A stretch of 64,000 bases of DNA from Rhodopseudomonas palustris (GTDB taxonomy: Bacteria > Pseudomonadota > Alphaproteobacteria > Rhizobiales > Xanthobacteraceae): positions 5,184,501 to 5,248,500 of the forward strand of contig NZ_CP140155.1 in the NCBI RefSeq assembly GCF_034479375.1, written 5' to 3'. Below, piece by piece: positions 1 to 64,000 of this stretch. How positions within the stretch are numbered: the stretch's first letter is position 1; every line of letters starts with the position of its first letter. The notes beneath the pieces are model-generated. The model was not told the DNA's origin and did no database searches. It worked only from the letters and a program-made list of their open reading frames with translations. A program made the position numbers and the translations under genes.

Positions 1-192
1 ATCGAGATGAGTAACGTCGTGCACAGTTAGGTTTGGAAAGCTCTTGTAAATTTGACTGGTGAGGGCCGCAGCATTGTCCCTCAAAGATCGGAGTGCAACG
101 CGGAGCTGCTCCACTTTTTGAGGGTGAGAAAACATTGCATCATCACCGAACAGGCATTTCCAAAGGTGCGTTCGCTCGAACGATCGTTCCAT
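1..192 (-). CDS. HD-domain protein, N-terminal fragment (runs off left edge)
   Basis: An open minus-strand frame begins with ATG at 190-192 and stays open for all 64 codons to base 1, so the rest of the gene lies outside the window. The visible protein has an amphipathic N-terminus (FERTHLWKCLFG), a helical stretch, and then the segment SFPNLTVHDVTHLD. A paired His-Asp in this setting (HDxTHxD) is typical of the first metal-binding motif of HD phosphohydrolase domains, including large HD/ATPase-like proteins of accessory regions. The frame also stays open upstream of the ATG for some codons, so the start is not certain. Base composition here is clearly richer in A and T than the housekeeping genes to the right, which fits an accessory or transferred gene. 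Family assignment is inferred from a short motif only. Confidence 0.55.
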   Translation of the reverse strand, partial: MERSFERTHLWKCLFGDDAMFSHPQKVEQLRVALRSLRDNAAALTSQIYKSFPNLTVHDVTHLD

Positions 193-728
193 GTCAATTG
201 TTTCCAAATCGAATTTAGAGAATTGGTTTTGTCGATAGACTAGGATTGACAATTAAGTAAATAGATATATATTCCTATCCATCCCGCCCCATCGAGGGGC
301 GCGTTGCCGGGACGCTGGTCGTCGCGGGGCGGGGTGTGGCGCCTGCGGGCGTGGGGCAGACGTTGCCCTGCGCCTCCGGGGAGCCGAGGGTACCGTCCGC
401 CGCTACTACGAGCGGCTGCCGCTTTCGTGGCTGGACGGGCGCAGCAGAACGCGAGGTAACTCGCGAGCTCCCTGCGTTCCCGGAAGCACGGCCCTCGGTC
501 AAAAATCGCCACGGTGGAGCGTCGAAAGGCGTTCCGCGACTCTGACGCCGGTGCGCCGGTGCCAGCGGTCGCGGCACTGACTAAACGGTTGCGCCTTTCG
601 GCGCTCCGCCTCCCTCGGCCTGAGCGCCGCCGGGAGGTCCCCTGAACCCACCACTCACGCAAATGATTTTGCGGGCAACGCCGCCGCCTGCGCGCGTGCG
701 CGTCCCGCTCAGCCGCAGGAGACGATTC
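193..728. other. Non-coding stretch, possible dispersed repeat
   Basis: No convincing gene is seen. The first 80 bases are AT-rich and the rest abruptly GC-rich (from about 285), so a boundary between sequences of different origin lies here. Open frames on both strands (for example 240-662 minus) have arginine-rich, low-complexity translations without recognisable domains. The GC-rich part could be a dispersed repeat or the remnant of an element; a self-comparison of the genome would decide. Confidence 0.4.
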
Positions 729-1046
729 ATGATTTCTCCGGACGATCCCCTGTCATGGGGCGAAGACTTCCTTGCCGCCGACGAGGCCGAGGACGACGCC
801 GAGGCGCAGTCCGACGCGGACTACGCGGTCGCGGTGGTGGCGGTGCAGCGGGCGCTCGCCGATCGCGCCGGCGCGTATGCGCGCTGCAAGCTGGGGCGCT
901 GCCGCCGCGAACGCGGCTGCCGCACCTTCGGCGATTGCGCGGTGCGGCCCTGGCGCGACCCGGCCGATGATCGATACCAGCCGGTGATCGACGCCCTCTA
1001 CGAGGAGATCAGGCGCGCGCGGCGCGTTGCGGCGTTGGATGGCTGA
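729..1046 (+). CDS. Small Cys- and Arg-rich hypothetical protein
   Basis: A 105-residue protein starting [15 protein letters not shown]. The ATG at 729 is preferred over the upstream in-frame ATG at 663 because AGGAG lies about 8 bases before it and the upstream 22 residues are arginine/proline-rich and unlike a natural N-terminus. The N-terminal third is acidic (many Asp/Glu/Ala). The middle carries four cysteines in [18 protein letters not shown], which could bind a metal, and the C-terminus is basic and helical. I do not recognise the family and assign no function. It stands alone between a non-coding stretch and a palindromic repeat. Confidence 0.55.
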
Positions 1047-1111
1047 GCAGGGTTGGGCGTGCGGGCCTGGAACAGCGATGAGGATGCACGGCCGCGGCCG
1101 AGCACTCAGTC

Positions 1112-1211
1112 GTCATCCTCCGCGCATGCGGAGGATCCAGTATTCCAGAGGCTTCGCGTTCAACAACGCGCGCTCTGGGATACTGGGTCGCCCGCCTTCG
1201 CGGGCGATGAC
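1112..1211. repeat. Palindromic intergenic repeat (GTCATC...GATGAC type)
   Basis: Outer arms GTCATC (1112-1117) and GATGAC (1206-1211) enclose two short hairpins (CTCCGC/GCGGAG and GCCCGC/GCGGGC) and a long inner stem pairing GATCCAGTATTCCAGAG with CTCTGGGATACTGGGTC. The whole can fold into a branched cruciform. Two other elements with the same ends occur at 4853-4960 and 5579-5678. Such elements are common between genes in Bradyrhizobium and Rhodopseudomonas. Confidence 0.8.
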
Positions 1212-1303
1212 GGTCGAAGGCGTCGCGGGCGTCGGCGGTTGTGGTGTCGCGGGTGATGACGGCGGGTGGCGTTGCGATCGCGCGTCGTGCCATGCCCCTC
1301 ACC

Positions 1304-1356
1304 CGGAATTCACGCTGTGCGCGAATTCCGACCTCTCCCCGCAGTGCGGGGAGAGG
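1304..1356. repeat. Double hairpin of the CCTCTCCC family
   Basis: An imperfect palindrome around two GGAATTC/GAATTCC arms (about 1304-1330) is followed by a perfect 11-bp stem, CCTCTCCCCGC (1332-1342) and GCGGGGAGAGG (1346-1356), with a 3-base loop. It sits 15 bases beyond the stop codon of the minus-strand trcR gene and may act as its terminator, although no T-run follows. The same CTCTCCC...GGGAGAG motif recurs at 25770-25892 and near 60510. Confidence 0.65.
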
Positions 1357-1371
1357 TTAGGAGAGCGTCCC

Positions 1372-2079
1372 TTATTCCTCGTCTTCGTCCTCGGCCTTCT
1401 TGCCGCCGATGGTCTTGAGCTTGGCGAACACGGCGTCGAGGTTGAGGTCGTCTTCGCTGCGGCCGGAGCCGGCGGGTTCGAATTCGGCGTCCTTGCGGGT
1501 GGTCTCGGAGGCCGGCAGCAGCGTGGCGCCGCCGTATTCCTGGTCGGTCGGCTTCTCCTTGGCGGCGCGCTGCACCTCGAAATCGAGCTCGATCTGCGAG
1601 CACAGGCCGAGCGTCACCGGGTCCATCGGCGTCAGCGTCGAGGCGTTCCAATGGGTGCGGTCGCGCACGCTGGCGATCGTGGTCTTGGTGGTGCCGACCA
1701 GCCGCATGATCTGGGCGTCCTTGAGTTCCGGATGATTGCGCACCAGCCACAGGATCGCGCTCGGGCGCTCGTGGCGGCGCGACACCGGGGTGTAGCGCGG
1801 GCCCTTCTTCTTGCTGGCCTGCGGCAGCACGACCTTGCTCTCGGCGAGCTTGAGGCGGTGGTCCGGGTCCTTCTCGCCCTTCTCGATCTCGTCGCGGGTG
1901 AGCTGGCCGGTCGAGATCGGGTCCATCCCCTTGATGCCCTGGGCGGCGTCGCCGTCGGCGATCGCCTGGATCTCCAGCGGGTGCATCTTGGTGAAATCGG
2001 CGACCTGGTCGAACGACAACGCCGTGTTGTCGAGCAGCCAGACGGCGGTGGCCTTCGGCATCAGCGGTGCGTTGCTCAT
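1372..2079 (-). CDS. trcR: Cell-cycle transcriptional regulator TrcR (DUF1013 family)
   Basis: A 235-residue soluble protein. The start (ATG at 2077-2079) gives [20 protein letters not shown], and AAAGGAG lies just upstream. The N-terminal 150 residues match what I know of the alphaproteobacterial DUF1013/TrcR family: a conserved [14 protein letters not shown] helix-turn-helix-like start, then KGMDPI, the segment [11 protein letters not shown], and a second putative helix-turn-helix ([19 protein letters not shown]). The C-terminus is an acidic, low-complexity tail (KAEDEDEE). TrcR was reported as a transcription factor tied to cell-cycle regulation and RNA polymerase; that role is carried over by family. 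It is divergent from ispH with about 260 bases between. Confidence 0.8.
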
Positions 2080-2337
2080 GGCAAATCTCCTTTGTCCCTT
2101 GCCCCTCTGGTTTCGGAGGCAAGGCGGGTCATCGGCGATGACGGGGAATTGCCGCATATATATGCCGTTCGGGGCTTGCCGCGCAATGGTCCTGCTAAAG
2201 TGCAGCAGCTTGACGCCTTGACAGAGCCTCAAAGCCGTCCCAATTCCTTGATCAAGACGAACCCCACGCAACGCCCCAGGGCGTTGGCCATTGCCGCCGT
2301 TCGCGGCGTGCGGGCAAGCCTCCCGGATCGCTCAAAA

Positions 2338-3303
2338 ATGCTGGCCAAACCGCCCCTGAAGATCGTCCTCTGCTCGCCGCGCGGCTTCTGCGCCGGCGTG
2401 GTGCGGGCGATCGACACCGTCGAGCGTGCGCTGGCGCTGTACGGTGCCCCGGTCTATGTCCGGCACGAGATCGTCCACAATAAATACGTCGTCGACAGCC
2501 TGCGCGCCAAGGGCGCGATTTTCGTCGAGGAACTCGGTGAGATTCCCGACACGCGGGCCCCGGTGGTGTTCTCCGCCCATGGCGTGCCGAAATCGGTACC
2601 CGAGGACGCGCTGTCGCGGAACTTCTTCTCGGTCGACGCCACCTGTCCGCTGGTCACCAAGGTGCACCGCGAGGCGGCGATCCATTTCAAGCGCGGCCGC
2701 GAGATCCTGTTGATCGGCCATTCGCACCATCCCGAGGTGGTCGGCACGCTGGGCCAGCTCCCGGCCGGCGCGGTGACGCTGATCGAGACCGCGGCCGACG
2801 CCGCGAGCTTCACCCCGAAGAATCCGGACAATCTGGCGTTCGTCACCCAGACCACGCTGTCGATCGACGACACCGCCGGCATCGTGGCGATCCTGCGCCA
2901 GCGCTTCCCGAACATCTCCGGGCCGCACAAGGAAGACATCTGCTACGCCACCACCAACCGCCAGGCGGCGGTGAAGAAGGTGGCGCCGGTGGTCGACGCG
3001 ATGATTGTGGTCGGCGCGCCGAATTCGTCGAATTCGCAGCGGCTGCGCGAAGTCGCCGAGCGCGAGGGCTGCCGGGTGTCGGTGCTGGCGCAGCGCGCCG
3101 CCGACATCGACTGGTCGCAGTTCGAGGGCATCACCAGCCTCGGCCTCACCGCCGGGGCCTCCGCCCCGGAGGTGATCGTCGAGGAGATCATGGGCGCCTT
3201 CGCCGAGCGCTTCGAGCTCAGCGTCGAGACCGTCTCGGCCGCGGAAGAGAACGAGTTCTTCCCGCTGCCGCGCGTGCTGCGCCCGGACGCCGCCGCCGAA
3301 TAG
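2338..3303 (+). CDS. ispH: 4-hydroxy-3-methylbut-2-enyl diphosphate reductase
   Basis: The last enzyme of the MEP isoprenoid pathway, reducing HMBPP to IPP and DMAPP at a [4Fe-4S] cluster; in a phototroph it feeds carotenoid, bacteriochlorophyll and quinone synthesis. The 321-residue protein has the three cluster cysteines: C18 in PRGFCAGV, C103 in [11 protein letters not shown] and C202 in [11 protein letters not shown]. The substrate-binding histidines ([21 protein letters not shown]) and the SNSxRL motif (SSNSQRL) are also present. The frame is open far upstream, but the family length and [14 protein letters not shown] start favour the ATG at 2338. It is followed after 98 bases by thrB and rnhA on the same strand. 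Confidence 0.97.
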
Positions 3304-3401
3304 CGGTGGGGAAGGGGCCGGCCCCGGGGGGCCGCCCTTTCATTGCCGGGCGCGCTGGTCTAGGAAGCCGCCATCACTCCTCACCACCCGGGACGCCCCC
3401 C

Positions 3402-4382
3402 ATGGCGGTCTACACCGACGTCGCCGCCGACGACCTCGCGGATTTCCTCAGAGCCTACGAGATCGGCGATCTGTTGTCCTACAAGGGCATCGCCGAAGGC
3501 GTCGAGAATACCAACTTCCTGCTGCACACCACGCGCGGCAGCTTCATTCTCACGCTGTACGAGAAGCGCGTCGCGTCCGGGGATCTGCCGTATTTCCTGG
3601 CGCTGATGGCGCATCTCGCCGCGCGCGGCGTCAGTTGCCCGCAGCCCGAGAAGACCCGCGACGGCGAGATCTGCGGCGCGTTGTCCGGCCGCCCGGCGGT
3701 GATCATCAATTTCCTCGAAGGCGTCTGGCCGCGCCGTCCCAGCGCGGTGCATTGCGCCGGCGTCGGAGAGGCGCTGGCGAAAATGCACCTCGCCGGCCTC
3801 GATTTTCCGTACACCCGCGCCAATCCGCTGTCGGTCGGCGGCTGGCGTCCGCTGTTCGAGATCGCCGCGCCGCGCGCCGACGAGATCCAGCCCGGCCTGC
3901 GCGATTTCATCGCCGCCGAGCTCGATCACCTCGAGGGCCGCTGGCCGCGGCATCTGCCGACCGGCGTGATCCACGCCGATCTGTTTCCGGACAACGTCTT
4001 CTTCATCGGCGACCAATTGTCGGGGCTGATCGACTTCCCGTTTTCCTGCAACGACATCCTCGCCTACGACGTGGCGATCTGCCTGAACGCCTGGTGCTTC
4101 GAGCCGGACCACGCCTTCAACGTCACCAAGGCGCGGGCGCTGCTCGCCGCCTATCAGCGCGCGCGTCCGCTGAGCGAGGCCGAGCAGGCGGCGCTGCCGC
4201 TGCTGGCGCGCGGCGCGGCGCTGCGCTTCCTGCTGACCCGGCTGGTCGATTTCCTCGACGTGCCGGAAGGCGCGCTGGTGCGTCCGAAGGATCCGCTGGA
4301 ATATTTCCGCAAGCTGCGCTTCCAGCAAAATGTCGCCAGCATTCGCGACTATGGTGTCGAAGCTGCGGGAGCGGTGGCGTGA
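3402..4382 (+). CDS. thrB: Homoserine kinase, ThrB (APH-fold type)
   Basis: Phosphorylates homoserine for threonine synthesis. This is the aminoglycoside-phosphotransferase-fold version found in alphaproteobacteria, not the GHMP-kinase version of enterics. The 326-residue protein has the Brenner motif HADLFPDN (H191-N198) with catalytic D193, and LIDFPFS with the Mg-binding D211. The N-terminus [16 protein letters not shown] is typical of the family, and this ATG was chosen over an upstream extension. Its stop overlaps the GTG start of rnhA (GTGA at 4379-4382), so the two are translationally coupled. Confidence 0.95.
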
Positions 4383-4846
4383 GCGGGCCGGAGACGAGGC
4401 CGGTGATCATCCACACCGACGGCGCCTGTTCGGGCAACCCCGGCCCCGGGGGGTGGGGGGCGATCCTGAAATTCGGCGACACCGAAAAAGAACTCAAAGG
4501 CGGCGAAGCCCACACCACCAACAACCGGATGGAGCTGCTGGCGGCGATCTCGGCGCTGGAAGCGCTGACGCGGCCGTGCACGGTCGATCTCTACACCGAC
4601 AGTCAGTACGTGAAGAACGGCATCGGCAGCTGGATTCACAACTGGAAGCGCAACGGCTGGAAGACCGCCGACAAGAAGCCGGTGAAGAACGTCGACCTGT
4701 GGCAGCGCCTCGACGCCGCGCTGAAGAGCCATCAGGTGCGCTGGCACTGGGTCAAAGGCCACGCAGGCCACGACGAAAACGAACGCGCCGATCAACTCGC
4801 GCGCGACGGGCTGACAGAGAACAGGCTCAAGACACGAGTGAAGTAA
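4379..4846 (+). CDS. rnhA: Ribonuclease HI
   Basis: Cleaves the RNA strand of RNA-DNA hybrids (R-loops, Okazaki primers). The 155-residue protein carries the whole catalytic set: D14 ([15 protein letters not shown]), E52 (NNRMELLA), D74 (LYTDSQYV) and D138 (ENERADQLA), plus the flexible-loop H128 (VKGHAGH). The basic handle region ([20 protein letters not shown]) of E. coli-type enzymes is present. The start is GTG at 4379, overlapping the thrB stop by four bases. Pairing of thrB with rnhA is common in this bacterial group. Confidence 0.97.
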
Positions 4847-4852
4847 GGTGCC

Positions 4853-4960
4853 GTCATCCTGAGGTGCGAGCCCGAAGGGTGAGCCTCGAAGGATGCGGAA
4901 ACGGGTGCAAGCGGCCCATCCTTCGAGGCGCGCGCAACAGCGCGCGCACCTCAGGATGAC
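4853..4960. repeat. Palindromic intergenic repeat (GTCATCCTGAGG...CCTCAGGATGAC)
   Basis: Perfect outer arms GTCATCCTGAGGTGCG and its complement, ending at 4960, enclose a second stem (CCTCGAAGGATG/CATCCTTCGAGG) and a short GC-rich inner hairpin. The element lies 6 bases after the rnhA stop and 9 bases before the end of the converging peroxiredoxin gene, so it fills the convergent gap and may help transcription end on both sides. Confidence 0.85.
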
Positions 4961-4969
4961 TAGTCGGAG

Positions 4970-5455
4970 TTACAGCTGCCCCAGCAGCGTATCGCCGCCC
5001 GAGACTTCGACCTTGCCGGGATTTGGCTCGAGGTTGAGGGTCTTCACCACGCCGTCGTCGATCAGCATCGAATAGCGCAGCGAGCGCAGGCCCAATCCGA
5101 AGCCGGAGCCGTCCATTTCCATACCGATCGCCTTGGTGAATTCCGCGTTGCCGTCGGCGAGGAAGATCGCCTCGTCGCGCTGGTCGGTGTCGCGCTTCCA
5201 GGCGCTCATCACGAAGGCGTCGTTGACCGAGACGATCGCGATGGTGTCGACGCCCTTGTCCTTGATCGCATAGGCGTTGAGGAAGATGCTCGGCAGATGC
5301 ATCTTGTGGCAGGTGCCGGTGTAAGCGCCGGGAACGGCGAACAGCGCGATCTTCTTGCCCTTGAAGACGTCGTCGGTGGTTTTGCTCTGAACGCCGTCCG
5401 CGGTCATGACGCGGAACGTGGCCTCGGGCAAACGGTCGCCAACCTTGATGGTCAT
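4970..5455 (-). CDS. Peroxiredoxin of the Prx5/AhpC-TSA family
   Basis: A 161-residue thiol peroxidase that reduces hydrogen and alkyl peroxides, usually with glutaredoxin or glutathione. The peroxidatic cysteine is C49 in VPGAYTGTCHKMHLPS, matching the family's PGAFTPTC motif with Gly in place of Pro before the Thr. The active-site arginine lies in LGLRSLRYSMLIDDG. The start at 5455 gives the standard MTIKVGDRLPEATF N-terminus and drops 30 unlikely residues. It is the only gene on its transcript, between two palindromic repeats. Confidence 0.93.
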   Translation of the reverse strand: MTIKVGDRLPEATFRVMTADGVQSKTTDDVFKGKKIALFAVPGAYTGTCHKMHLPSIFLNAYAIKDKGVDTIAIVSVNDAFVMSAWKRDTDQRDEAIFLADGNAEFTKAIGMEMDGSGFGLGLRSLRYSMLIDDGVVKTLNLEPNPGKVEVSGGDTLLGQL

Positions 5456-5578
5456 CTGCAGTCTCTCCCTGAAAAGGTGTTCGGTTCTAGCTTGCGGGCG
5501 GCGCACTGACAATCTGGCGCGGCGGCGAAGGCCGACGCAGATCACCTCACGCCTGCGTTATTGAAGAGACGTGCCCGC

Positions 5579-5678
5579 GTCATTCCGGGGCGCTCGCGCA
5601 GCGAGCGAACCCGGAATCTGAAATGGGCACCAATCACTTCGAGATTCCGGGTTCGCGCTGCGCGCGCCCCGGAATGAC
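5579..5678. repeat. Palindromic intergenic repeat (GTCATTCCGGGG...CCCCGGAATGAC)
   Basis: Outer arms GTCATTCCGGGGCG and CGCCCCGGAATGAC enclose the inner stem AACCCGGAATCT/AGATTCCGGGTT and small CGCTCGCG-type hairpins. It lies between the start of the peroxiredoxin gene and the end of fadD, both on the minus strand, and so could end fadD transcription. Confidence 0.85.
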
Positions 5679-5704
5679 TGTGAACGGAGAAGAGCAGCTC
5701 GGCT

Positions 5705-7393
5705 TTACGCCGCCGCCTGGTTCTTCTTCTCGTCGCGCAGTTCGCGGCGGAGGATCTTGCCGACATTGGTCTTCGGCAGCGTGGTGCGGAATTCGATCTG
5801 CCGCGGCACCTTGTAGTTGGTGAGCTGGGTGTGACAGAACTTGATGACGTCCTCGGCGGTGAGGTCGGGGTCCTTCTTGACGATGAACGCCTTGACCGCC
5901 TCGCTGGTGCGTTTGTCGGGCACGCCGATCACGGCGCATTCCAATACGCCGGGATGGCTGGCGATCACTTCCTCGACTTCGTTCGGGTAGACGTTGAAGC
6001 CGGACACCAGGATCATGTCCTTCTTGCGGTCGACGATCTTGGTGAAACCGTCCTCGGTCATCACCCCGACGTCGCCGGTGCGGAAATATCCGTCGGCGGT
6101 CATCACCAGCGCGGTTTCGTCCGGCCGGTTCCAGTAGCCGCTCATCACCTGCGGTCCCATGGCGCAGATTTCGCCGGGGGTGCCGAACGGCACTTCCTTG
6201 CCCTCGTCGTCGCGGATCGACAGATAGGTCGACGGCACCGGCACGCCGATCGTGCCGTTGAACTCGGTGACGGTCGCGGGGTTGCAGGTCAGCACCGGCG
6301 CGGTCTCCGACAGGCCGTAGCCTTCGGCGATCGGGCAGCCGGTCGTCTTCAGCCAGGATTCGGCGACGGGCCGCTGCACCGCCATGCCGCCTCCGTTGGA
6401 GATCTTCAGCTTGGAGAAGTCGACCTTGTCGAAGCCGGGCGAATGCAGCAGGCCGTTGTACAGCGTGTTGACCGCCGGGAAGCTGTTGACCTGATACTTC
6501 ATCAGTTCCTTGATGAAGCCCGGCATGTCGCGCGGATTGGGAATCAGCAGATTGACGCCGCCGGCGCGCACGCCGAGCAGGTAGCAGGCGGTCAGCGCGA
6601 AGATGTGGTACAGCGGCAGCGCGCAGACGATGAACAACTGATCGACATGCGGCGGCTTCGCCAGCGCCGGCTGCAGCCAGGCGTCGTTCTGCAGCACGTT
6701 GGCGACGACGTTGCGATGGAGCAGCGTCGCGCCCTTGGAAACGCCGGTGGTGCCGCCGGTGTATTGCAGGAAGGCGACATCGTCGGGGCCGAGCGCCGGT
6801 TTGCTGAGCTTCAGGCTACGGCCCGCCGCGACCGCCTCGTTGTACGGGATCGCGCCGGGCAGCGAAAAGGCCGGCACCATCTTCTTGATCTTGCGCACCA
6901 CCAGATTGACGATCACGCCCTTGAAACCGAGCATGTCGCCCATGGTGGCGACGATGACGTGCTTGACGGAGGTCCGGGCGAGTACCTGTTCGACGGTGCT
7001 GGCGAAGTTCTCCAGCACGATGATTGCTTCGGCGCCGGAGTCCTTGAGCTGATGCTCGAGCTCGCGCGGCGTGTACAGCGGGTTGACGTTGACGACGGCG
7101 AAGCCGGCGCGCAGCACCGCCGCGATCGCGACCGGATATTGCAGCACGTTCGGCATCATCAGGGCGACGCGGGCGCCCTTTTGCAGACCCTTGCCCTGCA
7201 GATAGGCGCCGAGCGCGGCCGACATCTCGTCGAGCTCGCGATAGGTGATCGCCTTGTCCATGCAGATGAACGCCTTGCGATCGCCGAAATCCCTGAAGCT
7301 CTCCTCGAGCAGCTGGACCAGCGACGTGTATTGCGTCATGTCGATGTCCGCCGGCACGCCCGGCGGGTAGTGCTTGAGCCAGATCCGCTCCAT
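5705..7393 (-). CDS. fadD: Long-chain fatty acid-CoA ligase
   Basis: Activates fatty acids to acyl-CoA through an acyl-adenylate. The 562-residue protein starts MERIWLKHYPPGVPADID, the usual FadD N-terminus. It has the ATP-binding motif YTGGTTGVSKGA (residues 211-222), the EGYGLSETAP core motif, GYFRTGDVG with the ribose-binding Asp, and the FACS signature DRKKDMILVSGFNVYPNEVE. The catalytic C-terminal lysine lies in LTNYKVPRQIEF or LPKTNVGKILRREL. No membrane segment is needed; the enzyme works at the inner membrane surface. Substrate chain length cannot be read from the sequence. It is a single gene. Confidence 0.93.
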   Translation of the reverse strand: MERIWLKHYPPGVPADIDMTQYTSLVQLLEESFRDFGDRKAFICMDKAITYRELDEMSAALGAYLQGKGLQKGARVALMMPNVLQYPVAIAAVLRAGFAVVNVNPLYTPRELEHQLKDSGAEAIIVLENFASTVEQVLARTSVKHVIVATMGDMLGFKGVIVNLVVRKIKKMVPAFSLPGAIPYNEAVAAGRSLKLSKPALGPDDVAFLQYTGGTTGVSKGATLLHRNVVANVLQNDAWLQPALAKPPHVDQLFIVCALPLYHIFALTACYLLGVRAGGVNLLIPNPRDMPGFIKELMKYQVNSFPAVNTLYNGLLHSPGFDKVDFSKLKISNGGGMAVQRPVAESWLKTTGCPIAEGYGLSETAPVLTCNPATVTEFNGTIGVPVPSTYLSIRDDEGKEVPFGTPGEICAMGPQVMSGYWNRPDETALVMTADGYFRTGDVGVMTEDGFTKIVDRKKDMILVSGFNVYPNEVEEVIASHPGVLECAVIGVPDKRTSEAVKAFIVKKDPDLTAEDVIKFCHTQLTNYKVPRQIEFRTTLPKTNVGKILRRELRDEKKNQAAA

Positions 7394-7616
7394 GGTCTTT
7401 TCCTCACATCGCCGGGAGCGCGTCGCTCCGCGTTATTGATTGTCGCACATCGCCCTGGTTCGGCGAATTGGCCGAAAGGTGCGGCAATTCAATCGTGTTG
7501 ATTGCCGGTCGAGTATTGGGCGAAGCCGCGGCCGAACGCAAGCTGACGGGCCGCCGCACGCAGCCGTTGCACGGTCGGGGTTAATACGGGTAGTCGACGC
7601 GACGGACCGGGCTCCG

Positions 7617-9086
7617 TCAGGTGCCGGGCTTGGCCTCGCCGCTCGCGCTTTTCGGCCCGGGGCTGGCGGCGGCCGCCTTGGGCTTCGCAGTTGCGGCCGG
7701 CCTGTCAGTTGCGGCCGGCGTTCCGGGCTTACCGGCAGGCTTGGTTGTGGCCTGCTTGGCTGAGGCGGGTTTGGCGGCAGCAGGCTTGGCGGTAACAGGA
7801 TTGGCGGCAGCAGGCTTGGCGTTAGCAGGCTTGGGCTTGCTGGTATCGATCGTTACCGTCGTCCGGCCATTCTGCTTCTCCCCGGCGGCGGCTTCCTTGG
7901 GGGCGTCTTTCCGCTTCGCGCTCTTCTTACTGGCGGTCGTCTTCTTGCCGGCGGCTGCCTGGCGCTCGGCGTCTCTGGCAGCGGCGGCGATCAGGTCTGC
8001 GCCGGTCCGGGTCGGCCCGGTGTAAACCTGGACCGGTTCGGTCGGGGCGGGCGCGGCGGCGATCATGTCGACCGGGCGCAGCGCGGGCGGCGAAAACATC
8101 GACAGCACCGTGTCGCCATTGGCGATGACGCTGGCGACCTGTTCGTCCTCGTCACTGGCCGGCCGCTTGCGCTTGGGGCCGCACATCTCGTCGCGAAGGT
8201 TCGGCGGGGTGGCGTCGATCGGGGCGAGGTTGTCGACGGTGCCGAGCGACGGCGTCAGCCATGCCAGCGTGTTGGCCGAGAAGCCGCGCTCGAGCAGTTG
8301 CGCCGCCTTGACGGCGCGGTCCTGTCCGGAATTGGCGCCGAGCACCACCGCAATCAGGCGCCGCCCGTTGCGGGTGGCGCTGGCCACCAGATTGTAGCCC
8401 GAGGCGCAGATGAAGCCGGTCTTGAAGCCGTCGGCGCCGGGATAGCGGCCGATCAGCTTGTTGAAATTGTGGGTCACCCGCTTGCCGAATCGGATCGCCG
8501 GGATATGTACGAAGTACTCGTATTCCGGCAGGTCGCGCAACATCGCGCGCGCCAGGATCGCCAGGTCGCGCGCCGAGGTGACCTGGCCCTCGGCCGGAAG
8601 TCCGTTCGGATTGACGTAGTGGGTCTGCGTCATGCCGAGCCGTTGGGCGGTCGCGTTCATCATCTCCGAGAAGCCGTCGACCGAACCGCCGACGCCCTCG
8701 GCCAGCACCACGGCGATGTCGTTGGCCGACTTCACCATCATCATCTTTAGGGCATTGTCGACGGTGATCTGTGTACCGGGGGCGAAGCCCATCTTGGACG
8801 GCGACTGCGCTGCGGCGACCGGCGACACGGTCAGCAGCGAGTCGAGCGTCAGCCGGCCTTCCTTCACTGCCTTCAGCGTGACGTAGGCCGTCATGATCTT
8901 GGTGACCGAAGCGGGATACCACGGATAGGTGGCGTTCTCCGCCTGCAGCACCTTGCCGGTATCGGCCTCGACCAGCAGCAGTGCTTCCGCCGAGGCGATC
9001 CGCGGCAGAGCCGTCAGCATCAGCAGGGCGGTGAGGGTGATCCAGAACAGCGAAGGGCTGCGAGGCTGCGCGGTGAAAAATTGCAC
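7617..9086 (-). CDS. D-alanyl-D-alanine carboxypeptidase (PBP5/6 type) with Ala/Lys-rich tail
   Basis: Trims the terminal D-Ala of peptidoglycan stem peptides in the periplasm. The 489-residue protein has a signal peptide (hydrophobic residues about 14-30, cut near ASA-EA). All three active-site motifs are present: S60-V-T-K63, S120-A-N122 and K222-T-G. The catalytic domain ends near residue 300. The remaining 190 residues are low complexity: first Pro/Thr-rich, then Ala/Lys/Pro-rich with repeated AKPAA-like units. This tail replaces the amphipathic membrane-anchoring helix of E. coli PBP5 and may bind the wall or outer membrane electrostatically (inference). Confidence 0.9.
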   Translation of the reverse strand: MQFFTAQPRSPSLFWITLTALLMLTALPRIASAEALLLVEADTGKVLQAENATYPWYPASVTKIMTAYVTLKAVKEGRLTLDSLLTVSPVAAAQSPSKMGFAPGTQITVDNALKMMMVKSANDIAVVLAEGVGGSVDGFSEMMNATAQRLGMTQTHYVNPNGLPAEGQVTSARDLAILARAMLRDLPEYEYFVHIPAIRFGKRVTHNFNKLIGRYPGADGFKTGFICASGYNLVASATRNGRRLIAVVLGANSGQDRAVKAAQLLERGFSANTLAWLTPSLGTVDNLAPIDATPPNLRDEMCGPKRKRPASDEDEQVASVIANGDTVLSMFSPPALRPVDMIAAAPAPTEPVQVYTGPTRTGADLIAAAARDAERQAAAGKKTTASKKSAKRKDAPKEAAAGEKQNGRTTVTIDTSKPKPANAKPAAANPVTAKPAAAKPASAKQATTKPAGKPGTPAATDRPAATAKPKAAAASPGPKSASGEAKPGT

Positions 9087-9254
9087 GATCCGATTCCGGT
9101 CCTTTGAGATCCGTCCGGTGCGGACGAGGTCTTTACGGGTTGACGTTCGGGTTCAGGCGTTGGCCCAGCAGACCCGACCCTATACCGGCTTGGGCTCGTC
9201 GAATAGAGCGCGCATGGGTATTCGGTGAGGAAAGGGGCCGAAATTCGACCGTGC

Positions 9255-11060
9255 TCAGAGCCTGACGGTGTCATCCGCGCCAGCCGCAACTGTGGCCCGC
9301 GCGTCCTCCTGGACCATGAACTGCGCCCGCGCGAGTTCCGCGAAGTGTCCGCGCTGCGCCACCAATTCGTCGAATGTTCCGCTTTCGATCACGCGTCCGC
9401 TCTCGAACACGAGGATGCGGGTGGCGTGGCGGATGGTCGAGAGCCGGTGCGCGATCACGAAGGTGGTGCGACCTCGCATCACCTCATCGAGAGCGAGATT
9501 GACCTTGGCTTCGGTCACGGCGTCGAGCGCCGAGGTCGCCTCGTCGAGGATCAGGATCGGCGGATCCTTCAGCAGCGCGCGGGCGATCGACAACCGCTGC
9601 CGTTCGCCGCCGGACAACATGCGGCCGCGCTCGCCTGCGGCGGTATTGAAGCCGAGACCGCTGCGCTCGATGAAATCCAGCGCCTGCGCGCGCTCGGCGG
9701 CCAGCCGCAATTCGGCGTCGGTGGCGTCCGGCTTGCCGACCCGCAGATTGTCCGCGATCGAGCGGTCGAACAGCAGTGCTTCCTGAAACACCACGCCGAT
9801 GTTGCGTCTGAGCCCCGACAGCGTCAGGCCGCGGATATCCATGCCGTCGATCTTGACCGTGCCCGACTGCGGATCGAACGCGCGATGCAGCAGCGCGATC
9901 GCGGTCGACTTGCCGGCGCCGGTGGCGCCGACCAGCGCGATGGTCTGCCCCGGCAGCGCGGTGAACGACAAATCCTCGATCGCCGGCCGCTTGCCGTCAT
10001 AGGAGAACGACACATCCTGGAATTCGACCAGCCCGGACAACCGGCCAGGATCGATCGCATTGGGCCGGTCGCGGACCGCCGGCACCGCGTCGAGCACGTC
10101 GACGAACTCCTGCAGCCGCGGCGCTTCCATCATCAGGCTGTTGACGAAACTCACCACCTGTTCCAGCCGCTGAATCAGCAGAGTCGCGAACGAGACGAAC
10201 ATCACGATCTCGCCGACGCTGGTGAGGCCCTGCTGATTGAGGACGATGCCGAGCGCGAAGATCGCCAGCACCGTGATCGTGGTCGAGGCGCGGGTGATTA
10301 CCGTCACCAGCGCCCACCACGACAGCACAGGCATCTGCGCCGCCAGCAGCTTGTCGGCGACAAAACGCAGGCCCTGCACTTCGGCGTCGATCCGCACATA
10401 GCTCTGCACCAGCGCGACGTTGCCGAGCGCATCGGAGGCGCGGGCCGACAGATCGCTGTATTGCGCCTCAACCTCGCTCTGCATGCCGTAGGTCTTGCGC
10501 ACCACCAGCGTGGTCAGCACCGTGAACACCCCGCACAGCCCGAACAGCAGCAGCGCCAGCCGCCAGTTGATGTACAGCGACAGTGGCAACAGCACGAGCA
10601 GCGAGAGCAGCGCGGCAAAGTGTTCGCGGAAGAAGCCGAGCCACACCCGCCACAGCGCATCGGTGCCCTGCAGCATCACCTTGATCAGCCGCCCGGAATG
10701 CGTGCCGGTGTGGAATGTCGTCGGCAGTTGCAGGATGTGCTCGAAATAGCTGGTCAGCACCGCCTGGCGCTGGCGATGCGCCAGCCGGTCGGCGTGCAGC
10801 GAGACCGCCGCCGAGCAGAAGATCGTGAACAGGCCGAAGCCGACCCAGGCGGCGAGCAGCGGCCACGGCGAGCGCGCCTCCGGCACCAGCGCGCCGGTGG
10901 CGAGGTTGCCGGACATCACGTCGATGATCCGTCCGAACAGAACGGGCTCGGCGAATTGGGCGGTGGCGAGCGCCAGATTGGCGAAGGCCAGCGTCCAGCC
11001 GAGCCGGCGCTCTTTGCCGAGCAGCTCGAGCACGCGCGTGTAGAGACGAAACAGCGACAT
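9255..11060 (-). CDS. ABC exporter, NdvA/ChvA-like beta-glucan exporter (fused membrane and ATPase domains)
   Basis: A 601-residue half-transporter. Residues 1-310 form the six-helix exporter membrane domain. Residues 330-580 form the ATPase with GATGAGKST (Walker A), [15 protein letters not shown] (signature), [12 protein letters not shown] (Walker B) and [12 protein letters not shown] (switch His). The start [25 protein letters not shown] and the overall layout match the NdvA/ChvA family, which exports cyclic beta-1,2-glucan to the periplasm for osmotic adaptation. No glucan synthase gene is nearby, so the substrate is inferred from similarity only. It is transcribed away from the nuo operon. 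Confidence 0.85.
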
Positions 11061-11492
11061 CGGTCGCCCCCGAGCGATGGAACCCGCTATCGATAGATGA
11101 TTTCGCGGAGCAGCGGAATGCGGGCGCCGCCGACTCCGGTGGATGGCGCAGCGATCGCAGCGGTGACGATGTCACTGACGGCCATCAGTACACGTGATGA
11201 AAAAGCGGGGCGGCATCGTGCCGCAGCGCAAGGCAGCCATTCGAGCCAGGCGCTGTCATGATGCGGCTGCGGTTGGGAAAGCCCGCGAGAGAGCGCTTTC
11301 CGCGCTCTCGCCCGGTTCCAAGTCGCGGATATCATACCGGGATTCGGGTTCTGCAGCGGTGTGGACCTTGATCGGCGTCAACGGTCCTTGACGGCCCGGA
11401 TGACATGGTCACCATGATGCACCGGCGATCCGGATTCCAGACGGGTTCGAATCGTGCGTGTTGCTGTTTGCCGTTCGCCAGGAGCCTCGTCG
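11061..11492. other. Intergenic region upstream of nuoA
   Basis: This 430-base divergent gap holds no convincing gene. It contains an imperfect hairpin around AGAGCGC/GCGCTCT (about 11287-11307) and the FixK/FNR box listed separately at 11368-11381. The nuoA ribosome site AGGAG lies at 11480-11484. Confidence 0.6.
11368..11381 (+). promoter_or_regulatory. FNR/FixK box upstream of the nuo operon
   Basis: TTGATCGGCGTCAA matches the TTGAY-N4-RTCAA consensus at every defined base. If it acts as a class II site centred at -41.5, transcription would start near 11416, giving a 77-base leader before nuoA. The window itself encodes two candidate binders, FixK2 and AadR. Confidence 0.75.
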
Positions 11493-11882
11493 GTGAGTGA
11501 TTCGATCTTCCCGATCAATCCGGATGCTGCACTCGCCATCCATGTCGCGCTGTCCGCCGGCATCGTCGCGGCGATCATCGTCGTTGCCGCCTGGCTGCGC
11601 GAGAAGCGCGCCGGCGCGCGCGCCGACGTCCCCTATGAGGGCGGCGTGCTGCCGGCCGCGCCACAGCAGGGGCCGGTCAACGCGCCGTATTTCCTGATCG
11701 CCGCATTGTTCGTGATCTTCGACATGGAGGCCGCGATCCTGTTCGCCTGGGCGGTGGCGGCGCGCGACACCGGCTGGTTCGGGTTGATCGAGGCGGCCGT
11801 TTTCATCGGGGTGCTGCTGCTGGCGCTGGTCTATCTGTGGGCCGACGGCGCGCTCGACTGGCACAAGGAGCGCAAGCGATGA
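11493..11882 (+). CDS. nuoA: NADH-quinone oxidoreductase subunit A
   Basis: A membrane subunit of complex I, 129 residues with three transmembrane helices (about residues 10-30, 60-82 and 90-112). The family motif YEGGVLP...[28 protein letters not shown] is visible, with the conserved acidic loop residues. The GTG start at 11493 is chosen because AGGAG lies 8 bases upstream and the preceding 13 residues are not conserved in type. It is the first gene of the 13-gene nuo operon and overlaps nuoB by ATGA. Confidence 0.95.
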
Positions 11883-12505
11883 CGATCCTGCCGCCCAATG
11901 CGCTTCAGCCGGCCGAGCCGGTCTCCGTCGAACAGCACATGGCACTGTCGAGCCTGTTCACCACGCTGGAGGACCTGACCGCCTGGTCGCGCAAGCACAG
12001 CCTGTGGCCGTTCAATTTCGGGCTGTCGTGCTGCTACGTCGAGCAGGTCACGGCGTTGACGCCGGTTTATGATCAGGCGCGGTTCGGCGCCGAAGTGATC
12101 CGCGCTTCGCCGCGGCAGGCCGATCTGCTGGTCGTGTCCGGCACGGTGTTTCACAAGATGGCCGCGCCGCTGCTGCGGCTCTACGAGCAGATGCGGGCGC
12201 CGCGCTGGGTGATTGCAATGGGCGCCTGCGCCTGTTCGGGCGGCATGTACGACATCTATTCGGTGGTGCAGGGCGTCGACCGTTTTATTCCGGTCGACGT
12301 ATATATTCCCGGCTGCCCGCCGCGCCCGGAAGCGATGCTCGACGCGCTGATCATGCTGCAGCAGCAGATCGGCAGCGAACGCCGGCCTCTCGGCGTCACC
12401 GTCGGCAACAGCGCGGGCCTCGGCTTCGACGCGCCGCGCCGGCGCGACGAGCGCCACGACGCGCGCATGGCGCAGACCCTTCTCGATCCGCCGGAGAGAT
12501 TGTGA
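11879..12505 (+). CDS. nuoB: NADH-quinone oxidoreductase subunit B
   Basis: Carries cluster N2, the last iron-sulfur cluster before quinone. The 208-residue protein has the ligands C51 and C52 ([10 protein letters not shown]), C117 ([11 protein letters not shown]) and C146 ([11 protein letters not shown]). The length is close to E. coli NuoB (220). It overlaps nuoA by ATGA and nuoCD by GTGA. Confidence 0.97.
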
Positions 12506-14247
12506 GCGCAACCGACCTCGTCAGCGAACTCAGCGCGCGGTTTGGAGACGCGGTGCTGGGGGAGCAGACCACGCGCGAGCGGTTTCCGACGGTGTGGATC
12601 CGTCCGGACTCCACGATCGACGTGCATCGATTCCTCAAGCATGAGGTCGAACGCCCGTTCAGGATGCTGGTCGATCTATGGGCGATCGACGAGACCGCGC
12701 GCAAGCATCGCGAGGGGCAGCCGCCGTCCGGCATCACCATCGCCAGCCATCTGATGTCGCACGAGCGCAACGCCGATATCCGGCTGAAGATTGCGCTCGA
12801 CGCCGAGTATCCGTGTGCGAAATCGATCGCGAGCGTGTACCCCAACGCGGCGTGGTACGAGCGCGAAGCCTACGACATGTTCGGGGTCGAATTCGAGCTG
12901 CAACCGCACTCGCTCCGCATCCTGCTGCCGCCCGGATGGGAAGGCCATCCGATGCGCAAGACCCAGCCGGGTCGCGCGACCGAGCGGCCGCTGTTCAACA
13001 TGACCGCGGCGCTGTTCGACGCCAAGGAGCACGCGCTCGCCGCCGATCCGGAGAAATTCGGCCTGCCGACGCATCGCGACGGCGTCGAGCTGATGATCCT
13101 GAACTACGGGCCGCACTCGATGGCGACCCACGGCGTGTTCCGCATCGTGCTGGCGCTCGACGGCGAGGAGATCGTCGCGGCGCGGCCGGATATCGGCTTC
13201 CATCACCGCGGTGCCGAGAAAATGGCCGAACGCCAGACCTGGCACAACTTCCTGCCCTACACCGACCGCGTCGATTATCTGGGCGGCGTGATGGGCGAGA
13301 TGCCGTACCTGCAGGCGGTGGAAAAAGCCTGCGGCATCACCGTGCCGGATCGCGCGCTGACGGTGCGGGTGATGCTGTCGGAAATGTTCCGCATCATGAA
13401 TCACCTCTTGTTCTACGGCACCATGGCGCAGGACACCGGCGCGATGTCACCGGTGTTCTACATGTTCGTCGATCGCGAGCGCGGCTACCGCGTGATCGAG
13501 GCGATCACCGGCGCGCGGATGCATCCCGGTTACTTCCGCATCGGCGGGCTGTCGATGGACTTGCCGCAGGGCTGGGACAGGCTGGTGCGCGAATTCCTCG
13601 ACTGGATGCCGGCGCGGCTGGCCGACTACGAGGGCATGGTGCTGCGCAACGAGATCTTCCAGGCGCGGACCAAGGGGGTCGCCGCCTACGACACCGCGAT
13701 GGCGCTCGACTGGGGCGTCACCGGCCCGGGCCTGCGTGCGACAGGCTACGCCTGGGACGTGCGCAAGGCGCGGCCGTATTCGGGATTCGAGAATTTCGAT
13801 TTCGAGATTCCGGTCGGGCACAACGGCGACTGCTACGACCGCACCGTGGTGCGGGTCGAGGAAATTCGCCAATCGCTGAAGATCATCCGGCAGTGCGTCG
13901 ACAACATGCCGTCCGGCCCGATCAAGGCCGATCATCCGCTGACCACGCCGCCGCCGCGCGAGCGCATGCTGCACGACATCGAAACCATGATCCATCACTT
14001 CGTCGGCGCGAGCTGGGGGCCGGTGCTGCCCGCCGGCGAAACCACCGGCCAGGTCGAGACCGTGCGCGGGTTGACTCAATTCGCGCTGATCTCCGACGGC
14101 GAGCCGTCGAGCTATCGGACCCGCATTCGCACGCCGTCGTTCCCGCATCTGCAGATGATCTCGGCGGTGGCGCCGGGCATGATGGTGGCCGATCTCGTCG
14201 CCTATCTCGGCAGCATCGACTACGTGATGTCGGACGTCGACCGATGA
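12502..14247 (+). CDS. nuoCD: NADH-quinone oxidoreductase fused subunits C and D
   Basis: A 581-residue fusion. Residues 1-185 are the NuoC (30-kDa) domain with [14 protein letters not shown] and [16 protein letters not shown]. Residues about 195-581 are the NuoD (49-kDa) domain, which lines the quinone site: [34 protein letters not shown] (the quinone-site His region), [11 protein letters not shown], and the C-terminal [16 protein letters not shown]. The C-D fusion is typical of the E. coli-type nuo operon and differs from the separate nuoC and nuoD of the main alphaproteobacterial complex I. The GTG start overlaps the nuoB stop. Confidence 0.96.
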
Positions 14248-14732
14248 GCCTCAGCCCTGCCATCAGGACCGCGATCGCGCAGGCCGCCGCCAATCACGGC
14301 GGGCCGAAGGCCGCGATGCTCGAAGCATTGAAACTGGTGCAGGAGGCCGAAGGCTGGGTCTCGGACGCGCATCTGAAGGAAGCAGCAGAGGCGCTCGGCG
14401 TCACGACGGCCGAGATCGACAGCCTCGCGACCTTCTACAGCCAGATCTTTCGCAGCCCGGTCGGCGATACCGTGATCCTGCTGTGCGACGGGCTGAGCTG
14501 CTATCTGTGCGGCGGCGACGCCGTGCGCGACGCGGTGATGAGCAAGCTCGGCATCGGCTTCGGCGAAACCACCGCCGATGGGAAATTCACCCTGATCAAC
14601 ATCTGCTGCGTCGGCGGCTGCGATCGCGCGCCGGTGGCGCTGGTCGGGCCGGAGCGCAAGCTCGTTGGCCCGCTGACGCCCGACGATCTCGACGCCCTGA
14701 TCGACGGCAAGGCGGTTGGAGGCACGCCATGA
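14244..14732 (+). CDS. nuoE: NADH-quinone oxidoreductase subunit E
   Basis: The 24-kDa subunit, 162 residues, with the thioredoxin-like fold that holds the [2Fe-2S] cluster N1a. Ligands are visible in [13 protein letters not shown] and [13 protein letters not shown]. The N-terminal helical part contains the usual EAEGWVSD and DSLATFYSQ motifs. It works with NuoF in the NADH-oxidising module. The start ATG overlaps the nuoCD stop (ATGA at 14244-14247). Confidence 0.95.
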
Positions 14733-16015
14733 GCGACAAGCCGCTCACCGGTCGCGCCCGTGCCGATCGCCAGCCGCACAGCCTCGCCGCATGGCGCGGG
14801 CTCGGCGGCGGCGCTGGATTGGCGCTGGCCTTGAAACGCCACAGCCCCGAGGCGATCATCGCGCTGATCGAAGCCGCGGGTCTGCGCGGCCGCGGTGGCG
14901 CGGGATTTCCGACCGCAAACAAATGGCGCTTCATGCGTGCCGGTGCGGAGAGGGCTGGGCCGGGCCCCCGCTATCTCTGCGTCAATGGCGACGAGACCGA
15001 GCCGGGTTCGTTCAAGGACCGCCTGCTGATGGAGGCGCTGCCGCATCAGCTGATCGAGGGCGCCACGATCGCCGCCTATGCGATGGGCGCGACCGAGGTG
15101 ATCATTCTGGTGCGCGACGAATATCGCGCCGCCGCCGCCGCATTGTCCCGCGCCATCGTCGAGGCCGAACAACTTGGTCTGCTCGGCCGCGACATTCTCG
15201 GCTCGGGCTTCGATCTGACGATGCGGGTGCACGCCTCGGCCGGCCGCTATATCGTCGGCGAGGAGACCGCGCTGATCGCAGCCCTCGAGGGCGAGCGCCC
15301 GATCCCGCGGCATCGCCCGCCTTATCCGGCGGTCAGCGGGCTGTGGGGCCGGCCCACCACCGTCAACAATGTCGAGACGCTGTCGGCGGTGCCGTCGATC
15401 GTCGAGCACGGCGCCGAGTGGTATCAGGGTTTGTCGCACACTAACGAAGGCGGCACCAAGCTGTACGGCGTGTCCGGTTGCGTCGCACGCCCGCAATTGA
15501 TCGAGGCGCCGATGGGCACCACCGCGCGCGAGCTGTTCGAACTGTGCGGCGGCATTCGCGAGGGGCGCGCGCTGTTCGCATTTCAGCCCGGCGGCGGCGC
15601 GACGGCGTTTCTGGAGGCGGCCGATCTCGACGTTCCGCTCGACTTCGCCCACACCAAGAAAGCCGGCAGTTCGCTCGGCACCGGCGCGGTGATCGTGCTC
15701 GACGATCATGCCTGTCCGGTCGCGGCGATCGGGCGCCATATGCGGTTCTATGCCCGCGAAAGCTGCGGGCTGTGCACGCCGTGTCGCGACGGCCTGCCGT
15801 GGGTGGCGAAGCTGCTCGACACGATCGAGGCCGGCCACGGCACGCGCGCCGACATCGATCTGCTGCATACGCATGTCCAGCTATCGGGCCCGTCCGGCCG
15901 CTCCTATTGCGACCTCAACACCGGCGCGTTGACGCCGCTGCGCAGCGGCCTCGAACGCTTCGGCGATATCTTTGCTGCCCATCTGCAGGGCTCCTGTCCG
16001 GTGGGCCGCGCATGA
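14729..16015 (+). CDS. nuoF: NADH-quinone oxidoreductase subunit F
   Basis: The 51-kDa subunit that binds NADH and FMN and cluster N3; 428 residues. Visible motifs are the glycine-rich NADH-binding GLRGRGGAGFPTANKW, the FMN-binding CVNGDETEPGSFKDR, the GEETALIAALEGERP loop and the N3 ligands SCGLCTPCRDG with a further Cys in RSYCDLNTG. The extended frame upstream overlaps nuoE and is ignored; ATG at 14729 gives the ATGA junction seen through most of the operon. Confidence 0.96.
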   Translation: MSDKPLTGRARADRQPHSLAAWRGLGGGAGLALALKRHSPEAIIALIEAAGLRGRGGAGFPTANKWRFMRAGAERAGPGPRYLCVNGDETEPGSFKDRLLMEALPHQLIEGATIAAYAMGATEVIILVRDEYRAAAAALSRAIVEAEQLGLLGRDILGSGFDLTMRVHASAGRYIVGEETALIAALEGERPIPRHRPPYPAVSGLWGRPTTVNNVETLSAVPSIVEHGAEWYQGLSHTNEGGTKLYGVSGCVARPQLIEAPMGTTARELFELCGGIREGRALFAFQPGGGATAFLEAADLDVPLDFAHTKKAGSSLGTGAVIVLDDHACPVAAIGRHMRFYARESCGLCTPCRDGLPWVAKLLDTIEAGHGTRADIDLLHTHVQLSGPSGRSYCDLNTGALTPLRSGLERFGDIFAAHLQGSCPVGRA

Positions 16016-18630
16016 CCAAGAAGATCGAGATCGACGGCCGCATCATCGAGGCCCGCGACGGCGAGGATCTGCTGTCGGCGTGCCTGACCCACGGCATCGA
16101 CGTGCCGTATTTCTGCTGGCACGGCGCGCTCGGCTCGGTCGGCGCCTGCCGGCAATGCGCCGTCAAGGTGTATGCCGGCCCGGACGATACCGAAGGCCGG
16201 ATCGTGATGTCGTGCATGACGCCGGTGGCCGACGTCGAGCGCGTCTCGGTCAGCGATCCGGAGGCCACGGCGTTCCGCGCCCAGGTGATCGAATGGCTGA
16301 TGGTCAATCATCCGCACGATTGCCCGGTGTGCGAGGAGGCCGGCTCCTGCCATCTGCAGGACATGACGATCGCGACCGGCCACGCCATCCGCCGCTATCG
16401 CTTCGACAAGCGCACCCATCGCAATCAGGATCTCGGCCCGCTGCTGACGCACGAGATGAACCGCTGCATCGCCTGCTATCGCTGCACGCGGTTCTATCGC
16501 GACTACGCCGGCGGCCGCGATCTCGACGCGTTCGGCGCGCATGACGACGTGTATTTCGGCCGTGCCGAAGACGGGCCGCTGGAGAGCCCGTTCGCCGGCA
16601 ATCTCGCCGAAGTGTGTCCGACCGGCGTGTTCAACGACAAGGGCTGGTCGCAGGATTATGCGCGCAAATGGGACATGCGGGCGACGCCCTCGGTCTGCCC
16701 GCATTGCTCGATCGGCTGCAACATCCTGGTCGATCAGCGCGACGGCCGGGTCAAGCGGGTGCAGAACCGCTATCACGGCGCGCTGAACGGCTATTTCATC
16801 TGCGATCGTGGCCGCTACGGCCCGCTGCACGTCGTCTCGGAAGCGAGGCTGATGACGCCGCTGCTCCATGGCGAGGCGGCCAGCGAGCACGACGCCTGCG
16901 CAGCCGCTCATGCCGTCGTCGCCGAAGGCGCCATCGGCATCGGCTCGCCGCGGGCGTCGCTGGAGGCGAACTACGCGCTGCAGCGGCTGGTGGGGCCGGA
17001 GCGGTTCTTCGCCGGCGTCTCCGATGCCGAAGCGGCGATGGTCCGTCGCATCGTCGCGATCCTGCGCGCCGGCCCGGCGAAGGTCGCCTCGCTGGCCGAT
17101 GTCGAGCAGGCGGACGCCGTGCTGGTGCTCGGCGAGGATCTCACCAACTCGTCGCCGCGGCTGGCGCTGGCGCTGCGGCAGACCGCGCGCGGCGCCGAGC
17201 GCGACCTTGCTGAACAGAAGGGCGTGCCGCGCTGGCTCGATCCGGCGGTGCGGACTGCCGGCGAAGGCCGCCGCTCGCCGATCGTGCTGGCGACGCCGCT
17301 CGCCGATCCGCTCGACGACATCGCAGCTCTTTCTCTACGCCGCGATCCGCCGGCGATCGCGGCGTTCGGCGCCGGAGTGGCAGCAGCGCTCAGCGGCGAG
17401 ACGGGCAGCGATACCGAAGCCCGGCGCGTCGCCGAGATCCTCGCGGTTGCGCAGCGTCCGCTGATCATTGCGGGCTGCTCGCTCGGCGTCGCTGACATCA
17501 TCGAGACCGCCGCGGCGATCGCCTCCACGCTCGGCTCCAAGGCCCGGATCGTGCTGCTGCCGCCCGAGGCCAACAGCGTCGGCCTGGCGCTGCTCGGCGG
17601 CGACGGCCTCGACAGCGCGGCGGCGCTGCTGGAACGCGGTGCGGCGAAAACCGCGATCGTGCTCGAGAACGATCTGTTCGAACGCGCGCCGCGCGGCAGC
17701 GTCGAGCGGCTGTTCGCTGCGGCGAAGTCGGTGGTGGCGCTGGATTCGATGACCTCAGAAACCACCGCGCGCGCGTCGGTCGCGCTGCCAGTCGCGCCGT
17801 TCACCGGCTGCGCCGGCACTTTCGTCAATTACGAGGGCCGCGCGCAACGCTTCTTCGCAGCGGTGCCGCCGCAGGACGCCGCACCGTCGGCGTGGCGCAG
17901 GCTCGATGCGTTCGGCGCCGGCGATTGGCACAGCCTCGACGCGCTGATCGGCGATCTGATCGTCGAGTGGCCGGATCTGGTCGGCGTCGCCGATGCCGCG
18001 CCCAACGCCGATTTCATGATGGCCGACGGCCAGGTCACGCGCGCGCCGCGGCCGTATTCCGCCCGCACCGCCGACGACCGCGCCGGGCAATTCGCCGACG
18101 CGGTGATCCCGGTCGATCCCGACGGGCCGATGACCTTCGGCATCAAGGGCGCGCGCGGCACCGCCGTGCCGCCGCCGCTGATCACCAGCTACAAGACTGC
18201 CGGCCTACACTCCGCCAACAACGTCACGCGGTTCATGGAAGAGATCGGCGGCCCGCTGCGCGGCGGCGATCCCGGCGCGATGCTGCTGAAGCCGAATGCG
18301 GCTGCGCTGATCGATGCGCCGCCGCGCGCGCCGATCGTAGGCGAGGGGCTGCTGCTGCTGCCGCTCCACGATGCATTTTCCGGCTTCGAACTCAGCCGCG
18401 CCAGCGCGTTGCTCGCCGCGCGCGCGCCGGCGCCGCGGCTCCTGCTGCATCCCGACGACGCCGCGCTGCATGGCCTCACGCATGGCGCCGCGGTGCTGAT
18501 CGACGGCCGGGCCTGCGCTGCGACGGTTTCCTTGGACGCCTCGCTGCCGCGTGGCATCGTGGCGGTCAGCGCCGGCGTCGACGCGCCGCGCGGGCCGCTG
18601 CGCCGGGTGCGGGTGGAGGCTGTGCGATGA
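16012..18630 (+). CDS. nuoG: NADH-quinone oxidoreductase subunit G
   Basis: The largest peripheral subunit, 872 residues. The N-terminal ferredoxin-like part holds N1b (YFCWHGALGSVGACRQCAVK plus a later SCM), the HxxxCxxC N5 ligands (HPHDCPVCEEAGSCHLQ) and N4 (RCIACYRCTRF with EVCPTG). A further CPHCSIGCN motif starts the molybdopterin-like domain and matches the N7 cluster of E. coli-type NuoG. The remaining domain has lost molybdopterin function, as in the family. It overlaps nuoF and nuoH by ATGA. Confidence 0.95.
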   Translation: MTKKIEIDGRIIEARDGEDLLSACLTHGIDVPYFCWHGALGSVGACRQCAVKVYAGPDDTEGRIVMSCMTPVADVERVSVSDPEATAFRAQVIEWLMVNHPHDCPVCEEAGSCHLQDMTIATGHAIRRYRFDKRTHRNQDLGPLLTHEMNRCIACYRCTRFYRDYAGGRDLDAFGAHDDVYFGRAEDGPLESPFAGNLAEVCPTGVFNDKGWSQDYARKWDMRATPSVCPHCSIGCNILVDQRDGRVKRVQNRYHGALNGYFICDRGRYGPLHVVSEARLMTPLLHGEAASEHDACAAAHAVVAEGAIGIGSPRASLEANYALQRLVGPERFFAGVSDAEAAMVRRIVAILRAGPAKVASLADVEQADAVLVLGEDLTNSSPRLALALRQTARGAERDLAEQKGVPRWLDPAVRTAGEGRRSPIVLATPLADPLDDIAALSLRRDPPAIAAFGAGVAAALSGETGSDTEARRVAEILAVAQRPLIIAGCSLGVADIIETAAAIASTLGSKARIVLLPPEANSVGLALLGGDGLDSAAALLERGAAKTAIVLENDLFERAPRGSVERLFAAAKSVVALDSMTSETTARASVALPVAPFTGCAGTFVNYEGRAQRFFAAVPPQDAAPSAWRRLDAFGAGDWHSLDALIGDLIVEWPDLVGVADAAPNADFMMADGQVTRAPRPYSARTADDRAGQFADAVIPVDPDGPMTFGIKGARGTAVPPPLITSYKTAGLHSANNVTRFMEEIGGPLRGGDPGAMLLKPNAAALIDAPPRAPIVGEGLLLLPLHDAFSGFELSRASALLAARAPAPRLLLHPDDAALHGLTHGAAVLIDGRACAATVSLDASLPRGIVAVSAGVDAPRGPLRRVRVEAVR

Positions 18631-19586
18631 TCGGCCTCATCATCACCGCGACGATCTCGGTCGTCATGATCATGGTGCTGCTGGTGGTCGCCGGCACTTT
18701 CACCTGGGTGGAGCGGCGGCTGCTCGGCTTCGTGCAGGAGCGGCTGGGGCCGAACCGGGTCGGGCCGTTCGGCTCGCTGCAATGGGTCGCCGACACCGTC
18801 AAGATTCTCACCAAGGAAGACCGGCCGCCGCCCGGCGCCGACAAGCTCGCCTACATCCTGGCGCCCGCGGTCGCCGCGACGCCGGTGCTCGCCGGTTTCG
18901 GCGTCGTCGCCTTCGGCGACGGCCTGGCGCTGGCGCCGGTCGATGTCGGCGTGCTGTTTCTGCTCGGCATGATGGGGCTCACCGCTTACGCCACCGTGCT
19001 CGGCGCCTGGGCCTCGAACAACCGGTTCTCGCTGATGGGCGGGATGCGCGCCGCGGCGCAGATGCTGGCCTATGAGGTGTTCCTCGGGTTGTCGCTGATG
19101 GGCGTGGTGATGCTCGCGGGCTCGCTGTCGATGAATGCGATCGTCGAGGCGCAGCAGGGCGTCTGGTTCGTGGTGCTGCAGCCGCTCGGCGCCGCGCTGT
19201 TCTGCATCGCAGGCGTCGCCGCCGCGCATCGGCTGCCGTTCGATCTGCCGGAATCCGAAAACGATCTCGTCGCCGGCTTCATCACCGAATACACCGGCAT
19301 GTCGTTCGGGCTGTTCTTCCTCGGCGAATATCTCGCGGTGCTGCTGGTCTCCGCGCTGGCGGTGACGCTGTTCTTCGGCGGCTGGCAGGGGCCGTGGCTG
19401 CCGGGGCCGGTCTGGTTCGGCCTCAAGACCGCCGTGATCGCCGTCGTGTTCGTCTGGCTGCGCGCGACGCTGCCGCGGCCGCGCTACGATCAGTTGCTCG
19501 GCTTCGCCTGGAAGATCGCGCTGCCGCTGTCGCTGCTCAACCTGCTGCTGACCGGCATCGTCGTGGTCGCGAGGAGCGCGTCATGA
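18627..19586 (+). CDS. nuoH: NADH-quinone oxidoreductase subunit H
   Basis: A membrane subunit that forms the quinone tunnel next to NuoB and NuoD; 319 residues with eight helices. Signature segments are [36 protein letters not shown] and the acidic loop [26 protein letters not shown] stretch at about residues 205-225. It overlaps nuoG and nuoI by ATGA. Confidence 0.96.
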
Positions 19587-20098
19587 TCGGCTGGCTGGAA
19601 GCGATGTTGCGGGTCGGCCGCAAACTGTTCGTCAAGGCGGAGACTCAGCTCTATCCGGAAGAGACGCCGAAGCTGTTTCCGCGCAGTCGCGGTCGCATCG
19701 TGCTGACGCGCGATCCGGATGGCCAGGAGCGCTGCGTCGCCTGCAATCTGTGCGCGGCGGTGTGCCCGGTCGGCTGCATCGATCTTTCCAAGGCGGTGGC
19801 CGACGACGGCCGCTGGTATCCCGAGCATTTCCGCATCAATTTCGCGCGCTGCATCTTCTGCGGCTTCTGCGAGGAGGCGTGTCCGACCTCGGCGATCCAG
19901 CTCACGCCGGATTTCGAACTCGGCGAATGGCGGCGCGATGCGCTGGTCTACGAGAAGCACGATCTGCTGATTTCCGGCGAAGGCAAGGTGCGCGGCTATC
20001 GCTACTGGTCGGTCGCCGGCAAGGCGATCGACGGCAAGGACAAGGGCGAGGCCGAGAACGAATCCCCGCCGGTCGATCTGAAGGGGCTGCTGCCATGA
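19583..20098 (+). CDS. nuoI: NADH-quinone oxidoreductase subunit I
   Basis: A 171-residue protein with two 4Fe-4S motifs that carry clusters N6a and N6b: [15 protein letters not shown] and [15 protein letters not shown]. The N-terminus is an amphipathic helix that docks on the membrane arm. The C-terminal 30 residues are charged and less conserved. It overlaps nuoH and nuoJ by ATGA. Confidence 0.96.
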
Positions 20099-20601
20099 GC
20101 CTGCTGCTCGCCATCTATGCCGGGGCTTTCGCGCTGGTGTCCGCGGCGCTCGCGGTGACGCGGCCGAACGCCGTGCATGCGCTGCTGTATCTGGTGGTGA
20201 TGCTGCTGGCGCTGGCGGTGGCGTTCTTCGCGCTCGGGGCCGCGTTCGCGGCCGTGCTGCTGATCCTGATCTATGCCGGCGCGATCGTGGTGCTGTTCGT
20301 GTTCGTGGTGATGACGCTACCGATCTCGCCGGAATCGATCACGCGCGAGCGGGCCAGCCTGCGCGGCGCCTGGCCGCTGCCGCTGCTGCTGTCGGTGCTG
20401 ATCCTCGCGCCGTTCCTGTTCGGGGAGTTCGGCATCGCCGGCAACAGCGCCGCCGCCCCGGTGTCGGCCCAGCAGGTCGGCCGGCTGCTGTTCGGGCCGT
20501 GGGCGCTGGCGATCGAACTCGCCTCGCTGCTGCTGCTCGCTGGCCTGATCGGCGTCCGCCATATCGGCCGCAGCGACCGCACGCCGAGGAGCCGCCCATG
20601 A
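20095..20601 (+). CDS. nuoJ: NADH-quinone oxidoreductase subunit J
   Basis: A membrane subunit of 168 residues with five hydrophobic helices, including the helix [19 protein letters not shown] that carries the conserved pi-bulge. The C-terminal region ends [16 protein letters not shown] followed by a short basic tail. It belongs to the antiporter-proximal part of the proton channel. It overlaps nuoI and nuoK by ATGA. Confidence 0.93.
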
Positions 20602-20906
20602 CCGGTTCCGATCTGATCGGGATGATGATCCTCGCCGCCGGCCTGTTTGCGATCGGGCTGTTCGGCGTGCTGGCCCGGCGCGGCATCCTGTTTCAGCTCG
20701 TCGCGCTGGAAGTCGCCTTGAGCGGCCCGGCGCTCGCCTTCGTCGCCGCCGGCGCATATCACGCCGATCCGCAGGGGCAAGGCATGTTCATTCTGGTGCT
20801 GACGCTCGCGGCCGCGGAGGTCGCGGTCGGGCTCGCGCTGTTCCTGCGCATCCGCCGCACCTCCGGCACCGATGACAGCGACATCATCAGCGGGATGAAG
20901 GGATGA
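20598..20906 (+). CDS. nuoK: NADH-quinone oxidoreductase subunit K
   Basis: An MrpC-like membrane subunit of 102 residues with three helices. The two conserved glutamates that take part in proton transfer lie in the second and third helices (VALEVALSG and LAAAEVAVGLAL). It overlaps nuoJ and nuoL by ATGA. Confidence 0.94.
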   Translation: MTGSDLIGMMILAAGLFAIGLFGVLARRGILFQLVALEVALSGPALAFVAAGAYHADPQGQGMFILVLTLAAAEVAVGLALFLRIRRTSGTDDSDIISGMKG

Positions 20907-22975
20907 GCATGGCGTCCTTGCTTCCCTTCGTCCCGGTCCCGGCGCTGATCGGCTTCGTGGTGCTGTCGCTGCTGCCGGTGACGCTGTCGCGTACGGTGGT
21001 GATCGCGATCGGCGTCGGCGCCGCGGTGCTGCCGGCGATTCTGTTCGCGCCGGTCGCGCTGTCGTGCCTCGACGGCGCCTGCGTCGCCGGCGCGGTGGTG
21101 CCGATCCTGTCGATCGACGCCGGCGTGTTCGTCGCCCAGATCGCGATGTCGCTCGATCCGCTCAGCATGGTCACCGGCGGCACCGTCGCTTTGGTCGCGG
21201 CCTTGGTGCTGATCTATTCCGGCGCCTACATGGCCTCGGAGCCGCTGCCGGATCTGCGCCGTTTCTTTGCGGTGATGAACCTGTTCCTCGCCGGCATGCT
21301 GGCGGTGGTGTTCGCCGCCGATGTGATCCTGCTGTTTCTCGGCTGGGAAACCATCGGCCTGTGCAGCTTCATGCTGATCGCGTTCTACACCAAACTGCCG
21401 AAGGCGGTGTCGGCCGGGCGCAAGGCGCTGATCACCACGCGCATCGCCGACAGCATGCTGCTCGCCGGCCTGATGATGCTGTTCCTGTCGGCCGGCACCA
21501 CGCGGCTCGACGGGATGCTGGCGGCGGTGCCCGCGATGGACCCGTGGCGGCTGGCGCCGATCGCCGGCCTGATCGCGCTCGGCGCGCTCGGCAAATCGGC
21601 GCAATTTCCGTTTCACACATGGTTGCCGAGCGCGATGGCCGGCCCGACGCCGGTGTCGGCGCTGCTGCATTCCGCCACCATGGTGGCGGCCGGCGTGATC
21701 CTGCTGGCGCGGCTCGCGCCGCTGTTCGCCGCAGCCCCCGAAATCTCCGCGATGGTGGCGATGCTCGGCATCCTCACCGCGGCGGGCGGAGCCCTGATCG
21801 CGGTGATCCAGACCGATATCAAGAAGCTGCTCGCGTTCTCGACCATGAGTCAGATCGGCTTCATGGTGCTGGCGCTCGGGCTCGGCGCGCCGGCGGTGGC
21901 GCTGGCGCATTTCGCCATCCATGCCGCGTTCAAGTCGCTGCTGTTCCTCAGCGCCGGCGTGATGAGCCATGCCTCCGGCGGTTCGACGGCGATCGAGGCG
22001 CTGCGCGGCGCGCGCTATCGCCAGCCCTGGGCGTTCTGGAGCTTTGCGATCGGCGCCGCCTCGCTCGCCGGCCTGCCGGTCATCACGGCCGGCTGGTATT
22101 CCAAGGAAGCGGTGCTCGCCGCGGTGTGGAGCAGCGGGCCGTGGGGTGTGCCGCTGTGGCTGCTGGCTGCCGCGGCCGCGATGCTGACCGCCGCCTACGC
22201 CTTCCGGGTGGTTTTCGTCGCCGGCAGTCAGTCCGCCGACCTCGCCGCGCCGCCCTGGGGCGGCGCCGCGGTGATGGTGCCGCTCGTCGTGCTGACCGCG
22301 GTCGCGGTGATCGGCGGTCTGTCGGTCGGCACGCTGATCGGCTTCGCCGGTGGCACGGAGGACCATCTCCCGCTGCTGCCGACGCTGCTCGGTGCCGCCG
22401 CTCCGCTGCTCGGCGTGGTGCTGGCGCGGCAACTCGTCCGGCATCCACGCGAGCTGGAGCGCGTCGCGCACCGGCTGCGCCATGTCCGCGCTTTCCGGAT
22501 CGAGATCCTGTATTATTACTACTTCGTCCGGCGTTTCCGGCATCTCGCCACGGTGCTCGGCAACGCCGATGGCACCGAAGCGGTCGCGCAGGCGGCGGCG
22601 CTGCGCCGGGAAGGCGTTGACGTGCCGGGACTGATGGCGGACGATCCGCTCGGCCGCACATTCGGGAAAGAAGCGGCCCAGCCTGATTTCATATCGCGTG
22701 CGACCGACGGGCAGACGCCGGTGGTGCGTCTCGTCGCCGGAGATCCGGTCGGCCGGGTCTTGATCATCGTCGCGCGCGTGTTCGTCGGCAGTTTCGTCGC
22801 GCGGTTCAGTCCCGATCGGATCGATCGGGCGTGGATGGGATTCGCAGGCGGCTTCGGTCATGCCTGGGCGCAGGCGCGGCGGATGCAGACCGGCCGCGTC
22901 CGCGATCACTCGCTCTGGATCGCGCTCGGCTGCGCGGCGCTTCTACTTTATGCTTGGGGGACGTCATGGCGCTGA
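20903..22975 (+). CDS. nuoL: NADH-quinone oxidoreductase subunit L
   Basis: The distal antiporter-like proton-pumping subunit. Visible are WETIGLCSFMLI (conserved Glu on helix 5), GKSAQFPFHTWLPSAMAGPTP-like core at about residues 230-250 with the conserved Lys, and SHASGGST. At 690 residues it is longer than E. coli NuoL (613). The extra length lies in a hydrophilic stretch (about residues 510-660) before the last helix, where the lateral helix HL is expected. It overlaps nuoK by ATGA and nuoM by 10 bases. Confidence 0.94.
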   Translation: MSMASLLPFVPVPALIGFVVLSLLPVTLSRTVVIAIGVGAAVLPAILFAPVALSCLDGACVAGAVVPILSIDAGVFVAQIAMSLDPLSMVTGGTVALVAALVLIYSGAYMASEPLPDLRRFFAVMNLFLAGMLAVVFAADVILLFLGWETIGLCSFMLIAFYTKLPKAVSAGRKALITTRIADSMLLAGLMMLFLSAGTTRLDGMLAAVPAMDPWRLAPIAGLIALGALGKSAQFPFHTWLPSAMAGPTPVSALLHSATMVAAGVILLARLAPLFAAAPEISAMVAMLGILTAAGGALIAVIQTDIKKLLAFSTMSQIGFMVLALGLGAPAVALAHFAIHAAFKSLLFLSAGVMSHASGGSTAIEALRGARYRQPWAFWSFAIGAASLAGLPVITAGWYSKEAVLAAVWSSGPWGVPLWLLAAAAAMLTAAYAFRVVFVAGSQSADLAAPPWGGAAVMVPLVVLTAVAVIGGLSVGTLIGFAGGTEDHLPLLPTLLGAAAPLLGVVLARQLVRHPRELERVAHRLRHVRAFRIEILYYYYFVRRFRHLATVLGNADGTEAVAQAAALRREGVDVPGLMADDPLGRTFGKEAAQPDFISRATDGQTPVVRLVAGDPVGRVLIIVARVFVGSFVARFSPDRIDRAWMGFAGGFGHAWAQARRMQTGRVRDHSLWIALGCAALLLYAWGTSWR

Positions 22976-24411
22976 TTGCGCTCATTCTGCTGCCGGCCAT
23001 CGGCGGCTTCGTCGCATTCTTCATCGCGGGACGCGGCGAGCGCGAACGCTGGGTCACGATCGTGACCTTCACGCTGATGCTGGTGCTGCTGACTGCGATC
23101 GTCGCCGGCGCGCCGGAAGGCCGCTGGTACGCGAAGGTCTCGTATCCGTGGGTGCCGTCGTTTGGCATCTCGCTCGAATTCGCGATGGACGGATTGTCGG
23201 CGGCGCTGATCGCGATCTCGGCCGGGCTCGGCATCATCTCGGTGATGGCGTCGTGGTCGGAGATCCGCACCCAGTCGGGGCTGTTTCATGCCTGCTTGTG
23301 CTGGACCGTGGCGGCGACCATCGGCGTCTTCCTGTCCTTCGATCTGCTGATCTTCGCGTTCTTCTGGGAAGCGATGCTGGTGCCGGCGTTCATGCTGATC
23401 GCGGTGTGGGGCCATGGCGATCGCGAAGGCGCGGCGCTGAAATTCCTGGTCTTCAACGCGGTCGCGGGCTTCGGCCTGCTGGCGGCGTCGTTCGCGCTGG
23501 CGGCGATGGCCGATCACATGACCTTCAACGCATTCGAACTCGCGGAGATGAAGCTCGGCACCCCGGTGCAGGTCTGGATGCTGCTCGGCTTCTCGCTCGC
23601 CTTCCTGGTCAAGCTGTCGGTGCCGCCGTTCCATGCCTGGCTGCCCGAGGCGCACACGCTGGCGCCGACTGCGGGCTCGATTCTGCTCGCCGGCGTGCTG
23701 CTGAAGACCGGCGCCTACGGCCTGTTTCGGTTCGCGCCGATGCTGTTTCCGCAGGGGCTCGAAGCGGTCGCGCCCTACGGCATCGCGCTCGGCGCTGCCG
23801 GCGCGCTGTATGGCGGGTTGGTCGCCTGCGGCCAGAACGACGCCAAGCGGCTGGTCGCCTACACCTCGATCGCGCATATGTCGATCGTGCTGATGGGCAT
23901 CGCCGCGGGCGTGCATTACGCGGTCGCCGGCGCCGCGGTCGAGATGATCGCGCATTCGTTTTCCGCCTCCGCGCTGTTCCTGCTGATCGGCGCGCTGTAC
24001 GAGCGCACCCACACCCGCGACCTGCGCCAGCTCGGCGGCCTGCAGCAGATCGCGCCGCGCTTCGCCGCCGCCTTCGCGCTGTTCTGCTCGGCGCTGCTGG
24101 CGCTGCCGGGCACGGCGAATTTCGTCGGCGAGGCGCTGGTGGTGGTCGGCATCTTCCAGGTCAATTGGGTGTTCGCGCTGCTGGCGCTGTCGACGCTGGT
24201 GGTCTCGGTGATCTACGCGACGCGGCTGTTGAAGGGGCTGGTGTTCGGTCAGCCGCGCCTCGACGCGCCGGTCGCCGACCTGACCTGGCGCGAGTATGCG
24301 CCGGTGCTGGCGATGAGCATCGCCACGCTGGTGATCGGCCTGTATCCGCAGAGCCTGCTGGCGCTGCTCGAGCCGGCGATCAAGGCCGCTCTGGTGCTGC
24401 CGCAGCCATGA
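22966..24411 (+). CDS. nuoM: NADH-quinone oxidoreductase subunit M
   Basis: The second antiporter-like subunit, 481 residues and about 14 helices. Motifs are FFWEAMLVPAFMLI with the proton-channel Glu, KLSVPPFHAWLPEAHTLAPT with the conserved Lys/His, and YTSIAHMSIVLMG. The ATG at 22966 lies inside the end of nuoL, the only junction of the operon that is not a four-base overlap. It overlaps nuoN by ATGA. Confidence 0.95.
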   Translation: MALIALILLPAIGGFVAFFIAGRGERERWVTIVTFTLMLVLLTAIVAGAPEGRWYAKVSYPWVPSFGISLEFAMDGLSAALIAISAGLGIISVMASWSEIRTQSGLFHACLCWTVAATIGVFLSFDLLIFAFFWEAMLVPAFMLIAVWGHGDREGAALKFLVFNAVAGFGLLAASFALAAMADHMTFNAFELAEMKLGTPVQVWMLLGFSLAFLVKLSVPPFHAWLPEAHTLAPTAGSILLAGVLLKTGAYGLFRFAPMLFPQGLEAVAPYGIALGAAGALYGGLVACGQNDAKRLVAYTSIAHMSIVLMGIAAGVHYAVAGAAVEMIAHSFSASALFLLIGALYERTHTRDLRQLGGLQQIAPRFAAAFALFCSALLALPGTANFVGEALVVVGIFQVNWVFALLALSTLVVSVIYATRLLKGLVFGQPRLDAPVADLTWREYAPVLAMSIATLVIGLYPQSLLALLEPAIKAALVLPQP

Positions 24412-25769
24412 CCGCAGCCCAGTTCGCCGCGCTCTCGCCGCTTGTGGCGCTGGCACTCGCCGCGATCGCGGCGATGATGCTGGTGCCGCTGGCGCGCATC
24501 GAAGCTGCGCAGGCGGCGGCCGGTGCGGGCCTGCTGGCCGCCGTGGGACTTGTGCTGCTGCGCGTCGGCGCACCGGCAGCTCCGCTCGGTGCGTTGTTCA
24601 CCGACGACGGCATGGCGCGGTTCGGAATCGCCTATGCCTGTCTCGCTTCGCTCGGTGCGCTGGTGTTTCTGCGCACCGGCCACCCGGCGAAGGAAGCGCC
24701 GTCGCTGCTGGTGCTGGTCGCGCTCGGCGCGGCGACGCTGGCGGGGGCCGGGCATGCGGCGACGCTGTTTCTCGGCATCGAGATCGTCAGCCTGTCGCTG
24801 ATCGCGCTGTTCGCATTCCGGCTGTCGCGGCAGGGGCTGGAGGCGGCCTACAAATTTCTGGTGATGAGCGGGCTCGCCTCGGCGGCGCTGCTGCTCGGCA
24901 CAGCCCTGATCTATGCCGAGACCGGGGCGCTCGATTTCGCCGGTTGGACCGGGCACGGAGTCCTGGCCGCGCTGGGCACCGCGCTGCTGCTCGCAGGCCT
25001 CGCGTTCAAATTTTCGCTGACGCCGTTCCACATGTGGACGCCGGACGCGTTCGAAGCCTCGCCCGCGAGCGCCGCTGCCCTGGCCGGTGTGGTGTCGAAA
25101 GCCGCGGTGGCGATCGTGCTGCTGCGGCTGTTTCTCACCGCGGATCTGCCGGAGCCGGTGTGGAGTTCGGGCCTCGCCGCGCTCGGCGCCGCCTCGGTGG
25201 TGGTCGGCAATCTGCTGGCGCTGCGTCAGCCGCAACTGCCGCGGATGCTCGGCTATTCGACCATCGCGCATTCCGGCTATATCGCGTTGATTTTGGCCTC
25301 GGGCGCGCCGCGCGCGGCTGAGGCGGTGCTGTTCTATCTCGGCGTCTACGCGCCGGCGATGCTGGGCGCGCTGTGCGTCTCGGCGGCGCTCGGCCGCGCC
25401 CCGACGCTGCCTGATCTGCATGGGCTGATGAAGCGGCGGCCGCTGGAGGCGATCGCGCTGTCGCTGTCGCTGCTGTCGCTGGCGGGCTTGCCGGCCGCGG
25501 GCGGCTTCATTGGCAAGCTGTATCTGCTGCACGTGCTGGTCGATAGCGGGTTGTGGACGCTGCTGGCGATCACCGTCGCCGGCGCGTCGCTCGGCTTCTT
25601 CTACTACGCCAGGTTCTTCACCGCGCCGTTCTTCGGCCATTTGCACGAAGAGGCCGAGCCGTTGCCGCGGCTCGACCAGGGACTGATCGCGGTGTGCGTG
25701 GTGCTGATCGTGCTGTTCGGCACAGCGCCGGCGGTGCTAATTGATGTGGTGAGGCTCGCCCTGCCTTAA
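24408..25769 (+). CDS. nuoN: NADH-quinone oxidoreductase subunit N
   Basis: The third antiporter-like subunit, 453 residues. Core motifs are FLGIEIVSLSLIALFAF with the conserved Glu, YKFLVMSGLASA, KFSLTPFHMWTPDAFEASP and GYSTIAHSGYIAL. Its stop ends the nuo operon, immediately followed by an inverted-repeat element that could serve as terminator. Confidence 0.95.
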   Translation: MTAAQFAALSPLVALALAAIAAMMLVPLARIEAAQAAAGAGLLAAVGLVLLRVGAPAAPLGALFTDDGMARFGIAYACLASLGALVFLRTGHPAKEAPSLLVLVALGAATLAGAGHAATLFLGIEIVSLSLIALFAFRLSRQGLEAAYKFLVMSGLASAALLLGTALIYAETGALDFAGWTGHGVLAALGTALLLAGLAFKFSLTPFHMWTPDAFEASPASAAALAGVVSKAAVAIVLLRLFLTADLPEPVWSSGLAALGAASVVVGNLLALRQPQLPRMLGYSTIAHSGYIALILASGAPRAAEAVLFYLGVYAPAMLGALCVSAALGRAPTLPDLHGLMKRRPLEAIALSLSLLSLAGLPAAGGFIGKLYLLHVLVDSGLWTLLAITVAGASLGFFYYARFFTAPFFGHLHEEAEPLPRLDQGLIAVCVVLIVLFGTAPAVLIDVVRLALP

Positions 25770-25892
25770 CCTCTCCCGCTTGCGGGAGAGGTCGGATCGC
25801 GCAGCGATCCGGGTGAGGGCACTCCGCTCCATGCTTGCTGAGTGAGTGTTTGTATCGCCCTCACCCCAACCCTCTCCCGCAAGCGGGAGAGG
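25770..25892. repeat. Paired CCTCTCCC hairpins after the nuo operon
   Basis: Two copies of the hairpin CCTCTCCCGC/GCGGGAGAGG (25770-25792 and 25871-25891) flank inverted segments with GGGTGAGGGC and GCCCTCACCC, so the region can form small hairpins or one long stem. It lies in the convergent gap between nuoN and metY and shares its core motif with 1332-1356. Confidence 0.75.
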
Positions 25893-25936
25893 GAGCGCGC
25901 TGTGCTTGGGGAGAGGGAGCGTATATTAGTCCAAAC

Positions 25937-27244
25937 TTACGCCGCCTTGGCGAGGCGTCCCGCGGCGAGGCCGCGCTCCAGATCGACAATGATGTCGTCG
26001 ATGTGTTCGAGGCCGACCGACAGCCGGACATAGCCGTCCGACACGCCGGTCGCGAGTTGGTCCTCGACGGAAAGCTGCGAGTGCGTGGTCGTCGCCGGAT
26101 GGATCGCGAGGCTGCGCGCGTCGCCGATATTGGCGACGTGATACAACAACTGCAGCGCATCGATGAACTTGCGCCCGGCGTCGAGGCCGCCGGCGAGTTC
26201 GAAGCCGACCAGGCCGCCGAACTTGCCCTTCAGATACTTGTCGGCGCGCTCTCGCGCGACGCCGGTCTGCTTCGACGGGTGGATCACCTTGGTGACCTCC
26301 GGCCGCTTCTCGAGATAGTCGGCGATGGCCTGGGCGTTCTGCACATGGCGTTCAATTCGCAGCGGCAGCGTTTCGAGGCCCTGGAGGATCTGGAAGGCGT
26401 TGAACGGCGAGAACGCCGAGCCGATGTCGCGCAGCAGCGTGGTGCGGGCCTTGATGATGTAGGCGACCGGGCCGATCGGCTTCACCGCCTCGACCCAGAC
26501 CGCGCCGTGATAGCTCGGGTCGGGCGTGTTGAGGGCCGGCTGGCGCTGCGGGAATGTCTCCCAGTCGAAATTGCCACCGTCGACGATCAGGCCGCCGATC
26601 GAGGTGCCGTGGCCGCCGAGATATTTGGTCGCCGAATAGACCACGATCGCGGCGCCGTGTTCGAGCGGCTTCACCAGCAAGGGCGCGGCGGTGTTGTCGA
26701 CGATCAGCGGAATGCCGTGCTTGCGGCCGATCGCGGCCACTTCGGCGATCGGAAACACCGCGAGCTTCGGGTTCGGTAGCGTCTCGGCGTAGTAGGCACG
26801 AGTGCGGTCGTCGGTGGCGCGCTCGAAGGCTTGCGGATCGGCCGGATCGACGAAGCGGACCTCGATGCCCTGGTCCTTCAGCGTGTTGGCGAACAGATTC
26901 CAGGTGCCGCCATAGAGATCGGTCGAGCTGACGACGTTGTCGCCGACGCGAGCGAGGTTCTGGATCGCGAAAGCCGAAGCCGCCTGGCCCGACGCCACTG
27001 CGAGTGCCGCGACGCCGCCTTCCAGGGCCGCGACGCGCTTCTCCAGCACGTCGGTCGTTGGGTTGCCGATCCGGGTGTAGATGTTGCCGAGTTCCTTCAG
27101 CGCGAACAGGTTGGCCGCGTGCTCGGTGTTGTTGAATTGATAGGACGTCGTCTGAAAGATCGGCACTGCGACCGAACCGGTCGATGGATCGGCGCGCCAG
27201 CCCGCGTGCAGCGCGAGGGTTTCAGGGTGAAGCTTTTCGGTCAT
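25937..27244 (-). CDS. metY: O-acetylhomoserine sulfhydrylase / aminocarboxypropyltransferase
   Basis: A PLP enzyme that makes homocysteine (or methionine) from O-acetylhomoserine and sulfide (or methanethiol). The 435-residue protein has the Cys/Met-metabolism fold, the PLP lysine K207 in VVYSATKYLGGHG, the YTRIGNPTTDVLEKR tetramer motif and the TTSYQF N-terminal segment. The start MTEKLHPETLALHAGW at 27244 has AAGGA about 9 bases upstream. The leader (27245 to about 27360) has a possible hairpin that pairs CCTTTC with GAAGG and would cover the ribosome site. Alphaproteobacterial metY leaders often contain a SAM-II riboswitch, but I could not identify its conserved core here. Confidence 0.93.
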   Translation of the reverse strand: MTEKLHPETLALHAGWRADPSTGSVAVPIFQTTSYQFNNTEHAANLFALKELGNIYTRIGNPTTDVLEKRVAALEGGVAALAVASGQAASAFAIQNLARVGDNVVSSTDLYGGTWNLFANTLKDQGIEVRFVDPADPQAFERATDDRTRAYYAETLPNPKLAVFPIAEVAAIGRKHGIPLIVDNTAAPLLVKPLEHGAAIVVYSATKYLGGHGTSIGGLIVDGGNFDWETFPQRQPALNTPDPSYHGAVWVEAVKPIGPVAYIIKARTTLLRDIGSAFSPFNAFQILQGLETLPLRIERHVQNAQAIADYLEKRPEVTKVIHPSKQTGVARERADKYLKGKFGGLVGFELAGGLDAGRKFIDALQLLYHVANIGDARSLAIHPATTTHSQLSVEDQLATGVSDGYVRLSVGLEHIDDIIVDLERGLAAGRLAKAA

Positions 27245-27593
27245 GACGGAATCCTTCGACAAATTTGAAAGGCGAAACCGTCGTGGCGTCGGGTCTGCAT
27301 CGGGTCGACGCTGAGGTTCGCCGGGACGTCCATCAGGTCGGGGCCGTCGTCCCAAGTCAATTCACTTCCTGAAATAAAAATCTATGAATCGGAAATATTG
27401 CGGCTATGACGCGTTCGTTCTTTAGTTCGATGGCTCTTTAAGAGAAAATTCTTTCGCGAATCTGGGCGCGCGCTCCTGCGCCGTCGCGTCCTTGTCGCAA
27501 CAAAAAGGCCGCCATTTCTGGCGGCCAATTCTGGAGAGATGCATGAGGCCGGATACGATGGCGAGGCTTGCCATCGCTTCTGCGTGGAAGCGA
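27245..27593. other. Intergenic region between metY and fixK2
   Basis: It holds the metY leader and promoter region (a TTGACT -35-like element occurs on the minus strand near 27352-27357) and the fixK2 terminator (27502-27526). No additional gene is seen. Confidence 0.55.
27502..27526 (-). terminator. Rho-independent terminator of fixK2
   Basis: On the minus strand, an 8-bp perfect stem GGCCGCCA/TGGCGGCC with a 4-base loop is followed by TTTTTG. It lies 67 bases past the fixK2 stop. Confidence 0.88.
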
Positions 27594-28283
27594 TCAGGCG
27601 TCGAGGTTGCGGAGCTGCTGGCGGTTGCGCAGCTCGATCTGGCGGGCGCCGGAGAAGCCGAGGATGCCCTGGCTCTGCAGTTGCGACAGCGCACGCGACA
27701 CGGTCTCGAGGGTGAGGCCGAGATAGTCGCCGATATCGCGGCGGCACATCGGCAGCGCCATCATGCCGGCGACGGCGAGGCGGCGGTCCATTTCCAGCAG
27801 GAAGTTGGCGACGCGCTCCATCGCATTCTTGCGGCCGAGCAGCAGCATGTGATCTTCGGCGTGGCGCAGCTCGCCAGCGGTCATCGACCACAGGCCGCGG
27901 GCGACGTGAACGTCGGTGGCGGCAGCCTGTTCGAGGCTGCGGCGCTTCAACAGGCGAACGGTGGTGTCGACGATGGCTTCCGCGGTGAGGCGATGGGTCG
28001 GTCCCGACTCCAGCCCGAACACGTCACCGGGGAGATAGAAGGCGCCGATCTGACGGCGGCCGTCGGAGAGCAGCTTGTAGCTGCGGACCGCGCCCGACAC
28101 GACCTGGTAGACGTATTCCGACGGCTCGTCCTCGCCGTAGATTTCCTCTTCCTTCTTGTAGGAAAACTCGGAGGCGATCAGGCCGGCGTGGCCGGTGCTT
28201 GCAAAGAACTGATCAGCCGGGGAGCAGGAAGGGTCAACCGGAGCCTTGGCGACGGTCGGGGCCCTGAGCGACTGGTTCAGCAT
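27594..28283 (-). CDS. fixK2: Crp/Fnr-family regulator FixK2
   Basis: Activates microoxic genes (high-affinity oxidases, photosynthesis or denitrification functions) in Bradyrhizobiaceae. The 229-residue protein has a cyclic-nucleotide-binding-like domain (about 35-150) and a winged helix (about 178-212) with LTLETVSRALSQL, where the E-x2-SR pattern reads TTGA half-sites. It lacks the N-terminal cysteine cluster of FNR, as expected for FixK, so it does not sense oxygen through an iron-sulfur cluster. C180 in LPMCRRDIGDYLGL corresponds to the redox-sensitive Cys183 of B. japonicum FixK2. Its position behind fixLJ and a receiver gene supports FixJ control; a candidate FixJ site is listed at 28377-28388. 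Confidence 0.93.
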   Translation of the reverse strand: MLNQSLRAPTVAKAPVDPSCSPADQFFASTGHAGLIASEFSYKKEEEIYGEDEPSEYVYQVVSGAVRSYKLLSDGRRQIGAFYLPGDVFGLESGPTHRLTAEAIVDTTVRLLKRRSLEQAAATDVHVARGLWSMTAGELRHAEDHMLLLGRKNAMERVANFLLEMDRRLAVAGMMALPMCRRDIGDYLGLTLETVSRALSQLQSQGILGFSGARQIELRNRQQLRNLDA

Positions 28284-28376
28284 CTTGCCATCTCCTATCG
28301 GGGTATCGGGATCGGATGGCGTGGTTGTATTGAAGATTCCGGCGGCCAGGTATTTCGCCCCATATCTTAAGGGGGT

Positions 28377-28388
28377 CTACCTAAGTAG
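28377..28388 (-). promoter_or_regulatory. Candidate FixJ-binding palindrome upstream of fixK2
   Basis: CTACCTAAGTAG is a near-perfect dyad about 95 bases upstream of the fixK2 start, and its TAAGTA core resembles reported FixJ sites. The match is short, so the call relies on position and on the known FixJ to fixK2 link. Confidence 0.45.
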
Positions 28389-28479
28389 AATTACGGAGGA
28401 AGGTATCGATCTCCGCGCTTGCGGGAGAAAAAGTCATAAAAATCAATGTGCGGTCGCACGGCGAACGGCGATGTGCGCC

Positions 28480-28872
28480 TCAGGCGGTCGCGTCGCTGCC
28501 CAGCAGGGCGCCGCGGATGTGGAAGACCAGGCTGTCTTCCAGATGCGGCTTCAGCACCACATGCTGCACGCCGACGGCGGCGGCACGGGTGGAAATGCTC
28601 TCGTCCGGATAGCCGGTGATCATCACCACAGGGGTCGAAATCTTGCGGTCACGCAACTTTTGGGCGAGGTCGATGCCGTTCATGCCTGGCATCTTGTAGT
28701 CCACGACGATGCAGTCGGCGCGACCTTCGTCGAGCGCGTCGAGCAACGCCGGGCCGCTGCGAAAAGTGCGAACCTCGAAGCCGTCGGTTTCCAGCAGGAA
28801 CCGCAGCGATCCGAGCACGCCCTGATCGTCGTCAACGACATAGACAACAGATTTTGAGGGCGTGGTGGTCAT
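28480..28872 (-). CDS. Single-domain response regulator (receiver only) of the fix cluster
   Basis: A 130-residue CheY-like receiver without an output domain. It has the acidic pocket (VVDDD, residues 12-16), phospho-acceptor D58 in CIVVDYKMPG, T86 in VMITG and K108 in VLKPH. It lies between fixJ and fixK2, where B. japonicum has the equivalent gene bll2758, so it may modulate FixL or act as a phosphate sink (inference). A near-consensus FixK box lies 76-89 bases upstream, suggesting feedback from FixK2. Confidence 0.88.
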   Translation of the reverse strand: MTTTPSKSVVYVVDDDQGVLGSLRFLLETDGFEVRTFRSGPALLDALDEGRADCIVVDYKMPGMNGIDLAQKLRDRKISTPVVMITGYPDESISTRAAAVGVQHVVLKPHLEDSLVFHIRGALLGSDATA

Positions 28873-28947
28873 CAGCTCGTCCCACGCACCTGACCTGACT
28901 GCAATTCTTTCATGCAGGGGAGAATAGTTGCTGGCGTGCGAGGCAGG

Positions 28948-28961
28948 TTGATCTGCCTCAA
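28948..28961 (-). promoter_or_regulatory. Near-consensus FixK box upstream of the receiver gene
   Basis: TTGATCTGCCTCAA differs at one position from TTGAY-N4-RTCAA. It overlaps the fixJ stop codon, and a class II start would fall about 40 bases before the receiver start at 28872. Confidence 0.55.
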
Positions 28962-29575
28962 TCCCTGATCACGCCGCCGCGCATCGCCATCCGAACCAGT
29001 TCCGACAGGCTGCCGGCCTGCATCTTGGTCATGACGTTGGCGCGATAGACCTCGATCGTCCGCGGGCTGATATCGAACTCGCGGGCGATCACCTTGTTCG
29101 ACATGCCTGCGATCAGCCCGTCCATCACCTGCCGTTCGCGCGGGCTCAGCGACTGGATTCGCGCAACGATATCCTGCGACACCGCCTCGCTTCTGGCTTC
29201 GTCGCCGGCCTGCTTCAGCGAGGTTTCGATCATCCCGATCAGACGGTCGTCCTCGAACGGTTTCTCGATGAAATCGATCGCGCCGAGCTTCATCGCTTCG
29301 ACCGCCAGCGGAACGTCGCCATGCCCGGTCATGATCACCACCGGCAGCCGCGTGCGGTCGTTCTTGAGTTGCTTCAGCAGGTCCATGCCGTTCATGCCGG
29401 GCATCCGGACGTCGGAGACGATGCAGCCGAACGGCAGGCTCGGCACTTCGTTGAGGAAGTCGAGCGCCGACTCGAACAGCCTCACGTCGAAATCCGCCGA
29501 TCCAAGCAGGAAGTCGAGCGAGTCCCGCATCGCCTGATCGTCGTCGATGACATACACGTTGCCCCTACGTGGCAT
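28958..29575 (-). CDS. fixJ: Response regulator FixJ
   Basis: Phosphorylated by FixL at low oxygen and then activates fixK2. The 205-residue protein has a receiver (acidic residues at 11-13, phospho-acceptor D55 in CIVSDVRMPG, Lys in IEKPF) and a LuxR-type helix-turn-helix (about 140-200; LSPRERQVMDGLIAGMSNK and ISPRTIEVYRANVM). The start at 29575 gives MPRRGNVYVIDDDQ and overlaps the fixL stop region by 11 bases, so the two are co-translated. The longer frame start adds 30 unlikely residues. Confidence 0.95.
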   Translation of the reverse strand: MPRRGNVYVIDDDQAMRDSLDFLLGSADFDVRLFESALDFLNEVPSLPFGCIVSDVRMPGMNGMDLLKQLKNDRTRLPVVIMTGHGDVPLAVEAMKLGAIDFIEKPFEDDRLIGMIETSLKQAGDEARSEAVSQDIVARIQSLSPRERQVMDGLIAGMSNKVIAREFDISPRTIEVYRANVMTKMQAGSLSELVRMAMRGGVIRD

Positions 29576-31097
29576 CGGCGAGGTCCTCTTGGGCTGCGGC
29601 CGGCAACGTGAAGCGGAAGGTTGCTCCCCCCGAGGGGTTTGATTCAGCCCACATCCGGCCGCCATGTGCCTCGATGATCGAGCGGCTTATCGACAATCCG
29701 ACACCCATTCCGGTCTCTTTGGTGGTGAAGAAGGTCTGAAACAGACTTGATTTCACGTCCTCGTGGAACCCGCTGCCGGTGTCGGCGACGGAAATCTCAA
29801 TCATCTGGTCGGCAACGCGAGCGTTGGAGACGACCAGTTCCTTTTTCTCCGAATTGGCCATCGCTTCAAGAGCGTTGCGAAACAAATTGACCAGCACTTG
29901 CTGGATCTGAACCCGGTCGACCAGCGCCATGTCGCTCGCCGGATCGAGCTTGAAGCGCAGCATCACGCCCTGTTCGCGCGCGCCGGTCAGGCCCAGGGCG
30001 CCGGCCTCCTCGATCAGCTTGGCGAGGCTTTCGACCCGCTTTTCGGATTCTCCGCGGGCGACGAAATCGCGCAGCCGGCGGATGATCTGTCCCGCGCGCA
30101 GCGCCTGTTCGGCGGCGCGTTCCATCGCGTTTTCGATCTTGGAGACGTTCGGATCGTGGCTGCCGGCGAGCAGTCGGCGAGATCCCTTCATGTAGTTGCT
30201 GATCGCGGACAGCGGCTGGTTCAGTTCGTGCGCCAGCGCCGACGCCATTTCGCCCATCGCGGTGAGCCGCGAGACGTGGACCAGTTCGGCCTGCAGTTCG
30301 TGGAGGCGCGCCTGGGTCTGCTGATACTCGGTGAGATCGCGGATGAAGCCGGTGAAATATCGCTCGCCGCCCGATTCCATCTCGCCGATCGACAGATGGA
30401 TCGGGAAGGTGGTTCCATCCTTGCGCTGACCGGTGACGATGCGGCCGATGCCGATGATGTGACGTTCGCCGGTGGAGTTGTAGCGCGAGATGTAATTGTC
30501 GTGGCGGGAGGCGTCGGGGCGGGGCATCAGAACGCTGATGTTCTGGCCGATCGCCTCTTTCTCGGACAGCCCGAACATCCGCTCGGCGGCGCTCGAAAAG
30601 AACCGCATGATGCCCCGGCCGTCGATCAGGATCATCGCGTCCGGCACGGTGTCCAGAATCGAGCGGAGCTGGTTCTGCTGCAGGCGCAGTTCCTGCTCGA
30701 GCACCTTCTGTTGATCGATGTCGAGCACGATGCCGCAGAGATAGCCGGCGGTGCCGTTCTCCTCGACGAGGCCGCCGCGGGCGCGCAACCAGTGCCCGGG
30801 CTGGCCGCGGTGGGCGACCCGGTACATGATATCGAGATGCTCGCCGCGGTCGATCGACCGCAGCAATGCCAGCGCCACACGATCGCGGTCTTCCGGATCG
30901 ACCAGCGACACGAAAGTCTCGAAATCAATCGGGGCGTCTTGCGCGACACCGTAGAGGCGCCGCGTCGTCGCAGACCACACCAATTCCCGCGTGGCGAGAT
31001 TGAGTTCCCAACTGCCTACGCCGTAATGATCGATGCCCTGCTCCAGCCGCCGATCGCGCGCCAGGGCTTCCGATGACGATGAAGCTGGATCCGTCAC
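29565..31097 (-). CDS. fixL: Oxygen-sensing histidine kinase FixL
   Basis: A heme-PAS kinase, 510 residues, soluble as in Bradyrhizobium rather than membrane-bound as in Sinorhizobium. Residues 20-130 form a first PAS domain without heme ligands. Residues about 140-260 form the heme PAS domain with proximal H199 in ASRHDNYISRY and the distal-pocket Arg R219 in GIGRIVTG. H290 in ALAHELNQPL is the phospho-acceptor. The ATPase part has NLFRNALEAM (N box), DTGSGF and GMGVGLSISRSI. Deoxy-heme turns the kinase on and phosphate passes to FixJ. Confidence 0.96.
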   Translation of the reverse strand: MTDPASSSSEALARDRRLEQGIDHYGVGSWELNLATRELVWSATTRRLYGVAQDAPIDFETFVSLVDPEDRDRVALALLRSIDRGEHLDIMYRVAHRGQPGHWLRARGGLVEENGTAGYLCGIVLDIDQQKVLEQELRLQQNQLRSILDTVPDAMILIDGRGIMRFFSSAAERMFGLSEKEAIGQNISVLMPRPDASRHDNYISRYNSTGERHIIGIGRIVTGQRKDGTTFPIHLSIGEMESGGERYFTGFIRDLTEYQQTQARLHELQAELVHVSRLTAMGEMASALAHELNQPLSAISNYMKGSRRLLAGSHDPNVSKIENAMERAAEQALRAGQIIRRLRDFVARGESEKRVESLAKLIEEAGALGLTGAREQGVMLRFKLDPASDMALVDRVQIQQVLVNLFRNALEAMANSEKKELVVSNARVADQMIEISVADTGSGFHEDVKSSLFQTFFTTKETGMGVGLSISRSIIEAHGGRMWAESNPSGGATFRFTLPAAAQEDLADAT

Positions 31098-31179
31098 GCG
31101 TTACCTTCGCAACTCATTGAATTGCTCTTATCATATCGGTGTTCTGGTCCGCAACGAGCGCAATGCACAAACGAGATTC

Positions 31180-31208
31180 GATGCGGCAAACCGTCGGTTT
31201 GCCGCATC
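31180..31208 (-). terminator. Strong hairpin between fixL and the CBS-BON gene
   Basis: GATGCGGCAAACC and its exact complement form a 13-bp stem with a GTC loop, 39 bases past the stop of the CBS-BON gene. On the minus strand the following bases are only moderately T-rich (GAATCTCGTTTGTG), so termination is likely but not textbook. It lies upstream of fixL and may shield it from read-through. Confidence 0.6.
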
Positions 31209-31246
31209 AGTCAGGTCTGTCAAGCCCTTGCGGGTCTGCGGGCCGC

Positions 31247-31978
31247 TCAGACCGCCTTCTTGGCGGAGCGGTCGTCCTCGGGGGAGTTCAGATAGAAGCC
31301 CGACATCGTGTCGACCCAGCACAGGTGGTCGTGGACCTCCCGGACTCCGCAGACGTTCTCCGCGGCGACGATCGCGGCCTGGCGCGAGCGCTCCTCGGTG
31401 ATCACGCCGTTGAGATGTACGACGCCGTCGCGCACCATGACGCTCAGTCCGAACGGCCGCCAGTCGTTGCGTTCGATCTCGGCCACGATCTTCCCGCGAA
31501 TCTTGTCGTCGGCCGTGGTCGGGTCGGGCACTTCGCGGGCCAGATTGGCGACCGCGCGCAGCAGGTTCTTGCGGGTGACGATGCCGACCAGCAGGTCGCC
31601 GCGCATCACCGGCAGTCTCTTCACGTGGTGCTTCTCCATCGTCCTGACGATGGCTTCGATCGAGGTATCCTCGTTGATCGTGTGCGGATGGTGGGTCATC
31701 ACCTCGCCGACCTTCCGTCCGTGCTCGTGCACGAAGTCGGCCGCGCAGGTGCCTGGCCCGAGCAGCAGCCGCAACCAGCGGCTGCGCTTGCGTTGGGTGC
31801 CGAGCTCGGCGCGGCGGATGAAATCGCCCTCCGAGATGATTCCGATCAGTCGGCCGTCGCCGTCGACCACCGGCAGGCCGCTGACGTGATGCTCGAGCAT
31901 GGCATTGGCGGCGTCGACGATCGAGGCTTCGGGCCCGATCGTCACCACATTGGCCGTCATGATCTGGTGCGCACGCAT
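31247..31978 (-). CDS. CBS-domain pair with BON domain protein
   Basis: A 243-residue soluble protein. CBS domain 1 is about residues 5-60 (IMTANVVTIGPEASIVDAANAML) and CBS domain 2 about 92-145 (VMTHHPHTINEDTSIEAIVRTM). The C-terminal BON domain (about 160-225) includes VMVRDGVVHLNGVI. CBS pairs bind adenine nucleotides and report energy charge; BON domains bind membranes or other ligands. The ATG at 31978 has AAGGGG 9 bases upstream and is preferred over GTG at 31999. The exact target is unknown. It lies head to tail with a universal stress protein gene. Confidence 0.85.
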   Translation of the reverse strand: MRAHQIMTANVVTIGPEASIVDAANAMLEHHVSGLPVVDGDGRLIGIISEGDFIRRAELGTQRKRSRWLRLLLGPGTCAADFVHEHGRKVGEVMTHHPHTINEDTSIEAIVRTMEKHHVKRLPVMRGDLLVGIVTRKNLLRAVANLAREVPDPTTADDKIRGKIVAEIERNDWRPFGLSVMVRDGVVHLNGVITEERSRQAAIVAAENVCGVREVHDHLCWVDTMSGFYLNSPEDDRSAKKAV

Positions 31979-32051
31979 GTTCTGGATCCCCTTCGGCACG
32001 GCGGTGCCCGTCCCTTGCTCTGCCGCCGTCGCCGGCGGCCGATCATCCGGC

Positions 32052-32885
32052 TCAGTGCGAGATCAGCGCCGGTAGCGTCAGCGACTTGAAGATGCCCCGG
32101 GTGACACCTCCGAGGATGATCTCGCGCAGCCGCGAATGACCATAGCCCCCCATCACCAGCATGTCGGCGCCGATATCGGCCGCCAGCGACAGGATGGTGT
32201 TGTGAATATTGGTCGGGGGCGAGGTGAAGTGGTGCGCGGTGGCGGCCAGGTCGTGGCGCAACAGATGCGCCAGCAGCGCGTCGGTCGATGCCTGGCCGAC
32301 TTCCTCCTCGTCTTCGTTGACAGCCAGCACGTCGATGGCCTTGGCCCGGCGCAGGAACGGCATGGCGTCGTGGACCGCGCGGGCGGCCTGGCGTCCGCCG
32401 TCCCAGCAGATCAGCATCCTGTCGAGCGCCATCGGTCCGGAGTGGATGTAGGGCACCATCAGCAAAGGCTTGCCGGAGTTGAACAGGATGCTCTCCGGCA
32501 GCGGATCCTGGTGGCCCGGCTTGGCCCGATCAGGCTGCGGCACGATGCTGAGATCGTACAGCCGTGAGATTTCGGAGAGCGACTCGTTGGCGAGCACCGG
32601 CGTGTCGCAGATACTGCGTGCGCCATGCGTGATGCCCGCGGCGCGCGCCGCGATCTCGAACTGATCGAGACGGGCCGCCGCTTCGTCATTGTCCGTATTG
32701 TACTGATTGACCGCGGCATAGTAGGCCGCCGAGGCGCCGACCACGACCGCCGGATTGATCGGTTGGTAAGTGCAGACGATGCCGTCGAGATGCGCATCGA
32801 AAGCCTTTGCGACGGAGACGGCGCAATCGACAACGCCGTCGGCCGGCCGGTCGGCCGGAACATGGACGACAATATCATTCAGCAT
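32052..32885 (-). CDS. Universal stress protein, tandem-type (UspA family)
   Basis: A 277-residue protein that corresponds to two UspA modules in tandem. The C-terminal module keeps the ATP-binding G-x2-G-x9-G-S/T-type loop (MGGYGHSRLREIILGGVTRGI region, residues about 250-268). The N-terminal module is degenerate. It ends close to the CBS-BON gene and is divergent from a second usp gene at 33064. Such proteins accumulate in growth arrest or low oxygen; the role here is inferred from neighbours. Confidence 0.85.
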   Translation of the reverse strand: MLNDIVVHVPADRPADGVVDCAVSVAKAFDAHLDGIVCTYQPINPAVVVGASAAYYAAVNQYNTDNDEAAARLDQFEIAARAAGITHGARSICDTPVLANESLSEISRLYDLSIVPQPDRAKPGHQDPLPESILFNSGKPLLMVPYIHSGPMALDRMLICWDGGRQAARAVHDAMPFLRRAKAIDVLAVNEDEEEVGQASTDALLAHLLRHDLAATAHHFTSPPTNIHNTILSLAADIGADMLVMGGYGHSRLREIILGGVTRGIFKSLTLPALISH

Positions 32886-32953
32886 GGCAATGCTCTCCGC
32901 GTGAGGCTTATGTCGATCTGCCGCGGAATATACCGGCCCGCAGGTGCCATACT

Positions 32954-32967
32954 TTGATCTAGCTCAT
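32954..32967. promoter_or_regulatory. Weak FixK-like half palindrome between two usp genes
   Basis: TTGATCTAGCTCAT has a perfect left half (TTGAT) and a right half that differs from RTCAA at two positions. It lies between the divergent usp starts at 32885 and 33064. It is recorded because boxes with better matches occur nearby; by itself it is weak. Confidence 0.3.
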
Positions 32968-33063
32968 CGTGCCGCATCGGCTCTGTTGCAGAAACAGGGC
33001 TGTGTTGCAGAAATGAAAGCGGACCGCCGATTAGTTCAGGGTGGCCGGAGTCGGGAGGTATCG

Positions 33064-33894
33064 ATGACGTATTCGACGGTAATGGTCGCCCTGTCGTGCG
33101 ATCGGCCGAATGCGTGTCCGCTCGGGATCGCGGCCGAACTGGCGGAGCGGTTCGAAGCCCGGTTGATCGGCATCGCGGCCTCCGACCTCAGCCCGCCGCT
33201 GTACTATACCTCGGGAGATCGTGCCGAGCAGATGCTGGAGCAAGGCCGTGCGGAGATCCGGCAACGCCTCGACGAGCTGGAGGCCGAGTTCCGTAAGGCG
33301 ATGCATGGCCATGCTCGCGAGTTGCATTGGCGCTCGGCGATCGCGCAGCCGGCCAAGCACATCGTGCAGCAGGCGCGCGCTGCGGACATCGTGGTCGTCG
33401 GCGCCGCGACGGGAGGTCCACTGAGCGATCCGTTTGCAGTCGCGGACCCCGGCGATCTGGTGATGCAGATCGGGCGGCCTTTGCTGGTCGTGCCTGCCGA
33501 TGTCTGCCGGATCGATCTGTCCAGCGTTCTGGTGGCGTGGAAAGACAATCCGGAGGCGCGGCGCGCCGTCGTCGACGCGCTGCCGCTACTGCGTCAGGCC
33601 AGTCACGTCGCCGTCGTCGAAATCGTCGAGGAGGACGGCGATCGCGCCGACGCGCTCGCGGGGGTCCACGATGTCGTCGACTGGTTGTCGCGACACCACA
33701 TCCACGCCGTCGGCGAGGTGCCGGTGGCCGCCGGCGACGTCGCCCGGCAAATCGATTCGGTTGCGGTGCGGAACGGCGCCGGCATCGTGATTGCTGGCGC
33801 TTACGGTCATTCGCGCTTCCGCGAATGGGTTCTCGGCGGCGTCACGCAGTACCTGATCGAGCAAACCGGCCGCTGCGCCTTCCTCGCGCGCTGA
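33064..33894 (+). CDS. Universal stress protein, tandem-type (UspA family)
   Basis: A 276-residue paralogue of the divergent gene, with the same two-module layout. The C-terminal motif AGAYGHSRFREWVLGGVT (residues about 243-260) is the ATP-binding loop; the N-terminal module has lost it (VVGAATGGPLSDPFAV). The start MTYSTVMVALSCDRPNAC at 33064 has GGGAGG 6 bases upstream, which settles it against the longer frame starting at 32944. Two usp genes back to back suggest a local duplication. Confidence 0.85.
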   Translation: MTYSTVMVALSCDRPNACPLGIAAELAERFEARLIGIAASDLSPPLYYTSGDRAEQMLEQGRAEIRQRLDELEAEFRKAMHGHARELHWRSAIAQPAKHIVQQARAADIVVVGAATGGPLSDPFAVADPGDLVMQIGRPLLVVPADVCRIDLSSVLVAWKDNPEARRAVVDALPLLRQASHVAVVEIVEEDGDRADALAGVHDVVDWLSRHHIHAVGEVPVAAGDVARQIDSVAVRNGAGIVIAGAYGHSRFREWVLGGVTQYLIEQTGRCAFLAR

Positions 33895-34150
33895 GGGCAA
33901 TTGTCCGGCCGCGCGCAGACAGGCGTACGGTGAGGCCCGCATTGATTGACGCCGAAGCCCTGCGGGGGCTGGTCCGCCGCTGTCGTGCCGGGTCGCTACG
34001 CCTCCTTAACCATTCGAGGAGTGGGCTGCCTTCTCCGGGTGTGTGACCGCGCGATGACGGCGTGGTCATCCTATATGTCGACAGCGCGGGCCTGTCGCCA
34101 GCCGGCGGTCCGCAATACATCGAGCCGATGCGTCCGTAATCGAGGTGATG

Positions 34151-35920
34151 ATGCTTCAGACCAAGGTCCACGCGCTTCCCGCCGAATCGCAGTCGACACA
34201 GGCGCCGCTGAAGCATGCCGCCCCGAACGACAGCGATCGCGCGTTGCACGCGACGCTGGCGCCGCTGACCGGCGGGCTGTCGCCGACCGCGCTGTCGCTC
34301 GCCTATGCCGACTGGCTGGCACATCTGTTCTGGGCGCCGGCGCGCCGGCTCGATCTCGCCCACGATGCGTTGCAGCGCGCGTCGCAACTGGCGGAGGCCG
34401 CGGTGCATCCCGGGCCGCCATGGGCGCTGATTGCGCCGCAGCCGCAGGATCGCCGCTTCGCCGGCCCGGAGTGGCTGCAGCCGCCGTTCAACCTCATGGC
34501 GCAGGGCTTTCTGCTCACCGAGGAGTGGTGGCACGACGTCACCACCGGAGTCCGCGGCGTGTCGCGGCAGAACGAGAAAATCGTCGAATTCTCCGTTCGA
34601 CAGATGCTCGATGTCTTCGCGCCCTCGAACTTCGCCGTCACCAACCCGGAGGTGATCCGTCAGACGCTCGATTCGGAGGGCCGCAATCTCGCCGCCGGCC
34701 TGCGCAACTGGTGGGAAGACCTGTTGCAATCGATGTCCCACGAGACCGAGCTGAAGCACGATTTCGAAGTCGGACGCGACGTCGCGGTGACGCCCGGCAA
34801 GGTGGTGTACAGCAACGATCTGATCGAGCTGATCCAGTATGCGCCCGCGACCGCCGAGGTTCGGCCGGAGCCGATCCTGATCGTGCCGGCCTGGATCATG
34901 AAATACTATATCCTCGACCTGTCGCCGCACAATTCGCTGGTGAAATACCTGACCGAGAATGGCTTCACGGTATTCATGATCTCGTGGCGCAATCCGACCG
35001 CGAAGGATCGCGACATCGCGCTGGAGGACTATCGCCGGCTCGGCGTGATGGCGGCGATCGAGACCGTCGGCACTATCGTCCCCGACCGGCCGATTCATGC
35101 GGTCGGCTATTGCCTCGGCGGCACGCTGCTGTCGATCGCGGCGGCGGCGATGTCGCGCGACGGCGATACGCGCCTGAAGTCGATCACGCTGTTCGCGGCG
35201 CAAACGGATTTCACCGAGGCCGGCGAACTGACGCTGTTCATCAACGAAAGCCAGGTTGCATTCCTCGAGGACGTGATGTGGAAGCACGGCGTGCTCGACG
35301 CCACGCAGATGGCCGGCGCGTTCCAGATGCTGCGCTCCAACGATCTGGTGTGGTCGCGGATGGTGCGCGACTATCTGATGGGCGAGCGCTCCGAGCCGAA
35401 CGATCTGATGGCGTGGAATGCGGATGCGACCCGGATGCCGTACCGGATGCATTCGGAATATCTGCGCAAGCTGTTCCTCGACGACGACCTCGCCGAAGGC
35501 CGCTATATGGTCGAGGGCAGAGCGATCGCGCTGTCCGACATCCACACGCCGATGTTCGTGGTCGGCACCTTGCGCGATCACGTCGCGCCGTGGCGCTCGG
35601 CCTTCAAGATTCATCTGCTCGCGGACGCGGAGATCACGTTCTGCCTGACCGGCGGGGGCCACAATGCCGGCATCGTCTCGCCGCCGTCGCCGAAGGCGCG
35701 AGGCTATCAGGTGATGACCAAAGAGGCCGACGGCCCCTATGTCGGGCCCGACGACTGGATCGAGCAGGCTCCGCACGCCGAAGGCTCGTGGTGGACCGAA
35801 TGGGTGCAATGGCTCGGCGCCCGTTCGGGCGAACCGGTGCCGCCGCCGCGGACCGGGCTGCCGGGCGCGAATCCGGACGAGTTGCCGGATGCGCCGGGCC
35901 GCTACGTGCTGCAGGCCTGA
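34151..35920 (+). CDS. phaC: Poly(3-hydroxyalkanoate) synthase, class I PhaC type
   Basis: Polymerises hydroxyacyl-CoA into storage granules, a sink for reducing power when oxygen or nitrogen is short. The 589-residue protein has an N-terminal PhaC domain (about 100-270), then the alpha/beta-hydrolase core. The lipase-like box GYCLGG contains the nucleophile C321. D476 (VVGTLRDHVAPW) and H504 (GGGHNAGIVSPP) complete the triad. Three in-frame starts occur together (GTG 34145, ATG 34148, ATG 34151); the third has the best spacing from GAGG at 34142. No phaA, phaB or phasin gene is adjacent, so this may be a second, stress-linked synthase. Its end overlaps the converging kinase gene by 19 bases. 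Confidence 0.9.
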   Translation: MLQTKVHALPAESQSTQAPLKHAAPNDSDRALHATLAPLTGGLSPTALSLAYADWLAHLFWAPARRLDLAHDALQRASQLAEAAVHPGPPWALIAPQPQDRRFAGPEWLQPPFNLMAQGFLLTEEWWHDVTTGVRGVSRQNEKIVEFSVRQMLDVFAPSNFAVTNPEVIRQTLDSEGRNLAAGLRNWWEDLLQSMSHETELKHDFEVGRDVAVTPGKVVYSNDLIELIQYAPATAEVRPEPILIVPAWIMKYYILDLSPHNSLVKYLTENGFTVFMISWRNPTAKDRDIALEDYRRLGVMAAIETVGTIVPDRPIHAVGYCLGGTLLSIAAAAMSRDGDTRLKSITLFAAQTDFTEAGELTLFINESQVAFLEDVMWKHGVLDATQMAGAFQMLRSNDLVWSRMVRDYLMGERSEPNDLMAWNADATRMPYRMHSEYLRKLFLDDDLAEGRYMVEGRAIALSDIHTPMFVVGTLRDHVAPWRSAFKIHLLADAEITFCLTGGGHNAGIVSPPSPKARGYQVMTKEADGPYVGPDDWIEQAPHAEGSWWTEWVQWLGARSGEPVPPPRTGLPGANPDELPDAPGRYVLQA

Positions 35921-37467
35921 TCGCCGCGACCAAGCGTCCCGACGGCGCGGGCCAGCGTTAGGTCCGGCGTGCCGGAGGCGTCGATCTCGGTCCAGCCGAT
36001 CGCGCCCTGTTCGTAGGCCTGTTGCTGCCGGACGATGTCGGGCGTCGCGTCCGACGCATCGCCGGTGCGGCGGCTGACGCGGTCGATCCGGGTCTTCAGA
36101 TCGGCGGCGAGATACAGTCCGAGGAACGTACATCCGGCGTCTGTCGCAATGCCTTCGATCGCCTGCCGCTCCTCGGCCTTGGCGAAGACTGCATCGACGA
36201 TCACCGAATGCCCCTGCGCCAGAATATGCGCGGCGCGCTCGCCGAGGCCGCGATAGACCTGTGCGGTCACCTCTGGCGAATACGCGGTAGCCGGTAATCG
36301 CTCGATGTCGCCGACGCCGAACAGCCGCTTGCGCGCGACATCGGAGCGCAGCACGACGGCGCCGGGCAACGGCGTGACATGACCAGCCAGCGCGCGGGCC
36401 AGCACCGATTTGCCGGTTCCCGACAGTCCGCCCACCGCGATCAGCCGCGGCGCCGGCGGCGCGATCAGGCGCCCCGCGAGGGCGAAATAGGCGTCTGCGA
36501 TCTTCCGGTTGCTGCGCATCGTCCCGGCGTCGCTGGCCGGCCGGGACAGCATCACCTTGGCGCGGATCGCGGCGCGCATCGACAGCAACAGAGGCAGCAG
36601 GCCGAGCGCGTCGCCGTTCTGCGGGGGCGTGACCGCCAGATAGCGGTTCAACAGTTCGGCGGCGGCATCGCAGCGATCATAATGGACGAAGTCCATCAGC
36701 GGGAAGGCGAGGTCGTACAGCACGTCGACCGAGGCGATCACGGGATCGAATTCGATCGCGTCGAACAGCACCGGCGCGCCGTCGATCAGCACGATGTTGG
36801 CCAGATGCAGGTCGCCGTGGCACCAGCGCACGAATGCTTGTGCGCCGCGCTGCTCCAGCAGGCTGCGACAGTGGTCGAACGCGGCGCGGCTGGCGCGATC
36901 GAGCGTGGCGACCTGATCGACCGGAAATCCGCCGGCCTCGAACGACGCGGTGTTGTCGGCGATGATCGGCTCGATCGAGGCGATCCAGGGCGCGGCGGCG
37001 GCTTCGGGCGCGGCGCGATGCGATGCCGCGATTACGTCGGCAATGGCGGTGACGAGATTCGGATCCAGCATTCCATCGGCCGCGAGATGGTCGACCGTGC
37101 GCCGTTCGTCGAAACGCGCCATGTCGACGGCCCATTCGACCGGCTCGCCAGCGCCGCCGATTTGCAGAGTTCCGTCGGTCTCGCGTGTGATCGGCAGAAC
37201 GTGGCGATAGATCTGCGGCGCGAACCGCCGGTTGACCGCGAGTTCCTGGTCGCAGGCTGCCTTGCGCCGTTCCAGCGTCGAATAGTCGAGAAACGGGAAC
37301 TGCACCGCGCGTTTGATTTTCAGCGCACGGTCGCCGGCCAGGAACACGGCGGCGCCATGCGTGTCGATTCGCGTCACTGGCTCGCCGCCATGCGAAGCCG
37401 GATCGGCGACGAACCGGAAAATTTCTTCCTGCCGGACCGGGCCGGATGCGGGGATCGGTTCTGCCAT
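35902..37467 (-). CDS. APH-like kinase fused to AAA-type ATP-binding domain
   Basis: A 521-residue two-domain protein. Residues about 30-340 are an aminoglycoside-phosphotransferase-like domain with the catalytic loop VRWCHGDLHLANIVL and the metal site LFDAIEFDP. Residues about 360-515 are a P-loop kinase-like domain with GGLSGTGKSVLARALA (Walker A), VLRSDVARKRLFG and an IVDAVF strand, similar to gluconate/zeta-toxin-type small-molecule kinases. Proteins of this fused layout are known, but their substrate is not. The start MAEPIPASGPVRQEEIF at 37467 is chosen by eye; a longer frame exists. Confidence 0.75.
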   Translation of the reverse strand: MAEPIPASGPVRQEEIFRFVADPASHGGEPVTRIDTHGAAVFLAGDRALKIKRAVQFPFLDYSTLERRKAACDQELAVNRRFAPQIYRHVLPITRETDGTLQIGGAGEPVEWAVDMARFDERRTVDHLAADGMLDPNLVTAIADVIAASHRAAPEAAAAPWIASIEPIIADNTASFEAGGFPVDQVATLDRASRAAFDHCRSLLEQRGAQAFVRWCHGDLHLANIVLIDGAPVLFDAIEFDPVIASVDVLYDLAFPLMDFVHYDRCDAAAELLNRYLAVTPPQNGDALGLLPLLLSMRAAIRAKVMLSRPASDAGTMRSNRKIADAYFALAGRLIAPPAPRLIAVGGLSGTGKSVLARALAGHVTPLPGAVVLRSDVARKRLFGVGDIERLPATAYSPEVTAQVYRGLGERAAHILAQGHSVIVDAVFAKAEERQAIEGIATDAGCTFLGLYLAADLKTRIDRVSRRTGDASDATPDIVRQQQAYEQGAIGWTEIDASGTPDLTLARAVGTLGRGDQACST

Positions 37468-37586
37468 GGTGACTACTAGGAGAATATCCGAACTGTCCGG
37501 AAATGGATCACGGCCGCAGGGTTGCCGTGCCGCCATGTTGGGCATTGTTGCATGAATAACAAGACGTTCGGGAAAACGGCGTCGGA

Positions 37587-37600
37587 TTGACCTTGATCAA
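37587..37600 (+). promoter_or_regulatory. FNR/FixK box upstream of the CBS protein gene
   Basis: TTGACCTTGATCAA fits TTGAY-N4-RTCAA at every defined base. A class II start would fall near 37635. That places the longer TTG start at 37627 upstream of the transcript and supports the start at 37708. Confidence 0.75.
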
Positions 37601-37707
37601 TTCAATTCCGCAAGGCTGCGGTCAATTTGCCGGAAAGGGCGATTAGCAGGTGCCTCGATACACTCTGCTACGTCCGCGATCGAAGCCCGACCGATTGGAA
37701 TCTGGTC

Positions 37708-38139
37708 TTGTACAAATTTCTCGAGGCAACAGTTGCCGACCACATGACCCGCTCGGTGAAATCCGTGGCGCGGGAAATGACGATGCGCGAGCTGGAGGAC
37801 CAGTTCGAACGCGACGATTACAACGCTTATCCGGTCGTGGAAGGTTCACGCGCGATCGGGCTGGTGACGAAATACGACTTTCTCAACTGCTTCGCGTTTC
37901 ACCCGACCCAGATGCTGCCGCATTATGACGACCTGATGAACCGGACCGTCGGCGACATCATGACGCCGGATTTCATCTACGTTCACGCCGACACCAAGCT
38001 GACGCGCGTGCTGCAATTGATGGTCGAGCACCAGACCCGCAGCATCCCGGTGCTGGACGCCGATCGCAAGCTGGAAGGCATGATTTCGCGTGAGGACGTG
38101 ATCAGGGCATTGGCGAGCTTCACCAAGGCAAAGTCCTAG
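37708..38139 (+). CDS. CBS-domain protein (two CBS motifs)
   Basis: A 143-residue protein made almost only of a CBS pair: domain 1 (DHMTRSVKSVAREMTMRELEDQF, YPVVEGSRAIGLVTKYD) and domain 2 (DIMTPDFIYVHADTKLTRVLQLM, SIPVLDADRKLEGMISRED). Such stand-alone pairs bind adenine nucleotides and are frequent among genes induced by low oxygen. The frame is open from TTG at 37627, but that codon would precede the predicted transcript start. TTG at 37708 gives MYKFLEATVADHM, the usual family N-terminus, although its ribosome site is weak. Confidence 0.8.
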   Translation: MYKFLEATVADHMTRSVKSVAREMTMRELEDQFERDDYNAYPVVEGSRAIGLVTKYDFLNCFAFHPTQMLPHYDDLMNRTVGDIMTPDFIYVHADTKLTRVLQLMVEHQTRSIPVLDADRKLEGMISREDVIRALASFTKAKS

Positions 38140-38266
38140 CCGGCGCGGCGCTGGGCCGCGGTCGGTCGGTTGGAAACGCCGCCGCATTTGTACTACAAGG
38201 CTGCGTGCAGACTAGGCGCGATGCAACGTTTGACATCGGCCGCCGGCTGCCCGGTGCCGAGGTGAG

Positions 38267-40990
38267 ATGTCGACTTATCGATTGAACAATCTCCTGGCGC
38301 CCGCCGCAGTGGCGGTGATCGGCGCCAGCCCGCGGCCAGCGTCGCTCGGCCGCGCGGTGCTCGACAATCTGCGCAGCGCCGGCTTCAAGGGCGAGATCGG
38401 CGTCGTCAACCCGCGCTATTCCGAGATCGGCGGTTTCAAGACCGTCCGTTCGCTGGGTGATCTGGCGTTCGTGCCCGACCTCATCGTCATCACCGCGCCG
38501 TCGCGGACGGTGGCGAAAATCATCGCCGAAGCCGGTGAACGCGGCGTTGCGGGGGCGATCGTCATCAGCGCCGAGATGGGGCGCGGCAAGGGATCTTATG
38601 CGGAGGCCGCCAATCGCGCCGCGCGAAAATCGGGGGTCCGGCTGATCGGTCCGAACTGTCTCGGCATCATGGTGCCGGGCTCCAATCTCAACGCCAGCTT
38701 CGCCGCACATATGCCGCGGCGAGGTCATCTGGCGCTGATCTCGCAGTCCGGCGCCATCGCGGCCGGCATGGTCGACTGGGCCGCCGTCAAGGACATCGGC
38801 TTCTCCGGCATCGTCTCGATCGGCGATCAGCTCGACGTCGACATCGCCGACATGCTCGACTTCTACGCCGCCGACCTCGAGACCCGCGCGATCCTGTTGT
38901 ACATCGAGGCCATTACCGACGCCCGCAAGTTCATGTCGGCGGCGCGGGCGGCGGCGCGGGTCAAGCCGGTCGTGGTGGTGAAATCGGGGCGGATGGCGCA
39001 TGGCGCCTTGGCGGCCGCGACCCACACCGGCGCGCTCGCCGGCGCCGACGCCGTGTACGGCGCCGCGTTCCGCCGCGCCGGCATGCTGCGGGTGTTCGAT
39101 CTCCGCGAATTGTTCGATTGCGCCGAAACGCTCGGCCGCGTCAGCGCGCCGCGCGGCAAGCGGGTTGCGATTCTCACCAATGGCGGCGGCATCGGCGTGC
39201 TCGCGGTCGATCGGCTGGCCGAACTCGGCGGCATCCCGGCGACGCTATCGAAGGACGTGTGCGACAAGCTCGACGCGGTGTTGCCGCCGACCTGGTCGGG
39301 CTCGAACCCGATCGACATCACCGGTGACGCCGATGCCGAGCGTTACGCCGCCGCGCTGGCCGTGCTGCTCGCCGACCCCGAGAACGACGCGATCCTGGTG
39401 ATGAATGTGCAAACCGCGATGGCGTCGTCCAGCGAGATCGCCAAGGCGGTGATCCGCTTGGTCGGCGAGGAGCGTATCCGCCGCAGCTTCTTCAAGCCGG
39501 TGTTCGCCGTCTGGGTCGGCGCCGACGATTCGGTGACGCATGCGTTCGACGCGGCCGCGATCCCGAACTATCCGACCGAGGACGACGCGGTTCGCAGCAT
39601 CATCAATCTGGTGCGCTATCGCGAGGCCGCGCAACTGTTGACGGAGGTGCCGCCGAGCCTGCCGAAGGAGTTCGATCCGGACAGCGAGGCTGCGCGTGCG
39701 GTGATCGAAAAAGCGCTGGCCGAGGGCCGCTCCTGGCTCGACCCGATCGAGGTCGGCGCGCTGTTCGCCGCCTATCAGATCCCGATGGTCCCGACGCTGG
39801 CCGCCGCCGATGCCGACGCCGCGGTGGCGTGGGCGGAGCCGTTCCTGGCGCAGGGCGTCACCGTCGTGGTCAAGGTGATGTCGCGCGACATCACTCACAA
39901 ATCCGACGTCGGCGGCGTCGTGCTCAATCTCACCAGCGCCGAGGCCGTGCGCACGGCTGTCGGCGAGATTCTGGTGCGCGCCGCGAAGCTGCGGCCGACG
40001 GCGCGGCTCGACGGCGTGATGGTGCAGCCGATGATCCTGCGCCGCAAGGCGCGCGAGCTGACCGTCGGCATCGCCGACGATCCGACCTTCGGCCCGGTGA
40101 TCGTATTCGGCCATGGCGGCACCGGTGTCGAAATCATCGACGACCGGGCGCTGGCGCTGCCGCCGCTCGATTTGCCGCTCGCCTGCTCGCTGATCGCACG
40201 CACAAGGGTGTCGAAGCTGCTGCAGGCCTATCGCGACGTGCCGGCGGTGAAGGACGGTGCGGTGGCGCTGACGCTGGTCAAGCTGTCGCAGATGGCGGCG
40301 GATCTGCCGGAGATCCACGAGCTCGACATCAACCCGTTGCTCGCCGACGAGAATGGCGTCGTGGTGATCGATGCCCGCGTCGTGGTGCGCAAGGCGACGC
40401 GCAAATTCGCCGGCCTCGGCAACGCCACCTTCGCGGTGAAGCCGTATCCCTCCGAATGGGAGCGACATCTGGAAATGAAGGACGGCTGGCGGGTATTGGC
40501 GCGTCCGCTGCGGCCCGATGACGAGCCGGCGATTCACGAATTCCTGACGCATGTCACGCCCGAAGATTTGCGGTTGCGGTTTTTCGCGGCGATGAAAGAG
40601 TTCAGCCACGCCTTCATCGCGCGGCTCACCCAGCTCGACTACGCCCGCGCGATGGCCTTCATCGCGCTCGACGAGGCGACCGGCGAGACTCTGGGTGTGG
40701 TGCGAATTCACTCGGACTCGATCTACGAGAGCGGCGAATACGCCATCCTGTTGCGCTCCGATCTGAAAGGCAAAGGCCTGGGCTGGGCGCTGATGAAGCT
40801 GATCATCGAATACGCCCGCGCCGAAGGGCTGAAATTCGTCTGCGGTCAGGTGCTGCGGGAGAACACCGCGATGCTGCGGATGTGTCGCCAGCTCGGCTTC
40901 GAGGCCAAGACCGATCACTCCGAGCCGGATATCCTCAACGTGACGCTGCCGCTCAACGACGAGTCCGCCCGCGCCGCTGCGAAGGCGTGA
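38267..40990 (+). CDS. Acyl-CoA synthetase (NDP-forming)-like protein fused to GNAT acetyltransferase (Pat-like)
   Basis: A 907-residue fusion. Residues 1-460 are the CoA-binding and ligase domains of an NDP-forming acyl-CoA synthetase, residues about 490-720 the ATP-grasp part, and residues about 740-900 a GNAT acetyltransferase with the acetyl-CoA loop LKGKGLGWALM. This layout is that of Pat, which acetylates lysines of acetyl-CoA synthetase and other enzymes, and R. palustris is known to have a Pat. In the synthetase part the phospho-histidine position of the SHTG motif is kept (H253 in AATHTGALAG), whereas Salmonella Pat is reported to lack it. The protein could therefore be an active synthetase, a regulator, or both. 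Confidence 0.85.
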   Translation: MSTYRLNNLLAPAAVAVIGASPRPASLGRAVLDNLRSAGFKGEIGVVNPRYSEIGGFKTVRSLGDLAFVPDLIVITAPSRTVAKIIAEAGERGVAGAIVISAEMGRGKGSYAEAANRAARKSGVRLIGPNCLGIMVPGSNLNASFAAHMPRRGHLALISQSGAIAAGMVDWAAVKDIGFSGIVSIGDQLDVDIADMLDFYAADLETRAILLYIEAITDARKFMSAARAAARVKPVVVVKSGRMAHGALAAATHTGALAGADAVYGAAFRRAGMLRVFDLRELFDCAETLGRVSAPRGKRVAILTNGGGIGVLAVDRLAELGGIPATLSKDVCDKLDAVLPPTWSGSNPIDITGDADAERYAAALAVLLADPENDAILVMNVQTAMASSSEIAKAVIRLVGEERIRRSFFKPVFAVWVGADDSVTHAFDAAAIPNYPTEDDAVRSIINLVRYREAAQLLTEVPPSLPKEFDPDSEAARAVIEKALAEGRSWLDPIEVGALFAAYQIPMVPTLAAADADAAVAWAEPFLAQGVTVVVKVMSRDITHKSDVGGVVLNLTSAEAVRTAVGEILVRAAKLRPTARLDGVMVQPMILRRKARELTVGIADDPTFGPVIVFGHGGTGVEIIDDRALALPPLDLPLACSLIARTRVSKLLQAYRDVPAVKDGAVALTLVKLSQMAADLPEIHELDINPLLADENGVVVIDARVVVRKATRKFAGLGNATFAVKPYPSEWERHLEMKDGWRVLARPLRPDDEPAIHEFLTHVTPEDLRLRFFAAMKEFSHAFIARLTQLDYARAMAFIALDEATGETLGVVRIHSDSIYESGEYAILLRSDLKGKGLGWALMKLIIEYARAEGLKFVCGQVLRENTAMLRMCRQLGFEAKTDHSEPDILNVTLPLNDESARAAAKA

Positions 40991-41061
40991 GCGCTAGCCG
41001 TCGACGGCGCCCGGCGATGGAATGTCGAGGGGCGTCGATCCTGTTCGATTGCGAGGGCGTC

Positions 41062-41472
41062 CTAGAGCCGGTTCACCGACACCACGCGGAACGTATGCAT
41101 GTCGCCTTCCTCGCGGATCGAGACATATTCGCCCTGGACGAATTTTTCGTCGCCGAAGTGATAGCCGGCCTCGTCCGGGATGTTGGCGGTGGCGTCGTAT
41201 TGAAACGCCCACGATCCGCCCGGGCGATGGATCAGATGGCCGAGCCTGTCGGGCTGCTGCGGCCGCTGCCGCGCCACGCGGCAGGCCTCACGGTGCTTCT
41301 TCCAGGTCTCGGCGTCGATGTGGTCGTTTTCGTCGAGGGGTGCGACGATCACATAGGCGATCTGCGATTCGCCTTCGGGATGGCCGGGTTCGCGCGCGAG
41401 CTCGAGCCGGATCTGGCGAAAACGCGCGGGCAACGAAGTATTAAGGATGGCGGACGGAGAGCCCTTGGTCAT
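41062..41472 (-). CDS. Conserved hypothetical protein, candidate FixK target
   Basis: A 136-residue soluble protein. It begins MTKGSPSAILNTSLPARFRQIRLELAREPGHPEG; I do not recognise a domain name. Visible features are a beta-rich start (YVIVAPLD), a basic helical middle (WKKHREACRVARQRP), the motif HRPGGSWAFQYDA and an SH3-like end (EYVSIREEGDMHTFRVVSV). No signal peptide or membrane segment is seen. The ATG at 41472 is the first Met consistent with the compact protein; the frame remains open upstream. A perfect FixK box lies 59-72 bases upstream, which points to a low-oxygen role. Confidence 0.7.
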   Translation of the reverse strand: MTKGSPSAILNTSLPARFRQIRLELAREPGHPEGESQIAYVIVAPLDENDHIDAETWKKHREACRVARQRPQQPDRLGHLIHRPGGSWAFQYDATANIPDEAGYHFGDEKFVQGEYVSIREEGDMHTFRVVSVNRL

Positions 41473-41530
41473 CGGATCGATCCTGTCGTTGCTGCGGTCG
41501 ACGAGCTTACGAGACGTCGACGCGCGATAA

Positions 41531-41544
41531 TTGATTTGCATCAA
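41531..41544. promoter_or_regulatory. FNR/FixK box between hypothetical gene and mla operon
   Basis: TTGATTTGCATCAA fits TTGAY-N4-RTCAA exactly. For the minus gene a class II start would fall near 41496, leaving a 24-base leader. For the plus gene it would fall near 41579, leaving about 70 bases. Either or both could be controlled. Confidence 0.72.
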
Positions 41545-41647
41545 CCGCATTTCGCGACGCAAGCTGCGGTTCGAGGTGGCCGCGCCGGCGGCCGGAAATC
41601 GCGATGGAGCATCGGATGGCAGCACTGAAGACCGGATGGGAGCGGCC

Positions 41648-42784
41648 GTGAGTTCTGCACCGGTGTTGAATGCAGCGATCCACGGCGATGTGCTGGAATT
41701 GCATCCGGGCGGCGCCTGGATCGCGACCCACTCGGCGGTGCTGGAGCGGCTGTTCGACGGCGTGGCGGCGCAGGTCGCCGCCGCCAAGTCTCTCGAGATC
41801 GACATGACCGAGGTCGTGGAGATCGACACCATCGGCGCCTGGCTGCTGGAAAAAGTGTCGCGCGACGCCGCGCAGGCCGGTCGCACCACGCATTTCGTCG
41901 GCGTCGCCGATCGCTATGCCGGGCTGATCGAGGAGGTCCGTCAGGTCAACCGTCGCGGGCCCACACCCCGGCCCAAGGTCAATCCGATCATCGCCCGGCT
42001 CGACCAGATCGGACGCTCGGCCTGGAGCGCGACGCAGGACGTTTCGGTTTTCCTCGCGATGCTCGGCGCGCTCGGCGTCGCGCTGCTCGGCGTGCTGCGC
42101 CGGCCGCGGTCGCTGCGGCTGACCTCGCTGACCTATCAGGTCTATCGCGTCGGCTGGCAGGCGATCCCGATCGTCATGCTGATCACCTTCCTGATCGGCG
42201 CGATCATCGCGCAGCAGGGCATTTTTCACTTCCGCAAATTCGGCGCCGAATCCTACGTCGTCGATATGGTCGGCATCCTGGTGCTGCGCGAGATCGGCGT
42301 GCTGATCGTCGCCATCATGGTCGCCGGCCGCTCCGGCAGCGCCTATACGGCCGAGCTCGGCTCGATGAAGATGCGCGAGGAGATCGACGCGCTGTCGACC
42401 ATGGGGCTCGACCCGGTCGAGGTGCTGATCCTGCCGCGGATCATCGCGCTGGTGATCGCGCTGCCGATCCTGACCTTCATCGGCTCGATGGCGGCGCTCT
42501 ACGGCGGATTGCTGACGGCGTGGTTCTACGGCGGCATGCAGCCGGCGGTGTATATCGCGCGGCTGCACGAGGCGGTCTCGCTGAACAGTTTCGAAGTCGG
42601 CATCTGGAAGGCGCCGTTCATGGCGCTGGTGATCGGCATCGTCGCCTGCAGCGAAGGGCTCCGCGTCAAGGGCAGCGCGGAGTCGCTCGGCCTGCAGACC
42701 ACCACTTCGGTCGTGAAGTCGATCTTTCTGGTGATCGTGCTCGATGGGCTGTTCGCCGTGTTCTTCGCCTCGATCGGGATGTAG
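41648..42784 (+). CDS. mlaE: MlaE-type lipid ABC transporter permease with STAS domain
   Basis: The inner-membrane permease of an Mla-like phospholipid transporter. The 378-residue protein has an N-terminal STAS-like domain (about 1-95; EVVEIDTIGAWLLEKV) fused to the MlaE permease (about 120-378) with five to six helices. The permease contains GRSGSAYTAELGSMKMREEIDALSTMGLDP, the coupling region for the ATPase (shown here as overlapping short motifs AGRSGSAYTAELG and REEIDALSTMG). The STAS fusion replaces a separate MlaB. GTG at 41648 has GGGAG 5 bases upstream; ATG at 41636 is the alternative. It is followed after 2 bases by the ATPase gene. Confidence 0.87.
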   Translation: MSSAPVLNAAIHGDVLELHPGGAWIATHSAVLERLFDGVAAQVAAAKSLEIDMTEVVEIDTIGAWLLEKVSRDAAQAGRTTHFVGVADRYAGLIEEVRQVNRRGPTPRPKVNPIIARLDQIGRSAWSATQDVSVFLAMLGALGVALLGVLRRPRSLRLTSLTYQVYRVGWQAIPIVMLITFLIGAIIAQQGIFHFRKFGAESYVVDMVGILVLREIGVLIVAIMVAGRSGSAYTAELGSMKMREEIDALSTMGLDPVEVLILPRIIALVIALPILTFIGSMAALYGGLLTAWFYGGMQPAVYIARLHEAVSLNSFEVGIWKAPFMALVIGIVACSEGLRVKGSAESLGLQTTTSVVKSIFLVIVLDGLFAVFFASIGM

Positions 42785-42786
42785 CG

Positions 42787-43563
42787 ATGGACGCGCTCGC
42801 CGAACTCTACGCCATCCGCGTTTCCGATCTGGTGGTCGGCTTCGGCCACCAGACGGTGATTGATCATCTGTCGCTCGACGTCCGCCGCGGCGAAATTCTC
42901 GGCCTGGTCGGCGCCTCCGGCGGCGGCAAGTCGGTGTTGATGCGAACCATCATCGGCCTGATCCCGAAGCAGGGCGGCCATATCACGGTGATGGGTCGCG
43001 ACACCGAACGCGGGCTCGGCCGCGGCACGTCGATCGCCTCGACGTGGGGCATCCTGTTCCAGCAGGGCGCGCTGTTCTCGTCGCTGACCGCGCGGCAGAA
43101 CGTGAAATTTCCGCTGCGCGAGACCCTGGAGATTTCGGAGAAGCTGCAGGACGAGATCGCGACCGCAAAGCTGGAGATGGTCGGGCTGGCGCCGGACGAC
43201 TGGGACAAATTTCCGGCCCAACTGTCCGGCGGTATGACCAAGCGGGTCGCGCTGGCGCGCGCGCTGGCGCTCGATCCGGGCATCGTTTTTCTCGACGAGC
43301 CGACCTCCGGGCTCGATCCAATCGCCGCCGGAGATTTCGATCAACTCATCAAGACGCTGCAGACCACGCTCGGTCTCACCGTGTTCATGGTGACTCACGA
43401 TCTCGCCAGCCTCAACGTGGTCTGCGACCGCGTAGCGGCATTGGCCGACGGCAAGATCGTGGCGATCGGGCCGATGGCCGACTTGCTGCAATCCGAACAT
43501 CCCTGGGTGCGGGCCTATTTCCACGGCAAGCGCTCGGCGATGCTGCGCCCCAAACAGGACTAG
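42787..43563 (+). CDS. mlaF: MlaF-type lipid ABC transporter ATP-binding protein
   Basis: The cytoplasmic ATPase of the Mla-like system, 258 residues. It has GASGGGKSV (Walker A), the Q-loop in LFQQGALFSSL, LSGGMTKRVALARAL (signature, with the MTKR variant usual for MlaF), IVFLDEPTSGLD (Walker B) and VTHDL (switch His). Gene order permease-ATPase-MCE protein with gaps of 2 and 7 bases shows one operon. Confidence 0.92.
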   Translation: MDALAELYAIRVSDLVVGFGHQTVIDHLSLDVRRGEILGLVGASGGGKSVLMRTIIGLIPKQGGHITVMGRDTERGLGRGTSIASTWGILFQQGALFSSLTARQNVKFPLRETLEISEKLQDEIATAKLEMVGLAPDDWDKFPAQLSGGMTKRVALARALALDPGIVFLDEPTSGLDPIAAGDFDQLIKTLQTTLGLTVFMVTHDLASLNVVCDRVAALADGKIVAIGPMADLLQSEHPWVRAYFHGKRSAMLRPKQD

Positions 43564-43570
43564 GACGCCC

Positions 43571-44743
43571 ATGGAAACCCGTGCTCCCTTCGTCGTCGTC
43601 GGTGCGTTCGTGCTCGCGGCCATTCTCGCTGCTTTCGGCTTCGTGTTCTGGCTGCACAACACCAGCGGCATCGGCGCGCGCACCAGCTATCACATCCAGT
43701 TTCGCGATCCGGTGCCGGGCCTGCTGGTCGGCGCCGCCGTGCTGTTCAACGGCATCCGCGTCGGCGAGGTCACTGAGCTCGGACTCGCATCCGACGATCC
43801 GCGCCGCGTCAATGCGACGATCGCGGTGGCGACCGGCACGCCGGTGCGGCCGGACACCAAGGTCGGCCTCGACTTCCAGGGGCTGACGGGTGTCCCGGTC
43901 GTCGCGCTGGAAGGCGGCAAGGATCTCACGGGATCCGCGATCGCCACGACCCTGATCGCCGAGCCGGGCGCGGGCATGAGCATGACGCAGGCCGCGCGAG
44001 AGGCGCTGCGCAAGGTCGATTCGGTCCTCGGCGAGAATTCACAGCCGCTCAAGGAGACGATCGGGAATCTGAAGACCTTCTCCGAATGGCTGTCGAGCAG
44101 GACCGGCAAGCTCGACGGTATACTCGGGGGCGTCGAGCGCATGACCGGTGCCGACGAGCCGGTCGTTAAGAAGGTCGTCTACGATCTGAAGCCCGCCTCG
44201 GGCTTTTCGCCGCCGGTCAGATCGATGAAGGGCCAACTCACGATTCCCGAGCCGACCACGGTGGTGCTCTACGACAGCCAGAAGATGCTGGTTGCGCCCA
44301 GCCTCGACCTGCCGGCCTTCGCCGGCGCCCAGTGGAGCGACAGCATCCCGAAGATGCTGCAGGAGAAGCTGATCCAGAGTTTCGAGAACTATGACATCGC
44401 CCAACCGCCGCTGCGGCCGAACGATGCCGTGACGCCGGACTATCAGTTGCTTATCGACATTAGAAGCTTTCAAGTCGCTGACGAAAGCGCGCCGAGCGCC
44501 GACGTCTCGTTCGGCGCCAAGATCATCGACAAAAGCGGTAAGCTGGTCGCTGCGCGGCTGTTTCAACAATCGGCCAAGCTCGACAAACCGGAGCCTGCTG
44601 CGGCAGTCGCCGCTTTCGAGAAGGCGTTCGATGCCGCCGCCAAGGAGCTTATTCCATGGACCGTCGATAGTCTGTCGAGCGGCAGCGCAGCCGAGGGCAG
44701 GCCGGCTACTCCAGGCTCTTCAAGTACGCCAAGAGGTCGTTGA
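43571..44743 (+). CDS. MlaD-like MCE protein fused to ABC-transport auxiliary (PqiC/DUF330) domain
   Basis: A 390-residue periplasmic protein anchored by one N-terminal helix (residues about 8-28). The MCE domain (about 40-115) has the GLxVGAxVxFNGIRVGEV pattern of MlaD. Residues about 205-365 resemble the ABC-type transport auxiliary lipoprotein family (PqiC/DUF330): a strand-rich start (TTVVLYDSQKML), AQWSDSIPKMLQEKL, DYQLLIDIRSFQ, and a final helix ending PWTVDSL. In other bacteria that component is a separate outer-membrane lipoprotein. Here it is fused and has no lipobox of its own. The C-terminal 25 residues are Ser/Gly/Pro-rich. The end overlaps the converging cytochrome c gene by 38 bases. 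Confidence 0.8.
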   Translation: METRAPFVVVGAFVLAAILAAFGFVFWLHNTSGIGARTSYHIQFRDPVPGLLVGAAVLFNGIRVGEVTELGLASDDPRRVNATIAVATGTPVRPDTKVGLDFQGLTGVPVVALEGGKDLTGSAIATTLIAEPGAGMSMTQAAREALRKVDSVLGENSQPLKETIGNLKTFSEWLSSRTGKLDGILGGVERMTGADEPVVKKVVYDLKPASGFSPPVRSMKGQLTIPEPTTVVLYDSQKMLVAPSLDLPAFAGAQWSDSIPKMLQEKLIQSFENYDIAQPPLRPNDAVTPDYQLLIDIRSFQVADESAPSADVSFGAKIIDKSGKLVAARLFQQSAKLDKPEPAAAVAAFEKAFDAAAKELIPWTVDSLSSGSAAEGRPATPGSSSTPRGR

Positions 44744-45020
44744 TCTGATCCGGATCGAGCTCGAACGCCGGCATATCGGAATGTCCGGTGTAGATACCTT
44801 CGGCAAATGCCTCGGCCAAGCTCTCGATCGGATAGCGATCATGTAGCGAACGGAATGGCGGGGCCTGCTTCAATCGGCTGGCGCCGGTACGGCCGATCGC
44901 ATGGCAGCGTGCACAATTGGACTCGGCAAAGCTCAGCCCACGGCGCTCAGCCTTGGTGGCGGCTGAAGCTGTGGTGATCATCGGAAGCAAAATCGCGAGA
45001 CAAACGGCAACAATCCGCAT
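44706..45020 (-). CDS. Small secreted c-type cytochrome
   Basis: A 104-residue precursor with a signal peptide (residues 1-20, cut after ASA). The heme-binding motif is CARCH (C36-H40) and the axial methionine is M83 in HSDMPAF, so it is a class I monoheme cytochrome c. The ATG at 45020 is favoured because a FixK box centred at 45093 would place the transcript start near 45052, excluding the TTG at 45047. The partner oxidase or reductase is not in the window. Confidence 0.85.
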   Translation of the reverse strand: MRIVAVCLAILLPMITTASAATKAERRGLSFAESNCARCHAIGRTGASRLKQAPPFRSLHDRYPIESLAEAFAEGIYTGHSDMPAFELDPDQINDLLAYLKSLE

Positions 45021-45086
45021 CGGGCGCTCGGTCTGGGGAAGCCGCAAGGGCGCCTACGACCATTGATGGCGGCGGAAGGGCCGGCC

Positions 45087-45100
45087 TTGATCTGTGTCAA
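45087..45100. promoter_or_regulatory. FNR/FixK box between cytochrome c gene and aadR
   Basis: TTGATCTGTGTCAA fits TTGAY-N4-RTCAA exactly. It lies 67-80 bases upstream of the cytochrome c start and 106-119 bases upstream of aadR. It may activate the cytochrome and auto-control aadR. Confidence 0.75.
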
Positions 45101-45205
45101 GCCAACTTGACGATTTGGCGACATATTGACCTTACGGCCGCATGGCGATCAATCGACGGCAGTGCGCGGCAAGGAATTTGATCTGACGACCGCATGGAGT
45201 GATGG

Positions 45206-45925
45206 ATGCCGCACCTCGCTTTTCCGAACTCGACTTGCGACGGTTTTCGTTGCGCGACGCACTGCGCAGTGCGCCCGCTGGCGATCTGCGGCGAGCTGGA
45301 GCAGGTCGAGCACGAGGAGTTCGAGCGCCTCGCGCAGCATGTTCGCTACGGCGCGAAGGAGGCCTTGTTCTCCGAAGACGAAACCGCCGACGCAGTCTAC
45401 AGTCTGGTCGAAGGTATCGCGCGGCTCTACAAGCTGCTTCCCGACGGCCGCCGCCAGATCATCGGATTCGCGCTGCCGGGCGATTTTCTCGGCATGGCGC
45501 CGTCCGCGCGGTACTCATTCTCGGCCGATTCGATCGGCGGCGTTACCGTCTGCAAATTCTTCCGCGGTCCGTTTCTGCGCTTCATCGAAAACAGGCCGCA
45601 CATGTTGATGCGGATGAACGAGTTCGCCACCCGCGAGCTGAGCCTCGCACAGGATCAGATGCTGTTGCTCGGCCGCCGTTCCGCCGAAGAGAAGGTTGCG
45701 GCCTTCCTGGTCGGCTGGCGTGATCGGCTGGCGCGGCTGGAAGGCGTCACCAAGACCGTCAGCCTGCCGATGGGGCGGCAGGACATCGCCGACTTCCTCG
45801 GACTGACGATCGAAACCGTGAGCCGCACCTTCACCAAGCTGGAGCGGGAAAAGCTCATCGTGATCGTGCCGGACGGGGTTCGCGTACTGGATCCAAAGCG
45901 CTTCGACGCGCTCGCCGCAGCCTGA
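45206..45925 (+). CDS. aadR: FNR-type oxygen-responsive regulator AadR
   Basis: An iron-sulfur FNR-family activator of anaerobic growth; in R. palustris AadR is needed for anaerobic growth on benzoate and 4-hydroxybenzoate. The 239-residue protein has N-terminal cysteines C11, C16, C20 and C28, and C116 in the sensor domain, enough to bind the oxygen-labile [4Fe-4S] cluster in the C-x3-C-x7-C pattern of alphaproteobacterial FnrN proteins. The helix-turn-helix MGRQDIADFLGLTIETVSRTF has the E-x2-SR reading pattern. The ATG at 45206 follows GGAG by about 6 bases. Contrast with FixK2, which lacks the cysteine cluster. Confidence 0.88.
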   Translation: MPHLAFPNSTCDGFRCATHCAVRPLAICGELEQVEHEEFERLAQHVRYGAKEALFSEDETADAVYSLVEGIARLYKLLPDGRRQIIGFALPGDFLGMAPSARYSFSADSIGGVTVCKFFRGPFLRFIENRPHMLMRMNEFATRELSLAQDQMLLLGRRSAEEKVAAFLVGWRDRLARLEGVTKTVSLPMGRQDIADFLGLTIETVSRTFTKLEREKLIVIVPDGVRVLDPKRFDALAAA

Positions 45926-45973
45926 ACCGGCCGTCTGGCGGCGTCGCGCCCGGGATCGTTCGAGGTTCCATCG

Positions 45974-47230
45974 ATGCCCGACGCCCGGCCGCTCCGTCTC
46001 CGAGCAAGGCAGTACGTCTACGAGATCCTCGAGTCGCACGCTCGGAACTCGGGCGTCGGCCGGACCGTCAACCGCGGCATTGTTTTCTTCCTCCTCCTCA
46101 GCATCGGCGTCACCGTGCTGGAGTCGGTGCCCGACCTGCGCGACGATTATGATCTGCCGCTCAGGGTGACGGAACTGCTCTGCCTGGTGGTGTTTTCGGT
46201 CGAATACTACATTCGGATCTGGATAGCGCCCGAACATCTTCCCTTTCGGCAGATGAGCCCCTGGCGCGCAAGCTGGTCCTACATCATCAGCCCGCAGGGG
46301 ATCATCGATTTCCTCGCTGTTCTGCCGCTATGGGTGGCGCTGGTCGGTCCCGGCGATCTGCGCGTGTTGATCCTGCTGCGGGTGCTGCGGGTGCTGAAGT
46401 TCGCCCGCTATTCGTCCGGCATGCGGTCGCTGCTCGAGGTGCTGGAGAGTGAGCGCCGCGCATTGTTCGCCTGCCTGGTCATCCTGGCCTGCGCGACGCT
46501 GCTGTCCGCGACGGCGATGCATATCGCGGAGGGGCAGGTCCAGCCGGAGAAGCTCGGCACCATTCCGGATGCGATGTGGTGGGCGATCGTGACGTTGACG
46601 ACGGTCGGCTACGGCGATGTCGTGCCCGCAACCAATGTCGGGCGGATGATCGCATCGATCACCATCGTCGGAGGTTTGATCATGATCGCGCTGCCCGTCG
46701 GGATCGTCGCGACCGCCTTTTCGCAGGTGATCCACCGCCGCGATTTCATCGTCAACTGGAGCATGGTCGCCCGCGTGCCGCTGTTCTCCCACCTCACCGC
46801 CGGCGATATCGCCCACATCATGCAGTTGCTGCAGGCGCGTCAGGTCGACCACGGCGACGTGATCTTCCGTCGCGGCGAGCCGGCTACCGCGATGTACTTC
46901 ATCGCCGAAGGCGAGGTCGAGATCGAACTGGGCCCGGCCGAAAAGGGGCGGCGGGTCCGGCTGGCCACCGGCCATTTTTTCGGCGAGATCGCAGTTCTGA
47001 AGCGGGCCGCGCGATCGGCGACGGTGAAGGCGGTATCGCGGGCTCGCCTGCTGGTGCTCGACGCTGCCGATCTCCGCGCATTGGTCAGCCGAGAGCCGGG
47101 CATCGCGCGCAAGATCAACGAGATCGTCGAAGGCCGCACCGGCGACAATCTCAATCTGGAGATTGCCGATGTCGAGGGGCAGGACGACGTGACGCCGGCG
47201 AAGGAAGAGCCGCTGGAAAAGACCGTCTGA
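45974..47230 (+). CDS. Cyclic-nucleotide-gated potassium channel (MloK1-like)
   Basis: A 418-residue six-helix channel. The S4 helix has regularly spaced arginines (LRVLILLRVLRVLKFARYSS region, residues about 129-148). The pore carries the K+ selectivity filter TLTTVGYGD, followed by S6 (GGLIMIALPVGIVATAF). A C-terminal cyclic-nucleotide-binding domain (about 270-390) contains FGEIAVLKRAARSATV, the phosphate-binding cassette with its arginine. MloK1 of Mesorhizobium is the model relative. It starts 48 bases after aadR on the same strand, possibly co-transcribed. Expected role: K+ flux controlled by cAMP. Confidence 0.9.
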   Translation: MPDARPLRLRARQYVYEILESHARNSGVGRTVNRGIVFFLLLSIGVTVLESVPDLRDDYDLPLRVTELLCLVVFSVEYYIRIWIAPEHLPFRQMSPWRASWSYIISPQGIIDFLAVLPLWVALVGPGDLRVLILLRVLRVLKFARYSSGMRSLLEVLESERRALFACLVILACATLLSATAMHIAEGQVQPEKLGTIPDAMWWAIVTLTTVGYGDVVPATNVGRMIASITIVGGLIMIALPVGIVATAFSQVIHRRDFIVNWSMVARVPLFSHLTAGDIAHIMQLLQARQVDHGDVIFRRGEPATAMYFIAEGEVEIELGPAEKGRRVRLATGHFFGEIAVLKRAARSATVKAVSRARLLVLDAADLRALVSREPGIARKINEIVEGRTGDNLNLEIADVEGQDDVTPAKEEPLEKTV

Positions 47231-47231
47231 G

Positions 47232-47554
47232 CTACGGGGCGGCCGCGGGCGGAGCTTCTTCGGTCTCCGCAGCGTGGCGTTTCGGCTTGCTCGGGAACTC
47301 ATTGGGGAAGGCCAGCGATTCTGGGGGGCGATCCAATCCATCAGCCGTGCAGCGGCGTCTGCATAAGACGCCCCTTCCGGCGCCCCGAAGACCGCACACA
47401 TCTCCGGTGGCATCGGTCCGGTCTCCGAACGCAGTTCGATCGCCGATCCCCACCACCACGCTGCCGCCGGCGCCCGCTCGTCTTCTGGGACCGCGCGCCA
47501 GGCGCTGACTTCCTTCGCAAGCCGTTCGAACTGGAAGAGTTTTGCCTGATGCAC
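47232..47554 (-). pseudogene. Frameshifted small conserved protein gene
   Basis: Two minus-strand frames together make one plausible protein of about 107 residues. The first part, from GTG at 47552-47554, reads HQAKLFQFERLAKEVSAW...WWWGSAIELRSE...GASYADAAARLMDWIAP. The second, in another frame, reads PESLAFPNEFPSKPKRHAAETEEAPPAAAP and ends at 47232. They join at a run of six G (47323-47328 on the plus strand). One extra base there would restore a single frame. So the gene carries a -1 frameshift, by mutation, phase variation or sequencing error. I do not recognise a function; the tail is Ala/Pro-rich. Confidence 0.65.
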
Positions 47555-47695
47555 CGGCGCCCCGTTTGCTATTCGAGGCGGTAACAGCCGAGCGGCCGGG
47601 AAGTTGCGCGGCCGGTCGGAAAATCCGGGCCGCGCTAGATGGCTGCGTTCTGAGGGGCCATTCTCAGTTGCGGCTTAACATGCTACCATTTTTCA

Positions 47696-49807
47696 ATGAA
47701 CCAGCGCGCCGAAATCGAAATCCGTCATTCGACCTGCCCCCACGATTGCCCGTCGGCCTGTGCGCTCGACGTCGAGGTGATCGATCGCTCGACCATCGGC
47801 CGGGTGCGCGGATCGAAGCAGCAGACCTACACGGCCGGTGTCGTCTGCGCCAAGGTTGCGCGCTACGCCGAACGCATCCATCACCCGGAACGGCTGACCT
47901 ATCCGATGCGCCGATCCGGCCCGAAAGGATCGGGGCAGTTCGCACGGATCACCTGGGACGACGCCCTGGACGAGATCGCGGCCCGGTTCAACGCTGCTGA
48001 GGCGGAGTTCAGTGCGGAGTCGGTCTGGCCGTATTACTACGCCGGCACCATGGGTCTGGTGATGCGCGACGGCATCAACCGGCTCACCAACGTCAAGAAG
48101 TATTCGCGGTTCTACTCGACGATCTGTTCCAATATCGCCTGGTCGGGTTACGCCGTCGGCACGGGCAAGATCGTCGGTGTCGATCCGCGCGAGATGGCGA
48201 AGTCGGACCTGATCGTGATCTGGGGCACCAACGCGGTCTCCACCCAGGTCAACGTGATGACCCACGCGGCGCGTGCTCGCAAAGAGCGCGGCGCGCGGAT
48301 CGCCGCGGTCGATATCTACGACAACGACACCATGAAGCAGGCGGATATCCGGATCATTCTGCGTCCGGGCACCGACGGCGCCTTTGCCTGCGGCGTCATG
48401 CACGTGCTGTTTCGAGACGGCTACGCCGACCGCGACTATCTCGCCCGCTACACCGATTGCCCCGACGAGTTGGAGACGCATCTGGCGACCCGGACACCGG
48501 AATGGGCGTCGGAGATCTGCGGCGTGCCGGTGGCGGAGATCGAGGCGTTCGCGCGTGCGATCGGCGAGACCAAACGCAGCTTCTTCCGGCTCGGCTACGG
48601 CTTCACCCGCAGCCGCAACGGCGCGGCACAGATGCATGCGGCGCTTTGCATTCCGGCGGTCACCGGTGCGTGGCAATACGAAGGCGGCGGGGCCTTCTTC
48701 AACAACGGCGCGATTTTCGGCTTCGACAAGACGCTGATCGAAGGGCTCGATACGCTCGACCCGACGACCCGCGTGCTCGATCAGTCCAAGATCGGCCGCA
48801 TCCTCACCGGTGACGCCGAGGCGCTCGGCGGCGGCGTGCCTATCAAGGCGATGCTGATTCAGAACACCAATCCGATGACGGTCGCGCCGGAGCAAACGCT
48901 CGTCCGCGAGGGTTTCGCCCGGGATGATCTGTTCGTCGCCGTACACGAGCAGTTCATGACCGAGACCGCAGCGATGGCCGACATCGTGCTGCCGGCGACG
49001 ATGTTCCTCGAGCACGACGATCTGTATTACGGCGGCGGCCACCAGCATATCTCCGTCGGCGCAAGACTGGTCGAGCCGCCCGGCGAATGCCGGTCCAACC
49101 ACGAAGTCCTGCAGGGACTGGCGGCGAGGCTCGGCATCCGTCATCCCGCATTCGCGATGACGCCGCGCGAGGTGATCGACGCAACCCTGAAAAAAAGCGG
49201 TCGGGGAACGATCGAGGAGCTCGAAGCGGATCTATGGCGCGACCTGCAGCCGGAGTTTCGCACCGCTCACTTCCTCGACGGCTTCGCGCATGCCGACGGC
49301 AAATTCCATTTCCGTGCGGATTGGAGTCACGTCAACGTGCCGCGGCAGATCAAGCTTGGACCGTGGCAGTCGATGCCGAGTCTGCCCGACCACTGGTCGG
49401 TGACCGAGCAAACCGATCACGCCCATCCGTTCCGGCTGGCGACCAGCCCGGCGCGGAGCTTTCTCAATACGACGTTCAACGAGACGCCGTCGTCACGTGC
49501 GCGGGAAGGCGCGCCGACGGTGCTGATACACCCGGCGGATGCTGAAACGATCGGGGTCGGGGATGGGGATGCCGTCACGCTCGGCAATATCAGGGGCGAG
49601 ACCACGCTCACCGCCAAGCTCGACGGCGGATTGCGCCGCGGCGTACTGATCGCGGAGTCGGTCTTTCCCAACAGCGCACATGCGGGCGGTCGCGGGATCA
49701 ACGTATTGACCAGCGCAGACTCGGTCGCGCCGCACGGCGGTGCCGCGTTTCACGACAATAAAGTATGGGTGAAGAAGGCTTTACCGCCGCTCGCGAAGCG
49801 CGACTGA
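47696..49807 (+). CDS. Molybdopterin-dependent oxidoreductase (BisC-like large subunit)
   Basis: A 703-residue member of the DMSO-reductase superfamily. The N-terminal [4Fe-4S] ligands are C14, C18, C22 and C51 (STCPHDCPSACALDV and GVVCAKV). The Mo-bis-MGD domains follow: IVIWGTNAVSTQ, DIRIILRPGTDGAFACGVMHV, VLPATMFLEHDD, and the C-terminal dinucleotide-binding domain with FRLATSPARSFLNTT. No twin-arginine signal is present, so it is cytoplasmic, and no electron-transfer or membrane subunit gene is adjacent. The substrate cannot be read from the sequence. It stands alone, downstream of the frameshifted gene and on the opposite strand. Confidence 0.85.
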   Translation: MNQRAEIEIRHSTCPHDCPSACALDVEVIDRSTIGRVRGSKQQTYTAGVVCAKVARYAERIHHPERLTYPMRRSGPKGSGQFARITWDDALDEIAARFNAAEAEFSAESVWPYYYAGTMGLVMRDGINRLTNVKKYSRFYSTICSNIAWSGYAVGTGKIVGVDPREMAKSDLIVIWGTNAVSTQVNVMTHAARARKERGARIAAVDIYDNDTMKQADIRIILRPGTDGAFACGVMHVLFRDGYADRDYLARYTDCPDELETHLATRTPEWASEICGVPVAEIEAFARAIGETKRSFFRLGYGFTRSRNGAAQMHAALCIPAVTGAWQYEGGGAFFNNGAIFGFDKTLIEGLDTLDPTTRVLDQSKIGRILTGDAEALGGGVPIKAMLIQNTNPMTVAPEQTLVREGFARDDLFVAVHEQFMTETAAMADIVLPATMFLEHDDLYYGGGHQHISVGARLVEPPGECRSNHEVLQGLAARLGIRHPAFAMTPREVIDATLKKSGRGTIEELEADLWRDLQPEFRTAHFLDGFAHADGKFHFRADWSHVNVPRQIKLGPWQSMPSLPDHWSVTEQTDHAHPFRLATSPARSFLNTTFNETPSSRAREGAPTVLIHPADAETIGVGDGDAVTLGNIRGETTLTAKLDGGLRRGVLIAESVFPNSAHAGGRGINVLTSADSVAPHGGAAFHDNKVWVKKALPPLAKRD

Positions 49808-49877
49808 AGTCCGAAGAGGCGGCGGGAGCCGTCGATCGGCAGTCGTTGATCGCTTCGCGAGGCGGGTTTTGCCGGGC

Positions 49878-50159
49878 TCAGCGCTGGTGGCCGAGACCGA
49901 TACCGAGCTTGAGCGCCTTCTGACGCAGCGAACCGACCGTCCGCTTGGTCATCTTGGCGATCTGCGCGACCGGGGTCCGCGCCTTCGAATGCGCGCGCAA
50001 CTCCTTGATGTCTTCCTTGGTGTACTCGCGCCGGGTGATCTTCGTCTTCTTGGCGGCCTTGGTAGCGGGTTTCGCTACGGTCTTCGCCTTCTTCGACTTT
50101 GCTGCGGTCTTTGCGGTCTTTGCGGTCTTCGCAGTCTTTGCTTTAGCTTTCTTTGCCAC
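49878..50159 (-). CDS. Small basic DNA-binding protein with H1-like tail
   Basis: A 93-residue protein. The first 45 residues are almost only Lys, Ala and Thr in short repeats (AKTAKTAKTAKTAAKSKKAK), like eukaryotic H1 tails and bacterial H1-like proteins. The C-terminal half (REYTKEDIKELRAHSKARTPVAQIAKMTKRTVGSLRQKALKLGI) looks like a small helix-turn-helix, written here as short overlapping motifs YTKEDIKELRAHSK and TVGSLRQKALKLG. Expected role is chromosome compaction or gene regulation. Clear start with AGGAG upstream. It converges with the molybdopterin gene. Confidence 0.8.
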   Translation of the reverse strand: MAKKAKAKTAKTAKTAKTAAKSKKAKTVAKPATKAAKKTKITRREYTKEDIKELRAHSKARTPVAQIAKMTKRTVGSLRQKALKLGIGLGHQR

Positions 50160-50524
50160 GCGTAGGCTCCTTTAGTGAAGCGTCCTTCTACTACACTCGT
50201 TTCGTCTCGACAATTCTCAATTTCACGAATTCTAACTCATCGGCGCTGCATCGGTTAGCATTCGATTAAGGCGTGGTTAGTTGAGATTTTGGCGAAAATC
50301 AGCACGGCTTAGGTAGTAAATGCAGGGGTTGTCCCTGATCATCGAACGTCCGCACGTGCGTTTTCGCGAGACGAAGCGCCGCTACGCAGCATTTCCCGGG
50401 TGCGCTGATTCGTCACGATCGAGCGCGGATACCGCGTGAAATTCGGTGCGATGCGCCCGTATTGCGGGATATTGTGCAACCAAAGACGTAGTGAGACTAA
50501 CCAGGGCGGCGCGAGGGCAGCGGC
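50160..50524. other. AT-richer intergenic region
   Basis: About 365 bases without a convincing gene, upstream of the H1-like gene. It is richer in A and T than the surroundings. A TTAG-N7-TTAA motif (50255-50269) is one base away from the CtrA consensus. No EcfG or FixK box is seen. Confidence 0.5.
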
Positions 50525-50938
50525 TCAGCGGCGCGGCTTGATCGGCTGAGACAGCAGCGAGCGTGTGCGGGCCAGCGTCTGATCGTAGTACTTTTCGCGG
50601 TCCTGACGCAGTTTGGTCTGCAAATTTCGGAATGCAGCAATGCGTTTGAGGATTACGGCCCGTTCGTCAGCCGCGCTTGTCATGATACTGGGAGTTGCGG
50701 CCGGCGCCGCGGCTTTCAAGTCCTGGGATCGAGGATCCGGGACCGTCGCAGTGCTTTTCGCCGCCGAGGTGGCGCGATTGGTATCGGCGCTGAGGGAGGA
50801 TGCAGTCGGTAGCTGGCCCTGCGCTGCCGGTTGCGGGTGCGACCCGGCCTGATTTTGGGATGCCGCAGCGACCGGGCCGCCTTCGGGCGTTGCAGGTCGC
50901 GCTACGAACTCGCAATTCGGTGGCTTCGTCGACGTCAT
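50525..50938 (-). CDS. Hypothetical protein with low-complexity N-terminus
   Basis: A 137-residue protein of unknown function. The first 85 residues are Ala/Pro/Gln/Ser-rich and probably disordered; the C-terminal 45 residues are charged and helical (AVILKRIAAFRNLQTKLRQDREKYY, shown here as RIAAFRNLQTKLRQDREK). No signal peptide or membrane segment is seen. ATG at 50938 is chosen because GGGGA lies 6 bases upstream; in-frame ATG codons occur at 50956-50959 also. Confidence 0.55.
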   Translation of the reverse strand: MTSTKPPNCEFVARPATPEGGPVAAASQNQAGSHPQPAAQGQLPTASSLSADTNRATSAAKSTATVPDPRSQDLKAAAPAATPSIMTSAADERAVILKRIAAFRNLQTKLRQDREKYYDQTLARTRSLLSQPIKPRR

Positions 50939-51090
50939 TGTGGTCCCCGATTGCATCATTGATTCCACTGCTGTCCGGACGTCAATCCGCAATGCAGGTG
51001 CGGTTCTGCAACCGGTGGATAATTCTGCCTCTCGCTTGCGGCGAAAAGCGGTACCCGATAGCCCAATCTCACAATCGGGAGAACAATTCG

Positions 51091-51336
51091 ATGGCGAAAA
51101 TCGATCTCGACGCGCTCAGTATCGAGGAGTTGGCGTCGCTGCGCGATGACGCGACGCTGAAACTTTCGGAAAAGGTCGCCGCGCGTCAGGCCGAGCTGGA
51201 AGCCGAGCTCGCAGCGCTTTCCCGCTACGGCAAGCCGGCCAAGAAGGCGGGTGCCGATTCACGAAGTGATGGAAAGACCAGGGATGGCGTAGCGAAGGAC
51301 GTCGGAGCCAAGGAGGCTGCGACGAAGGCCGCATGA
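51091..51336 (+). CDS. Small coiled-coil protein with H-NS/HvrA-like N-terminus
   Basis: An 81-residue protein. [20 protein letters not shown] resembles the N-terminus of alphaproteobacterial H-NS-like HvrA proteins, followed by a heptad-like helix ([20 protein letters not shown]). The DNA-binding C-terminal motif of H-NS is absent; instead there is a charged Lys/Ala/Asp tail. It might dimerise with and modulate a full-length H-NS protein (inference). GGGAG lies 8-10 bases before the ATG. Confidence 0.65.
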
Positions 51337-51481
51337 GCCGACAACCGGGCGGTTTCAGCCTCGGAGCGGTCGGCGACTTGCAATCTCCGGCCGCATCGTT
51401 CTTATTTGCACCGCCGTGCGGTGCCTTCCCCTTTGGCGCTGCTTCCTCGGCTCGAGAAGCCTGCCTCATCGGGAAACATCC

Positions 51482-52114
51482 ATGTCAGCTCATCACGGCC
51501 CTCTGCGCGTCGGCATCGGCGGCCCGGTAGGCTCCGGCAAGACCGCGCTGATGGATCTGCTGTGCAAGTCGATGCGCGAGCGCTACGATATTGCCGCGAT
51601 CACCAACGATATCTACACCAAATGGGACGCCGAGTTCCTGGTGCGATCCGGGTCGCTGACGCCCGATCGAATTGCTGGGGTCGAGACGGGCGGCTGCCCG
51701 CATACCGCGATCCGCGAAGACGCATCGATGAACTTGGCCGCCGTGGCCGAGATGCGGAGCAAGTTTCCCAATCTCGACCTCGTGCTCATCGAATCCGGCG
51801 GTGACAACCTCGCTGCGACGTTTTCTCCCGAACTCGCCGACCTGACGATCTATGTCATCGACGTTTCTGCCGGCGACAAGATTCCGTCCAAGGGTGGCCC
51901 CGGCATCACCCGGTCGGACCTGCTGGTGATCAACAAGATCGACCTGGCCCCCCATGTCGGCGCGTCACTCGAAAAAATGGATACCGACGCCCGGCGGATG
52001 CGCGGAGAGCGGCCGTTCGTGATGACCAATCTGAAGAAACACGAGGGGCTCGACCGCATTTTGGCTTTCATCGAGGCCAAGGGCGGCTTGATGTCGAGGT
52101 CTCCGGCCGCCTGA
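51482..52114 (+). CDS. ureG: Urease accessory GTPase UreG
   Basis: The SIMIBI-class GTPase that powers nickel delivery to urease. The 210-residue protein has [11 protein letters not shown] (P-loop), the nickel-binding C72-P-H74 in [30 protein letters not shown] and NKID in [12 protein letters not shown]. The start [16 protein letters not shown] is typical. No other urease gene is adjacent in this window, which is unusual since ureG normally ends a ure operon. Confidence 0.95.
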
Positions 52115-52123
52115 TTTGCCGCG

Positions 52124-52148
52124 GGAACAAATCGAAACCGGCGACGTT
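52124..52148 (+). promoter_or_regulatory. EcfG-type promoter of the stress sensor gene
   Basis: GGAAC, 16 bases, CGTT: an exact match to the alphaproteobacterial general-stress sigma consensus. It starts 10 bases after the ureG stop and would give a leader of about 140 bases before the sensor gene. A 40-codon frame (52182-52304) lies in that leader; whether it is translated is unknown. Confidence 0.8.
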
Positions 52149-52296
52149 GGTGCGCTTCGGGCCTGACAGGAAGCTGCAAGGATGGTTACCCTCCATGGTC
52201 CCGCTGTCTCGCGACGAATGGCTCGCAGGATCGTCGCGGGCGTCGGCGCTGTCGATGGACATGGAAGGGCATTGGTATCTGCCCTCCATTCGTTGA

Positions 52297-53964
52297 TTGA
52301 GTAGAAGCTTGATTCGCTTGGGTTCCATCATCGCGTTGATCGCCGTCGTCGGGATATTGCTGTCCGGCTTCGCGGCCAATCGAATCTACGAACAGGAATC
52401 GGCGGTCGAGCGGATTGCGTTGGGGCGGGCTATCGATGTCCACGCCAGTCAGGTGCAAGATCGACTGACCGAACGCGAACTGCTCGGCAGAGTTGCTTCG
52501 GGCCTCTTCCGCACGCCGGCGGTGATCAAGGCGGACATGCTGCAGCCGCTCCGCTCGTCGATCTATGCCTTCAAGACCGACTTCCTGCTGGCGAGCTGGA
52601 TCGTCCGTCTCAAGCCTGAAGAGTTCGCTGCCGCGCAGGCGGAACTGGCCAAGGCCGGCTTCTCCGATACCACCATCCGCCATTCCGACGGGACTGCCAT
52701 CGATCCGGCGACGCTCCGCGAGCCGGTCGACGTGGTGATGGATATCGAGCCGCGCAATGCCGAAACAGTTGCTCTGCCCGGACGATCGCTCGACGACCAT
52801 CCGGTTCTCGGTCGGATGTTCGCGCGCTCGCTCGACACCGGTAAGCCCGAAGCCTCCGACCCGCTGCGCCTTGGAGGAGCCCAGGGCCCGATCGGAGTGG
52901 TGTTGGCGGCGCCGGTGATGTCCGAAGACGCTTCGGTTGCGGTGGGATTCATCACCTTTTCTTATGACCTCTCGGCGCTGTTGCTCACCAACGACGACAT
53001 GTCGATGTTCTCCGTGGTGCTGGCGGATCCGCGGCAGCCGAACATCGAGCTGATTGCCGACGAGCGCGGCCGGGTCAGCGAGCGGCCGGCGAACCCCAAC
53101 GGCGAGAAGCCGACGATGGTCCGGACGATGACCTTCGGCGACCGCGATTGGTCGCTGGCCTACTACGCGCGGGTCAATCCGTTCGTTCGTGCTCAGCAGG
53201 TGGCAGCGATCGTCGCGGCGATCGGTCTGGCACTGACCTTCATCATTTGCGGCCTGTTCGGCTACGTCAGCAACAGCAACGTCAGGTTGCGGCGCGAGAT
53301 CGAGATGCGGATCGGCTTCGAGCGCCGACTGACCGCGGTGATCGACGAGCTCAATCATCGGGTCAAGAATATCCTCGCCGTCATCCAATCGATCGTGACG
53401 CGGACGTTGCGGCACGGGTCGGACCTGGACGTCGCCCGCGAACTGTTGATCGGCCGCATTCATGCGATGTCCAACGTCGTCTCTCTGCTCAGCGAAAGTC
53501 AGTGGCAAGGCGTGATGCTCAAAGGACTTTTCGAGCCGAGAGCGATCCCCCATACCGACCGCATCGCGGTCAACGGCGCGGACATCGCGGTCAGCGCTCG
53601 CGCGGCGCAGAGCCTGTCGCTGCTGTTCTTCGAACTCGCCTCGCACTCCGACGAGGGGCTGTCGCTGGTCGGCAAGCACCCGCATATCGTCGCGAGCTGG
53701 GAGGTGACGGGCGAGGGGGCCGACTCGGTGTTCAACTTCCGCTGGGAGGAGTTCAACACCAGCGAGTCGACGCGTCGTCCCGACAGCGAATTCGGGGTCA
53801 TCCTGCTCGATCGGGTCGCTCCGGAAGCGCTCGGTGGCACCGCCAAGCGCTACTTCACCGATGTCAGCTATGTCTATGAGCTGACGGCACCGATGGAAAC
53901 GGTCGTGGACATCAACGAGCGGGACCGCACCGGGCAGATCTCGGCGCCACTCCGCCGGAATTGA
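52297..53964 (+). CDS. Membrane sensor with HWE/HisKA_2 domain, PhyK/PhyP-like
   Basis: A 555-residue sensor next to the NepR-EcfG-PhyR locus, probably controlling PhyR phosphorylation. There are two membrane helices (about 8-28 and 303-323) around a 270-residue periplasmic sensor. The HisKA_2 box is H354 in ELNHRVKNILAVIQSIV. The ATPase part looks degenerate: the N-box that normally reads HELATNA is FFELASH, with His450 in place of the Mg-binding Asn, and the R-x-GGP-type stretch is missing (WEEFNTSEST). PhyP of Sphingomonas, at the same locus, also lacks a normal ATPase and acts mainly as a PhyR phosphatase. TTG at 52309 is a possible alternative start. Confidence 0.82.
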   Translation: MSRSLIRLGSIIALIAVVGILLSGFAANRIYEQESAVERIALGRAIDVHASQVQDRLTERELLGRVASGLFRTPAVIKADMLQPLRSSIYAFKTDFLLASWIVRLKPEEFAAAQAELAKAGFSDTTIRHSDGTAIDPATLREPVDVVMDIEPRNAETVALPGRSLDDHPVLGRMFARSLDTGKPEASDPLRLGGAQGPIGVVLAAPVMSEDASVAVGFITFSYDLSALLLTNDDMSMFSVVLADPRQPNIELIADERGRVSERPANPNGEKPTMVRTMTFGDRDWSLAYYARVNPFVRAQQVAAIVAAIGLALTFIICGLFGYVSNSNVRLRREIEMRIGFERRLTAVIDELNHRVKNILAVIQSIVTRTLRHGSDLDVARELLIGRIHAMSNVVSLLSESQWQGVMLKGLFEPRAIPHTDRIAVNGADIAVSARAAQSLSLLFFELASHSDEGLSLVGKHPHIVASWEVTGEGADSVFNFRWEEFNTSESTRRPDSEFGVILLDRVAPEALGGTAKRYFTDVSYVYELTAPMETVVDINERDRTGQISAPLRRN

Positions 53965-54106
53965 AACGCGCAAACAGCGGCAATCGAGTCGATCAGTCCG
54001 ACGGCCGGCTGATCGCTGGTTCGACTGGGATCCGCAACTACGAAGAGGCCCGAAGGCCAGCTTCGCGTTGCGATATCCAGGGTGCCGGGTGCGAGGGCTG
54101 CGCTGG

Positions 54107-54652
54107 TCAGCCGTTGCTTCCGATCACGGCCCGAACCGTGTCGTCGGGACCGAAGTCTTCGGCGCCGTCGACATAGAGCAGTGCACTCAGCTTCGAGCGC
54201 GCGCGGTTGACGCGGCTCTTGATGGTGCCGACCGCGCAGCCGCAGATCGCGGCAGCGTCTTCGTAGGAGAATCCCGAAGCGCCGACCAAAATCAGTGCTT
54301 CGCGCTGGTCCTGCGGAAGCTTCTCCAGCGCCGCTCGGAATTCTTCGAATTCCAGATGCGCGTTCTGACCCGGCTGAGATTTCAGCGTCTTGGCGTAACT
54401 GCCATCGGCGTCCTCGACCTCGCGCCGCCGTTTCCGATAGTCGGAGCGGAACAGGTTGCGCAGAATCGTGAACAGCCACGCCGGCAGATTCGATCCCGGT
54501 TGGAACGAGTCGATATTGGCCAACGCCCGTAGCAAGGTCTCCTGCACGAGGTCGTCGGCGCGATCGCCGTTGCCGCTGAGCGAGATCGCAAACGCGCGCA
54601 AACTCGGCACGGCAGCCAGTATGTCGTCTCGAAGAGAATCGGTGAGAGGCAT
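54107..54652 (-). CDS. ecfG: General stress ECF sigma factor EcfG
   Basis: The ECF15-class sigma factor of the alphaproteobacterial general stress response. The 181-residue protein has region 2 (about 15-80; DRADDLVQETLLRALAN and NLPAWLFTILRNLFRSD) and region 4 (about 115-170; LPQDQREALILVGASGFSYEDAA and GTIKSRVNRARSKL). It directs RNA polymerase to GGAAC-N16/17-CGTT. Its ATG shares a base with the nepR stop codon, so anti-sigma and sigma are co-translated. Confidence 0.95.
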   Translation of the reverse strand: MPLTDSLRDDILAAVPSLRAFAISLSGNGDRADDLVQETLLRALANIDSFQPGSNLPAWLFTILRNLFRSDYRKRRREVEDADGSYAKTLKSQPGQNAHLEFEEFRAALEKLPQDQREALILVGASGFSYEDAAAICGCAVGTIKSRVNRARSKLSALLYVDGAEDFGPDDTVRAVIGSNG

Positions 54653-54873
54653 TAGTCCCTCCTCTCGCTGTCGGTCGCTGCTGCCGGGCTGCCTTGCTGG
54701 GGGTCGTCCAGCCGTTTGATCAGGTCGGCAAACCGATCTGGCACCCCTTGCCTGACCACATCATCGTACATGGCGCGCAGCTGATGGCCGATCCGAGCCT
54801 GAATCTCCTGATTCAGGCCACCTTTGCTGCCAGGCGACGACTTCCTCGTTGTCTGAGCCTTGAAATCTTTCAT
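54652..54873 (-). CDS. nepR: Anti-sigma factor NepR
   Basis: Binds EcfG until phosphorylated PhyR takes it away. The 73-residue protein has the conserved helix pair, IGHQLRAMYDDVVRQGVPDRF and FADLIKRLDD (given as short motifs), between disordered ends, as in the family. ATG at 54873 gives MKDFKAQTTRKSS. It is the first gene of nepR-ecfG and is divergent from phyR. Confidence 0.93.
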   Translation of the reverse strand: MKDFKAQTTRKSSPGSKGGLNQEIQARIGHQLRAMYDDVVRQGVPDRFADLIKRLDDPQQGSPAAATDSERRD

Positions 54874-55001
54874 GACTGATCCAATGTCTTCCCCGTGGTC
54901 AAGTCCCCCTGAAATCACTGGGGTTTACCTTGATTTTTGAAGGTGTTGCGGTGTCACTGGGAGCCTAATTCAGCCGCAGCGGTAAAGTTCCCCGGTTGGA
55001 T

Positions 55002-55026
55002 GGAACTTTTCCCCAGCTTCGGCGTA
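55002..55026 (+). promoter_or_regulatory. Near-consensus EcfG promoter upstream of phyR
   Basis: GGAAC, 16 bases, CGTA: one mismatch at the last position. It lies about 70 bases before the phyR start and so would give auto-activation of the response. A second GGAAC is present on the minus strand at 54987-54991 facing nepR, without a clear -10. Confidence 0.6.
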
Positions 55027-55092
55027 GGTAGCCTTAGGGAGCCGGCCGCCCTGCCGATATCGGCCGAGACCAGATTCGAGATTGGAGTGGGG

Positions 55093-55899
55093 ATGTCGAG
55101 ATCGCAGTTGGTTGCTGAGCACTTACCGTTGTTGCGTCGCTATGCGCGAGCCTTGACCGGCAACCAGGCGTCGGGTGACGCCTATGTTGGTGCAATGCTG
55201 GAAGCGCTGCTTCAGGACCCGGCACTGCTCGACGAACGACATGGACCGCGCGCGGGGCTGTTTCGCCTATTTGCTCAGATCTGGAATTCGGTAGCACTGA
55301 ACGACGACTCCGAGGTCCGCTCGCTGCCCATGCCGTCCGAACGTCGCCTCTCGGCGATCACTCCGCTGCCGAGGCAGGCGTTCCTGCTGTTGTCGCTGGA
55401 GGGGTTTTCCGAGGAAGAAGTGGCCTTCGTCCTCCACACCGACGTTGGGGAAATCCGTCAACTCGCCGATACGGCGGGCCGGGAGATGGCCGAGGAGATC
55501 GCCACCGATGTCCTGATCATCGAGGACGAGACCTTTATCGCGATGGATCTGGAAAGCCTGGTCAAGAATCTCGGCCACAATGTCATCGGTGTCGCCCGCA
55601 CCCATGCGGACGCGATCGCCCTGGCGCGCTCCAAGAAACCGGGTCTGATCCTTGCCGATATCCAGCTCGCCGATGGCAGTTCCGGCCTGGACGCGGTCAA
55701 CGAGTTGCTGAAGACCTTCGAGGTGCCGGTGGTGTTCATCACCGCCTATCCGGAGCGGTTCCTGACCGGCGAGCGCCCCGAGCCGGCGTTCCTGATCTCG
55801 AAGCCGTTCCAGCCGGCGATGGTTTCTGCGGTGGCGAGTCAGGCGCTGTTCTTCCAGCGCAATTCGCGCAACCGGACGCCGAACGCCGCCGCATCCTGA
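55093..55899 (+). CDS. phyR: Anti-anti-sigma response regulator PhyR
   Basis: The switch of the general stress response. The 268-residue protein has an N-terminal sigma-like domain (about 1-140; LPRQAFLLLSLEGFSEEEVAFVL) that mimics EcfG and binds NepR. The C-terminal receiver (about 138-262) has E144-D145 in the acidic pocket, phospho-acceptor D189 in LILADIQLADG, VFITAYPERF and the Lys in LISKPF. Phosphorylation releases the sigma-like domain. ATG at 55093 has a GGAG-type site upstream. It is divergent from nepR-ecfG. Confidence 0.96.
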   Translation: MSRSQLVAEHLPLLRRYARALTGNQASGDAYVGAMLEALLQDPALLDERHGPRAGLFRLFAQIWNSVALNDDSEVRSLPMPSERRLSAITPLPRQAFLLLSLEGFSEEEVAFVLHTDVGEIRQLADTAGREMAEEIATDVLIIEDETFIAMDLESLVKNLGHNVIGVARTHADAIALARSKKPGLILADIQLADGSSGLDAVNELLKTFEVPVVFITAYPERFLTGERPEPAFLISKPFQPAMVSAVASQALFFQRNSRNRTPNAAAS

Positions 55900-55928
55900 C
55901 AACTGATCTCGGCAGCCGATCTGCTGCA

Positions 55929-55967
55929 CAAGGCCGCTCGCGCGCAAGCGCGGGCGGCCTCTTTGTA
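55929..55967 (+). terminator. Rho-independent terminator of phyR
   Basis: The stem AGGCCGC...GCGGCCT, interrupted by a small CGCGCGCAAGCGCG apex, is followed by CTTTGT. It lies about 30 bases past the phyR stop. Confidence 0.8.
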
Positions 55968-56056
55968 AGGTCCATTGCGAGCGTATTTCCGACCGCCACG
56001 ATCTGCGCTCTCCGGCACTCGCCGGAATCTCGAACTCGCTCGATCCAGTCAGGAGA

Positions 56057-56142
56057 GCAAAGCAAAGAACAGGGCGCAGCTGGCATCACCACAGCTGCGC
56101 CCTGTATTGCCGGTCAATTGGGGCAGGGGGACTAACCGGCGC
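56057..56142 (-). ncRNA. Candidate GsrN-like small RNA downstream of phyR
   Basis: No gene was expected here, but the minus strand has all the parts of a short RNA. An EcfG-like promoter (56149-56174) points to a start near 56142. The first hairpin pairs CCGGTTAGT (56139-56131) with GACCGG-containing bases 56118-56110, nine pairs including two G-U, and presents the 12-base loop CCCCCTGCCCCA. The second is a perfect 13-bp stem (56104-56092 with 56082-56070), followed by TTCTTTGCTTTGC, an intrinsic terminator. A C-rich 5' loop with a terminator hairpin, made by the general-stress sigma, is the architecture of GsrN of Caulobacter. No homology search was possible; ends are estimates. Confidence 0.55.
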
Positions 56143-56148
56143 GGGCAC

Positions 56149-56174
56149 AACCTTCATGGCTGGTCTGATGTTCC
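56149..56174 (-). promoter_or_regulatory. EcfG-like promoter of the candidate small RNA
   Basis: Read on the minus strand: GGAAC, 17 bases, GGTT. The -35 is exact and the GTT of the -10 is kept; one base differs from CGTT. The spacing of 17 is also allowed for this sigma class. Confidence 0.55.
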
Positions 56175-56325
56175 GAAGCCGCGCCGGAAAATTTCACACA
56201 CTTAGTTGATCGATCGTTATCGAACCCTGCCCGCGCCCAAACGATTAATTGGTGTGGCGGGCTTGACAAGCCGCCGAAAGAACGAAAGCGGCAATCCTGC
56301 CGCGTAAAAAGAGCGGCAAGATACC

Positions 56326-56709
56326 ATGTCACTAATCGTGCGGGGAATTTTGGGCGCCATTGCGATCACGGGCACGCTCGGCGTGGCACAGCTGGCGGTT
56401 GGCGGCGACCTCGGTCAGGTCCGCCTGCAGCGAGATGCCTCGACGGCCCAGGAAATCAACCGCAGCAACAAGGCCGATCGCGGAGCCTTGGCCCGGCAGG
56501 TCGAGCCGGGCCAGACGTTCGGCGTCAATCTGGTCGATCAGTCGGTGCTGGTCCGTGTGCCGGATACGCAGGTAGGCCAGGCCACGCGCATTCGCGCGCA
56601 GCAGCCGGCACCTGTTTCCCCGCGCCGAACGATGGTCGCGTGTGAGCCGGTGGTCAGCGTGTTGACGGAGGTGGCCAAGCGGCTCGAACCCGGTCGATGC
56701 GTGACCTGA
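56326..56709 (+). CDS. Hypothetical secreted protein
   Basis: A 127-residue protein of unknown family. MSLIVRGILGAIAITGTLGVAQLAVGGD is a likely signal peptide or anchor. The mature part is Arg/Gln/Val-rich with two cysteines (CEPVVSV and GRCVT) near the C-terminus that could form a disulfide. ATG at 56326 is the first start; a TTGACA -35-like element lies near 56263. A strong terminator follows at 56738. Confidence 0.6.
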   Translation: MSLIVRGILGAIAITGTLGVAQLAVGGDLGQVRLQRDASTAQEINRSNKADRGALARQVEPGQTFGVNLVDQSVLVRVPDTQVGQATRIRAQQPAPVSPRRTMVACEPVVSVLTEVAKRLEPGRCVT

Positions 56710-56737
56710 TCCTGCTATTCGAGCAACCGAGTTCGCA

Positions 56738-56766
56738 CCCGCCACCTGCAAGGTGGCGGGTTTTTT
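56738..56766 (+). terminator. Rho-independent terminator
   Basis: The perfect 10-bp stem CCCGCCACCT/AGGTGGCGGG with a 3-base loop is followed by TTTTTT. It lies 29 bases after the stop of the hypothetical secreted protein gene. Confidence 0.95.
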
Positions 56767-56837
56767 CGTCCTACGGCGTTGCGGTTCTGGCGGAGCGGAG
56801 CTTCGAGGATCCACCCGCAGGGCCCGGTCGCTGACGA

Positions 56838-57944
56838 TCAGTCGTCGCGGCCCGGCAGTTGCGGGGTGTCCTCGGCGACCAGATGCTCCTTCAGGACCAG
56901 GCCGACGATCAGCAGCGGCGAGGCTAGAAAGCCGCCCATCGGGCCCCATAGCCAGGTCCAGAACGCCAGCGCGATGAAGACCGCGAGCGCATTCAGCTCC
57001 AGCCTCCGCCCGATGATGGTCGGCGTGATGAAATGTCCTTCCACGAAGGTCAGGACGGCAAAGCCGAGCGGAGCCAGCAGGCCTGCGCCCATCGTGGGCA
57101 TGCTGATGATCCCGACCAGGGTCAGGATGACGAACATCACGATCGGCCCAATGACCGGGATGAAATTCAGCGTCGCGGCGAGCGCGCCGAGCCCGGCCGG
57201 ATTCGGCATCCCGGCGAGGGCGCAAATGACGCCCGTCGCGGCCCCGTAGCACAGGTTGATGATCGTCACGGTCAGCAGATAGCCGCCGAGGCTTTGCTCG
57301 ATCTCATTGAGGATGCGCAAGGTGCGCAGCCGCGCGCCGCGGCCGCCGAAATTCATCACCAAAGCGCGGCGCAGGTCCTTCCAACTCGCGATGAACAGCA
57401 CGAGGGTGACGAGAAACAGCAGGAATTCGGTCAGGGTCGGTGACAGGAATTCCAGCGTCGGCTGCATCCAGTCGATCTGCGGCATCTGGGATGGTGCAGA
57501 CACCGCCGGTTCAGTGCCGCCCAGGGCCGATTGAAGCTGTCGCCACAGTCCCATCGGTCGCTCGAAGAAGCTCAGCTTGTCGCGCAGGATCACGCCGAGT
57601 TCGGGAAGCCGGCTGGTCCAGTCGATCAGCGGCACCGAGATCAGCGCCACCATGAAGCCGACCCCCGCCAGTGCCAGCGCCACGATCAGCACCGCGCAGA
57701 CCGCGCGCGGAATTCGCCAGCGCTCCATCAAGGTCGCGGCCGGCGACAGCATCGTGCCCACCACGAAGGCGGTGACGATCGGCAGGAAGAACGGCTTGGC
57801 GACGTAGAGAAGCCCGATCACCACGATGATCACCAGGGCCACCAGAGCGAACGCGACGACCTCGGTCCGCCGGATCAGCGGAGGTTGCTCCTCCTTGCTG
57901 TCGGGAAGCGGGGTGCCCGCAGGCTCCACGGGAAGAGTTCTCAC
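56838..57944 (-). CDS. AI-2E family transporter (PerM/TqsA-like membrane protein)
   Basis: A 368-residue membrane protein with about eight helices; the AI-2E family exports small molecules such as autoinducer 2 or acts as an Na+/H+ antiporter. Family marks visible are LYVAKPFFLPIVTAFVVGTMLSP, the GGYLLTVTIINLCYGAATG segment, LGALAATLNFIPVIGPIV and FVEGHFITPTIIGRRLELNALAV (given as short motifs FVEGHFITP and IIGRRLELN). The start is GTG at 57944 with GGGGCGA upstream. A near-EcfG site lies at 58035-58059. The substrate is not predictable. Confidence 0.83.
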   Translation of the reverse strand: MRTLPVEPAGTPLPDSKEEQPPLIRRTEVVAFALVALVIIVVIGLLYVAKPFFLPIVTAFVVGTMLSPAATLMERWRIPRAVCAVLIVALALAGVGFMVALISVPLIDWTSRLPELGVILRDKLSFFERPMGLWRQLQSALGGTEPAVSAPSQMPQIDWMQPTLEFLSPTLTEFLLFLVTLVLFIASWKDLRRALVMNFGGRGARLRTLRILNEIEQSLGGYLLTVTIINLCYGAATGVICALAGMPNPAGLGALAATLNFIPVIGPIVMFVILTLVGIISMPTMGAGLLAPLGFAVLTFVEGHFITPTIIGRRLELNALAVFIALAFWTWLWGPMGGFLASPLLIVGLVLKEHLVAEDTPQLPGRDD

Positions 57945-58127
57945 CAGATCGCCCCGCTACATTCGACGGATCGTGAAGGGAAGGGCTGTCGACCGGGCGG
58001 ATTCCGCATCGGGTGCGCAGCAGCCCGGTGCCTCAACATGAAGTGCTCGCGAAAGTTCCGGGTGGGATATCGGCGGCGCCCAGGGTGGCCGAGCGTACAG
58101 CGTTGTCAGGCGGGTCCTGGCCTACGG

Positions 58128-58152
58128 GGAACTCCGAAGGGCTCATCGCGTT
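58128..58152 (+). promoter_or_regulatory. EcfG-type promoter of the L,D-transpeptidase operon
   Basis: GGAAC, 16 bases, CGTT, exact. It lies 48 bases before the start of the L,D-transpeptidase gene. On the minus strand a weaker site (GGAAC-N16-TGTT, 58059-58035) faces the AI-2E transporter gene. Confidence 0.8.
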
Positions 58153-58199
58153 TGTTAGCAGCATCACAACGGTGCGAGCCACAAGGCAGGGACATCGCC

Positions 58200-58955
58200 A
58201 TGATTACTTCCGGAAATGCACTGCGGAGCAATTCGGTGACGCGTCCGCTGGTGGCCTTCGCGGCTGCCCTGCTGATCACGGTCTCGCTGTCCGGTGCCGC
58301 TTCGGCACAAATGCTGGGCTACGCTGCAGCGCCTCAGGCCGGTCCGTTCGGGGTCGATGACGAGGTGCTGGCGGCTCCGCTGGCCACTTCGCCGGACGCG
58401 GCGCTGAGCGATGACGAAGATGCGCAGCTGTCGGATCGGCTGCGCCGTCAGGTGGTCGCCTATGACAGCAATCAGCCGGCCGGGACCATTGTGATCGATA
58501 CCGCGAATACGTACCTGTATTATGTTCTCGGCGGTGGCCGCGCGATCCGCTACGGAGTTGGCGTCGGCCGCGAAGGGTTCACCTGGGCCGGCACTCAGAC
58601 GATTACCCGCAAAGCCGAGTGGCCGGACTGGCATCCGCCGGCGCAGATGATCGCGCGCCAGCCTTATCTGCCGCGCTTCATGGCCGGCGGCCCGGGCAAT
58701 CCGCTGGGCGCGCGGGCGATGTATCTCGGCTCGACCGAATATCGCATCCACGGCACCAACGATCCTTCGACCATCGGCAGGTTCGTCTCGTCGGGCTGTA
58801 TCCGTCTGACCAACGAGGATGTCGCGGACCTGTTCAGCCGCACCAGGGTCGGCGCTCGGGTCGTGGTACTGCCGAAATCCTCTCCGAACCGCGAAGCCCG
58901 CAAGGCGCGACCGGGCCGGCATGCGATGAACATTGCGGTGACGTCGCTCGACTAA
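58200..58955 (+). CDS. Periplasmic L,D-transpeptidase (YkuD domain)
   Basis: Makes 3-3 cross-links or attaches proteins to peptidoglycan. The 251-residue protein has a signal peptide (residues 1-36, cut after ASA) and a YkuD domain (about 95-230) with H184 (YRIHGTNDP) and the nucleophile C200 (VSSGCIRLTNED). No PG-binding LysM domain is present. The ATG at 58200 is preceded by AAGGCAGGG. An EcfG promoter lies directly upstream, so wall remodelling is probably part of the stress response. The gene is followed after 23 bases by a DUF2865-type gene. Confidence 0.9.
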   Translation: MITSGNALRSNSVTRPLVAFAAALLITVSLSGAASAQMLGYAAAPQAGPFGVDDEVLAAPLATSPDAALSDDEDAQLSDRLRRQVVAYDSNQPAGTIVIDTANTYLYYVLGGGRAIRYGVGVGREGFTWAGTQTITRKAEWPDWHPPAQMIARQPYLPRFMAGGPGNPLGARAMYLGSTEYRIHGTNDPSTIGRFVSSGCIRLTNEDVADLFSRTRVGARVVVLPKSSPNREARKARPGRHAMNIAVTSLD

Positions 58956-58978
58956 TGTCCACCCGACCGGAGGTCGCG

Positions 58979-59626
58979 ATGCGTCGCTCAACTGCAAAGG
59001 CAATCGGGATCTGCGGCGTCGCGATGATGTCGCTGGCCGGAACGGCGTCGAGCGCGCAGGCGCAGGATTTCTTCTCGGCGCTGTTTCATGGCTTCCAGCC
59101 TCCGGCACGCCACTACGTTCCGGAGCGGGCCTTCCCGTTCGCCAGCGAGGGCGACTACGCGCCCAGGGCGCGCCGCCCGGCGCGGACATATTCCAGCGGT
59201 GGCCAGGCCTTCTGCGTCCGCACCTGCGACGGCCGCTACTTCCCGATCGCGGCGACCGGCGGTGAAAGCAAGGACGCGACCTGCAACAGCTTCTGCCCCG
59301 CCAGCGAAACCAAGGTGGTGTATGGCTCCGATATCGACGGTGCTCGTACATCGAACGGCAAGCCCTATTCGGAGCTTCCGAACGCCTTCAAATACCGCAA
59401 CGAGATCGTCGCCGGCTGCACCTGCAACGGCAAGGATCAGTTCGGTCTGGCGAAGATCAAGATCGAAGACGATCCGACCGTCCGGAAGGGCGACATCGTC
59501 GCCAGTGAGGACGGTCTGAAGGTCGCCGGTCGGCCCGACCGTCGCGAAGGCGCGCTGAATTACTCGCCTGCGCCGGCGTCGATTCGCGCCGGTTACGGCA
59601 AGGTGCCGGTTGTCGCCGCGAACTGA
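58979..59626 (+). CDS. DUF2865-family secreted protein
   Basis: A 215-residue protein with a signal peptide (MRRSTAKAIGICGVAMMSLA...AQA). The conserved core has paired cysteines in AFCVRTCDGRYFPI, ATCNSFCPASETKVVYGSDID and CTCNGKDQFGLA, which fits the alphaproteobacterial DUF2865 family of unknown function. ATG at 58979 has GGAGG 5 bases upstream and is preferred over the ATG at 58955. It is second in the operon led by the L,D-transpeptidase, so it probably acts in the periplasm under stress. Confidence 0.82.
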   Translation: MRRSTAKAIGICGVAMMSLAGTASSAQAQDFFSALFHGFQPPARHYVPERAFPFASEGDYAPRARRPARTYSSGGQAFCVRTCDGRYFPIAATGGESKDATCNSFCPASETKVVYGSDIDGARTSNGKPYSELPNAFKYRNEIVAGCTCNGKDQFGLAKIKIEDDPTVRKGDIVASEDGLKVAGRPDRREGALNYSPAPASIRAGYGKVPVVAAN

Positions 59627-59772
59627 CGGAGACGGCTGGTCGTCGTAGTCCCTGCCGCAGCTCTGCCGGTCGCCGGAAACCATGTCACTTGACTAGCCCC
59701 AAGTTCGGCCAGCGCAGATTTCGACCGTGAACCTGCCGACGCTACCGTGCAGCCACAATCAGTTCCGCTCAT

Positions 59773-59797
59773 GGAACCGACTTGCCCGCTCGCCGTT
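59773..59797 (+). promoter_or_regulatory. EcfG-type promoter of the 51-residue membrane protein
   Basis: GGAAC, 16 bases, CGTT, exact. The predicted transcript start is about 35 bases before the small gene. Confidence 0.8.
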
Positions 59798-59837
59798 AGT
59801 TCAGCGCGGGTGGGCCGCGGGCTGAAAGGATCTTGCG

Positions 59838-59993
59838 ATGCTGGTCGGTATTCTGATTACGTTTCTCGTCGTTATTCTGGTTTTGTATCTGATCAACCTG
59901 CTGCCGCTGGACGGGCGCGCCAAGCAGATTGCGCGTGTCATCGTGATCATTGTCGGCATCATTTCGCTGCTGAAGTATCTGGCGGTGTTCTAG
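59838..59993 (+). CDS. Small two-helix membrane protein (Thivi_2564-like)
   Basis: A 51-residue protein, MLVGILITFLVVILVLYLIN... to ...LKYLAVF. Two hydrophobic helices (about 3-20 and 31-48) are joined by the short polar loop LPLDGRAKQIAR. The pattern of two helices around a PxDGK/R-type turn is that of the Thivi_2564 family of small membrane proteins of unknown function. AAAGGA lies 7 bases before the ATG. An exact EcfG promoter upstream implies stress induction. Confidence 0.82.
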   Translation: MLVGILITFLVVILVLYLINLLPLDGRAKQIARVIVIIVGIISLLKYLAVF

Positions 59994-60134
59994 CGAAATG
60001 GTGTGACGCGAACGCCGAGCGTACGGTCGGAATCAAACAGGCGGGGCGTGCGCGATGCGTGCGCCCCGTTTTCGTATCGAGCGCGATGTCATATCGGCGC
60101 AACGCGCCGCTGGTTCATTTCCGAACAATCGCAC

Positions 60135-60163
60135 AAAGAAAAGCCCCGGCTTGCGCCGGGGCT
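60135..60163 (-). terminator. Rho-independent terminator of csbD
   Basis: On the minus strand a 9-bp stem AGCCCCGGC/GCCGGGGCT with a 4-base loop is followed by TTTCTTTG. It lies 26 bases past the csbD stop. Confidence 0.88.
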
Positions 60164-60188
60164 CACTCCGTTCAAACGAAATGCGCCA

Positions 60189-60389
60189 TCAGCGCAGAGT
60201 CTTGAACCAATCATCGACGTCGCTGCTCACCTTGTCCTTGGCGTAGCCGTAACGCTCCTGAAGCTTGCCTTCGAGCTGGTCGCGGCGGCCGGCGATCTTG
60301 TCGAGATCGTCATCGGTCAGTTCGCCCCACTTCTCTTTGACGTTGCCCTTGAATTGCTTCCAGTTGCCTTCAACGCGGTCCCAATTCAT
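60189..60389 (-). CDS. CsbD-family general stress protein
   Basis: A 66-residue hydrophilic protein. MNWDRVEGNWKQFKGNVKEKWG and DQLEGKLQERYGYAKDKV are the CsbD-like repeats (quoted as short motifs). Three ATG codons lie in a row; the third (60389) gives the standard MNWD start with the right distance from GGAG. CsbD proteins are abundant under general stress, function unknown. An exact EcfG promoter lies 28-52 bases upstream. Confidence 0.93.
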   Translation of the reverse strand: MNWDRVEGNWKQFKGNVKEKWGELTDDDLDKIAGRRDQLEGKLQERYGYAKDKVSSDVDDWFKTLR

Positions 60390-60416
60390 CATCATTCTCC
60401 GTTGTAGATGCTCATC

Positions 60417-60441
60417 AACGGACGGCTGTGTCGAAGGTTCC
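60417..60441 (-). promoter_or_regulatory. EcfG-type promoter of csbD
   Basis: Read on the minus strand: GGAAC, 16 bases, CGTT, exact. The predicted leader is about 20 bases. Confidence 0.82.
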
Positions 60442-60564
60442 CGGACCGTCTGCGGCAAGCGGTCGCCCGAATCTCGGCGCCAAGTAACAGGTTACCGAAC
60501 GTAAAAAGACCCCTCCCTTGCGGGAGAGGCCTTGCTTGTCGGCGGGCCGATAAGTTTGACCTGA

Positions 60565-62781
<2,217 letters not shown>

Positions 62782-62884
62782 TCAGGGGTCAAAATGAGCC
62801 GACGACCGCGGAAGGCGGCCTCGGGGGTGCCTCTTTTAGCGCCAAAGGCAAGGGCATTGGAAGGCCCCAGGCGCCGGCCGCGAC

Positions 62885-63754
62885 TTATAGCGACGGATGC
62901 TCGTCGCCGGCCAGCCGCTCCAGCAGCATTTTCAGCAGGATGGTGACCACCGCCACCGCCGTCAGCGTGGTTGCCGCGGCGAACGCGCCTGCGACATTAT
63001 AGTCCTGGTACAACAGTTCGATCTGCAGCGGCAGCGTGGTTGTCTGGCCCCGGACGTTGCCGGACACCACCGATACCGCGCCGAACTCGCCCAGCACGCG
63101 CGCGTTGCACAGGATCGCGCCGTACAGCACCGCCCAGCGGATGTTCGGCAGGGTGACGCGCAGGAAGGTGGCGAAGCCGCCGGCGCCCAGCGTCACCGCG
63201 GCCTCTTCCTCGTCGGTGCCCTGCACCTGCATCAGCGGGATCAGTTCGCGGGCGACATAGGGCGCTGTGACGAACATGCTGGCGAGCACGATGCCCGGCA
63301 GCGCGAACATCACTTTGATCCCGAGTTGCTCGAGCAGCGGCCCGAACAGGCCCTGCGAGCCGTAGACGAACAGATAGGCGACGCCGGCGACGATCGGCGA
63401 GATCGAATAGGGCAGCTCGATCAGGGCGATCAGCAATGTGCGGCCGGGGAATTCGAACTTGGTGACGGTCCAGGCCGCGGCGAGGCCGAACAGGATATTG
63501 ACGGGCACCGCGATCAGCGCCGTGATCGTGGTCAGCCACATCGCGTGCAGCGTGCCCGGATCGCCGAGATTGCGCAGGAACACGCCGACGCCCTGTGCGA
63601 AGGCCGAGGTCAGGATCACCGCCAGCGGCGCCACCAGGATGAACAGCGTCACCACGGCGACCACGCTCAACACGACGAAGCGCGCGACCGGCCCGGCGCC
63701 GACCGGCGTCACCATCCAGCCCGGTTGCGCGGGGCGTTGCGGTTTCGGCGTCAT
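62885..63754 (-). CDS. cysW: Sulfate/thiosulfate ABC transporter permease CysW
   Basis: An inner-membrane permease with six helices, 289 residues, for sulfate import. It has the coupling-loop motif ELIPLMQVQGTDEEEAAVTLGAGGFATFLRVTLPNI (shown as short parts EEEAAVTLGAGG and FLRVTLPNI) and ARVLGEFGAVSVVSGN. Its ATG overlaps the stop of cysT (ATGA, 63751-63754), so the operon runs cysT-cysW on the minus strand. The ATPase gene cysA is not found downstream; glcB follows. Confidence 0.93.
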   Translation of the reverse strand: MTPKPQRPAQPGWMVTPVGAGPVARFVVLSVVAVVTLFILVAPLAVILTSAFAQGVGVFLRNLGDPGTLHAMWLTTITALIAVPVNILFGLAAAWTVTKFEFPGRTLLIALIELPYSISPIVAGVAYLFVYGSQGLFGPLLEQLGIKVMFALPGIVLASMFVTAPYVARELIPLMQVQGTDEEEAAVTLGAGGFATFLRVTLPNIRWAVLYGAILCNARVLGEFGAVSVVSGNVRGQTTTLPLQIELLYQDYNVAGAFAAATTLTAVAVVTILLKMLLERLAGDEHPSL

Positions 63755-64000
63755 GCGTTGCCCCGTCCGAGGTAGCGCAGTTGCCAGGCCTGCACCGTAT
63801 TGGTGACGATCAGCATCGCGAACGCCATCGCCAGCATCACGGTGGCGATCGCGGCGGCGGCCGGGTAGTCGTATTCCTCGAGCCGGATGAAGGCCAGCAA
63901 AGCGACGATCTCGGTCTTCATCGGCTGGTTGCCGGCGATGAAGATTACCGCGCCGAATTCGCCGAGGCTGCGCGCGAATGCCAGCGACGCGCCGGCCAGC
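63751..64000 (-). CDS. cysT: Sulfate ABC transporter permease CysT, C-terminal fragment
   Basis: The frame is open from the stop TGA (63751-63753) to the right edge and gives the last 82 residues or so. It reads ...GASLAFARSLGEFGAVIFIAGN, MKTEIVALLAFIRLEEYDYP, a last helix, and QAWQLRYLGRGNA at the end, all typical of CysT. The start lies beyond the window. Confidence 0.92.
   Translation of the reverse strand, partial: LAGASLAFARSLGEFGAVIFIAGNQPMKTEIVALLAFIRLEEYDYPAAAAIATVMLAMAFAMLIVTNTVQAWQLRYLGRGNA

Follow-up and report, generated by a model that had tools for sequence, protein, structure and literature searches.

Sequence analysis strongly supports a small-RNA gene on the minus strand at positions 56142-56057 of the window (the whole 64-kb stretch of DNA analysed here), and we put at roughly three in four the probability that it encodes a stand-alone, trans-acting RNA of the general stress response (GSR) that is transcribed by EcfG and resembles GsrN of Caulobacter. 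A candidate EcfG-controlled small RNA downstream of phyR had been proposed in an initial annotation of this DNA. Conservation and covariation now support a small-RNA gene that is isolated, has an EcfG-type promoter and lies beside phyR, nepR and ecfG. Transcription, pairing in trans and the targets are predictions, as is dependence on EcfG, which is suggested by the promoter sequence and the location of the gene. The features concerned are the following.

56174-56170, minus strand: -35 element GGAAC of an EcfG-type promoter, read from the sequence and invariant in 18 of 18 aligned copies
56152-56149, minus strand: -10 element GGTT, read from the sequence, after a spacer of 17 nt from GGAAC
56142-56057, minus strand: predicted transcript of about 80-86 nt, with a start near 56142-56140 placed by promoter spacing
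56140-56109, minus strand: 5' hairpin, stem 56140-56131 with 56118-56109, from the predicted fold, covariation and RNAalifold
56140-56134 with 56115-56109, minus strand: conserved 7-bp core stem of the 5' hairpin
56130-56119, minus strand: C-rich loop CCCCCTGCCCCA of the 5' hairpin, putative seed 1
56105-56069, minus strand: terminator-like 3' hairpin of 14 bp, stem 56105-56092 with 56082-56069
56082-56089, minus strand: loop GTGATGCC of the 3' hairpin, the second conserved one, putative seed 2
56057-56068, minus strand: T-rich tail 3' of the 3' hairpin, reading TCTTTGCTTTGC
55093-55899, plus strand: phyR (Pfam PhyR_sigma2, PhyR_sigma-like and Response_reg), convergent with the small RNA
54652-54918, minus strand: nepR, anti-sigma factor (Pfam NepR)
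54107-54652, minus strand: ecfG, ECF sigma factor (Pfam Sigma70_r2 and Sigma70_r4_2)
56326-56709, plus strand: ORF of 127 aa with no Pfam match, divergent from the small RNA, next to which a homologue is present in many loci

The promoter, GGAAC-N17-GGTT at 56174-56149 on the minus strand, and the C-rich loop in a 5' hairpin followed by a perfect 13-bp hairpin are present where the initial annotation had placed them; an outer A-U pair adds to the 13 perfect pairs of the 3' stem. The run that was said to follow this hairpin is T-rich as described but interrupted (TTCTTTGCTTT), and by eye many of the 18 aligned copies have a T-rich tail. Folding of the 86-nt stretch gives -44.2 kcal/mol (z -4.95), which none of 200 shuffles equalled, and most blastn matches in relatives start near 56140. 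The 3' hairpin is strong and covarying and carries the T-rich tail; a simple terminator scan, restricted to loops of 3-8 nt, does not call it. The gap had been described as encoding no protein, and indeed none of the frames stays open throughout the 18 aligned copies: each frame on the RNA strand is open in at most eight of them, and the best frame on the opposite strand in 15. An Rfam search, which had been suggested for the interval, assigned it to no family; Rfam 15 gave no match in the window at the gathering cut-off, the best weak one being STnc320 with 24.5 bits at a cut-off of 50.

By itself, the promoter motif could be due to chance, since GGAAC-N16/17-[CG]GTT occurs five times on the two strands of the 64-kb window, the small-RNA promoter included. 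The looser form GGAAC-N16/17-NGT[TC] occurs 12 times on the two strands, and this frequency is what speaks for a fortuitous coincidence of hairpin and promoter match. Such a coincidence, or a repeat element, is nevertheless hardly credible in view of the covariation and promoter conservation described below. In addition, the element has a single match in its own genome, where the next matches of R1, the covariance model of the small RNA, lie at E > 0.1 in a first-pass search that can miss divergent copies.

A blastn search with a 161-base query found the element in 18 of 61 genomes, namely all 16 of the genus Rhodopseudomonas and two more of the family. In the alignment of these 18 copies GGAAC is invariant and the spacer variable, with the C-rich loop and GTGATGCC as conspicuous features. 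Two-sided changes were observed at 10 of the 21 base pairs, a number reached by none of 500 shuffles, and sliding the pairing partners by 1-3 columns left at most three such pairs. Of all pair cells 98.4% pair, and RNAalifold predicted 20 of the same 21 pairs; one of the five covariation measures, further pair types, was unremarkable (98 of 500 shuffles). The two-sided changes affect two of the seven pairs of the 5' core stem and eight of the 14 pairs of the 3' hairpin. In an alignment of 49 rows, which was fitted to the model and so leans towards it, and in which one row (L106) is the phage look-alike treated below, they affect 16 of 21 pairs (three of seven and 13 of 14, respectively). Hairpins and promoter are kept in close relatives, with covariation; their loss there had been named in the initial annotation as grounds for rejecting the gene.

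The range of the RNA was followed with R1, which at E <= 0.01 had matches in 108 of 296 family genomes; 93 of these, spread over 11 genera, reached E <= 4e-8. The remaining 15 matches are weak (E 2e-5 to 0.006). Three of these that were read (L072, L073 and L074) each adjoin phyR, nepR and ecfG, and have GGAAC upstream as well as a C-rich stretch at the position of the loop. The weak matches L054 and L055 have no GSR gene in the locus. The weak match of one genome (G467, locus L076) was rejected as a small RNA, as it sits at the end of phyR and is probably the terminator of that gene. R1 matched 11 of 249 genomes in an order sample (eight of the family and three weak matches) and three of 240 in a class sample (its own genome and two weak matches), with no strong match outside the family in either sample; a plasmid collection gave no match. 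A pattern scan of named species genomes returned at least 119 stretches; R1 matched 48 of the first 80 listed (49 matches, one locus twice, L106 included) and 27 of the remaining 39, leaving 44 of the 119 listed unmatched. The named records among the matches listed are mostly Bradyrhizobium, and also Afipia and Rhodopseudomonas.

Two Bradyrhizobium-type loci hold a second copy near the main gene. One of these (L147 2935-3021, plus strand, 82.4 bits) has neither GGAAC where expected nor the exact loop strings, and the other (L058 4163-4240, plus strand, 51.9 bits) keeps the 3' hairpin and has no C-rich loop. A record labelled 'uncultured Caulobacter' also carries the RNA (L130 4366-4453, minus strand, 86 bits); the PhyR beside it is 89% identical to that of the window, and the record is probably a mislabelled Bradyrhizobium-type assembly.

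Promoter and loops were counted across 124 rows, which reduce to 117 distinct copies, 116 of them with enough upstream sequence; matches below 50 bits, the second match in L058 and L106 (phage, coding) were left out. In 115 of the 116 copies GGAAC is found 28-32 nt ahead of the model start, the exception being the second, divergent copy in L147, as against 24 of 1971 control windows further upstream, which settles that the promoter match is more than chance. NGT[TCA] follows GGAAC after 16 or 17 nt in 113 of the 115 copies (16 nt in 84, 17 nt in 29). The -10 element reads AGTC in 68 copies, CGTC in 24, CGTT in 11, TGTT in four, GGTT in three, CGTA in three and otherwise in two. Given these counts at both elements, the -35 element is nearly invariant and the -10 element looser than the strict GGAAC/CGTT rule in the accessible text of Tien, Fiebig and Crosson (2018, PMC5869019); the rarity of a strict CGTT (11 of 115) counts against our reading of the RNA as an EcfG-transcribed regulator.

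Both loops are conserved too. The core CCCCTGCCCC of the C-rich loop is present in 111 of 117 copies and GTGATGCC of the 3' hairpin loop in 116 of 117, as in 18 of 18 aligned copies. Of the 117 copies, 68 came from a search pattern containing both loops; in the other 49, GGAAC was found in 49, GTGATGCC in 49 and CCCCTGCCCC in 44, the loop figures not being free of bias because the model behind many of these copies already contains the loops. The blastn set of 18 and the 49 copies from outside that pattern agree in the conservation of both loops. The second conserved loop, GUGAUGCC, does not figure in the initial annotation.

The small RNA sits between phyR, with which it is convergent, and the divergent 127-aa ORF at 56326-56709. 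On the far side of phyR lie nepR, ecfG and an HWE histidine kinase gene; the name EcfG is given because this gene adjoins nepR and phyR, and nepR is present at all 18 loci of the first (blastn) set. Since phyR is convergent and the 3' hairpin lies 170-206 nt after its stop codon, the hairpin might mainly be a two-way terminator for phyR, with the RNA as a by-product. We regard this as very unlikely, as phyR has a G+C-rich hairpin and T tract of its own at 55932-55966 (seen by eye; the simple scan does not list it), and as the conserved promoter, the 5' hairpin and the two conserved loops would be left unexplained. Moreover, in one Bradyrhizobium-type genome (G063) some 15 kb separate the RNA from phyR, and the model matches it all the same. 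Homologues of phyR and of the 127-aa ORF adjoin the RNA in many loci, as would be expected if an EcfG-transcribed RNA acted in cis or as an antisense RNA on either of them. Against such an action, which we consider improbable, the distance to phyR in Bradyrhizobium-type genomes ranges from about 0.6 kb (L042) to about 15 kb (G063), the conserved parts are loops and not antisense stretches, and the predicted transcript ends before phyR.

Upstream of the promoter, a conserved block at 56195-56211 (minus strand GATCAACTAAGTGTGTG) precedes GGAAC by about 20 nt in the genus, and by eye a related GATCACTTAACCGTGTG is present in Bradyrhizobium-type loci; a strict pattern for the block matched 12 of 116 copies. 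It is perhaps a regulator site or the promoter of the divergent ORF.

A GsrN counterpart would be new for this group according to the initial annotation. This does not hold, because Tien et al. had already predicted homologues of GsrN for R. palustris and B. diazoefficiens, according to the accessible part of their paper solely from GSR proximity and a sigma-EcfG site (PMC5869019). The predicted R. palustris homologue is probably the small RNA at 56142-56057, given the same group and the same reasoning. The small RNA is well supported, and its kind is already known. The literature searched, to which most subscription papers do not belong, holds no later experimental account; PMC5082802 and PMC4842269 do not name it in the text accessible to us. 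Added here to a prediction that rested on position and promoter are the structure, the covariation, the range and the second loop. A position-only prediction thereby becomes a defined RNA family with a promoter, a structure and two conserved loops, which covers Rhodopseudomonas, Bradyrhizobium and Afipia records.

In Caulobacter, GsrN is activated by the GSR sigma factor, is 106 nt long and pairs through a loop with six tandem C, katG being a tested target; targets have been predicted for a second exposed region near its 3' end, and transcripts of sigT and nepR co-purified with the RNA (PMC5869019, accessible text). The small RNA shares with GsrN a promoter for the GSR sigma factor (GGAAC in 115 of 116 copies, although a strict CGTT in only 11 of 115), a location near ecfG, nepR and phyR (up to about 15 kb away in some Bradyrhizobium-type genomes) and an exposed C-rich loop in the 5' hairpin. 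It differs in its predicted length of about 80-86 nt and in its loop, which is CCCCCTGCCCC and not a run of six C, and katG pairing by the C-rich loop is unsupported. GsrN was compared by its published description, as far as accessible, and the small RNA is known here from its sequence. In the class sample, R1 matched none of the 239 genomes besides its own strongly. The putative GsrN-like RNAs of Rhizobiaceae and Brucella mentioned in the same paper belong to other families, and the order sample of 249 contained no strong R1 match outside the family of the small RNA. We propose a likeness in kind, leaving descent aside, in which the small RNA would work like GsrN.

Upon GSR activation, PhyR would free EcfG from NepR, and EcfG would transcribe the small RNA with GGAAC-N17-GGTT as promoter. 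The product, about 80-86 nt long, would terminate at the 3' hairpin that it carries itself. In the 5' hairpin the C-rich loop would be held open for pairing in trans with G-rich mRNA stretches, most likely close to ribosome-binding sites. A second contact site may be provided by GUGAUGCC, the conserved loop of the 3' hairpin, a reading that fits the second exposed 3' region described for GsrN in the accessible part of PMC5869019. Whether a C-loop small RNA is a usual part of the alphaproteobacterial general stress response now becomes a directly testable question, with the second conserved loop as a concrete new feature and a soybean symbiont among the tractable strains.

Pairing with targets was searched for in several ways. 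In putative katG leaders of 18 loci (18 of 19 found, 13 of the genus), whose start sites were set by rule and in several cases are doubtful, the C-rich loop paired no better than with shuffles (best case, 18 of 100 shuffles as good). For the second loop, no shuffle of 100 was as good in L335, four were in L325 and at least 14 in the other 16. The GsrN counterpart of the initial annotation is borne out in its stress-type promoter, GSR location and C-rich loop; an equivalent of GsrN-katG pairing through that loop was not found in the 18 leaders. We also sought the perfect 10-nt complement of the C-rich loop, GGGGCAGGGG, in four genomes, setting aside sites in the small RNA itself. Two groups of sites are common to all four, one inside a long ORF and the other within overlapping ORFs, in our reading near the antisense of an ORF start; a pair common to two genomes (L360/L363) lies 33 nt inside a candidate start. 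No evident mRNA leader was found among the shared GGGGCAGGGG sites of the four genomes, an outcome that, together with the katG result and the weakness of R1 matches outside the family, counts against our reading of the RNA. The sequence GGGCAGGG occurs shortly before an ATG at 40 sites of the own genome, 20 of which were read. At one gene of the HdeA/HdeB family (L590, 1508 and upstream, minus strand; about 2482605 in the own genome), GGGCAGGGGGGA at the ribosome-binding site is predicted to form a duplex of -26.1 kcal/mol with the C-rich loop, a value without shuffle control. This gene was found in four of the 16 genomes of the genus and pairs more weakly in the other three (-17.2 to -18.1 kcal/mol), so that we treat it as a possible target, a lead and not a result.

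That these searches gave no convincing conserved mRNA target, and that two short conserved loops sit on well-paired stems, would also suit an RNA that binds a protein, for instance to titrate a regulator, its loops being protein sites and not antisense seeds. We consider this rather unlikely: GsrN acts by pairing through its C-rich loop and other small RNAs with C-rich motifs are cited beside it (PMC5869019, accessible text), and no result obtained here points to a protein partner.

Look-alikes of the small RNA are found in phage and prophage sequences, at L106 1156-1245 (plus), L198 7264-7353 (plus), L216 13-102 (minus), L228 2342-2431 (plus), L433 452-541 (minus) and L434 7824-7913 (plus). 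The last five, which are viral loci, scored 42.3-50.7 bits with R1 and all contain CCCTGCCCC and GGTGATGCC; L106 and L228 are identical in their letters, and a search of L106 against Rfam gave nothing at the cut-off. Phage and prophage look-alikes present the loop cores of the small RNA on different stems. They are located within the 3' end of ninB or just past it, the next start codon following directly, and a flanking GCAGGG is complementary to the CCCTGC of the loop. L198, L216 and L228 came from a loop pattern (three of 41 hits with an R1 match), and L433 and L434 from a pattern for the 3' flank that leaves out the loops (six hits, five with the element). In the predicted folds, both hairpins form in L198, L216 and L228, the C-rich loop of L433 is partly paired within itself, and in L434 CCCTGC pairs with the flanking GCAGGG and hairpin 1 does not form. 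Among 81 viral loci (80 with NinB relatives, and L317), a strong R1 match was confined to L237 and L238, the contigs to which L228 and L216, respectively, belong. The look-alike is rare, with seven of 265 Bradyrhizobium-type genomes matching a pattern for it and one (G594) showing its letters.

One might suppose that the small RNA is a two-seed regulator, both loops being targeting sites kept across the family, and that the ninB look-alike, placed directly before the ribosome-binding site of the gene after ninB, mimics or taps the general stress network of the host. We think this unlikely. The similarity to ninB runs through the look-alike, which makes it coding at least in part; constraint on the protein, or convergence, might account for the likeness of the phage element.

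A GsrN-like RNA transcribed by EcfG, as we propose for the window, may have counterparts at other PhyR loci. A scan of 30 PhyR loci found four places with a promoter and a C-hairpin, namely the element described here, L417, L407 and L410, compared with none in 130,187 control bases; the place in L410 looks like a gene leader. L417 (about 3657, minus strand; genome G347) and L407 (about 2366, plus strand; genome G323) come from two other families. Near phyR, each has an EcfG-type promoter and, after it, a hairpin whose loop is C-rich; in L417 a hairpin resembling a terminator, with a T run, can also be seen by eye. R1 matched neither at E <= 0.1, and we list both as candidate GsrN-like RNAs.

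Within the window, further GGAAC-N16/17-CGTT motifs lie at 52124 (plus), 58128 (plus), 59773 (plus) and 60441 (minus). The motif at 52124 is upstream of the HWE kinase gene, and others may point to additional genes under EcfG control; the ORF at 60189-60458 appears to be CsbD-like.
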